Below, one piece after another: positions 1-37,355 of a stretch of 37,355 nt of DNA; the first letter of the stretch is position 1; every line of letters begins with the position of its first letter. A program made the translations under genes and the position numbers. The DNA is from Planctomyces sp. (GTDB lineage: Bacteria > Planctomycetota > Planctomycetia > Planctomycetales > Planctomycetaceae): assembly GCA_005778225.1 (NCBI GenBank), contig SXPC01000088.1, positions 1-37,355 of the forward strand, written 5' to 3'. Below the pieces are notes generated by a model that saw nothing but the letters and a program-made list of their open reading frames with translations, had not been told where the DNA came from and ran no database searches.

Positions 1-625
1 ATCAACACTGCTGCGCATCATGATCGGCTTGATTGAACCTGACAGCGGCTCGGTCCGTTTCGATGGAGAAGAACTGACTCCTCAGAATGTCCTGAAACTC
101 CGCACGCGCATGGGCTACGTCCTCCAGGACGGCGGCCTGTTCCCTCACATGAGTATTCGCGACAACATCATGCTCATGGCTCGTCACTTGAAAATCATGA
201 CCCATGACGAGCGCGACCAACGCCTCGAGTACCTCTGCAATCTGACCCGCTTCCCCAAATCTGCACTCGATCGCCTCCCCTCCAAAATCTCCGGCGGACA
301 GCGCCAACGGGTTGCGATCATGCGCGCCCTCATGCTCGACCCGCCTCTTCTGCTCCTCGACGAACCCCTCGGCGCCCTCGACCCCATCGTTCGCTTTGAA
401 CTCCAGGAAGACCTCAAACAGATCTTCGAGGAACTCAAAAAGACGGTCGTCTTCGTCACCCACGACCTCAGCGAAGCCGCCTTCTTCAGCAGTCAGGTCG
501 CTCTCCTCGAAACCGGCCAGATACTGCAACTGGGCACCATCGACGAATTCGCGTCCAACCCCGCCAGCGACTTCGTCACCCGCTTCCTCCAAGCCCACCG
601 CCCGCTGATGTTAGATCCGTCCTAG
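1..625 (+). CDS. Osmoprotectant ABC transporter ATP-binding protein (5' truncated)
   Basis: ATPase subunit of an OpuC/ProV/OsmV-type importer for glycine betaine, choline or related solutes, working at the inner face of the cytoplasmic membrane. The frame is open to the window edge and starts STLLRIM, which is the tail of a Walker A motif, so the true start lies upstream. Also visible are the Q-loop (GYVLQDGGLFPHMS), the signature ISGGQRQRV, Walker B (LLLLDEPLGALDP) and the H-loop (VFVTHD). The C-terminus is short, so no CBS regulatory domains follow, unlike many ProV/OpuCA proteins. The next gene downstream encodes the cognate binding protein/permease fusion, which supports the assignment. 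The last base of the TAG stop is also the first base of the inverted-repeat element that follows. The substrate is not resolved by sequence. Confidence 0.93.
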   Translation, partial: STLLRIMIGLIEPDSGSVRFDGEELTPQNVLKLRTRMGYVLQDGGLFPHMSIRDNIMLMARHLKIMTHDERDQRLEYLCNLTRFPKSALDRLPSKISGGQRQRVAIMRALMLDPPLLLLDEPLGALDPIVRFELQEDLKQIFEELKKTVVFVTHDLSEAAFFSSQVALLETGQILQLGTIDEFASNPASDFVTRFLQAHRPLMLDPS

Positions 626-778
626 GGTGGCCCAGCCGTTCATGGCTGGGTGAGCAAAGCTCACAAGAAGACTCACCATACGCATCCAGCTGAGGTCACC
701 ACGTCAACTTGAACTTGATTACGCATGGCGCTGATATCCTGTCGCTACGCGACCCAGCCATGAACGGCTGGGCCACCC
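625..778. repeat. MITE-like inverted-repeat element between the two ABC transporter genes
   Basis: Bases 625-651 and 752-778 are perfect 27-base inverted repeats (starting GGGTGGCCCAGCC and ending GGCTGGGCCACCC) around about 100 bp with no gene. Each arm is itself a small palindrome, CCCAGCC-N6-GGCTGGG. A third, one-sided copy lies at 26494-26552. The structure resembles a REP/BIME or a non-autonomous MITE. It sits inside a probable operon, so the transcript would carry a strong stem. Confidence 0.85.
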
Positions 779-808
779 CTAAAAATCATCCCTCCTTGAG
801 ACACCCCC

Positions 809-2308
809 ATGCCCATTCTCGTTGTCTTTCTCCTCCTGCTCTTCCCCTCTCCCACCTTCGCTCAAAGCCCCTCCAAAGCCAAAGTCACCATCGGCTCCAA
901 AGCCTTCACAGAGTCCGTCATCCTTGGCGAAATGCTCTCTCAACTTTCGTCGCACACCGGTGGCGACGTCAATCATCGCAAACAACTCGGCGGCACTCAG
1001 GTCGTCTACCAGGGGCTCCTCAAAGGCGAGATCGACGCCTACGTCGAATACACTGGCACCATCTCGACCGAGATCCTCCGCAGTCAGCCCGGCATCTCCT
1101 TCGACGAGATGAAACGCGACTTGGCAGAGCAGGGGGTCGAGATATCCAACTCACTTGGCTTTAACAACACCTACGCCATCGGCATCAAACAGGAAACCGC
1201 GAGCAAACTCGGCCTCAAGAAAATCTCCGATCTCCAGCAACACCCCGATCTCCGTATCGGCTTCTCCGACGAATTCCTCAAACGCCAGGACGGCTGGCCC
1301 GGTTTACGCCGCGTCTACAATCTCAACAATGCTTCCCCGCGAGGCATGGACCATGCACTCGCCTATCAGGCCCTGCGCACTGGTTCTCTCGACGTCATCG
1401 ACCTCTACACCACAGACGCGGAAATCCAAGCCGAGAATCTCGTCGTCCTCGAAGACGACCTCCATTACTTCCCCGAATACCAAGCCGTCATTCTCTACCG
1501 CGACGACCTGAAATACCGCGCCCCCCAAGCCGTTAACGCCCTCCTCACCCTCCAGGAGAAAATCAACGAAAACACCATGATCGCCCTCAATGCCGAGGCG
1601 ATCATCGACCACAAGTCCGAACGTCTGATCGCCGCCACCTTCCTTCAGCAGAACATTGACCCGACCATCCCCATCCCCGCTACCGGTCAGCGCCAGGACA
1701 TCCGTCGTGCCCTTACTGACTTTCTGCGCAACACCTACGATCACCTCTTCCTCGTCACCATCTCGCTGGCCGCGGCCATCATCGTCTCGATCCCTCTGGG
1801 CGTCGTCGCGTATCAAAACCCTAAATGGGGACACCTCATCCTCACCATCACCGGCATCATCCAGACGATCCCCTCACTGGCGATCCTCGTCTTCATGATT
1901 CCTCTCATCGGCCTGGGGACCTGGCCCGCGATTTTTGCCCTCTTCCTTTACAGCCTTCTCCCGATTGTCCGCAACACTTACACAGGACTCAAAAATATCC
2001 CCCAAAGCATCCACGAATCCGCTCAGGCCCTCGGCCTCCCGATGATGGCCCGTCTTCTCAAAATCGAACTTCCTCTCGCAGCCCGCTCCATCCTCGCCGG
2101 AATCAAGACAGCGGCAGTCATCAACGTCGGGACGGCAACCATCGGCGCTCTGATCGGGGCAGGGGGCTACGGCCAACCGATCCTCACAGGCATCCGCCTG
2201 CTCGATTACGGCCTCATCTTCCAGGGCGCCATCCCCGCCGCCATCCTCGCCTTGCTCGTTGAACAGGTCTTCAACGTCTTCGAAAAACGGTTCACCACAG
2301 CTTCGTAA
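809..2308 (+). CDS. Osmoprotectant ABC transporter substrate-binding/permease fusion protein
   Basis: A 499-residue single-chain binding protein plus permease for a quaternary-amine importer. Residues 1-19 form a signal peptide ending near TFAQ. Residues about 23-285 match the OpuCC/OsmX-type binding fold, beginning VTIGSKAFTESVILGEML and including QLGGTQVVYQGL and EYTGTI. From about residue 308 a permease domain follows with several hydrophobic helices (LFLVTISLAAAIIVSIPLG) and the cytoplasmic EAA-type loop ESAQALGLPMMARLLKIELPL, then GALIGAGGYGQPI. Fusions in Helicobacter ProWX and Bacillus OpuFB carry the permease first; here the order is reversed. The partner ATPase is the gene just upstream. 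There is no clear Shine-Dalgarno site before the ATG. Family assignment is firm; the transported solute is unknown. Confidence 0.92.
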   Translation: MPILVVFLLLLFPSPTFAQSPSKAKVTIGSKAFTESVILGEMLSQLSSHTGGDVNHRKQLGGTQVVYQGLLKGEIDAYVEYTGTISTEILRSQPGISFDEMKRDLAEQGVEISNSLGFNNTYAIGIKQETASKLGLKKISDLQQHPDLRIGFSDEFLKRQDGWPGLRRVYNLNNASPRGMDHALAYQALRTGSLDVIDLYTTDAEIQAENLVVLEDDLHYFPEYQAVILYRDDLKYRAPQAVNALLTLQEKINENTMIALNAEAIIDHKSERLIAATFLQQNIDPTIPIPATGQRQDIRRALTDFLRNTYDHLFLVTISLAAAIIVSIPLGVVAYQNPKWGHLILTITGIIQTIPSLAILVFMIPLIGLGTWPAIFALFLYSLLPIVRNTYTGLKNIPQSIHESAQALGLPMMARLLKIELPLAARSILAGIKTAAVINVGTATIGALIGAGGYGQPILTGIRLLDYGLIFQGAIPAAILALLVEQVFNVFEKRFTTAS

Positions 2309-2413
2309 TGGCCGCCGAAACGCGAAAGTTTGATCGGCATCCTCTCGCAAACGGTTTCAAAACAGATAAAATGGTGGACGTTTCAATATAACTTCCAACC
2401 CGCTCAACTCAGC

Positions 2414-2430
2414 TGTGACAGGATGTCACA
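2414..2430. promoter_or_regulatory. Perfect palindrome upstream of the hybrid kinase gene, possible operator
   Basis: TGTGACAGGATGTCACA has 6-bp arms around 5 bp. It resembles a CRP/FNR-type half-site pair but its spacing is one base longer than the E. coli CRP consensus TGTGA-N6-TCACA. It lies 47 bp before the ATG chosen for the kinase and overlaps an alternative ATG at 2423. The regulatory role is inferred. Confidence 0.35.
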
Positions 2431-2476
2431 TCGTGAATATTCTACCGCCACGCCACCAACGGCGAATCGGACTTCC

Positions 2477-5400
2477 ATGACCTCACTGGTGCTACGCGAC
2501 TGGCTCACCTCAAACTCTGATCCTCTCGAGCCATTTCGCATTCTGGCCGAGACGCTTCCTCAACTTGTCTGGACCGCCCGCCCCAACGGCGAACTCGAAT
2601 TCGTCAATCGACGGTGGATTGAATACACGGGTTTCGATTCCGACGACGCACAGTCAGGTGCCTGGAAAAAACTCATTCATCCTGAAGACTTTCTGGAGGC
2701 TTCCGCTCATTGGGAACATTCCCTCAAGCACTTTACCCCTCTCGAAACACAAAACCGTTTCCTCGGCAGAAACGGCGAGTATCGCTGGTTCCTTATCCGT
2801 GCCGAGCCACTCCTCGATTCGAATGGCCAGCCCGTCATGTGGTTTGGCACCTGCACCGATATCCACAACGAGCGTTCCGAACAACACCGTCTGAGAGATC
2901 GCTGCCAAACGATCGTTGAAAACGCCAACGACGGTGTCCTCGAAGTCTCCCTTTACGGGACGATCCAGTTTGCTAACCGACGCATGGCCGAACTCCTCGG
3001 TTGCCCGGTCGATGAACTCGTCGGCAGATCGGCACTCGACTTCCTTTTCGAGGAAGAACAACGTCGGGCCCGTATCCGCCTTGAAGCCCGTCGGGAAGGC
3101 CACGGCGAACGCTATGAAGCCCGCTGGCGACGAGCCGATGGTTCCGAAATCTGGATGCACACTGCCAGTACCCCTAAATACGACGCGAATGGCGAGATCA
3201 TCGGCTCCTTCGGTATCTTCACCGATCTGACCTCACTGCGTCATTCGCAAAGCCTGCTCCAAGTCTCCGAACAACGCTTCAAAACCTCAATCGATAACCT
3301 CATCGACTGCTTCGCCATCCTTTCATCCATTCGTGACGACGCCGGTCAGATCGTCGACTTCAAATTCGAGTACCTGAATCCCAACGCCTGCAAAGTCCAT
3401 CGAATGACGTTCGAGGAGCAGATTGGCCACGGCCTGCTCGAACTCATGCCTGTCCATCGCGACAACGGCCTCTTCGACGCCTACAAATCCGTCGTTGAGA
3501 CCGGCAAACCTTACACCGACGAACATCAGCACATCGAAGAACTCGAATCAGGCCACAAGATCTCCCACTGGTTTGAGATTCGTGTCACTCGCATGGACGA
3601 TGGCTTTGTTGCTTCCTGGCGAGACATCACCGCTCGCAAAACTGCTCAGCTCAAGCTCGAAGCCATGATCGAGCCCTATCGCAACCTGGCTGAATCACTC
3701 CCGCAACTCGTCTGGGTCAGCGATTACGCAGGCAACATCACCTATTACAACTCGAAAGTTGAGAACTATTCCGGCATCATGAAAGACAAGGACGGTACCT
3801 GGAAATGGCAACCCGTCCTTCATCCAGATGATCACTCTGTGACCATCCAAGCTTGGCAAGCTGCTCTCAGCACTGGCATCATCTACGAATGCGAACACCG
3901 CATCTCCATGAACGACGGCTCGTATCGCTGGCATCTCAGCCGGGCGATCCCGATGGGAGAAGATTACACCCGCCAATGGTTCGGCACCGCCACTGACATC
4001 CATGCCATCAAGCTCGCAGAACGCAACGCCCGTGAACACCATTCTGCTTTAACGCTCAGTGAAGGCAGATTCCGCGCCGCCGTCGATGCCGTCGGAGGGC
4101 TCCTCTGGACAAACTCCTCAGAAGGCCTCATGCATGGCGAACAGCCTGGCTGGGCCACCTTCACAGGCCAAACATACGACGAGTATCAAGGCTATGGCTG
4201 GGCCAAAGCCGTCCACCCCGAGGACGTCCAGCCTTCTATCGAGTCCTGGAAAAAAGCGGTCGCCCATCAATCGACTTACATCTTCGAACATCGCCTCCGG
4301 CGTCACGACGGCGTTTACCGCTTCTTCGCCATCCGCGCTGTTCCCGTCCTCAATGAAGACGGCACAATTCGTGAATGGGTCGGCGTCCACGTCGACATCA
4401 CCGAACAGCGAGAAGCCGAACAAGCCCTCCGAGTCAGCGAGGAAAAGTTTCGACTCATCGCTGACACCATGCCTCAGATCGTCTGGAGCACTCGTCCGGA
4501 CGGTTATCACGACTACTTCAACAAACGCTGGTACGAATACACTGGCATGCCTCTTCCCCATGAACCCGGCGGGGAATATGACCCGCATGAATCCGGACAG
4601 GGCTGGAACTGGAAAGAGTATTTGCATCCCGACGACTACGAGCCCTCCGTCCAACGTTGGCAGGAGTCGCTTCGGACCGGCGAACTTTACACGATCGAGT
4701 ATCGTTTTCGACGTACAGATGGTGTCTATCGATGGTTCATCGGACGCGCCCTCCCTCTCAGAAACGAAGATGGCGAAATCACCCGCTGGTTCGGAACCTG
4801 CACCGATGTGGAGGACGTGAAAGCTGCCGAGAATGCCCTGCGTGACGCCGACCGTCGTAAAGACAACTTCCTTGCCACCCTGGCTCACGAGCTTCGCAAT
4901 CCCCTCGCCCCCATCCGCAGCGCCACCGAACTCCTCAAGCTGACCTCGATCGACGATCCCGTCATCGACGAAATCCGCGACGCCATCGACCGCCAGGTCA
5001 CCCACATGGTCCGTCTCATCGACGACCTCCTCGACATCAGCCGCATCACCAACGGTAAGCTCCAACTTCGACATGAGCCTGTCATTCTTCAGCAGGTTCT
5101 TCAGTCAGCGATCGAAACCTCCATGCCTCTGATCACAGCAGGCCAGCATCAACTCAATATCCAGACTGTCAAAGAACCGATCCCGCTTGTGGGGGATCCC
5201 GTACGACTCGCGCAGATCTTCTCCAACCTCCTCACCAATGCCGCCAAATACAGCGAACCCGGCGGCGACATCTCCATCATCGTCAACCGTCTCGAATACG
5301 AAGTCTGCGTCATCGTCCGCGACCACGGCATCGGCATCCCACCCGAACACCTCCCCCGACTCTTCGAGATGTTCTCGCAAGTCCAGGCGGCCGTCGACCG

Positions 5401-5956
5401 CTCACAAGGCGGCTTAGGGATCGGCCTCTCCCTCGTCCGTGCACTCGTCGAGCACCACGATGGCACCGTCGAGGCACACAGCCAAGGCCTCGGCACCGGC
5501 AGTGAATTCACCGTCCGACTCCCGATTCGCCAACATGATGTCCCCGTTCCAATAACCGTCGCAACCCCCGCTCAACCCATCCCGAAACAAACCGTTCCGA
5601 AGTCTCGCCGAATCCTCGTCGTTGACGATAGCCCCACGATCGCCCGCATGCTCTCAATGCTTCTGGCCACCAAAGGCCACGAAGTCGAAACCGCCAGCAA
5701 CGGCGAAGAAGCCCTGTCCGCACTGCAGTCAAGCGTCTACGACCTCGTCCTCATGGACATCGGCATGCCCATCATGAACGGCTACGAAGCCGCGAAACGC
5801 GCCCGCGCCGCCGGCATCAAGATCCCCATGGTCGCCCTCACCGGCTTCGGCAGAGTAGAAGACAAACACGCCGCTACGCAAGCCGGCTTCAACGCCCACC
5901 TCATCAAACCGATCAGCAGCCAGGCGCTCGATCAGGTGCTGGGGCAGCTTCCATGA
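2477..5956 (+). CDS. Multi-PAS hybrid sensor histidine kinase/response regulator
   Basis: Soluble hybrid kinase of about 1159 residues; no membrane segment or signal peptide is visible. Six PAS/PAC units follow one another (roughly residues 18-135, 140-258, 265-385, 395-515, 525-640, 650-785); several share the ETLPQLVW...NRRWIEYTG and WFGTCTDI signatures. Then come HisKA with FLATLAHELRNPL (His near 804), HATPase_c with NLLTNAAKYSEPGG, DHGIGIPPEHL and GGLGIGLSLV, and a receiver (about 1043-1159) with LVVDDS, the phospho-acceptor in LVLMDIGMP and Lys in LIKP. No output regulator is adjacent. The ORF track starts at a TTG at 2330. Downstream ATGs at 2423 and 2477 are more likely, and I chose 2477 because it leaves the palindrome at 2414 free. 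The ligand is unknown. Confidence 0.9.
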   Translation: MTSLVLRDWLTSNSDPLEPFRILAETLPQLVWTARPNGELEFVNRRWIEYTGFDSDDAQSGAWKKLIHPEDFLEASAHWEHSLKHFTPLETQNRFLGRNGEYRWFLIRAEPLLDSNGQPVMWFGTCTDIHNERSEQHRLRDRCQTIVENANDGVLEVSLYGTIQFANRRMAELLGCPVDELVGRSALDFLFEEEQRRARIRLEARREGHGERYEARWRRADGSEIWMHTASTPKYDANGEIIGSFGIFTDLTSLRHSQSLLQVSEQRFKTSIDNLIDCFAILSSIRDDAGQIVDFKFEYLNPNACKVHRMTFEEQIGHGLLELMPVHRDNGLFDAYKSVVETGKPYTDEHQHIEELESGHKISHWFEIRVTRMDDGFVASWRDITARKTAQLKLEAMIEPYRNLAESLPQLVWVSDYAGNITYYNSKVENYSGIMKDKDGTWKWQPVLHPDDHSVTIQAWQAALSTGIIYECEHRISMNDGSYRWHLSRAIPMGEDYTRQWFGTATDIHAIKLAERNAREHHSALTLSEGRFRAAVDAVGGLLWTNSSEGLMHGEQPGWATFTGQTYDEYQGYGWAKAVHPEDVQPSIESWKKAVAHQSTYIFEHRLRRHDGVYRFFAIRAVPVLNEDGTIREWVGVHVDITEQREAEQALRVSEEKFRLIADTMPQIVWSTRPDGYHDYFNKRWYEYTGMPLPHEPGGEYDPHESGQGWNWKEYLHPDDYEPSVQRWQESLRTGELYTIEYRFRRTDGVYRWFIGRALPLRNEDGEITRWFGTCTDVEDVKAAENALRDADRRKDNFLATLAHELRNPLAPIRSATELLKLTSIDDPVIDEIRDAIDRQVTHMVRLIDDLLDISRITNGKLQLRHEPVILQQVLQSAIETSMPLITAGQHQLNIQTVKEPIPLVGDPVRLAQIFSNLLTNAAKYSEPGGDISIIVNRLEYEVCVIVRDHGIGIPPEHLPRLFEMFSQVQAAVDRSQGGLGIGLSLVRALVEHHDGTVEAHSQGLGTGSEFTVRLPIRQHDVPVPITVATPAQPIPKQTVPKSRRILVVDDSPTIARMLSMLLATKGHEVETASNGEEALSALQSSVYDLVLMDIGMPIMNGYEAAKRARAAGIKIPMVALTGFGRVEDKHAATQAGFNAHLIKPISSQALDQVLGQLP

Positions 5957-6123
5957 ATCGTCTCCTGACTCAGCATCTTTCTCCGATTGTAAGAAGGCGG
6001 GGCGTCATTAAGGATTTTAACCTCGAATGTTCCATCTGCCTTCGCGGCGTAATGGCATCGTCGGAGCCGATAGTTGACATATGCAGTTACTTCGCACATG
6101 TAATCCACAAATCTTTTGCTCAT
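5932..6123 (-). CDS. Possible 63-residue ORF coupled to the end of the BlaR1-like gene
   Basis: This ORF starts at an ATG that overlaps the TGA stop of the giant peptidase gene (ATGA arrangement typical of translational coupling) and runs 63 residues into the spacer, ending 25 bases inside the convergent kinase gene. The protein (start MSKRFVDYMCEV) matches no family I recognise. Most of it occupies DNA with no other gene. It may be a chance ORF. Confidence 0.2.
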   Translation of the reverse strand: MSKRFVDYMCEVTAYVNYRLRRCHYAAKADGTFEVKILNDAPPSYNRRKMLSQETIHGSCPST

Positions 6124-9100
6124 TGAGCGACCGCGTGAATATCGATAATCCGGTCAGGATACCTGCGTCTCGCATTGCTCTTGTAACCGTATGGAATTTC
6201 GCTCGACCCGATGTTCAGCGACGATATCTGTGGCTCATTCAGAAGCCGGTCACATGCGGACTCAGAAAGCCGGCAGGGTGTGATCCACAAGTCTTTCAGT
6301 TTTGGAAACGCGAGTATCGTTTCCAGACAATCGTCGTCAATCGCGTCACTGTCAGCGACTTTCACGCCACCAACCATGAGTTTTGTCAGTTCACGACAAC
6401 CAGACAATTTGAGAAACCCTGATTGACTGATCGCAGCCTGCTGAAGATCGAGTTCTTCCAGTGATCCCAGCTTCGAAATATGGTCAATTGCTCGGTCAGT
6501 CAGTTTCGGGGTATTCATACCTACCCACATCGATTTGAGGCGAGTCAAACCCACCAAATGACGGAACCCGTCGTCAGTAAATGAATTTCCCTGAAGGGCA
6601 AGTTTTTCCAGTTTCGGCAGCGTTCCGAATGTCTCTAATGAGCCGTCTCCAAGCTTCGCATGACCAAAATGGATGTCTTTCAAATTCTCTAAGCCACGTA
6701 GCGAACGAATGCCCTCATCCGTCAATTTTTTCGCATCCCAGACGATAAGACGCTCCAGCAGTTTCATCCCACTCATGTATTTCATCGAAGCATCGGTCAC
6801 TTGACCGTCGGTGAGTGCCAGTTTTGTCAGTGAATTGCATTTTGCAGCCCACTGCATGCATTCGTCTGTTTGGGTTTGTGAGTTGTCCAGCCGAAAATTT
6901 CTCGTTTTGTCATCGTAATAGACCATATTGATCGTCTTGATGCGTTTGTCATCATTGAGTTCATACCAGCCGCCCAATCGACGAATCGCTTTGGCGACCT
7001 CCACTTCGTCTGCCACAGGCAATTCGAGTTCCACAGCCTGGGTCTTGGGGTTGCCAGGAATCTCTTCTGCATGATAGCGAAGGTCGAGACGTGTCGTTTC
7101 GCCAGCGCGAACGTCAATTCCTTTGGTCCATACATCCCAGTGTTCAAAATGTCTGGCGGTATTTCGATCACCTGGCACTCTGGGAAGATACGTGCCTGGT
7201 GGCAGACAGGTCCGAAAGCTTCCATCGCTTTGGACGGTCATATTTCTTACCCAGACAGGTCGACTGGCAATCGTTGAGTTCCGTTCAATCGAAATCGTTG
7301 TCTTGACTCCTGGAGTGATCTCCAAGTGAGGCTTACCAGTTGCATGGTCGACGATGCTCCCCTCGATCCATCCACCTTTGGTCAATGCAACCTGGACCTC
7401 TGTTTTCACTTCACCATGCCCTGAAAACTTGAAGTCGACTGGAAAAGAAATATGGTCCGCGGAATCAACGCTCAACGAGTATTCGCTGGCTGGCAATCCG
7501 TTGAATCGAAATCTTCCATTCTCATCGGTGACCGCTTGCCCCTCTTTTCCTGTCCAATTCAGCTTGCTCAGTTTGATCGGACAATCACGAATCGGCGATT
7601 GATCGGTTTGATTGACGACAACTCCTTCGACGACATTCTCTTTGAAAAGAACGATGTCTAGTTCACCAGGGATTTGCTGGTAGTAAGCCTCGACGTGAGC
7701 ATACCCGGGATGATCGATGATCAACGGACTCGCAATTTCCATCCAACCTGTCCCATTCCCCTGATCCACAGATTTTGCATTCTTCTGATTCCAGATCGGG
7801 AGATCATCGATTCGGTATTCTCCGTTACGATTGGTCCTGGCTCTGCGGCCAAGCCCATCTGTTTCTGGCCATTCGTTAAATTTTTGCGCGACCAGGACAT
7901 CTGCGAGAGGAAGTCCCTGTTCATCCATGACTTTTCCCGACAGGACGCCGGATTTCCTCATTGTCAATTCGAGGTCATTCGACTCTATGGAGTTATAGCC
8001 AATCGGAGTCATTTCCGTTGCATACCCTTCCTTGGTTAACTGCAACTTGTAGAAGCGATCAAAAAACTTTGTCTGCGGCTGTGACTCAATGAGAATTCCA
8101 CGATCCCCTGAAGGTGGTTCGAGGTCTGAGAATAGAAAAGTTCCTTCATCGTTTGAGAGTGTCTCAGCGGCAAAAGTCTGTGTCTTAGAACTTTCCGTCC
8201 ATTGGTATAACGTCGCTTTGACCCCTCGAAGGGGTTTCTCTTCTCCGTCACGAATCGAACCGGAAACACTGTAGGCGTTCTCATTCTCAGCAGGGGCTTC
8301 AACTTCATCCGCTTCTTCAACAGTCGGTGCCAATTCCCCCATTAGATTTTCGCCAATCCGCTCCGTGCGAATGATGAACGGCTCGACTGCGCCACTCACC
8401 GGAACATTCACGATCCGATGCGCACTGCCAACGGGCATCACCAGTTGATATTCGGGATGCTCCAGACTGCCATAGACGTAAGTGATGCCTGGTAAACTCT
8501 CAAAGCTCGTGAGTCCATCTTCGTCAGTTGTTCTTGTCCAAAGCTTCACAGAGGCATGATGTCGTTCTAATTGCTGTGCCTGAATCTCATTCTCATCAAC
8601 TCCGATCCAATCTTTAGCCGCACTCCACGAATGCCCCAACAAAAATGAGCCATGATGATAGAAAGTCAGATTAGGGTACACGCTGACCTTAGCACCTGTC
8701 AGCGGCTTCCCCTCCGGATCCAGGCATTTCAACGTGACACTGTTCGTTTTCTCCATCGGAATGAACACACCATCCGACTGGCTCGAAGAAACCAATTGCG
8801 GCCAAAGACTGACACCATCGATACCTTGAAGTTGTTTCAAATAGGGCTCGAATTCTGGATCATTTCGTAACTCCTTGAGTTTCGGCTGCGACGACCACCA
8901 GCCATCGCACATCGCCACCAACTGAATCGGCACATCTCGCGGCAGCGAATCGAACTTGAATGCCCCATCCGGCTGTATCTCAACAGCGTCAGCAAATGAC
9001 AATCGCTTCTGGTTATTGGGATCACTCGAATCGAGGTAGACACATTGAGCCAGCACAGAACCATTTTTAACGGGTCGAGGAACCGCCTCATCGATCCTTC

Positions 9101-12100
9101 CCGACATCGAATGTCCAGGACTCAGCAAGACATCCTTGACGATTCGCAGTTCTCCCTCCTTTATCCAGTCGCTGGCAGAGATCACGTTACTGAACAGTAT
9201 CTGGCCCGATTCCGTTCGATGTGCAACTTGCGCAATCCTCGGCTGATCGTCGCGTCGACTTGATACCAAGGTATTTGGCGGCTGAAAACTAAATTTTTTA
9301 TCGCCTCTCCAGAGATCGCTGAACATGACATGTGTCGACATCGGCCTGACCGGTGTGTTCTCTCCTGCAAACGAGATCTGGTACACGACGCCGCGCTGCA
9401 ATGGAACCCTCTGCCGCATCAAATATACCGGAGCATCTCGTCTGTTCTGCTTCAACAGATCGAGTTCATGATTCTTCGCTGCAAACTCAGGATGCTCAAC
9501 AAGAATCGAAAGCACCGACGTCCTCATCTGCTCGACGACAAACTCCGGATAATCAATCGTGATTTCACCTTTCTCATTCGAGACATCGTCTGGCTTACTA
9601 CCATGAAATTCTTCTGACCAGGTATAAGAACTTCCCCTGTCAATGAGGGTCCTCAGCCCGAGAATATCAACCTTCGCCCCCTGCACAGGTTTCCCGTCTT
9701 CATCATAGACCTCGAGCACAATCTGCCGACGCTCTTTCTGCCGCGGTGTGACTTCGACGGGGGTTTCCACGACTGGCTTTTCGTCGGTCGCCGGATTCTT
9801 AGTCTCGGCCTGCATCTCTGCAACCGCTTGATTCAGCGGTCTTGCAACCATCTCCGCGTTATGAGAAGTCTTTCGCTCCTGCTCTCCAATCGCCTTCCCA
9901 TCCTTTCGTTGCGCCTTGCGCACCTTCACTTCAAACTCTTCTGTCCGCCCCGGAACAAAATCAAACGTTGCTCCAGCCGTCCCGATGAAGTCATACCGAT
10001 ACCCATGCAGAAACGGCCCATGATCCAGCCCGAAGCCGAGCGTCTGCTTCCCGGCTGGGAGATGAACAATAATGACACCATCAGCATCACTGACGGGGTG
10101 ATAAGACAGAGGGTGCCCGACTGCCCGGTCGTACCTGTCTTCGAAGTAGCGAACTTTTCCGTTTCCGTGTTTCTTCCAGATACTGAAGCCCTCGACTCCG
10201 TGATGCGTATCCACGTCAACGATGCGAAGCTTCAAGACCGCCGCAGGGACTAGAGAGACTTTGAAAATTTCGTTTGATTCCGTGTCGACATCTATTGATG
10301 CCCTGGCAGGCAGATAGGGAACCTCTGGCGATAGAAATGAATAAACGACATTTTCTCCGCGCCTCGCGATAAGGGAAATTCGCCCGTCGCGATCTGTGAC
10401 AGCATGATCACGACCAGAAGTCCATGTACGATGACAATACGCCAAGAGTCCGGCGATTGGGCTTCCAGTCACTTCATCGGTGAACTCGACAGTGATCGGA
10501 ATCGCCTCTTGGAGAGTTAAATCTACGGCTTTGCTGTAGAGGTGGTCCTTTCGTTCCGGATCTGATGGTCCCTCGAGAGTCACTTCGTAGTACTGGCGTG
10601 TTACATATCCTTTTGCTTTGATTCTGAATGTTGCGTGGCAGTTCGATGGCAGGTCTTCGAACACAAATTCGCCGTTGCTGTCTGTTGTGATCTGTGACGA
10701 GCGTGTAAATGGTGACCATTGACTGCCAAGAGTTCGGAATTCCGCATCAGGAGAAGTCCTTGGACTCTCCACCTGTTTTGCCAGACGAATCAGCTCAACG
10801 ACAGCACCTTCAATGGGCTGGTTGCTTTCGTCGTGAATAACTCCATTTAGTTTTTTAGGTTCGGAAAACGCCAGCGTGATGTCGAATTCCTGTGGTGTCG
10901 GATGCTTAACCAGAGGCGTCGCTGACTCATCGGAGGTCATCCAATTCGCATCTGACCTCAGAGAGAGTCGTGGTTCAAATGCGACAGCATAATCGGGATG
11001 CGTTCCGTAGACCTCAAACGCCCCTTGTATTTCACCCGGTCCGTTCATCGGCAAAGCGACGCTCTCGAAACGATAATGCCCCTCATCATTTGTTGTTGTC
11101 TGAGCGAGCAGCTTCTTCTCGGTCCGGACCGATGTGACAAAGATGGTCGCGCCCGAAATCGGTTGACCATCCAAATCGACAGCACGCCCGGATACACGCA
11201 GATCAAAGAGACCATCTTTGAAATGCGGCGTTGGGGCAGGGTTCTTGCCTGTTAAAATAACAGTGACTGGCTCGCTGTTTATTTGAGACTCATTTGGTAA
11301 TGCATCCAGAGTAATCTCGTTACGCCAAATTCCAGGATGCGAAACGCTCATCACAATATCACAATCACCCGGCAGTGAACGAATCCGGAACTTGCCATCT
11401 GCCTGACTATAAAAAGCAGCCATCACTGGGAGTTGACGGATCACGTTCATGAGATTGTCTTCGCCTCGTTTAATTGACTGCAACTGCACCTTGGCCTGGT
11501 CAATCGGAGTTCCATCCGCCGCAACTGCCTGGCCTTCAAAGACGCGTTCCACTGGAAACGAAAGTCGAAAGTCTCTCTGCGTCTGATCCAAGGCAAGACG
11601 ACTCACGGCAATGCCGTAGCCTTCTGCGATTCCGACCAGGTGCATACGTGGAACGTCTCGTAACCGCGATAACGTCACATGATCGAAGTGAAACTGACCA
11701 TCTTTGTCAGTGACGACCTCTCCAACCAGTCCATCAGGAATTGATGACGAATAGAGACTGATCTTCGCGCTGGAGACCGGTTTTCCTTGAGAGTCGACTG
11801 ACTGGCCACGAATCGAGACAGAACCATCCTCATGCTCGACGACAGCATAGCTGGCTTCGTTTCTGTCGGGGATCAAACGAAAGATCATCAACGAGATCCC
11901 AGCCAGACATGAAAAAATCAGCAAGCGAGTCGCCATCGTTCGCGAAACAGCGAATCGGTTCACCGTTCGATCGAGAATCGTCTTCAGTCGCAACTCGATA
12001 CTCGGAGTCGACACGATCGCCACGCCGACTGCGGGCCACATCCGTCGCAGGCGTCCCTGTGAAACGACATCCAGTAATGAGCGGGCGTAGTCCGCTGCAC

Positions 12101-13025
12101 AGACGCCGGAGTTCAAAACCAGATCGTCACAGGCCTGTTCCCTGAATCGCTCGATCTGGCGTAACGCAAACCACAACAGTGGCTGCGGCCAGTAGATGAC
12201 TTTCGTCAACTCCACGACGACCTGCCAGAGCGGATCGCTACGTTTCACATGGGCCAATTCATGCAGCAAGACTGACCGCTGCTGCTCGATTGGCCACGAC
12301 GTGATGGTCTCGGGCACGATAATCACCGGCTGCCACAATCCCCAGACCATGGGCATCGTCTCCGGGGTCGAAAGGCGAACATCGACTGATCGCCTCAATC
12401 GCAAAGAGCTTCTCAACGAGGCGACCAGCGTTACAAGCGGCTCATCAGTCATCATGGGCAGCTGAGAAGTTTTTCGCCACAACATAAAGACAGAGGAGAT
12501 GAGTCGTAGCATGAGTAAGCACGCGATACTTCCCCAGAGGACGACTACCCATTTCAAAACGGCAGTGAAACGCCAGAGTATTGCAGATGGCATCTCGACA
12601 CGGTCAATCGGCCTAAAGATTCGAGGTTCGCCTCCCACGATGACTGTCTCTTCACGGGTGCGAACTCTCACGTTCGGTGTCGAAACAGGATCCGGAAAAG
12701 GATTCGTGGGAATACGAGTCTGTGCAGGCTCAGTTGAAGCAGCCTGATTCTTCGTGACGGTATCGGGGGGATTGTGAGTCGCTGCGATCGCGCGTTGTTC
12801 GGTTGGGGATGGATCGAACGACACCATGAACCACTCTTCCGGCAACATGTTCCATCCCGGCATCCACGCCTGTCCGACCGGCAGGACCAGCAGCGACAGA
12901 CAGGCCAGCTTCCAAACCAGATGCCTCGCCCCCGCAGACTGCTTTCGTATTGCATAGGCAACGATTGTCGCCAGCACGAGAACGACCGTCGATTTCCAAC
13001 CCAGTTCCAGAAAGTAAGTCGTCAT
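6120..13025 (-). CDS. Giant BlaR1-like M56 metallopeptidase with carboxypeptidase-regulatory-like modules and C-terminal LRR
   Basis: A 2301-residue membrane protein. The N-terminal about 390 residues are an M56/BlaR1 antirepressor peptidase: membrane helices near 12-26, 36-50 and 155-180, the zinc motif HELAH at 255-259, a likely third ligand in FREQACDD (Glu about 296), and a further helix near 372-390. In place of BlaR1's penicillin sensor the long extracytoplasmic part repeats beta-sandwich units of the CarboxypepD_reg/CnaB type, recognised by recurring 'GxPxxGAxVxL...T(D/N)xxGxFxFxxLP' patterns (for example GKPVSSAKISLYS, GQPISGATIFVTS, GKPLTGAKVSVYP). From about residue 2030 leucine-rich repeats follow (SLTKLALTDGQVTDASM, LENLKDIHFGHAKLGDGSL). 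It starts 3 bp after the blaI stop, an operon. On family grounds it should cleave BlaI upon sensing an envelope signal; the ligand is unknown. Confidence 0.9.
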   Translation of the reverse strand: MTTYFLELGWKSTVVLVLATIVAYAIRKQSAGARHLVWKLACLSLLVLPVGQAWMPGWNMLPEEWFMVSFDPSPTEQRAIAATHNPPDTVTKNQAASTEPAQTRIPTNPFPDPVSTPNVRVRTREETVIVGGEPRIFRPIDRVEMPSAILWRFTAVLKWVVVLWGSIACLLMLRLISSVFMLWRKTSQLPMMTDEPLVTLVASLRSSLRLRRSVDVRLSTPETMPMVWGLWQPVIIVPETITSWPIEQQRSVLLHELAHVKRSDPLWQVVVELTKVIYWPQPLLWFALRQIERFREQACDDLVLNSGVCAADYARSLLDVVSQGRLRRMWPAVGVAIVSTPSIELRLKTILDRTVNRFAVSRTMATRLLIFSCLAGISLMIFRLIPDRNEASYAVVEHEDGSVSIRGQSVDSQGKPVSSAKISLYSSSIPDGLVGEVVTDKDGQFHFDHVTLSRLRDVPRMHLVGIAEGYGIAVSRLALDQTQRDFRLSFPVERVFEGQAVAADGTPIDQAKVQLQSIKRGEDNLMNVIRQLPVMAAFYSQADGKFRIRSLPGDCDIVMSVSHPGIWRNEITLDALPNESQINSEPVTVILTGKNPAPTPHFKDGLFDLRVSGRAVDLDGQPISGATIFVTSVRTEKKLLAQTTTNDEGHYRFESVALPMNGPGEIQGAFEVYGTHPDYAVAFEPRLSLRSDANWMTSDESATPLVKHPTPQEFDITLAFSEPKKLNGVIHDESNQPIEGAVVELIRLAKQVESPRTSPDAEFRTLGSQWSPFTRSSQITTDSNGEFVFEDLPSNCHATFRIKAKGYVTRQYYEVTLEGPSDPERKDHLYSKAVDLTLQEAIPITVEFTDEVTGSPIAGLLAYCHRTWTSGRDHAVTDRDGRISLIARRGENVVYSFLSPEVPYLPARASIDVDTESNEIFKVSLVPAAVLKLRIVDVDTHHGVEGFSIWKKHGNGKVRYFEDRYDRAVGHPLSYHPVSDADGVIIVHLPAGKQTLGFGLDHGPFLHGYRYDFIGTAGATFDFVPGRTEEFEVKVRKAQRKDGKAIGEQERKTSHNAEMVARPLNQAVAEMQAETKNPATDEKPVVETPVEVTPRQKERRQIVLEVYDEDGKPVQGAKVDILGLRTLIDRGSSYTWSEEFHGSKPDDVSNEKGEITIDYPEFVVEQMRTSVLSILVEHPEFAAKNHELDLLKQNRRDAPVYLMRQRVPLQRGVVYQISFAGENTPVRPMSTHVMFSDLWRGDKKFSFQPPNTLVSSRRDDQPRIAQVAHRTESGQILFSNVISASDWIKEGELRIVKDVLLSPGHSMSGRIDEAVPRPVKNGSVLAQCVYLDSSDPNNQKRLSFADAVEIQPDGAFKFDSLPRDVPIQLVAMCDGWWSSQPKLKELRNDPEFEPYLKQLQGIDGVSLWPQLVSSSQSDGVFIPMEKTNSVTLKCLDPEGKPLTGAKVSVYPNLTFYHHGSFLLGHSWSAAKDWIGVDENEIQAQQLERHHASVKLWTRTTDEDGLTSFESLPGITYVYGSLEHPEYQLVMPVGSAHRIVNVPVSGAVEPFIIRTERIGENLMGELAPTVEEADEVEAPAENENAYSVSGSIRDGEEKPLRGVKATLYQWTESSKTQTFAAETLSNDEGTFLFSDLEPPSGDRGILIESQPQTKFFDRFYKLQLTKEGYATEMTPIGYNSIESNDLELTMRKSGVLSGKVMDEQGLPLADVLVAQKFNEWPETDGLGRRARTNRNGEYRIDDLPIWNQKNAKSVDQGNGTGWMEIASPLIIDHPGYAHVEAYYQQIPGELDIVLFKENVVEGVVVNQTDQSPIRDCPIKLSKLNWTGKEGQAVTDENGRFRFNGLPASEYSLSVDSADHISFPVDFKFSGHGEVKTEVQVALTKGGWIEGSIVDHATGKPHLEITPGVKTTISIERNSTIASRPVWVRNMTVQSDGSFRTCLPPGTYLPRVPGDRNTARHFEHWDVWTKGIDVRAGETTRLDLRYHAEEIPGNPKTQAVELELPVADEVEVAKAIRRLGGWYELNDDKRIKTINMVYYDDKTRNFRLDNSQTQTDECMQWAAKCNSLTKLALTDGQVTDASMKYMSGMKLLERLIVWDAKKLTDEGIRSLRGLENLKDIHFGHAKLGDGSLETFGTLPKLEKLALQGNSFTDDGFRHLVGLTRLKSMWVGMNTPKLTDRAIDHISKLGSLEELDLQQAAISQSGFLKLSGCRELTKLMVGGVKVADSDAIDDDCLETILAFPKLKDLWITPCRLSESACDRLLNEPQISSLNIGSSEIPYGYKSNARRRYPDRIIDIHAVAQ

Positions 13026-13028
13026 CGA

Positions 13029-13424
13029 TCACTCCCCTTTCTTGTCTTGAGAACGGGCATGCTGGTCGATCAATTCTTTGAGCTTTAGCACATCCTCATC
13101 GCTCAGCTTCGCATTCGGCTTCTCCAGATGAGTTGCGAGCGCCGTCGTCATTGATCCCTCGAAGAAGGTCTCTAACACTTGCTTGAGCGCGTTCAAGCCT
13201 GCTTTCACCCGCGACTGCTTGGGAAGATAGATGAACTCCCTGCCCACCTTTTCCCGCTTGATATGTCCCTTCTCCTGGAGAATTGCCAGCATCCGACGGA
13301 CAGCCATCGGCGTCGGCGACTCCTGCAACTTCTGGCAGATTTCGAGCACGCTCATCCGCTGATTCGCAAACAGCAGATTCATAATCTCGCGCTCGCGTCG
13401 CGAGAGCTTAACAGGGCTCGGCAT
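13029..13424 (-). CDS. blaI: BlaI/MecI/CopY-family transcriptional repressor
   Basis: A 131-residue winged-helix repressor. It begins MPSPVKLSRREREIMNLLF, includes the helix-turn-helix LEICQKLQESPTPMAVRRMLAILQEKGHIKREKVGREFIYLP, and has a C-terminal dimerisation segment (LKQVLETFFEGSMTTALATHL) where BlaI proteins are cleaved. I trimmed the track ORF to the ATG at 13424 because AGGTG sits six bases upstream and family members start there. It is first in an operon with the M56 peptidase and probably represses its own promoter through the palindromes at 13476 and 13520. The symbol marks family membership; nothing shows that beta-lactams are the inducer, and no beta-lactamase is nearby. Confidence 0.92.
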   Translation of the reverse strand: MPSPVKLSRREREIMNLLFANQRMSVLEICQKLQESPTPMAVRRMLAILQEKGHIKREKVGREFIYLPKQSRVKAGLNALKQVLETFFEGSMTTALATHLEKPNAKLSDEDVLKLKELIDQHARSQDKKGE

Positions 13425-13475
13425 GATCGACACCTGGAATAGGAGATGAGAGTAAATATTCAGCAAGACTCGATG

Positions 13476-13491
13476 CGCTACATTATTAGCG
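13476..13491 (-). promoter_or_regulatory. Candidate BlaI operator 1 overlapping a promoter -10
   Basis: CGCTA-N6-TAGCG, a 5-bp-arm palindrome 52 bp upstream of the blaI ATG. On the minus strand it contains TAATAAT, which could act as a -10 element, with a TTGCCT hexamer 17 bp upstream. The arm sequence recurs as GCTA-N6-TAGC at 13520. Operator function is inferred from position and repetition. Confidence 0.45.
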
Positions 13492-13492
13492 T

Positions 13493-13512
13493 CTTGCCAG
13501 CAGGCAGGCAAG
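13493..13512. repeat. Inverted repeat between the two candidate operators
   Basis: CTTGCC-N8-GGCAAG lies between the two GCTA palindromes in the blaI upstream region. It overlaps the proposed -35 hexamer. Its role is unknown. Confidence 0.4.
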
Positions 13513-13519
13513 AACAAAA

Positions 13520-13533
13520 GCTAAAAACGTAGC
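13520..13533 (-). promoter_or_regulatory. Candidate BlaI operator 2
   Basis: GCTA-N6-TAGC, the same arms and spacer length as the palindrome at 13476. The two centres are 43 bp apart, close to four helical turns, which would place two repressor dimers on the same DNA face. This is inference from sequence. Confidence 0.4.
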
Positions 13534-13675
13534 GGCACAGTTCTGGTGGCTCGATTCGCACATCGACAAAAATTATGGCAACACGTTACTTAGCACTGTC
13601 ATACAACTACAAAATACCGCATTCTGATAACGCTGACATCGACGTAATCTTCCGACTCCAAGAAGGCAGTCCCCC

Positions 13676-15307
13676 ATGACCACTCCCATCCTCATCATCG
13701 GCGCCGGACCCGTCGGCCTCACGATGGCCGCTGCCCTCAATCATTACGACGTCCCCTGTCGCATCATCGATAAGTCGACTGCTCCCAGCGACAAGTCAAA
13801 AGCACTCGCCGTCTGGTGCAGAACCATGGAACTTCTCGACGGCCTGGACCTTGCCGACCGCTTCGTCCAGACCGGTCTGAAACTTACCGGCGGGAGCATG
13901 TTCGCAGGCGGGCAACGTCTCGTCCATCTTGACCTCACCAGCAGCGAAAGCAAGTTCGGCTTCCCTCTGATGATCCCTCAAAACCAGACCGAGCATCTGC
14001 TCCTGGAACACCTCGCCTCCAAAGGCATCACCGTCGAGCGTCAGGTGGAACTGCTCTCCATGACCGACACTGGCGCTGAGGTCGACTGCATCCTCCGTTA
14101 CCCTGATGGTCGGGAAGAAACTGTCTCATCTCCTTACGTCGTCGGATGCGACGGAGCCCATAGCACCGTCCGTCACTCCCTCGGCATGGAGTTCACCGGA
14201 CACGCCGAGCCCAATGACTGGATGCTCGCCGACGTCCACATCGAAGGCCCTCTCGCGAAGGACGAAGTCAGCATCTACTGGCATGAGACCGGCGTCGTCG
14301 CGTTTTTTCCCATCGATCACAACCGCTTCCGCGCCATCATGGACCTCGGAGCCTCAGGCAGTCACGTCCTCCCTTCCGAGTTGTCACTCCCCGAAGTTCA
14401 GGCTAAGGTCGACCTGCGCGGTCCCGGCGGGTTAACTCTCTCCGACCCCATCTGGCTCGCCTACTTCCGCATCAACGAACGCAAAGTGTCCAACTACCGC
14501 CAAGGCCGAGTCATGCTCGCGGGCGACGCCGCCCACATCCACAGCCCCGCCGGAGGGCAGGGGATGAACACCGGCATGCAGGATGCATTCAACCTCGCCT
14601 GGAAACTCGCACTGATTCACCAGGGCAAAGGCCAACCCGAACCACTCCTCGAAAGCTACTCTCTCGAACGCAGCGCCGTCGGTGACGAAGTCCTCAAAAA
14701 CGCCGCACGCTTCACCACCATGGCCACCCTCCGCAGCCCCGTCGCCCGCTGGTTGCGAAACCACATCGTCCCCATCCTCGGCTCCTTCCACGTCGTCAAA
14801 GACAAGATCCGCAACGACTGGTTCGAACTCTCCATCAACTACCGCAGCAGCCCCCTCACTGGCGAATGCTGGAATTCCCTCGCTAACGAAGTCCAGGCTG
14901 GCGACCGCCTCTGTGACACTCCTATCGCATCCCTCACGACCGGTCATCAAACCAACTTGTTCTCTGCTATCCATAGCAATCGTCACACGCTTCTGCTGAT
15001 CCCCGGTTCCACCGACGCAAAAGAGCTCTCCCAATTAACCCACCTCGCCACTCAGGCAAGCGAAATCTTTCCTGATGCCCTCTCAACACATATCATTCTC
15101 ACCCCAGACACAACGCCTGACACGACGCCGAATCTCGATTTCCCGGCCTGGCTCGACATCGACAACACACTTCACCACAAGTTCAATGCCATCCACCCGA
15201 CCCTCCTCCTCATCCGCCCCGACGGCTATATTGCCTATCGCAACCAACCCGCTGACATCTCCCACCTGCTCAGCTTCATGGACACCTATCTCATCCGCAA
15301 GAAGTAA
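13676..15307 (+). CDS. FAD-dependent aromatic-type monooxygenase
   Basis: A 543-residue class A flavoprotein monooxygenase of the phenol/pentachlorophenol hydroxylase type (PheA/TfdB/MhpA relatives), expected to use NAD(P)H and O2 in the cytoplasm. The Rossmann GxGxxG is at residues 9-14 (ILIIGAGPVGLTMAAAL), the DG motif is in VVGCDGAHSTVRHSLGMEFTG and the FAD-ribityl GD motif in GRVMLAGDAAHIHSPAGGQGMNTGMQDAFNLAWKL. The last 140 residues look like the thioredoxin-fold tail typical of this subfamily. It is transcribed divergently from blaI with about 250 bp between them, so the operators could also affect it. No ring-cleavage genes lie nearby, so the substrate cannot be named. Confidence 0.9.
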   Translation: MTTPILIIGAGPVGLTMAAALNHYDVPCRIIDKSTAPSDKSKALAVWCRTMELLDGLDLADRFVQTGLKLTGGSMFAGGQRLVHLDLTSSESKFGFPLMIPQNQTEHLLLEHLASKGITVERQVELLSMTDTGAEVDCILRYPDGREETVSSPYVVGCDGAHSTVRHSLGMEFTGHAEPNDWMLADVHIEGPLAKDEVSIYWHETGVVAFFPIDHNRFRAIMDLGASGSHVLPSELSLPEVQAKVDLRGPGGLTLSDPIWLAYFRINERKVSNYRQGRVMLAGDAAHIHSPAGGQGMNTGMQDAFNLAWKLALIHQGKGQPEPLLESYSLERSAVGDEVLKNAARFTTMATLRSPVARWLRNHIVPILGSFHVVKDKIRNDWFELSINYRSSPLTGECWNSLANEVQAGDRLCDTPIASLTTGHQTNLFSAIHSNRHTLLLIPGSTDAKELSQLTHLATQASEIFPDALSTHIILTPDTTPDTTPNLDFPAWLDIDNTLHHKFNAIHPTLLLIRPDGYIAYRNQPADISHLLSFMDTYLIRKK

Positions 15308-15504
15308 CCAGACGCACCTGCTGGTCAAAGCGATTGCATCGTCAACAAAAGTGATCCCAGCCGTCCCAAAACCTGCGATCTTCACGCGGGGACAGGGATT
15401 GCTTTGCTATTGCGAGTGACGATAGATAAGATACTTTTCTACACGTTTTCAAAGCACGCAGCATCATTGCGGACAGCACCTCATTGCCGAAATTGAGGTC
15501 ATTC

Positions 15505-16692
15505 ATGCGGCTCGCTGATTTCATCGTCGCGAATATCGAGCCAATTCTTCTCGACTGGGAAGCCTTCGCCCGCAGTATCACGCCCGATAAGAATATGGAC
15601 GTTCTCGCGCTGCGAGACCACGCCGAGGTCATTCTCCTCGCAACTGTCCAGGATATGCAATCTGAGCAAAGCGATGCAGAGCGAGACGCAAAGTCCAAAG
15701 GAAACACTTCTGACGACGAAGAGGATGAAAACCTGGATGAGGCCTCGAAACTTCATGCCATCGAACGACTAGGCTCGGGTTTTGACCTGCTGGAGCTGGT
15801 GTCTGAATACCGCGCCCTGCGTGCCAGTGTCCTCCGATTATGGCATGAAAGCCGACCACAACCACAAGATAACGACGTCGATGACGTCACCCGTTTCAAT
15901 GAATCGATCGATCAATCACTGGTCAAGGCGGTCAGCAGCTACACAAACCGTGTTGATCAGTCACGCGATCTTTTTCTGGCGATCCTCGGTCACGACCTTC
16001 GCAACCCGCTAAATTCCATTGCGATGGCAGCTGCGTTGCTCCCTCACGTGGCGCCGTCAGAAACCGAAGTCAGCGAACTCGCCTCTCAGATATCGGCCAA
16101 CACGGGAGTCATGGCGAGAATGATCAGCGATCTTCTCGAATATACCCGGACGCGTCTGGGCGCAGGAATGCCCGTTTCGCCAGTCTCAATGGATCTGAGC
16201 CTCCTCTGCCAGGAGTTGTACCAGGAATTCCAGATCAGTTTTCCCAAACGCCAGATTCGCTTTCAATCCAAAAGCAACATGCGCGGCAACTGGGACGCAG
16301 ATCGACTCCGCCAGGCCATCTCGAATCTGATGGGCAACGCGATCCAGCACAGCCCCGACAACGCCCTCGTGGAACTCAGGCTCAGCGAAACAGAATCTGA
16401 TGTTGAGTTGGTCATCGCCAACGGCGGATCGCCCATTCCGGCTGGCGAACTCTCCAGAATCTTTGAACCACTCGTGCGCGGCGCAAGTTCCGCGCAATCC
16501 CAACCCGATCGCCCTGGAAGTATCGGCCTCGGTCTCTACATCGCCCAGTCCATCGTCCGATCTCACGGCGGCAAAATCACCGTAACCTCGTCCAAAGACA
16601 CCGGAACCGCATTTACCGTCAACCTCCCCCGGGAATTCTCCCCGACCACAGGAAAGTCCCCTTTAGAGAAAGCATTCAAGGCAGCTGTTTAG
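15505..16692 (+). CDS. Cytoplasmic sensor histidine kinase with RsbRD-like N-terminal domain
   Basis: A 395-residue kinase. The ATG at 15505 is preferred over the upstream TTG because GAGGT lies five bases before it. The N-terminal about 130 residues (ADFIVANIEPILLDWEAFAR, ALRDHAEVILLATVQDM, SEYRALRASVLRLWHE) resemble the all-helical globin-like RsbRD/RsbR N-terminal sensor. Next are HisKA with FLAILGHDLRNPLNSIAMAAALL and HATPase_c with NLMGNAIQHSPDN, ELSRIFEPLVRG and GSIGLGLYIAQSIVRSHGG. No transmembrane helix and no receiver are present, and no response regulator is adjacent, so the partner is elsewhere. The kinase call is firm; the RsbRD assignment rests on pattern only. Confidence 0.88.
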   Translation: MRLADFIVANIEPILLDWEAFARSITPDKNMDVLALRDHAEVILLATVQDMQSEQSDAERDAKSKGNTSDDEEDENLDEASKLHAIERLGSGFDLLELVSEYRALRASVLRLWHESRPQPQDNDVDDVTRFNESIDQSLVKAVSSYTNRVDQSRDLFLAILGHDLRNPLNSIAMAAALLPHVAPSETEVSELASQISANTGVMARMISDLLEYTRTRLGAGMPVSPVSMDLSLLCQELYQEFQISFPKRQIRFQSKSNMRGNWDADRLRQAISNLMGNAIQHSPDNALVELRLSETESDVELVIANGGSPIPAGELSRIFEPLVRGASSAQSQPDRPGSIGLGLYIAQSIVRSHGGKITVTSSKDTGTAFTVNLPREFSPTTGKSPLEKAFKAAV

Positions 16693-16841
16693 GGACAGTC
16701 ACTGATCAGACCACCCACTTCGCACCTCCCCCTGGCCACTGCCGCTAATGAGCAGGGCCGAAGGTACTGCCAATCTCTATATGAATGACGAGCAGTCGGT
16801 CACTCGTGCAGCAAATCGCTCAAGTCAATGATCCAAGGCGG

Positions 16842-16881
16842 CAAAACAAAAAAGGCCCCCGGTTCACAACCGCAGGCCTTT
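16842..16881 (-). terminator. Rho-independent terminator downstream of tRNA-Lys
   Basis: On the minus strand AAAGGCC pairs with GGCCTTT around an inner GGTT/AACC stem, followed by a T-rich tract. It lies 27 bp past the tRNA 3' end. Confidence 0.75.
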
Positions 16882-16907
16882 GAATAACTTACGCCGTTTC
16901 TGGCGAG

Positions 16908-16980
16908 TGCCCCCACAAGGACTCGAACCTTGAACCTGTTGATTAAGAGTCAAATGCTCTACCGATTGAGCTATAGGGGC
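16908..16980 (-). tRNA. tRNA-Lys(CTT)
   Basis: A 73-nt cloverleaf. The acceptor stem GCCCCTA pairs with TGGGGGC (one G-T pair), with discriminator A. The D arm is GCTC/GAGC, the anticodon loop CTCTTAA reads CTT (lysine, AAG codons), and the T arm is CAAGG-TTCGAGT-CCTTG. The first pair of the anticodon stem is mismatched (T-C). CCA is not encoded, so it must be added after transcription. A TATAAT box lies 12 bp upstream and a terminator follows. Confidence 0.95.
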
Positions 16981-16992
16981 GGGTGAAAATGC

Positions 16993-16998
16993 ATTATA
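16993..16998 (-). promoter_or_regulatory. -10 box of the tRNA-Lys promoter
   Basis: A perfect TATAAT on the minus strand, ending 12 bp before the first tRNA base. The -35 region is weak. This is the most consensus-like sigma-70 box seen near a gene here. Confidence 0.55.
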
Positions 16999-17209
16999 TC
17001 AACGAAAAACCGCTCGGAAACTCTCACAGGCCATTTTTTCCAAGCCGCCCTCACGATTGCTGCACCACCAGCGCACATTTGTCATTTCGCCAATGCGTCT
17101 GAAGTGGCCGCAATTCGCACTTAACAGACACGCCCCTCTCTCATAAGTTCACCCCTCAACACGATTTTCCCCAAGCGCCCACGGCGAATCCCGCAAGACG
17201 AATCTGGCG

Positions 17210-18526
17210 ATGTCTCGACCGCTCCTGATCATGATGATCCTCCTGGGTATCGCGCTCGGCTGCCGGGTTTCCGATCCCCCTGTTCTCAAGAAAAATCCCC
17301 ACTCGCTCATCTACGACGGCTTCGCCACCGGCAACTTCAAAGAAAATACACCGATCTTTGTCCGCGAAGCCTTCGCTGCCCAGAATCGCGAGCTCTCCGA
17401 ACCCGTCGCTGTCGTCAACTGGGAACCCAAAAAACACGCCCAGTGGGAAGTCTTTTACGCCACCAACCGCGGCCAGGGTCAACCCGCTAATTCCACCCGC
17501 GCGACCTACACCAACGAAGTCCTCACCACCCCAACCTTCGGACGAGCCGTCATCCAGATCCCTTCGCGAGGCCGCGGCGTCGATCCTCTTCTTGAAACCC
17601 CGCGTCCTAAGTGGGGCATCATTCCGGTCAGCCAGGAACTCAAATCGGCTCCCCTCGTCGAATTCCCTCTCGTCCAGCCCACAACGCCACCCGAGTTCTT
17701 CGCAGGTATTAACAAACAACTCGCTGCGTCCGCTAACCGCGACATCCTCCTGTTCGTCCACGGCTTCAACGTCAGCTTCGACGCCGCCATCCTCCGCACC
17801 GCCCAGATTGCCTGGGACATGCCCTTCAACGGCGCGATCATCAGCTACGCCTGGCCCACACAGGGCGGCCTTAAAAATTACTCGAAAGACGAGCCGATCA
17901 ACCTCGCCTCCGTTGTCCCGTTCACGGACTTTCTCACCCAACTCATCGGCTCCGTCCCTTCCACAACGAAAATCAACATCATCGTCCACAGCATGGGCAA
18001 CCGCATCGTCATGCAAAGCCTCGATCAGCTCCCCGACTTTCCAGACGGGCAAAACCCGATCCACAACCTCGTCCTCTGCGCCCCCGATGTCGGCGTCTCC
18101 GACTACCGCAAATGGATCACCAGCTGCCAAGCACAATGTGACCAGATCACGCTGTATACGAACATTGGAGACTCTGCTTTGATCTCCTCCAAAGGGATGC
18201 ATGCCGAACAAAGGGCAGGGGACTCTCATCCCCCCATCGTGATCGCAGGCGTCGACACGGTCGACTGCACCCGCATCGAGCTCAACCTCATGGGCCACAG
18301 CTACTACGGCAGCAACCCCGACGTCCTGACTGACCTCTTCATGCTCATCAAACAGAACAAACCCGCTGCGCAGCGGTCTCACTTAAAAGCCATCACCGAG
18401 ACCGATGGCCGTCAACACTACACGTTTGAAAACCACAGCCCCTCACTTTATTACTCATGGAACTTTGAAAAGACTTCGCAACATACGGCGTCTCCGCTGA
18501 ATGACAATAGCACCCTGTTAAAATAG
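17210..18526 (+). CDS. Alpha/beta hydrolase, DUF900-type, predicted lipoprotein
   Basis: A 438-residue protein with a hydrophobic N-terminus ending in a lipobox-like IALGC (Cys about 18), so it is probably a membrane-anchored envelope lipoprotein. The core has the DUF900 (PF05990) layout: VFYATNRGQG near residue 85, the strand-plus-turn ILLFVHGFNVSFDAAILR, ISYAWPTQG, and the nucleophile elbow IIVHSMGNRIVMQSL with the presumed catalytic Ser. A late His in MGHSYYGSNPDVLTDL and an Asp in APDVGVSDY could complete the triad. Homologous enzymes are esterases or lipases of unknown substrate. It has no operon partner: tRNA-Lys lies divergently upstream, and the glycine-zipper gene follows after 246 bp. 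The antisense 408-residue ORF is a shadow. Confidence 0.85.
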   Translation: MSRPLLIMMILLGIALGCRVSDPPVLKKNPHSLIYDGFATGNFKENTPIFVREAFAAQNRELSEPVAVVNWEPKKHAQWEVFYATNRGQGQPANSTRATYTNEVLTTPTFGRAVIQIPSRGRGVDPLLETPRPKWGIIPVSQELKSAPLVEFPLVQPTTPPEFFAGINKQLAASANRDILLFVHGFNVSFDAAILRTAQIAWDMPFNGAIISYAWPTQGGLKNYSKDEPINLASVVPFTDFLTQLIGSVPSTTKINIIVHSMGNRIVMQSLDQLPDFPDGQNPIHNLVLCAPDVGVSDYRKWITSCQAQCDQITLYTNIGDSALISSKGMHAEQRAGDSHPPIVIAGVDTVDCTRIELNLMGHSYYGSNPDVLTDLFMLIKQNKPAAQRSHLKAITETDGRQHYTFENHSPSLYYSWNFEKTSQHTASPLNDNSTLLK

Positions 18527-18772
18527 GACATCCCGTCAAAATCTCCTCGAAACAGCAAACCAGAGCAAATGGACAACCTGGGTATCAGCCTTCGCTTCCA
18601 TGCTCAAAACTGGTGTTTCTCTGAGTTCTCACTTTCGCTAGACTTCCCGCCCCTCCAAGAGAAACACCATCGATCGTCTCATTTCGACCAGCCAGAGACA
18701 GAACAGCCTTTTCGTCAGCCGATAAAAGAACTGACGGACCGCAACGAACAGATTGAGGGCAGGAGGCCCGTA

Positions 18773-19441
18773 ATGAAATCTCAGACAAATCGATACTGGA
18801 CAGTTTCCACGACTCAAACCATGTGGGCACTCTCAACATCCGTCGTCATTTCGTTGACTGGATGCGCTCACTCAGGCCCTCACCAGACCGCTGGCACGGT
18901 CATCGGTACTGGACTGGGAGCCGTCGCGGGTGGGATCATCGGAGCGAACACAGGTGACCCGAATACGGGTCTTCTTGTCGGGGCAGCCACCGGAGCGCTC
19001 GCCGGTGGAATCCTCGGCAACGCCAAAGACGCACGTGATGAACGCGACGCCGCTGTCGCACATGCTGCATATGTCCAGAACTCCATGACGAATTACGACC
19101 TCGTCCAGTTGACCGCCAACGGCGTCAGTCCTGACGTCATCGTCGGCATGGTGCGTGAACGCGGCGGACGTTTCGACCTTAGCCCTCCAGGCGTTATCAG
19201 CCTCAAACAACAAGGCGTCAGCGACCAGGTCATCCTCGCCTGCCAATACTCTCACTCGACTCTCCCAGCCAGACATGTCTCGGAAGTCTATCCGGCGCCA
19301 CCAGCTCCCGTTTACGTTTCCCCGGGACCCGCTGTCATTGTTGAACCCGCGCCCGTCTTCATCGCGCGACGACGTCCTCCGCACTACTGGCATCACCACC
19401 ATTGCGGCCCCGAATTCGGCGTTGGCTTCCACTTCGATTGA
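18773..19441 (+). CDS. Glycine-zipper outer-envelope lipoprotein with His-rich tail
   Basis: A 222-residue protein. I chose the ATG at 18773 because a textbook AGGAGG sits six bases upstream; the 68 residues added by the track ORF are probably leader DNA. A lipobox ends at ISLTGCAH. A glycine zipper follows (TVIGTGLGAVAGGIIGANTG, LLVGAATGALAGGILGNAKD), as in Rcs/SlyB/YmgG-type envelope proteins that insert into or span a membrane. A helical region then carries two similar short motifs ending GVSPDVIVGMV and GVSDQVILACQ. The tail is Pro-rich and ends HYWHHHHCGP..., which might bind metal. The specific role is unknown. The gene converges on the next one, with a strong terminator between. Confidence 0.82.
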   Translation: MKSQTNRYWTVSTTQTMWALSTSVVISLTGCAHSGPHQTAGTVIGTGLGAVAGGIIGANTGDPNTGLLVGAATGALAGGILGNAKDARDERDAAVAHAAYVQNSMTNYDLVQLTANGVSPDVIVGMVRERGGRFDLSPPGVISLKQQGVSDQVILACQYSHSTLPARHVSEVYPAPPAPVYVSPGPAVIVEPAPVFIARRRPPHYWHHHHCGPEFGVGFHFD

Positions 19442-19476
19442 TGGCTCTTTCGTCTGTGAAATCGCGTCTGTCAAAT

Positions 19477-19517
19477 AATAAAAGCCTCCATCACGTATCG
19501 TGATGGAGGCTTTTATT
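19477..19517. terminator. Bidirectional rho-independent terminator
   Basis: A perfect 19-bp inverted repeat (AATAAAAGCCTCC...) around a TAT loop, with A-rich and T-rich ends on both sides, so it can stop transcription from both converging genes. Confidence 0.93.
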
Positions 19518-19534
19518 CAAAACAACACTCAAGT

Positions 19535-20851
19535 CTAGCTGCGCGTCGCGTTATACGCATACGCGACATTGCGTTGAGCTTCATCGGCTCCCATTTTTCC
19601 GCCCAAGACCGCGACGGCTAATGCCAGCGCACTTGAAGCAAAGATCAGCCACAGAACGCCCTGCGTGTAATCAGAGGCTTTTTCTACGGCAGCGTTTGCC
19701 GTGACCTTCATGTCTTCGACGGTCTTGTTGTATTCATCGATCGTTGGTTTGACTTCGGCATAGACTCCGTCGACAACATCATTGACCTGCGCACGGCTCA
19801 GGTTCGTCGAGGCAACGAGAACGTTCTTAGCCGATTCAGGCTTGCCGTTGACCATGTGCATCCCGATCGTCTTCATTTCGTTGTAGTCGAGTTGGTTGAG
19901 AGCCTCTTGAACCTGTTGTTCATTCAACTCTGGTCCACCGGCTGCATCGGAGTCTGCAATTTTGCGAACTGTATAATTCTGAACGATCGTTTTCACATCC
20001 GCGACGAGATTCTGGTTGTTGTTGTCAGTACCGATCTCTTTTTGAATCTGCTTGGAAATCCCGGTCATGAGACTATCGATCTGCTCAGGACTCAAATCGG
20101 TTTTTTCTGCGATCAACTGCTTTGCCTCGTCTGGCTTATCGTCGGTCAATTTGGTAACCAGATCTGTAAAGGTTTGCTGATCAAGGTTATCCATCGCGAC
20201 GCGAACTTCGTCCTTATTGACTTGTGCGCCTTGGGGATCTTCACTATTTGCAATGACTTCCGCCGCTCGCTCTTTCATTTGAGCAGCCAGCTGGGTCACA
20301 ATTTCTGAATCCCGCATTTGCTGCAGCGGCATGCCACTGATCGCATTAGCAGCAAGGTCAGTCGTGCCTTGAGCGGCGTTGGACATCCCTTGAGCTGCTG
20401 CTGAGGTCACATTCGCTGCGGCTTGCACTGTTCCCGAAAGAACCTGATAGCCGGAGTAAATCAGATTGCTGACTCCCATGGAGACCATGACCAGCGTCGC
20501 AATCGTTCCCAGGCTCCAGACCGTCATGCCATGCAGCATGCCCGCCGTATCATCGGGACGACCCGCTAACCGAGCAGCGATCCAACCCCCGACGAAGTAA
20601 GAAACGAGCATCGAAATAATGATCCATCCCACAGTCGTCCAAGCAAGTCCTTCTCCGACCGATTCGCCATCAGTCGCATCGGCGATGGTGAAGCCGAGTG
20701 TAATGCCGAAGAAATTCATCAGCCAGCTGACCGCGAGCGCACAGATCGTGCCGGCAAAGATGGCTCCCCAGCTGATCTGAGAAAGACGTGCCTGTCGCTG
20801 CCAGATTTCGTCTCGTCGGACGGGATCGATTTCGATTGTTCTAACTTCCAT
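19535..20851 (-). CDS. Polytopic membrane protein with duplicated helical domain
   Basis: A 438-residue protein, start set at 20851 where AGGAG lies seven bases upstream. Membrane helices are visible near residues 30-50, 70-92 and 110-135, and a last one near 405-428 (VLWLIFASSALALAVAVLGG). The central helical part contains a duplicated unit: 'VRVAMDNLDQQTFTDLV...KPDEAKQLIAEKTDLSPEQIDSLMTGI' (about 213-270) and 'VQEALNQLDYNEMKTIG...KPESAKNVLVASTNLSRAQVNDVVDGV' (about 311-370). I do not recognise the family. N-terminal features (WGAIFAGTICALAVSWLMNFFGITLGF) resemble planctomycete and proteobacterial membrane proteins annotated only as hypothetical. It stands alone, with a terminator at its 3' end. 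Confidence 0.8.
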   Translation of the reverse strand: MEVRTIEIDPVRRDEIWQRQARLSQISWGAIFAGTICALAVSWLMNFFGITLGFTIADATDGESVGEGLAWTTVGWIIISMLVSYFVGGWIAARLAGRPDDTAGMLHGMTVWSLGTIATLVMVSMGVSNLIYSGYQVLSGTVQAAANVTSAAAQGMSNAAQGTTDLAANAISGMPLQQMRDSEIVTQLAAQMKERAAEVIANSEDPQGAQVNKDEVRVAMDNLDQQTFTDLVTKLTDDKPDEAKQLIAEKTDLSPEQIDSLMTGISKQIQKEIGTDNNNQNLVADVKTIVQNYTVRKIADSDAAGGPELNEQQVQEALNQLDYNEMKTIGMHMVNGKPESAKNVLVASTNLSRAQVNDVVDGVYAEVKPTIDEYNKTVEDMKVTANAAVEKASDYTQGVLWLIFASSALALAVAVLGGKMGADEAQRNVAYAYNATRS

Positions 20852-21146
20852 AGTGTGACTCCTGTTTTCACAAGGGTGTTGCGTATTAGCCAACCGACGG
20901 GAGGGCCTCTCGAAAGTGTTGAGAGGCAAAGCAGATGCCAAACGGGGGTAACATGAAGATCAATCGCGAAACGAACGCCTGTGTAGCAATGTTTCAGAAT
21001 GCTCCAGTAAGAATGGCGCTATCAGCAAGCAGAGCGCTTCGGGAGAGGACAGACGAGCGTCACCACCTGCAGAAAACAGATGTGCGTGAGCATTGCGATG
21101 GAATGCAAAACGGGAGAATGCAATTCAACCAGCCAGCGAAATGATT
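20852..21146. other. Intergenic region before the membrane-protein gene
   Basis: About 295 bp between two minus-strand transcription units. It must hold the promoter of the membrane-protein gene, but no clear -35/-10 pair was found. The 69-residue ORF in the track (20935-21144, +) has no recognisable protein character. No terminator hairpin was found after the TadE gene. Confidence 0.5.
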
Positions 21147-21572
21147 CTAAAATTTATTGATCCACTCGCGTGATAGCGTGCATGATTTCGTGATCGTTTT
21201 GCCCTTGGTCAATTTCCCCACCACCCAGGTACTGGACGCGACCGGAATCGAAACCGACACAGTAATCTGCTGCGTTTGTCCTGTGATGACCGAAGGTGTG
21301 ATGGTGACGGTCTTCTGCTTCACACCAATCAGATTCAGGTAGTGATTAACTTCTGCAGTCACTGCCGCCGCCGTCGCTCCTGGAAGGATGCCACGTCGAG
21401 CCCCTTCATAAACAGCGATCTCGGCGTTGTTTCGAATCATGCTCATCCGACTGAGTTCGATTCCGCTGAAAATGACGAAGAACGCCACCGGCGCAATCAC
21501 CGCAAACTCCACGACCGTCGCACCACAACGCTTAGACTTGGCTTGTAAAGTAGTCGATCGCAGGATTCGCAT
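21147..21572 (-). CDS. TadE-like pseudopilin
   Basis: A 141-residue protein. RCGATVVEFAVIAPVAFFVIFSGIELSRM is the TadE signature: a GA/TVVEFA cleavage-type motif followed by one long hydrophobic helix, the Glu sitting five residues after the predicted prepilin peptidase site. The remainder is a small beta-rich domain. Tad proteins of this kind are minor pseudopilins of Flp pilus systems and are exported through the inner membrane. It is last in a three-gene minus-strand cluster (TadE, vWA-TadG, TadE). No TadA ATPase, TadB/C platform or RcpA secretin lies in the window, so the assembly machine, if any, is elsewhere. Confidence 0.85.
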   Translation of the reverse strand: MRILRSTTLQAKSKRCGATVVEFAVIAPVAFFVIFSGIELSRMSMIRNNAEIAVYEGARRGILPGATAAAVTAEVNHYLNLIGVKQKTVTITPSVITGQTQQITVSVSIPVASSTWVVGKLTKGKTITKSCTLSREWINKF

Positions 21573-21629
21573 AGGAAAATCTCGATAACGGGTGGTTCAC
21601 AAAATCGCGAGAGCCAGAATTGGCCGGAA

Positions 21630-22847
21630 CTACTCAATCAGGACCACAGGCAACGAAAGGGCCAGTCGACGAAACGCTTCCTTTAATTCGTCTTCACTAC
21701 TGGCGAAGTAATGGGTTCCGCCAGTCAGTGTTGCAATCTGTTTCATCGTTCCCTGGTCCGTGCCTTCGAGAAACGAAATGGTGTGAATGATGATCCCAGA
21801 GTTCTTCGCCGTCTGGGCTGTCGTCAGCGGATCCCCCCCTTGGTTCCATTGCCCATCGCTCATCAGAATGATGACCTTCTGAGTCATCGGACGAATATTC
21901 TTCGCTGTCAGAACAGCGATGGCTTCCGTCAATCCGGATGACATATTCGTCCCGCCGAGCATGATGTCATTGCCCAGCGACGTCACATCTCCGGTGATCT
22001 TTGTGTAGTCGGTTGTCAGTTCACGGTTCCGGGTGACCGCTGCAAATGTTCGTTTCGTCAGGTTGCCTTCGTAGTTGGAACTGGTGATCTGAGATCCCCA
22101 GGTGACCAGCCCGATCTGTGGGGTTGTTTCGAGTTGTTTGAGCGTCTGCATAAATGTTGAAATTGCGTTTGACAGGCTCGACCATCGACTTAACGCCGGA
22201 TGCGGTGAACTCGCCAGATGCTTGTCGCTGTCAGACCTGAGGTTCTTAACAAGAATTCGTGATGCCACCAGCGGCGGATAATCCCAATCATTCCCTGAGC
22301 GATCGAAGCACATGGAATGCGAACGGTCCAGGCAGAGGACGATATCCTGCTCAAATTGAGCCGCGGTCGCAATTTCTTTCGGTGTGAATATCTCAGTACC
22401 AACCAGCTTACCGAAGAATAAGCCGACCGGGGGATTCCCGCTCGTCCCGTCGAGCTTCGGCATCACTCGAACAGAGGTAAAAGGAGTTTTCCCGTTTTGG
22501 AATGACCAGGAACCATCCGGATTCATGGTCGAGTTGCCAATTTCGATATCATTACTTCTCAACACCAGCGAGCGTCCTGCGACTTTATTCTGGCTGGCAA
22601 CATGAATTGCCGCCTCAATCGCCTTCTGCTGATTCTGAGTGCGTGAAAGAGCCTCAGTCCCCGCTTTGGCAGCCGCATCGCTGGCGGCGCGCAAGTCCGT
22701 CTTCGCCAGTTCCATCCATGCAACATCGACCGTAAAGCTGACCATGATCAGCATCACAACCAGCAGCGATGTCATGAGAACAAGCATGGCACCGAGTCGG
22801 TTCGACTGATTGGTCATCAGCTCGGTTGGAACGAAGAACTTCTTCAT
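21630..22847 (-). CDS. vWA-domain TadG-like protein
   Basis: A 405-residue protein. The N-terminus has a Tad_N/TadG-type hydrophobic helix (RLGAMLVLMTSLLVVMLIMVSFTVDVAWMELAKTDLRAASDAAAKAGTEAL). From about residue 165 comes a von Willebrand A domain with an intact MIDAS: LCLDRSHSM (DxSxS), Thr in GGTNMSSGL and Asp in ILMSDGQWNQGG. It should be anchored by one helix with the vWA domain outside, binding a protein partner through a divalent metal. Its ATG overlaps the stop of the upstream TadE gene by four bases (ATGA), so the two are translationally coupled; 57 bp separate it from the downstream TadE. TadG of classical Tad loci has this architecture. Confidence 0.87.
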   Translation of the reverse strand: MKKFFVPTELMTNQSNRLGAMLVLMTSLLVVMLIMVSFTVDVAWMELAKTDLRAASDAAAKAGTEALSRTQNQQKAIEAAIHVASQNKVAGRSLVLRSNDIEIGNSTMNPDGSWSFQNGKTPFTSVRVMPKLDGTSGNPPVGLFFGKLVGTEIFTPKEIATAAQFEQDIVLCLDRSHSMCFDRSGNDWDYPPLVASRILVKNLRSDSDKHLASSPHPALSRWSSLSNAISTFMQTLKQLETTPQIGLVTWGSQITSSNYEGNLTKRTFAAVTRNRELTTDYTKITGDVTSLGNDIMLGGTNMSSGLTEAIAVLTAKNIRPMTQKVIILMSDGQWNQGGDPLTTAQTAKNSGIIIHTISFLEGTDQGTMKQIATLTGGTHYFASSEDELKEAFRRLALSLPVVLIE

Positions 22848-23263
22848 AGACGAATCATCCGAATAGTCGATTCAAAGTAGCCACCTTTGAACAGAAAGTT
22901 GATAGGCAGCCGATTATCTTTTTCGATCACGCGAACACGCATCGAAATCTCCGTCCCGCGAAGCGTACTTGAGTTAATCGCCGGCGTCACATCGACGTCA
23001 TATTTCGTGATCCCGCGAGCATTCAGGATCTCTTTGACGCGCAGTTCCGCAGACGCCTGTGTCCCGCCGCTGGCAGTCGCGACACGGGCTCCTTCGTAAG
23101 CAGCTGTCGTTGCAGCCTGACGCATGTAGATCCCGTTGGCAGCTTCAATCGACATCAGGAGAAGCGAGAGCACCAGCGGCAAAAAGACAGCAAACTCCAC
23201 CATCGCGCCGCCGCGACGGGAGTGATTTTGAGCATTGAATTTCAGAACACGTCTGTGTCGCAT
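22844..23263 (-). CDS. TadE-like pseudopilin (first gene of cluster)
   Basis: A 139-residue protein. Start set at the ATG at 23263; the 44 extra residues of the track ORF (starting MPDGRNLRC) overlap an inverted repeat and look non-coding. The TadE signature is RRGGAMVEFAVFLPLVLSLLLMSIEAANGIYMRQAATTAAYEGARVA. It is paralogous to the TadE gene at 21147: both share the 'AAYEGAR/AVYEGAR' segment right after the helix. It is first in the minus-strand cluster and coupled by ATGA overlap to the vWA gene. There is no strong Shine-Dalgarno site. Confidence 0.85.
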   Translation of the reverse strand: MRHRRVLKFNAQNHSRRGGAMVEFAVFLPLVLSLLLMSIEAANGIYMRQAATTAAYEGARVATASGGTQASAELRVKEILNARGITKYDVDVTPAINSSTLRGTEISMRVRVIEKDNRLPINFLFKGGYFESTIRMIRL

Positions 23264-23677
23264 GTTCGCTGAGTCATTCAGGAAGAAGGCGGAATTCGAA
23301 ACTGTGCACGGTTTGGCACCGGGCACCGTTTGGCACCGTGCACTCAACCTTATGGTGCAAACCGACGCACACCTGAGGTTTCTCCCGTCTGGCAACAGGA
23401 AATGTCACGTTCGGGCGAACTTTGACGGTTATGCCGATCTGCGAAACATGTCCTGATGATTCAACAGTAACGTCTTTACGATGACATTTTGTCTTCTCGA
23501 GCTCCGCTCGTCAGAGTCCGGCACATGCCCGACGCCTCTTCGTTACGATCAATACATCAGGAACAGCCTTCAAAGGCGACGTTCCCAGTCGCGCGTGGTC
23601 GATGTCGTGACACTTGAGGACAGAGGCATTCAAACACGGAAGTAACGCGTCCTGTGACGGACGTCTGGAGATCAGGG
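23264..23677. other. Divergent intergenic region between the Tad cluster and the secreted-protein gene
   Basis: About 410 bp holding both outward promoters. The only structure I see is the inverted repeat at 23304-23343, 41 bp before the Tad cluster ATG. No convincing sigma-70 or sigma-54 box was found. Confidence 0.5.
23304..23343. repeat. Inverted plus direct repeat upstream of the Tad cluster
   Basis: GTGCACGGT and ACCGTGCAC are perfect 9-bp arms around 22 bp. Inside, two direct copies of GTTTGGCACCG lie 17 bp apart. It could form a hairpin in the 5' leader of the TadE mRNA or bind a regulator. Confidence 0.6.
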
Positions 23678-24058
23678 ATGAACTGCAACGTATCTCGCAT
23701 CGTCGTAGGAGGCCTACTCGGCCTGGGAATGCTCACCAGCTCCGCACAAGCCGGCGGGAAATGCTACGACTGCCTTCTGAAGAAGTTTCCCCCCGGACTG
23801 CCATGCTTCTTCTACCCGCATCACGGCGTCGTCTGCGAACCGCCTCGTAAGGACTACAAGCCTTACACCTACGAATGTGCCACGAAAAACCCACTGCTGT
23901 ATTACGGGCCATCTGGTCCATTGATGCGACCCCTGCAAGTCTATGTTCCGCCAATGATCCCCGACGCCCCTTACTGCCCCGAAGGCGAAATGGGACATCC
24001 CATGAGTACGCCTTTGTCTCCCACGCCTGAGCCCGGTGTTCACCACCCGCTGTATTGA
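23678..24058 (+). CDS. Small secreted Cys/Pro-rich protein, unknown function
   Basis: A 126-residue protein. The ATG at 23678 is chosen because GGAG lies seven bases upstream; the track start is 24 bases further out. A signal peptide (VSRIVVGGLLGLGMLTSSAQA) has a clear AxA cleavage site, leaving a mature chain beginning GGKCYDCLLKKF. The mature chain holds several Cys residues (CYDC, LPCFF, VVCEPP, YECATK, PYCPEG) and is rich in Pro and Tyr. I recognise no family; short secreted proteins of this style are common in planctomycetes. It is probably exported and disulfide-bonded. The two genes that follow encode lipoproteins on the same strand, but a sigma-54 promoter lies between, so it is probably a separate transcript. 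Confidence 0.72.
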   Translation: MNCNVSRIVVGGLLGLGMLTSSAQAGGKCYDCLLKKFPPGLPCFFYPHHGVVCEPPRKDYKPYTYECATKNPLLYYGPSGPLMRPLQVYVPPMIPDAPYCPEGEMGHPMSTPLSPTPEPGVHHPLY

Positions 24059-24135
24059 TCGCCCAGAGAGCAGAGTGGTCGTTACTCACTCGAAAGTCGC
24101 CATGAAAAAATGCGGATAATGGGTGATTACCTAAC

Positions 24136-24151
24136 TGGCACCCGCTTTGCA
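24136..24151 (+). promoter_or_regulatory. Sigma-54 (RpoN) promoter
   Basis: TGGCACCCGCTTTGCA matches the -24/-12 consensus TGGCACG-N4-TTGCW with one mismatch and exact GG-GC spacing. It is in a non-coding stretch and points at the lipoprotein gene 43 bp downstream. Confidence 0.75.
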
Positions 24152-24194
24152 TTGTGTTCGTAGCGTCAACACATGGTCCATTGAAAGGAACCAC

Positions 24195-24431
24195 ATGAGT
24201 ACGCTGCGAAACCATGCCTCCAAATTATTCCTGGCAAGTCTGTGCCTCACCGGTCTGACCTTCTCATCAGGCTGTGAACGCAAGGTTCTCGATATCGAGG
24301 GTCCTGGCGGTTCGGGTATCGAAGTCAAAGAGAACCCAATCACCAACGAGAAGAAGGTGGAAGTGAAGGGAGACGAAGACACTCCCCCACCGGTCGTCGT
24401 GCCAGAACCAGCACCTGCTCCCGTTGATTAA
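24195..24431 (+). CDS. Small lipoprotein, unknown function
   Basis: A 78-residue protein starting at the ATG at 24195, with AAAGGA five bases upstream; the 16 upstream residues of the track ORF overlap the promoter region. The N-terminus (KLFLASLCLTGLTFSSGC) ends in a lipobox with Cys about 27, so the mature protein is about 50 residues. It is charged and acidic (GIEVKENPITNEKKVEVKGDED) and ends in a Pro/Val-rich tail (PPPVVVPEPAPAPVD) that could span peptidoglycan. No family is recognised. The sigma-54 promoter upstream implies control by an enhancer-binding protein, and a terminator 24 bp past its stop makes it a single-gene transcript. Confidence 0.75.
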   Translation: MSTLRNHASKLFLASLCLTGLTFSSGCERKVLDIEGPGGSGIEVKENPITNEKKVEVKGDEDTPPPVVVPEPAPAPVD

Positions 24432-24454
24432 CATCCTTGCGGCATAAATGAATG

Positions 24455-24495
24455 ATCCTTTCTCCACGAGGCGACTCGAGGGGGAGGGATTTTTT
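24455..24495 (+). terminator. Rho-independent terminator after the small lipoprotein gene
   Basis: A long GC-rich hairpin (ATCC.../...GGGAT with an inner CGAG-GCGA-CTCG stem) followed by six T residues. Confidence 0.75.
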
Positions 24496-24599
24496 CGTTA
24501 GCAACGCGATGTCTGCGCCCTTCCCCAATTTGACCAGCACCTCCGTCGCTGATAGCATCCGACCTGAAAGTTCAGGCTTGCACACAGGAGGTTTCTATC

Positions 24600-26342
24600 A
24601 TGGTCAGAGTTCTGCTCACACTCTTCATCGCGCTCTCATTCACCTTCACCACTGGCTGCGAAAAACCCGCGAACGCTCCCAGTAAACCCTCCGAGTCCGT
24701 CCCTCCTGAACCGTCCTTAGGCGAGCCACAAAACTCGACGTCAACCGCTCCTGCTGAAGTTTCCTCCTCGACTGGTTCGATCACAAAACCCGACTCCCCT
24801 AAAGAACCTGTGTCTATTCCTGATCCCGCAAAAGCTCGCATCCCCGGTCGCGAAGCGATCTATCACGAACTCCCCAACGGAGAACAACTCATCGCCGATG
24901 CCATCAAAACTGCTCAGCGCGAACACAAGAATGTTCTTATCGAATGGGGCGGCAACTGGTGTGGCTGGTGCTATAAGCTTCACGATGTTTTCCATAAAGA
25001 TTCTGCCGTTCAGCCCATAGTCTTCGAAGAATACGTCCTTGTCCTGATCGACCAGGGTAAAAACATGGACCTCCTCAAACACTACGACACTTCGACCGTA
25101 GATTTTGGATATCCTCATCTCACTATCCTCGACGCTGAGGGCAAACTCCTCACCAACCAAGAAACAGGTGCCCTTGAATCCGGCAAACATCACGATCCAA
25201 AAGTTGTGGCGGATTTCCTTACCAAATGGAAACCCGAAGCCCAGGATGCGCAGACACTCCTCACAACAGCTCTCGAACAAGCCAAAATCAACAAAAAGAA
25301 AATCCTCCTCCGCGTAGGTACGCCGTACTGCGGCTGGTGCAAAGTCCTCTCCAAGTTCATCGATGACTACAAAGACCTCTTTGCCAAAGACTACGTCGAC
25401 CTCAAAATCGACACCATGCGCATGACCAATGGCGAAGACGTCGCCAAACGCTTCCTACCAGGGGATAGCCTTGGCGTCCCATGGTTCGTTATTCTCGACG
25501 CTGACGCAAAAACTCTCGCCACGTCCGTCGGTTCGGGCGGCAATATCGGCTATCCCTATAAGCCCGAGGAGATCGCCCACTTCGTCTCCATGCTCAGAAC
25601 TACGCGCACGAACCTGACTGACGAAGACCTCGTCATCATTTCGACCGCCATGAACACCTATCGCAAAACCCGCGAAGCAAAAACTGACACACCCGCTGCC
25701 GAACGTGCCACCATCTATTCCGTCGAATCCGTCGCCGGCTCTCTCAAAGACGAAACTGCGACCGTGACAGCCAAAGGCACCGTCACGAGCGGCGGCTGGA
25801 GTAACCCCGACCTCCACGCAGTCACTTACATCCAACCACCACCCGATGGCATCTGGGACTACACCTTCACCGCCCAGCGCCCTTCCGGCATCGCGACCAT
25901 GGCCTTAGCCCCGATCGAAACGAGCCCCATCACCATCGAAAACGCCAAGAGCAAGAAAGGCATCCGCGTCGCCACCAACGAAAACTCGTTCACCCTCCGC
26001 TTCCTTCAGGAAACCCAGTCAGTCCCCAAGCCCGTCGACTCCGTCACCATCAAGTCTGCCAAAACCGAAGGGAACACCCTCGTATTGGACGTTTCCTACA
26101 CCGGTGGAGATCACGATAATCACGAATTCGAACTCCACTGGAACGGCATCTCGACTCGCAGCATGCCACCACAAATGAACTTCCTCCTGACTCACAAAGC
26201 CCAAGGCGACACCGCCAAAGCCATCATCGAAAAACCCATCTACTTCGCCCTCCCAGCAACCATCGCCCCGGCTGTCATCCGAATAAGATCCACCGAGGAC
26301 GGTGAACCCACCGAAATCAAACTGGAAGCCCCAACTCACTAA
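24600..26342 (+). CDS. Lipoprotein with two thioredoxin-like domains
   Basis: A 580-residue exported protein. An ideal AGGAGG lies eight bases before the ATG. The signal sequence LLTLFIALSFTFTTGC gives a lipidated Cys, followed by a Ser/Pro-rich linker. Two thioredoxin-like domains follow: domain 1 (about 95-210) has GGNWCGWCYKLHDVF; domain 2 (about 220-345) has GTPYCGWCKVLSKF and the cis-Pro loop GVPWFVILDAD. The CGWC motifs and 'VLIEWGGNWCGWCYKLHDVF' style match thioredoxin_7/DUF255-like proteins. The C-terminal 190 residues are beta-rich and unassigned. Two redox-active pairs in one envelope protein suggest a disulfide reductase or isomerase role, but this is inference. The promoter must lie in the 100 bp after the preceding terminator. 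Confidence 0.85.
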   Translation: MVRVLLTLFIALSFTFTTGCEKPANAPSKPSESVPPEPSLGEPQNSTSTAPAEVSSSTGSITKPDSPKEPVSIPDPAKARIPGREAIYHELPNGEQLIADAIKTAQREHKNVLIEWGGNWCGWCYKLHDVFHKDSAVQPIVFEEYVLVLIDQGKNMDLLKHYDTSTVDFGYPHLTILDAEGKLLTNQETGALESGKHHDPKVVADFLTKWKPEAQDAQTLLTTALEQAKINKKKILLRVGTPYCGWCKVLSKFIDDYKDLFAKDYVDLKIDTMRMTNGEDVAKRFLPGDSLGVPWFVILDADAKTLATSVGSGGNIGYPYKPEEIAHFVSMLRTTRTNLTDEDLVIISTAMNTYRKTREAKTDTPAAERATIYSVESVAGSLKDETATVTAKGTVTSGGWSNPDLHAVTYIQPPPDGIWDYTFTAQRPSGIATMALAPIETSPITIENAKSKKGIRVATNENSFTLRFLQETQSVPKPVDSVTIKSAKTEGNTLVLDVSYTGGDHDNHEFELHWNGISTRSMPPQMNFLLTHKAQGDTAKAIIEKPIYFALPATIAPAVIRIRSTEDGEPTEIKLEAPTH

Positions 26343-26360
26343 CGATGTTCTCTCTTTCCG

Positions 26361-26443
26361 TCCCTTCTCCCTTGAGGGGAGCTGCATTTCGTTCCTTCTC
26401 CCTTGAGGGGAGAAGGCGCCCGAAGGGCGGATGAGGGTGAGGC
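26361..26443. repeat. Two hairpin-forming CCTTCTCCC/GGGAGAAGG repeats
   Basis: CCTTCTCCCTTGAGGGGAG occurs twice, 32 bp apart. The second copy completes a near-perfect hairpin to GAGAAGG and is followed by CGCCC-GAA-GGGCG. This looks like a dispersed non-coding repeat; it could act as a transcript 3' end for the thioredoxin gene. Confidence 0.6.
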
Positions 26444-26493
26444 ATAGGCACTAACCACCTCTCAAGCCTCTATCGACACCAGCCACTCTCCTC

Positions 26494-26552
26494 GGGTGGC
26501 CCAGCCGTTGATGGCTGGGGGAGCGCAGCTCACAAGAAACGTCACCATACGC
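26494..26552. repeat. One-sided copy of the 625-683 repeat
   Basis: 59 bases align to 625-683 without gaps over the hairpin part and with a few substitutions, including the GGGTGGCCCAGCC start and the CACCATACGC end. The opposite inverted arm is absent, so this is a partial copy. Confidence 0.8.
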
Positions 26553-26591
26553 CCCCAATCCTGACTCACTCCACCAATACCATCTCCCCCA

Positions 26592-27581
26592 ATGCCCACC
26601 CCCACAACTCCCATCACCCATTACTTCCCCGTCGACCCGCCCCCTTTCAAACCCTCGCCCGGCCTGTTCCGTCTCGACCGCGATTTCGGAAACGGCCCCG
26701 CTGATCAGCAACTCACCCACCTCGATCAAGATTTCTGGCGCTACCGCAACAACAAACTCAACGCGAGACAAGAACGCCTCTCCAAATACGTCGCCCACCA
26801 TCACCTTTCTGACGAAACCCAGTCCGCCACCTGCAAACGTCTCATTCAGATCTTCACCACCGAACACCCAGACTGGTTTACCCATGAGGGTGACATCAAC
26901 ACCACCTGCCAACTGACCTGCCACCTCACCGAAGAAACTCTGACTTTCGTTAACGGACACCTCACCGGCACAACCCCAGAAGTCACTCCCGCTTACATCC
27001 ACGGCATCGACGCTCTCGTCTCCCAGATTCAGGAAGACCTTGCCATCGTCCAGCGTGATGGCCCGAACGACTGGCTCGCCGCACTCCACCTCTGCGCTCC
27101 GGGTCACTGGGCGGCAGAAGACAAAATCGGCCTCGACTTCGCCCTCGTCCACCAACCTGTCCCCGGCATCGAATCCATCGTCAAAGCACAGACCTCGATG
27201 GTCCGCGCCATGATCGACAAAAGCCCTCTCGTCCGCTTCGTCTGGGGCTTCGGCTCCGACAACCGCTTAAACCACCATCCCCAACCTCCCCCCGAATGGG
27301 ACGCTGTCGACTGGAAAGGCCGACGTCTCCTCGAAGGGCAGGGGGATGAACCACCGTTCTACCTCCGCATCGAACGTCAGACCATGCAGGGCCTCCCAGA
27401 AGTCAACGCCAGTCTGTTTTTCATCCATGTCTACCACTTAAGTGGCAAAGACATCCTCGCTAACCAGGAACAGCGCAAAAAATTGCGTGAGGCAATCACA
27501 ACAATGGATCACCTCACGCTCGTTTACAAAGGACTCGCCGAGTCCAAAGATCAGTTACTCAACTTGCTTGAATCAAAGTAG
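26592..27581 (+). CDS. DUF3445 haem-dependent oxidative N-demethylase-like protein
   Basis: A 329-residue cytoplasmic protein of the DUF3445 family, the alpha subunit family of haem-dependent oxidative N-demethylase (dimethylamine monooxygenase). Diagnostic stretches are LFRLDRDFGNGPADQQLTHLDQDFWRYRNNKL near the start, WLAALHLCAPGHWAAEDKIGLDFALVHQPVPG in the middle and PPFYLRIERQTMQGLPEVNASLFFIHVYHL near the end. A haem-ligating His is expected in this fold but cannot be assigned by eye. The ferredoxin reductase-like and other subunits of the enzyme complex are absent from the window. The TAG stop is also the first three bases of a dispersed repeat. Physiological substrate is unknown. Confidence 0.85.
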   Translation: MPTPTTPITHYFPVDPPPFKPSPGLFRLDRDFGNGPADQQLTHLDQDFWRYRNNKLNARQERLSKYVAHHHLSDETQSATCKRLIQIFTTEHPDWFTHEGDINTTCQLTCHLTEETLTFVNGHLTGTTPEVTPAYIHGIDALVSQIQEDLAIVQRDGPNDWLAALHLCAPGHWAAEDKIGLDFALVHQPVPGIESIVKAQTSMVRAMIDKSPLVRFVWGFGSDNRLNHHPQPPPEWDAVDWKGRRLLEGQGDEPPFYLRIERQTMQGLPEVNASLFFIHVYHLSGKDILANQEQRKKLREAITTMDHLTLVYKGLAESKDQLLNLLESK

Positions 27582-27630
27582 GGTGCTGGTGAGTCACTCT
27601 GTAGGAAAAACAGCGCGAACCGCACCAAAT
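27579..27630. repeat. TAGGGTGCTGGTGAGTC repeat, copy 1
   Basis: It starts within the stop codon of the DUF3445 gene and ends with CGAACCGCACCAAAT. A shorter copy at 37085 shares both ends but lacks about 18 internal bases. Confidence 0.7.
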
Positions 27631-27676
27631 GCGTACTCCGTGGCAATCCCCCGTTGGAATCCAAAATTCGCGAGGA

Positions 27677-29284
27677 TCACTGAGCCGGCTTCTCAGCCTT
27701 CACATCCGCTTCCGCAGCGGGTTTCTTCTTCCATGGGGGAAGTTCAACCTTGGGAGGAACCAACGGACACAAGTACGACCATGTCTCGCTGAACTGTTCT
27801 TCGCCATCTTTCAGGCCGATTCGCAATTCAATCGGACCTTCCTTCGTTGGCTTGACCGTCATCTTGGCCGTCCATAAGCCTTTGTCACTCTTCTCGCATT
27901 TGTTCTCGGTGACGGCAGCACGGATCGACAGAATCTGAATCACCGGCGGCTTCGAAGCATCCCGATAATCGAGTCCCGGTCCATTGAAATCAACTTCCAG
28001 GAAGATCGTTCCGTCGGCATCTCGCGTCACGCGATGAGCGACGGCTTTTGCTTTATCATGCTCTGGACGATCACCCAGGAAATAAGAGATTTGATAGCTC
28101 AATTCAATCGAAGAACCGGGCTCGATCTTCTTCTCTGGCACCCACCAGGCTGCAATGTTATCGATCCCCTCGTGAGGTGCATCGAGTTCCAGCAGTTCCA
28201 GTCGACCAGGTCCCCAGTCTGATTTCGGCTCAATCCACACACTTGGTCGCATGTGATAAAGAGCCTCATCATCGAGATAGCTCTCTTTGCGTGTATCGCG
28301 CTGAATCAGTCCAAATCCCTTAAACGAATTCTGGTAAGGCAGCTGCACGATCGAAGGATATGACTGCTGATTCAACGCCCGCCACAACCACTTCCCATCC
28401 TGCTCGAGGACCTGCAGTCCATCAGAATCGTGAACTTCCGGACGATGGTCACCTTCCGGTCCCTTCAGCCCATCACCCCACAACCACATGCTGCTCATCG
28501 GAGCAATCCCGACCTTCTCCGGTGCCTTGCGGAAGTACAGCGTCTCATGCACATCGATCGTCGTCGCGACATTCCCAGCCGTCAGCAGAAACTCGTAGGC
28601 ACCACTGACACTCGGGCTGTCCATTAAGGCGAAGACCTTTAACGTCGTGTCGCCCGGCTTGGGCTTGACGATCCAGTACTCGCGGAAAATCGGAAACTCT
28701 TCCACCTTTGGCAACCCGCAATCCAGAGCCAATCCACGGGTCGAAGTTCCCAGGATCGTATTGGCAGCTCGAGCGCGGAAGTAGCTTGCCCCCACGAAAC
28801 TGAAGATCTCCTGCAGCTGGATATCTCCGGGGAAAACGGTCTTCACACGAAAGCCCGCAAACCCGAGGTCGTCCGGAATGGACAGCTTGGCTGCATCACC
28901 CAGATAGTGAAAGTAGTTCTTGGAAAACGGGAGTGACTTTGATTTGGCATCCGAGACAATGTTCAACTTGACATCATCAACCGCGACATAGCCTTTATGG
29001 TAAAAGCCGAGACGAAAAGGCAGAATCGTATCGTTCCAGATTTCCTTGCCGTCCGTAAAACCAATGTGTCGAAACTCGTCGTACGTCATTTCCTTCAGAA
29101 ACTGCGGTATGACCGGTTGAGGCACATAGTCCTTTCCAGCGGTCGCTTTCGCGAGCGTCTGGACGTCCGCATAAGACGCAATGTTCGGTTTCTCTTGAGC
29201 CATCACCTCTCCAAAAGAGGTCAACAGGCTGATCATCAGCATTACCGCAACAAGAAGACGTGAGCAATTCATCATTCTGGGCAT
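27677..29284 (-). CDS. opgG: Periplasmic glucan biosynthesis protein OpgG/MdoG
   Basis: A 535-residue exported protein. A signal peptide (LLVAVMLMISLLTSFGEVMAQ) precedes the OpgG/MdoG fold: YDEFRHIGFTDGKEIWND, FPGDIQLQEIFSFVGASYFRA, TRGLALDCGLPKVEEFPIFREYWI and WLWGDGLKGPEGDHRPEVHDSDGL, DEALYHMRPSVWIEP, WWVPEK and DFNGPGLDY are family hallmarks. In proteobacteria OpgG works with the glucosyltransferase OpgH in making or trimming osmoregulated periplasmic glucans. No opgH is in the window, so it is an orphan copy here. The tail is Lys/Ala/Glu-rich. ATGs three and four codons further in are possible starts. The promoter lies in the divergent gap shared with the FAD oxidoreductase gene. Confidence 0.92.
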   Translation of the reverse strand: MPRMMNCSRLLVAVMLMISLLTSFGEVMAQEKPNIASYADVQTLAKATAGKDYVPQPVIPQFLKEMTYDEFRHIGFTDGKEIWNDTILPFRLGFYHKGYVAVDDVKLNIVSDAKSKSLPFSKNYFHYLGDAAKLSIPDDLGFAGFRVKTVFPGDIQLQEIFSFVGASYFRARAANTILGTSTRGLALDCGLPKVEEFPIFREYWIVKPKPGDTTLKVFALMDSPSVSGAYEFLLTAGNVATTIDVHETLYFRKAPEKVGIAPMSSMWLWGDGLKGPEGDHRPEVHDSDGLQVLEQDGKWLWRALNQQSYPSIVQLPYQNSFKGFGLIQRDTRKESYLDDEALYHMRPSVWIEPKSDWGPGRLELLELDAPHEGIDNIAAWWVPEKKIEPGSSIELSYQISYFLGDRPEHDKAKAVAHRVTRDADGTIFLEVDFNGPGLDYRDASKPPVIQILSIRAAVTENKCEKSDKGLWTAKMTVKPTKEGPIELRIGLKDGEEQFSETWSYLCPLVPPKVELPPWKKKPAAEADVKAEKPAQ

Positions 29285-29631
29285 AAAGTGTCAGAGCGCT
29301 CGCGAGAGAAAGATGGACAGGAAATTGTTCGGGCCAACGAACAACCACGCACACTGTTCAACCAGTGAACGCAATCACTCCGAAGACCGTTATAGCGTAT
29401 CGGCACGGCAACCGACGTCAAGCAGAGACCCAATTTCCGAGAACTCTCCCAAGCAATTCGTCCCCTCCAATCAACACCTCGCGATTCGACTTGGCGTCTA
29501 TAATTCAAAAACTTCCCGATTACCGCCCCCCAAAATGCTCATTCTTATCCCGCCCCTACTCCCCCCCGGACGCAAGGGCTGGTTCCGACCGAAGCATTCT
29601 TCTTACAAGACAAACACCCTGAAAGCCCCCC
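29285..29631. other. Divergent intergenic region between opgG and the FAD oxidoreductase gene
   Basis: About 347 bp with both promoters. It holds a GTTCA-N5-TGAAC palindrome at 29356-29370 and a TATAAT box at 29499. I found no conserved gene in the track ORFs that cross it. Confidence 0.5.
29499..29504 (+). promoter_or_regulatory. Candidate -10 box for the FAD oxidoreductase gene
   Basis: A perfect TATAAT on the + strand, 127 bp before the ATG; there is no good -35 at the right spacing. Confidence 0.35.
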
Positions 29632-30834
29632 ATGGATCTTACCTCCGCTCACCCCTACTGGCTTCTCAATAACGGCCTCCTCCACAATTACCCCCACCTT
29701 GACCGTCACCTCGAAGCTGACGTCACCGTCATCGGCGGCGGCATCACAGGTAGCCTCATCGCCCACAAGCTCACCGAGATCGGCAAGAAAGTCATCGTCC
29801 TCGACAGACGCGATATCGCCCTCGGCAGCACCGCCGCCTGCACGGCACTCCTGCAATACGAGATCGATCTCTCCCTCGTCGACATGGCCGAAAAAATCGG
29901 TTTGGAAAACGCCAATCGCGCCTACCGATTATCCCACTGGTCCATCGACGAACTCGCTCGCATCTGCTCAACACTCAATCCCAGCATCGGCTTCGAAAAG
30001 AAAACCAGTATCTACCTCGCGGACACCGAAGACGCTGCAGAGCACTTGCATCGCGAGTTCATCGCCCGTGACGCGATCAGACTTGATGTCGAACTCCTCG
30101 ACAACACCCAGATCCAAAACCGCTTTCCCCTCAAAGGCACTGCCGCCCTTGTCACGAATCAGGCCGCGACTTGTGATCCTCACCGCCTCTGTCACGAACT
30201 CCTCCAAGCCGCCATGTCCCAAGGCTGCCAGGTCTATGACCGCACCGAAATGCTCAAGCTCGAAACCCGCAACGACAAGCTCGTGATTCGCACTAGCCGA
30301 GGATATGACATCACAACAACCGACATCGTCATGGCGACTGGCTACGAAGCCTCCGACATGCTCAAGGAAAAAGTCGTCGACCTCGACTCCACCTATGCCC
30401 TCGTCTCGGAACCTCTCGATCAATCATGCCCCTGGAAGAAAGATTGGATCCTCTGGCAGGCACAAACCCCGTACCTCTATCTGCGTCTCACACCCGACGG
30501 CAGACTGATGGCCGGCGGCGAAGACGATGAATTCCAGAACCCGACCTTGCGCGATGCAAGCCTCCCCTCAAAAACCAAAACGATCCATCGCAAACTCCAC
30601 GACCTCCTCCCCGGCATGGTCTGGGAACCCGAATTCTCCTGGGCGGGCACTTTCGGCAAAACTCAAGATGGCCTCGCCTACATCGGCATCCCCGAAGAAC
30701 ACCCTCACATCTACTTCGCATTAGGCTTCGGCGGCAACGGCGTCACCTTCAGCTGCATCGCCCGGGACGTCATCGCCGCTGAACTCCAGGGCAACTCCCA
30801 TCCGGACGCCGATTTGTTTCGATTTGGCAGATAG
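29632..30834 (+). CDS. FAD-dependent oxidoreductase, DAO family
   Basis: A 400-residue amine/amino-acid oxidase-type flavoprotein of the DAO superfamily (glycine oxidase, sarcosine oxidase, PuuB relatives). The N-terminal HYWLLNN... tract leads to the FAD-binding Rossmann motif DVTVIGGGITGSLIAHKLTEIGKKVIVLDRRDIALGSTAACTALLQYEID. Later come a substrate domain with DPHRLCHELLQAAMSQGCQVYDRTEML and, near the C-terminus, AYIGIPEEHPHIYFALGFGGNGVTFSCIARDVIAAEL, which closes over the flavin. It should oxidise a C-N bond and release H2O2 or pass electrons on; the substrate cannot be told from sequence. No neighbour helps. Confidence 0.87.
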   Translation: MDLTSAHPYWLLNNGLLHNYPHLDRHLEADVTVIGGGITGSLIAHKLTEIGKKVIVLDRRDIALGSTAACTALLQYEIDLSLVDMAEKIGLENANRAYRLSHWSIDELARICSTLNPSIGFEKKTSIYLADTEDAAEHLHREFIARDAIRLDVELLDNTQIQNRFPLKGTAALVTNQAATCDPHRLCHELLQAAMSQGCQVYDRTEMLKLETRNDKLVIRTSRGYDITTTDIVMATGYEASDMLKEKVVDLDSTYALVSEPLDQSCPWKKDWILWQAQTPYLYLRLTPDGRLMAGGEDDEFQNPTLRDASLPSKTKTIHRKLHDLLPGMVWEPEFSWAGTFGKTQDGLAYIGIPEEHPHIYFALGFGGNGVTFSCIARDVIAAELQGNSHPDADLFRFGR

Positions 30835-30900
30835 CTTAGTTAATTGTGGTTCAGCAGGTGGGACAACTATCTGTGATCCAAATTCGTTGATGCAGCTTGA

Positions 30901-31461
30901 TCAGACTTTTTCTGTTTCGAGCTGCTTCGTATTTCTTATCAACTCGATTGATTCGAGCGAAGTGGACGCTAAAAGGCTACCAGGAAATTCGAGCAGAACT
31001 TCCTGGTAGGCTCGAGTTGCTTCATCAATTTTCTGATCACGTGTCAGCGTGAAAGCAAGATTACAAAGGCACATCTCTCGAAACGAGATTGCAGAAGCAC
31101 TGAGCATCGTTACAACTCGAAATCGGTCGATCCATTGATGTTCAGCCAGAAAATCAGCACATTCCCGAAATGACAAAATTGCCGCGTCGAATGCTTTCGC
31201 ATGCAGACACTTCATCCCCCGATAGTAGCCACTGAGAATGATGCGCCGAGATACGAATGCATATCCAGCGAAAAGTATCCCCGAAGCAATCATCCCATAA
31301 ACACCACCGACAGAATGACCAATCAGCACCAAGGCCAACTGGATACCGACTAGCAGTGGCAACGTCAGCCAGTTGATGGGTCGATAAGTTATTTGTCTCT
31401 TTGATGGCATCCCTAGTTTTCCCATCTGGCAAGTAGTTTGAGTTCTTTCCATGCGGATCAT
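30901..31461 (-). CDS. Small membrane protein of unknown function
   Basis: A 186-residue protein with two adjacent hydrophobic helices (INWLTLPLLVGIQLALVLIGH and GMIASGILFAGYAFVSRRIIL). After them is a helical region, KAFDAAILSFRECADFLAEHQWIDRFRVVTML...DQKIDEATRAYQEVLLEFPGSLLASTSLESIELI, that looks like two TPR-like helix pairs. There is no clear Shine-Dalgarno site. ATGs at 31461, 31452 and 31410 are all possible starts. It converges on the FAD oxidoreductase gene with 66 bp between and no evident terminator. The cytoplasmic TPR-like half suggests protein binding, but this is inference. Confidence 0.65.
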   Translation of the reverse strand: MIRMERTQTTCQMGKLGMPSKRQITYRPINWLTLPLLVGIQLALVLIGHSVGGVYGMIASGILFAGYAFVSRRIILSGYYRGMKCLHAKAFDAAILSFRECADFLAEHQWIDRFRVVTMLSASAISFREMCLCNLAFTLTRDQKIDEATRAYQEVLLEFPGSLLASTSLESIELIRNTKQLETEKV

Positions 31462-31667
31462 ACTTTTTACAAGCTAGCGATACCAGAATTCCTAACTCAA
31501 AAATAAAAGTGCCTCGTCGCTTTGTGTCGTTTTGTTTCGCTGAGACATTTTTGATGATCCATCTCAACCCGAAATAAAGAAAACTTTATCCCCACTTTAC
31601 TCCGCTCTCATTACCGCCGCTAAAATCACATCACTCTATCACCGTTTCTCACATAGCGTACGCCCCC

Positions 31668-32360
31668 ATGAGCATCCGCATTCTCGCCATCGAAGACGAA
31701 AAACCGATCGCCGACTTCCTCATCCGCGGCTTGACCGAAGAAGGGTATCAGGTCGAGCACGCCCCCGATGGGCAATCCGGCTGGCTAGCTCTTCAGCAAC
31801 AGACCTGGGATCTCGTCCTCCTCGACTGGTGGCTTCCAGGCGAAGACGGCATCAACCTTCTCAAACGCTTTCGCACACGTAACCGCACGACTCCCGTCCT
31901 CTTTCTCACCGCCCGCGATGGCATCAACGAACGGGTCAACGGACTCGACGCCGGCGCTGACGATTACCTCACCAAACCCTTTGCCTTTGAAGAACTCCTC
32001 GCCCGCATCCGAGCCTTACTCCGACGTCCCACCCAATCCGATTCCCTCCATCTCGAATTCAGCGATATCAAAGTCGACCTCGCCCGCCAGTCCGCCACCC
32101 GCGCCGGAGAACCTCTCGACCTGACCGCTAAGGAACTCTCGCTGCTCATCTACTTCCTGCGCAATCCCCATCGCGTCCTCACCCGCACCCGCATCTACGA
32201 GACCGTCTGGGACGAAAACTTCGACGGCCTCTCCAACACCCTCGAAGTCCACGTGAAAGAGCTTCGTCGCAAACTCGAGAAACTCGGCCCTCGAGTCATC
32301 AGCACACGACGAGGCCAAGGCTACATTCTCGAGGAGTCAAGCACATGCTCCGACGCATGA
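31668..32360 (+). CDS. OmpR/PhoB-family response regulator
   Basis: A 230-residue DNA-binding response regulator. The receiver (1-120) has ILAIEDEKPIADFLIRGL with the acidic pair, the phospho-acceptor Asp in DLVLLDWWLPGEDG, LFLTARDG and the conserved Lys in DDYLTKPFAFEELLARI. The winged-helix output domain (about 130-225) has LDLTAKELSLLIYFLRNPHRVLTRTRIYETVW, LEVHVKELRRKLEK and STRRGQGYIL. The kinase gene starts 16 bases before its stop, so the two are translationally coupled partners. The style resembles CusR/QseB-like regulators, but no metal or transport gene is adjacent to fix the stimulus. Confidence 0.93.
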   Translation: MSIRILAIEDEKPIADFLIRGLTEEGYQVEHAPDGQSGWLALQQQTWDLVLLDWWLPGEDGINLLKRFRTRNRTTPVLFLTARDGINERVNGLDAGADDYLTKPFAFEELLARIRALLRRPTQSDSLHLEFSDIKVDLARQSATRAGEPLDLTAKELSLLIYFLRNPHRVLTRTRIYETVWDENFDGLSNTLEVHVKELRRKLEKLGPRVISTRRGQGYILEESSTCSDA

Positions 32361-33766
32361 CACTGACAACTCGCGTCTGCGCCTTCTTCCTGGGCATCCT
32401 CGCGATCTGCTTTGGCGTCTACTCCATCATCTTCTACGGCATCGCGGCTCATCACATTCGCTATGAGTTCGATCACGAACTCCACTCGGCACTCAGTTCA
32501 CTGGCAGCCGCCGTCGAAGTCGAAGAGACCGAAGCCAAATGGCAGCCCCTCGAACACGCCATCTCTCTGGGCCCCAATCAAGCCGCTGACAACATCGCCT
32601 GGCTTGTCCTGGGCGATCAAAACCAAATCGTCGAACAATCGACCAATTCGATCAGCGATCTCTACGAAACCGCCAAACGACTCTCAGCCAGACAGCCCCT
32701 CCCTTCGCATGTCTTCTCACTCCGCGAGCCCCATAACCACCGGGACTATATCTACGAACGACTCCGAGCCCCGAAACCCGCACGCGAAGACCGTCAACCC
32801 GATGAGTTCGACGAACTCCTGATCATCGTCTCACGTTCCACCATTCCGCGAAATCAGGTTCTTTATCAACTCGCCCTGCTCGTCACATTCGTTCCATTGA
32901 TTGTCCTTGCCATTGTCGCCATGTTAGCTCGCTGGATGGTCCAGAAAGCCCTCCGCCCCGTCCACGACATGGCTTACCAGGCCCAGTCCATCCAGGGCAG
33001 CGACTTCAATCAACGCCTCAATCTCCCCCCCTACAACGACGAACTCACCAACCTCGGCTACGCGTTCAACCAACTCCTCGACCGCCAGCAACTCGCCTTC
33101 GACCAGCAACGACGCTTCGCCGGCGACGCCGCTCACGAACTCCGCACACCGCTGACTGTCCTGCTTGGCCACATCGACGTCACCCTCCGTCGTCAACGCA
33201 GCACGGACGAATACACCAGCAACCTCCAACTCCTGCGCAACCAGACGATCGACCTTCAGCGCATCGTCGAATCTCTGCTCTTCCTCGCTCGCGCCAACAA
33301 CGACGCCATTCCGCCTCAACTCGAAGACGTCTCACTCCATCACTGGCTCACCAACTACTGGCAGAGCAGGGCGGACACCACCCGTCGCAGCGATCTCCAC
33401 CTCGACAACCAGATCCCCACCTCAACCATAATTCGCGCGACCAGCCCACTCCTCAGCCGCATCGTCGATAACCTGGTCTCAAACGCCATCAAGTACACAC
33501 CCCCCGGCTCGAAAATCACCCTCACCGGCCGCATCGAAAATCAATCCGCCGTCATCTCTGTCATCGACGAAGGCCCCGGTATCCCCGACGCAGACCTCCC
33601 TCACATCTTCGAACCCTTTTTTCGCTCCCACACCTCCACCATCCCCGGCACCGGCCTGGGCCTCGCCATCGCCCAACGCATCACTCACGTCCTCGGCGGT
33701 ACGCTCACCGTCGCCAACAACACCCTCAGAGGCAGCACCTTCACTCTTGAACTTCCTGCGAAATAA
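32345..33766 (+). CDS. Membrane sensor histidine kinase, partner of the OmpR-type regulator
   Basis: A 473-residue inner-membrane kinase. TM1 is at residues about 12-34 (VCAFFLGILAICFGVYSIIFYG), then a periplasmic domain of about 140 residues, then TM2 near 176-198 (LALLVTFVPLIVLAIVAMLARW). HAMP (ALRPVHDMAYQAQSI...NDELTNLGYAFNQLLDR) leads to HisKA with FAGDAAHELRTPLTVLLGHIDV, and HATPase_c with DNLVSNAIKYTPPGS, DEGPGIPDADLPHIFEPFFRS and GTGLGLAIAQRITHVLGG. It overlaps the regulator gene by 16 bases. The EDHRQPDEFDELLIIVSR segment ends the sensing domain; no known ligand-binding fold is obvious. Confidence 0.92.
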   Translation: MLRRMTLTTRVCAFFLGILAICFGVYSIIFYGIAAHHIRYEFDHELHSALSSLAAAVEVEETEAKWQPLEHAISLGPNQAADNIAWLVLGDQNQIVEQSTNSISDLYETAKRLSARQPLPSHVFSLREPHNHRDYIYERLRAPKPAREDRQPDEFDELLIIVSRSTIPRNQVLYQLALLVTFVPLIVLAIVAMLARWMVQKALRPVHDMAYQAQSIQGSDFNQRLNLPPYNDELTNLGYAFNQLLDRQQLAFDQQRRFAGDAAHELRTPLTVLLGHIDVTLRRQRSTDEYTSNLQLLRNQTIDLQRIVESLLFLARANNDAIPPQLEDVSLHHWLTNYWQSRADTTRRSDLHLDNQIPTSTIIRATSPLLSRIVDNLVSNAIKYTPPGSKITLTGRIENQSAVISVIDEGPGIPDADLPHIFEPFFRSHTSTIPGTGLGLAIAQRITHVLGGTLTVANNTLRGSTFTLELPAK

Positions 33767-33803
33767 TTGACTACCACCCGACGAAGCATTTAGAACCTTT
33801 CGC

Positions 33804-34568
33804 TCAAATCCCGTCGTCATCTTCTACGGCGTTGGAACGAAACAGGGTGCCGTCAGGCATCTTGAAATCAAGGCTCTCAGCACCGTAAATCTTTTTGATG
33901 ACCAGCGTAGGAAGGGTGGTTACGGAGTATTGGATTGCATAAACAATCACGATAGCACCGAGTATTTTAAACCATCCTGTGTTCTTGACGAGGAAATAAC
34001 GTTTGACTTTTGAAGTTCGAAAGTAGATCAGAAACGCCAACGCAACCACGGCGTAAATCAGTTGAAATACCATGATCATTTCGGCAGTGACATTGGGAGG
34101 AAGATTCGTCTGACGAGACATTCCCAACAAGAATGAGTAGGCCGTGCTCACCAACACCATGACGGCGGAGCCAATGGTATACCACCATGCCCACTGAAAA
34201 CCTTTCAGGTAGGCCACTCCGATCGCCACTTTGATCGCTAGTGACACGATCGATGTCGCTAAAGATACCCACATAAGTACTTGATTCTGCTGACCGATGG
34301 TCACCACAATCCCGACAAGTCCAAATGCCCCAAAAATGGCGCTGATAAAGTCGAGATAAGCCAGTGCTTTCACGCCTCCTGGAACCTTAGGCCGAGTCAA
34401 TTCGTCATGTCTTGCAACATCCGTCTGGCAATGCGGGCAGACCGTGGCTATCAAATCAATCGCTTCACCGCACACAGGACATTCATGATCCGTATTCGGC
34501 TCGACGGGAGGAGCATAAAAGTTGACGTTTCCATCTGTTTTTTCCATGTTCTCTGGCATACTCGACAC
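33804..34568 (-). CDS. Zinc-ribbon integral membrane protein (paralog A)
   Basis: A 254-residue protein. The N-terminal double-zinc-ribbon-type motif HECPVCGEAIDLIATVCPHCQTD (CxxC-x10-CxxC) should bind one Zn. Hydrophobic helices follow from about residue 66: LDFISAIFGAFGLVGIVVTIG, VLMWVSLATSIVSLAIKVAIGVAYL, a WWYTIGSAVMVLVSTAYSFLLG helix, MVFQLIYAVVALAFLIYF and ILGAIVIVYAIQYSVTT. It is paralogous to the next upstream gene, sharing 'RPKVPGGVKALAYL', 'YLKGFQWAWWYTI' and 'FLVKNTGWFKI'. Its C-terminal extension (KKIYGAESLDFKMPDGTLFRSNAVEDDDGI) is unique to this copy. ATGs nine and twelve bases in are alternative starts. The family is unassigned. Confidence 0.72.
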   Translation of the reverse strand: MSSMPENMEKTDGNVNFYAPPVEPNTDHECPVCGEAIDLIATVCPHCQTDVARHDELTRPKVPGGVKALAYLDFISAIFGAFGLVGIVVTIGQQNQVLMWVSLATSIVSLAIKVAIGVAYLKGFQWAWWYTIGSAVMVLVSTAYSFLLGMSRQTNLPPNVTAEMIMVFQLIYAVVALAFLIYFRTSKVKRYFLVKNTGWFKILGAIVIVYAIQYSVTTLPTLVIKKIYGAESLDFKMPDGTLFRSNAVEDDDGI

Positions 34569-34667
34569 TAATCTTTCTGCATGAAACGTAGAAGGCGATT
34601 GAACTCGGTAATGGGACCGTGAAGATCAGTTGAATGACGTGTTGTCAAAAACCTGTAAGTTCTCACC

Positions 34668-35333
34668 TTACTGCCGTAGTCCACCCGGCCCGAGTAACGC
34701 AATCGCCAGTAAGATCGGACCAGCGAAGAAGACGAACTGGCAGACAAAGACCACAACAATCGCGATGATCGTCTTCAATACCCCGGCATCCTTGACCAGA
34801 AAGAAGTCCTTTACATCCTGCTTACGAAAAGAATATAGGATTACGACGGCCACGAATGACATGAAAACCAGTGGCAGAATCTGAGATCTTTCAGCCCGAT
34901 TTTGAATCAGAGCAACCACAGTCACGATGGGATATATGATTGACGCAAGCGTGGACACGGCAATGGTGTACCACCAGGACCAACGGTAGCCCTTCAAATA
35001 AGAGATGCCCAGCGACAGAAATAGCGTGGTCACAATTCCTATCGAAACCACAGGAATCCAAATGGCAACCGGAAATTTCGCTGACTTTGGCTGGATGGAC
35101 AACAGCGACAGAAAACTGATTCCAAACAAAAACACGCAAAAGAAACACAGGTAAGCCAATGCTCTGACACCACGAGGAACCTTGGAACGAATATTGCCGC
35201 CTATCGCGACAAAATCGGCCTGGCAATACGGGCAGATCCGAGCCTTGAGTTCTATCGTCTCACCGCAGGCTGGGCATTCGTGATCATCTGCAGCAGTTGC
35301 GGGGGCTTCGTAAAAGTTAACTGCCTCAGTCAT
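34668..35333 (-). CDS. Zinc-ribbon integral membrane protein (paralog B)
   Basis: A 221-residue protein, start trimmed to MTEAVNFYEAP to match paralog A's 'NFYAPP' N-terminus (track start is 15 bases upstream). The motif HECPACGETIELKARICPYCQAD (CxxC-x10-CxxC) is followed by four or five membrane helices, with SKVPRGVRALAYL, YLKGYRWSWWYTI and FFLVKDAGVLKTI in the same order and spacing as in the downstream gene. The sequence has diverged between these blocks, so the duplication is old. The two genes are about 100 bp apart on the same strand and could be cotranscribed. The family is unassigned; the zinc ribbon probably faces the cytoplasm. Confidence 0.72.
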   Translation of the reverse strand: MTEAVNFYEAPATAADDHECPACGETIELKARICPYCQADFVAIGGNIRSKVPRGVRALAYLCFFCVFLFGISFLSLLSIQPKSAKFPVAIWIPVVSIGIVTTLFLSLGISYLKGYRWSWWYTIAVSTLASIIYPIVTVVALIQNRAERSQILPLVFMSFVAVVILYSFRKQDVKDFFLVKDAGVLKTIIAIVVVFVCQFVFFAGPILLAIALLGPGGLRQ

Positions 35334-35456
35334 TAACACATTTCGCATGATAAGAGTGGAGATCGCGAGCGAGCCCCATTCAACCTCAACTGGCTGAGCG
35401 TGTCAAACATTCACCAGGAGAAACCGATGGAAACTTGAAATCATTCGTCGCGAGTC

Positions 35457-36242
35457 CTACTTCTTCGCTTTCACCGCCTGCCCCGCACAAATCGCCGCGA
35501 ACCAGCGAGGAATAAAACGCGGTCCCTCCGTCAGCAGCTTGTTCTTGAATCCATCCACGACGAGGCTCTTCTTGCGATCCAGCCCCTTCAGCGCCGTCGC
35601 AACAACCTGCTGGACCGTTCGTACCCCACCAACCGCGGCGTTCTGAGCTGAAGCACGTTCGAAGAGCTCCGTCTTCGTCGTCCCCGGACACAGCCCCAGC
35701 ACGCGGACATTGCGACCTCGACATTCTTCCCACAACGCCACCGAGAACGAAATCACAAACGCCTTAGTCGCCGCGTAGGTCGTCAGCAGAGGGATCGGCT
35801 GGAAGCCTGCAATCGACGCCACGTTGATCACGCCCCCCATGCGACGCTCGAGCATCCCCGGGAGGTAGATGTGAGTCAGGTCGACCATCGCAGTGATGTT
35901 GACCATGATCTCCTTATGTTCTTGAGCAGGATCGATCGTCTCGAACGGGCCATACGTCATGAAGCCGGCGTTATTAATCAGCAGGTCGACTGTGACGCCG
36001 GTCTTTTTGACCTCCTCGGCGAGTTCCGTCGCTGCGGTATCTCGACTCAGGTCGCAGCCGATAACATGGACCTGAGTTCCATGCTTGGTCCTGAGGTCAC
36101 TGGCAATCACGTTCATCTGGTCGGTATTGCGAGCCACCAGAACGAGGTTCATCCCTCGTGCTGCGAGCACTCGCGCGAACTCTTCGCCAATACCAATCGA
36201 TGCGCCAGTAATGAGAGCCGTGTGACCGCGATAAGGAAACAT
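35457..36242 (-). CDS. Short-chain dehydrogenase/reductase (SDR)
   Basis: A 261-residue classical SDR. I set the start at 36242 (MFPYRGHTALITGAS) because the family begins just before the cofactor loop and the track's longer start would overlap the upstream gene by 35 bases. The NAD(P)-binding motif is TGASIGIGEEFA, then CDLS, NNAGFM (NNAG), INVASIAGFQ with the catalytic Ser nearby and the YAATK active site (Tyr and Lys present), then LCPGTTKTEL. An Arg-rich stretch after strand 2 (VARNTDQ) suggests NADP(H) preference. The tail HRWFAAICAGQAVKAKK is basic. It resembles DltE-like SDRs; the substrate is unknown. It follows the DUF2071 gene on the same strand. Confidence 0.9.
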   Translation of the reverse strand: MFPYRGHTALITGASIGIGEEFARVLAARGMNLVLVARNTDQMNVIASDLRTKHGTQVHVIGCDLSRDTAATELAEEVKKTGVTVDLLINNAGFMTYGPFETIDPAQEHKEIMVNITAMVDLTHIYLPGMLERRMGGVINVASIAGFQPIPLLTTYAATKAFVISFSVALWEECRGRNVRVLGLCPGTTKTELFERASAQNAAVGGVRTVQQVVATALKGLDRKKSLVVDGFKNKLLTEGPRFIPRWFAAICAGQAVKAKK

Positions 36243-36318
36243 GTCGTAGAGCCGTCCTGAATAGTTTTCGCAGATGAATGGAAGAAATCTTCCGCTGAAG
36301 ATTACTTCAAACGCCCGC

Positions 36319-37077
36319 TCAAACCAACCGACGCAAGGGGAAGACTTCGACATTCACTCCGGGACTGGCCACCATATGCGCCGGCTCCCCGCTGACTGGA
36401 ATTCCCGCCGCATCAAGCAATGACTGCTCGCAATGCTCAAGCGTCGCGTCTCGCAAAGAGTAGGGACGATGATGCACATTACCCTGATACAACCCGCCGC
36501 GTGGTGATTGGGCATAGAGAATGTACCGCTCGATCAGAAAGTGATCGAGCGTCCCCGGCTCAGCGCAGGGCAGGGGACTGCCAAGTCGGGCTGCACAGTT
36601 CAATTGACCGGTCGTCTGATTTTTACGTTGACTGGAGAACGCCCAGTAATCCGTCTCGATCCGCGACATCATCCTCGCGTCATAGTAACTCAGATACCAG
36701 AACCACCGCGCCAGCTTGACGGCAATCGGATTAGATGCATCCAGACTGAAAAACCACACGCCGGGATCGCGTCCCCGGTAATGCACATAGGTCCGCACGT
36801 TCGTTTCAAGAAACGCAGAAATCCCACGCACCGCTGGCGACCACCACGGCCTTACCCCTGACATCTCAAAAGGGACCAACCCAATCCACGCATCCCCGTC
36901 CCAGGTATCGAGAGTCAATTGAGACGGTATCAGAGGAGCAACAAGCTCCGCCGGAACACGCCAGTGAATAAACAACAAATTCGACCACCGATGATACCCC
37001 ACCAGCGGATAACCTGGCCGAAGCGTCGGAGTCATTCGATCAATCGACAACATAGTCATGACAATGAACATTCGCAT
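36319..37077 (-). CDS. DUF2071 (YqjF-like) protein
   Basis: A protein of about 250 residues in the DUF2071/YqjF family, related to the acetoacetate-decarboxylase fold. Family blocks visible are GYHRWSNLLFIHWRVPAELVAPLIPSQLTLDTWDGDAWIGLVPFEMSGVRPWW, then ETNVRTYVHYRGRDPGVWFFSLDASNPIAVKLARWFW, and a C-terminal HHRPYSLRDATLEHCEQSLLDAAGI. The track ORF extends to 37176, but the extra residues are encoded partly by the repeat at 37085-37118, so the start is probably inside: ATGs at 37077, 37059 and 37035 are candidates, the last fitting family starts best. Biochemical function is not known. It is probably cotranscribed with the SDR gene, 76 bp downstream. Confidence 0.82.
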   Translation of the reverse strand: MRMFIVMTMLSIDRMTPTLRPGYPLVGYHRWSNLLFIHWRVPAELVAPLIPSQLTLDTWDGDAWIGLVPFEMSGVRPWWSPAVRGISAFLETNVRTYVHYRGRDPGVWFFSLDASNPIAVKLARWFWYLSYYDARMMSRIETDYWAFSSQRKNQTTGQLNCAARLGSPLPCAEPGTLDHFLIERYILYAQSPRGGLYQGNVHHRPYSLRDATLEHCEQSLLDAAGIPVSGEPAHMVASPGVNVEVFPLRRLV

Positions 37078-37084
37078 GTAACTG

Positions 37085-37118
37085 TAGGGTGCCGGTGAGT
37101 CTTCGAACCGCACCAAAT
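37085..37118. repeat. TAGGGTGCCGGTGAGTC repeat, copy 2 (shorter)
   Basis: It shares 16 of 17 bases with the start of copy 1 (27579) and ends with the same CGAACCGCACCAAAT, with about 18 internal bases missing. It lies in the leader of the DUF2071 gene. Confidence 0.7.
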
Positions 37119-37218
37119 CGACACCCAGCGTCATTAAACTTTCGTACCGCATTTGCCTCGATTCGCAAAGCCTCACGAACGTCCTACTGCTTTAACCGCA
37201 GATATACCAAAGTGTTCA

Positions 37219-37259
37219 CAAAAAAAAGACGCCCCGGCTTTCACACGCGGGACGTCTTT
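37219..37259 (-). terminator. Rho-independent terminator of the gene at the window end
   Basis: On the minus strand AAAGACG...CGTCTTT forms a hairpin with an inner CCCG/CGGG stem, followed by an eight-base T run. It lies about 28 bp past the stop codon at 37287. Confidence 0.8.
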
Positions 37260-37286
37260 CTGAGTTGTCAGTCGTCGGGATGACGA

Positions 37287-37355
37287 TTAGTTCTGTCCAA
37301 CGACAACGGAAGGAGTTGCCTTCTTCGGTTTGTTGACCAGGTCGTAACGATCCAG
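37287..37355 (-). CDS. C-terminal end of an unidentified protein (truncated by window)
   Basis: Reading the minus strand from the window edge gives an open frame of 22 codons, beginning LDRYDLVNKPKKATPSV and ending VVVGQN before a TAA at 37287-37289. A strong terminator follows, which supports a real gene 3' end. The fragment is too short to name a family. It runs in the same direction as the DUF2071 and SDR genes but is separated from them by the terminator. Confidence 0.6.
   Translation of the reverse strand: MDRYDLVNKPKKATPSVVVGQN

Follow-up and report, generated by a model that had tools for sequence, protein, structure and literature searches.

A small planctomycete lipoprotein gene behind a perfect sigma-54 promoter and its probable place in a stress regulon of Planctomycetia

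Introduction

What controls a solitary gene for a tiny lipoprotein that lies behind a sigma-54 promoter, and does it share this control with other genes? The question is raised by a 37,355-bp stretch of Planctomyces sp. DNA (contig SXPC01000088.1), which was analysed as a whole and is referred to here as the window. The first-pass annotation of this DNA had described a 78-residue lipoprotein under RpoN control and read it as a single, dedicated output of an envelope response. Here, we followed the promoter, the gene and their relatives through the genome and the class Planctomycetia. As the draft assembly is 87% complete and spread over 305 contigs, the lists of operons and regulon members given below are incomplete.

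Results

The lipoprotein gene is preceded by a perfect −24/−12 element

The element TGGCACCCGCTTTGCA is located at positions 24136–24151 of the forward strand. It matches TGGCACN5TTGCA (−24 TGGCAC, −12 TTGCA) with no mismatch, which bears out the near-perfect match claimed earlier; the GG and GC dinucleotides are both present with the correct spacing, and no other site in the window has fewer than two mismatches to the consensus. Transcription would be expected to start ∼12 bp after the −12 GC, at approximately position 24162 of the same strand, as judged from the sequence. Across the 5.1-Mb genome, the perfect pattern TGGCACN5TTGCW occurs seven times versus four for the backward pattern, so a single perfect match taken alone could be due to chance. 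The looser pattern TGGCAYN5YTGCW occurs at the control rate (22 versus 19), and looser sites are therefore cited only where they have extra support. TGGCACCCGCTTTGCA gains weight from its position, as it is intergenic and lies on the sense strand, 43 bp upstream of the lipoprotein ATG. Two sigma-70-like matches were found nearby, both at or beyond the end of the open reading frame; one sigma-70-like match, at 24530–24558, is upstream of the next gene. Although these genome-wide counts would allow the −24/−12 match to be accidental or inactive, with a housekeeping promoter driving the gene, we reject this highly improbable reading because of the position and strand of the site, the conservation of such sites at homologs, the palindrome upstream of it and the location of the two sigma-70-like matches.

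Start codons lie downstream of five of the seven perfect sites; the genes encode the lipoprotein, a DUF1328 protein, Ku, an alcohol dehydrogenase and a PDZ protein. Of the remaining two, one lies within a long antisense open reading frame and the other has no identified gene. The genome encodes RpoN (E = 9.7e-63) and ∼13 strong matches to enhancer-binding proteins (EBPs).

The gene probably forms a short unit with its own terminator

The open reading frame (24195–24431, forward strand) starts 5 nt after a likely ribosome-binding site, AGGA (24186–24189, forward strand). Its translation and its homologs assign the 78-residue predicted lipoprotein to a planctomycete family marked by KEKVLD[IV]ETP. 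Residues 1–26 (24195–24272, forward strand) form a predicted signal peptide and lipobox, followed by Cys27; an n-region and a hydrophobic stretch lead to TFSSGC27, a helix is predicted for residues 2–25, and the Gly-Cys pair is invariant in 22 homologs. Compared to the canonical lipobox [LVI]-x-[GA]-C, the Gly at −1 and the Cys at +1 of SSGC fit, whereas the Ser at −3 does not. The protein has no Pfam match at E ≤ 0.01, including the YgdI/DUF903, OsmB and EcnB family profiles. AlphaFold2 modelled the signal peptide as a helix and predicted a short β-hairpin, but with low confidence (pLDDT 63, pTM 0.27), and we therefore claim no fold.

Downstream of the gene, an intrinsic terminator spans 24454–24495 of the forward strand. 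The hairpin (24454–24491) contains 16 pairs, overlaps and then runs into the T-run TTTTTT, and the 86-nt stretch around it folds with an MFE of −34 kcal/mol. A simple terminator scan missed this hairpin; folding, however, gave a z-score of −4.5, with none of 200 shuffles as stable, and the earlier claim that the gene is closed by its own terminator thus held. Together with the location of the gene outside any cluster, this fits a monocistronic unit in this genome.

The surroundings are varied. The next gene downstream (24600–26342, forward strand) encodes a protein with thioredoxin-like domains (Thioredoxin_7, DUF255) that is likewise predicted to be lipoprotein-like. Two adjacent TadE/TadG-like genes occupy 21630–23395 of the reverse strand, and one of them encodes a von Willebrand A domain. 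An open frame of 2301 residues occupies 6120–13025, also on the reverse strand. At 809–5956 of the forward strand, a gene for glycine-betaine transport precedes one for a hybrid histidine kinase that has several PAS domains and a receiver domain.

In relatives, the lipoprotein gene lies in sigma-54-led clusters

With the single protein as query, the best relative was found at E = 6.8e-5 and 51% identity, and a related-locus search returned no loci; with a closer alignment, the latter returned nine planctomycete loci. A profile search identified homologs in 49 of the 298 genomes of the class. The organisms that carry the family include Adhaeretor mobilis, Bythopirellula, Blastopirellula marina, Gimesia, Fuerstiella and a Kuenenia metagenome bin. 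The family motif is C..KEKVLD[IV]ETPxGE[IV]EVERD..TGDVDVEV; the lipobox G and C and the P are invariant across the 22 homologs. Like its relatives, the protein studied here has the signal peptide, the GC lipobox, the LD[IV]E.P motif and a short charged β segment.

In the relatives, the lipoprotein gene is found in short clusters with genes for DUF1328, DUF3309, CsbD, PRC-barrel and DUF2383 proteins, most of which are headed by near-consensus sigma-54 sites; in Blastopirellula marina (locus L180), for example, the lipoprotein gene is clustered with a DUF3309 gene and a site. CsbD, PRC-barrel, DUF2383, Ku and PDZ were named from Pfam and DUF1328 from its profile, while DUF3309 and alcohol dehydrogenase were named by reading the sequences. 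Within 1.1 kb upstream, 20 of 30 lipoprotein loci have a sense-strand site with at most one mismatch. By comparison, the antisense strand gave 2 of 30, stretches taken downstream gave three and shuffles 0.36. Because the genomes are related, neither these counts nor those for DUF1328 below represent independent events. Only 5 of the 30 loci have such a site within 300 bp, and a third have no close site.

The conserved synteny that had been proposed as a check is present among relatives. The idea of one tiny lipoprotein that serves alone as the output of an envelope response is not supported: the homologs usually lie in multi-gene clusters led by sigma-54 sites, and even in this genome perfect sites precede four other genes. 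As a general account, the stand-alone lipoprotein is rejected on the ground of these clusters.

Most DUF1328 genes share the promoter type within the class

Within the class, a site with one mismatch or none lies in the 300 bp upstream of 20 of the 29 DUF1328 genes, against 0.135 in shuffles. As a control of specificity, the same was asked of DUF1328 loci in other classes of the phylum, where only 1 of 23 has a site. The difference indicates that the link between sigma-54 and DUF1328 is particular to Planctomycetia. An outgroup for DUF1328 was also sought in a plasmid collection, with no match.

Ku was considered as a universal member of the same regulon, but this was not supported, as Ku occurs in only 8 of 119 genomes and a near-consensus site is present at three of the six loci for which the start was found. 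The Ku promoter of the present genome has no enhancer-like palindrome. A CsrA-like gene (L166, genome G000, contig C77) is a possible additional member. It lies 114 bp downstream of TGGCACGGCGTCTGCA, one of the looser sites, and its enhancer-like palindrome scores 10.9.

A palindrome upstream of the promoter is a predicted enhancer

Dyad counts upstream of these sigma-54 promoters yielded a palindrome, which was refined to TGGTCG-N5-CGACCA. In a leave-one-out analysis, 28 of 61 promoters outscored 95% of the control windows, where ∼3 would be expected. The counts that seeded the motif included seven promoters of this genome, which introduces a small circularity; the matrix used to score the present site was trained on relatives with this genome excluded.

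With this matrix, ATTGATCGCCCAGAGAGCAGA (24054–24074, forward strand), 82 bp upstream of the lipoprotein promoter, scores 13.2. This is the joint highest score in the window, equal to that of a site at 4255, and it is reached by 1.1% of control 250-bp windows. We predict that ATTGATCGCCCAGAGAGCAGA is an enhancer (upstream activating sequence) for an NtrC-type activator. A possible second and weaker enhancer, AGTGGTCGTTACTCACTCGAA (24074–24094, forward strand), is located 20 bp from the first; it has one good half-site, and its score of 9.2, reached by 8.8% of control windows, is weak alone. Near-identical 17-mers lie upstream of both DUF1328 genes of this genome, a pattern drawn from these three sites and thus partly circular. 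Genome-wide, the pattern recurs at just two more places, of which one is within a coding sequence resembling a DNA polymerase subunit and the second has no evident promoter.

Taken together, the promoter site, the presence of RpoN and EBPs, the conserved sites at homologs in several families and the enhancer-like palindrome make predicted RpoN control of the lipoprotein gene well supported.

A conserved response regulator is the candidate activator

A response-regulator EBP of REC-AAA+-Fis architecture adjoins the clusters in several genera (loci L062, L063, L071, L072 and L076). The best match in this genome to each of these EBPs is one and the same protein, encoded on contig C173, with 48–55% identity; the other full-length EBPs here are 35–40% identical to the activator of the relatives. 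The C173 regulator contains receiver, sigma-54 interaction and Fis domains, its gene lies beside genes for a histidine kinase, DUF2383 and PRC-barrel proteins, and it is the apparent ortholog of the cluster-adjoining EBP. Within the class, DUF1328 lies within ∼1.5 kb of 16 of the best 30 EBP matches. The EBP tree has few resolved branches and was used solely to note that the EBPs of L023 and L069 pair apart from the relatives of the candidate. The search for a cognate EBP suggested earlier has thus produced a good candidate, albeit one encoded outside the window on another contig. From the adjacency of activator and clusters, we infer that the C173 regulator binds the palindrome.

Sensor-kinase-like proteins with similar multi-pass N-termini (DTDGF..RW.CG...) are encoded next to DUF1328 in L128 and L063. 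These proteins may provide an input to the activator.

The lipoprotein gene could instead depend on RpoN through a different EBP, such as that of a ZraR-like system which senses the envelope, and stand outside the DUF1328/CsbD regulon in this genome. Its solitary position and the number of EBPs encoded here would suit such an arrangement, as would an EBP fragment (L025) that matches the activator of a relative at 48%. However, the palindrome learned from the stress promoters of relatives is joint best in the window precisely at the lipoprotein promoter, and its near-identical counterparts precede both DUF1328 genes, which makes control by another EBP improbable.

Discussion

Our analysis suggests that the lipoprotein gene probably belongs to a class-wide stress regulon governed by RpoN and a two-component system, with a C173-type activator and a palindromic enhancer. 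RpoN-RNA polymerase would transcribe the gene from the perfect −24/−12 promoter, at which it would wait until the NtrC-type REC-AAA+-Fis regulator is activated by a sensor kinase. The activated regulator would then bind the palindromic enhancer ∼80 bp upstream and remodel the polymerase. The lipoprotein would be made alongside other small envelope and stress proteins, DUF1328 in this genome and also CsbD, DUF3309, PRC-barrel and DUF2383 proteins in relatives. In this way, the regulon would serve Planctomycetia as sigma-S or EcfG regulons of similar content serve Proteobacteria. The small lipoprotein is presumably membrane-anchored and periplasm-facing, and may help to protect the envelope. Activation of the C173 regulator by a kinase, the nature of the inducing stress, and the location and envelope role of the lipoprotein are inferred parts of this scheme. 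Co-regulation with CsbD and DUF1328 is supported by the clusters and by the shared type of promoter and enhancer, a support that comes from sequence only.

The proposed regulon resembles known systems in different respects. CsbD (YjbJ), DUF1328 (YtjA) and the tiny lipoprotein YgdI of Salmonella are all sigma-S dependent (PMC5437024), and the sigma-S regulon of Salmonella and E. coli thus likewise combines the CsbD and DUF1328 families with a tiny lipoprotein. Different from that regulon, the promoters here are of the sigma-54 type with an NtrC-like activator, and the present lipoprotein gave no match to the YgdI/DUF903 profile or to any other Pfam family. Two-component regulons of the sigma-54/NtrC family (ZraSR-like; COG2204) share the REC-AAA+-Fis architecture, the −24/−12 promoter and, here as a prediction, a palindromic enhancer ∼80 bp upstream, but the genes here are a CsbD/DUF1328/DUF3309 set rather than zinc, nitrogen or flagellar genes. 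EcfG of Alphaproteobacteria is an ECF sigma factor released by PhyR-NepR. Like the regulon proposed here, the EcfG response places a broad stress gene set under one central regulator; there, it is an ECF sigma factor, whereas here it would be an EBP. CsbD is mentioned in a paper on the EcfG general stress response (PMC7083833).

Two studies concern sigma-54 in planctomycetes directly. A survey from 2025 also predicts sigma-54 control computationally in Planctomycetia, with MscS channels, UspA, chaperones and ZraR-like regulators enriched (PMC12316311). Its main text does not contain DUF1328, COG5487, COG3237 or COG1273, and we saw no mention in it of the cluster, the activator or the enhancer. 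In Rhodopirellula baltica, rpoN was unregulated by heat and reduced by salt in a study from 2009, whose authors also suggested that a thioredoxin gene has a sigma-54 promoter (PMC2754498). These rpoN levels count against a stress regulon, although RpoN control acts via the activator and not via the level of RpoN. We found no paper describing the present regulon; as our search was thin on subscription journals, this is weak evidence of novelty.

Which signal does the regulon answer? The lipoprotein may belong to it while the regulon responds to one specific signal, such as osmotic stress, starvation or biofilm growth, instead of stress in general. One response regulator and the kinase next to it point to a single input, and the window carries the glycine-betaine transporter and PAS hybrid kinase genes. 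On the other hand, the set of DUF1328, CsbD, DUF2383 and Ku resembles general stress regulons; sequence cannot separate the two, and we regard the specific signal as rather unlikely.

As a wider reading, which we advance tentatively, Planctomycetia may use sigma-54 for their general stress response, together with a single conserved response-regulator activator that has an enhancer code of its own. These would replace a factor of the sigma-S, sigma-B or EcfG type, and the lipoprotein would be one output. This switch of sigma factor is suggested by the DUF1328 genes, which carry sites in this class and rarely do so in other classes of the phylum. How planctomycetes organise their general stress response is not settled, as far as the literature we found goes. 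With a candidate activator, a defined enhancer and a marker gene set that is found in several genera, among them those of the cultured Blastopirellula marina and Adhaeretor mobilis, the question becomes experimentally answerable. If the reading is true, Planctomycetia would offer a clear example of a conserved set of stress genes that is controlled by a sigma factor of a different mechanistic class.
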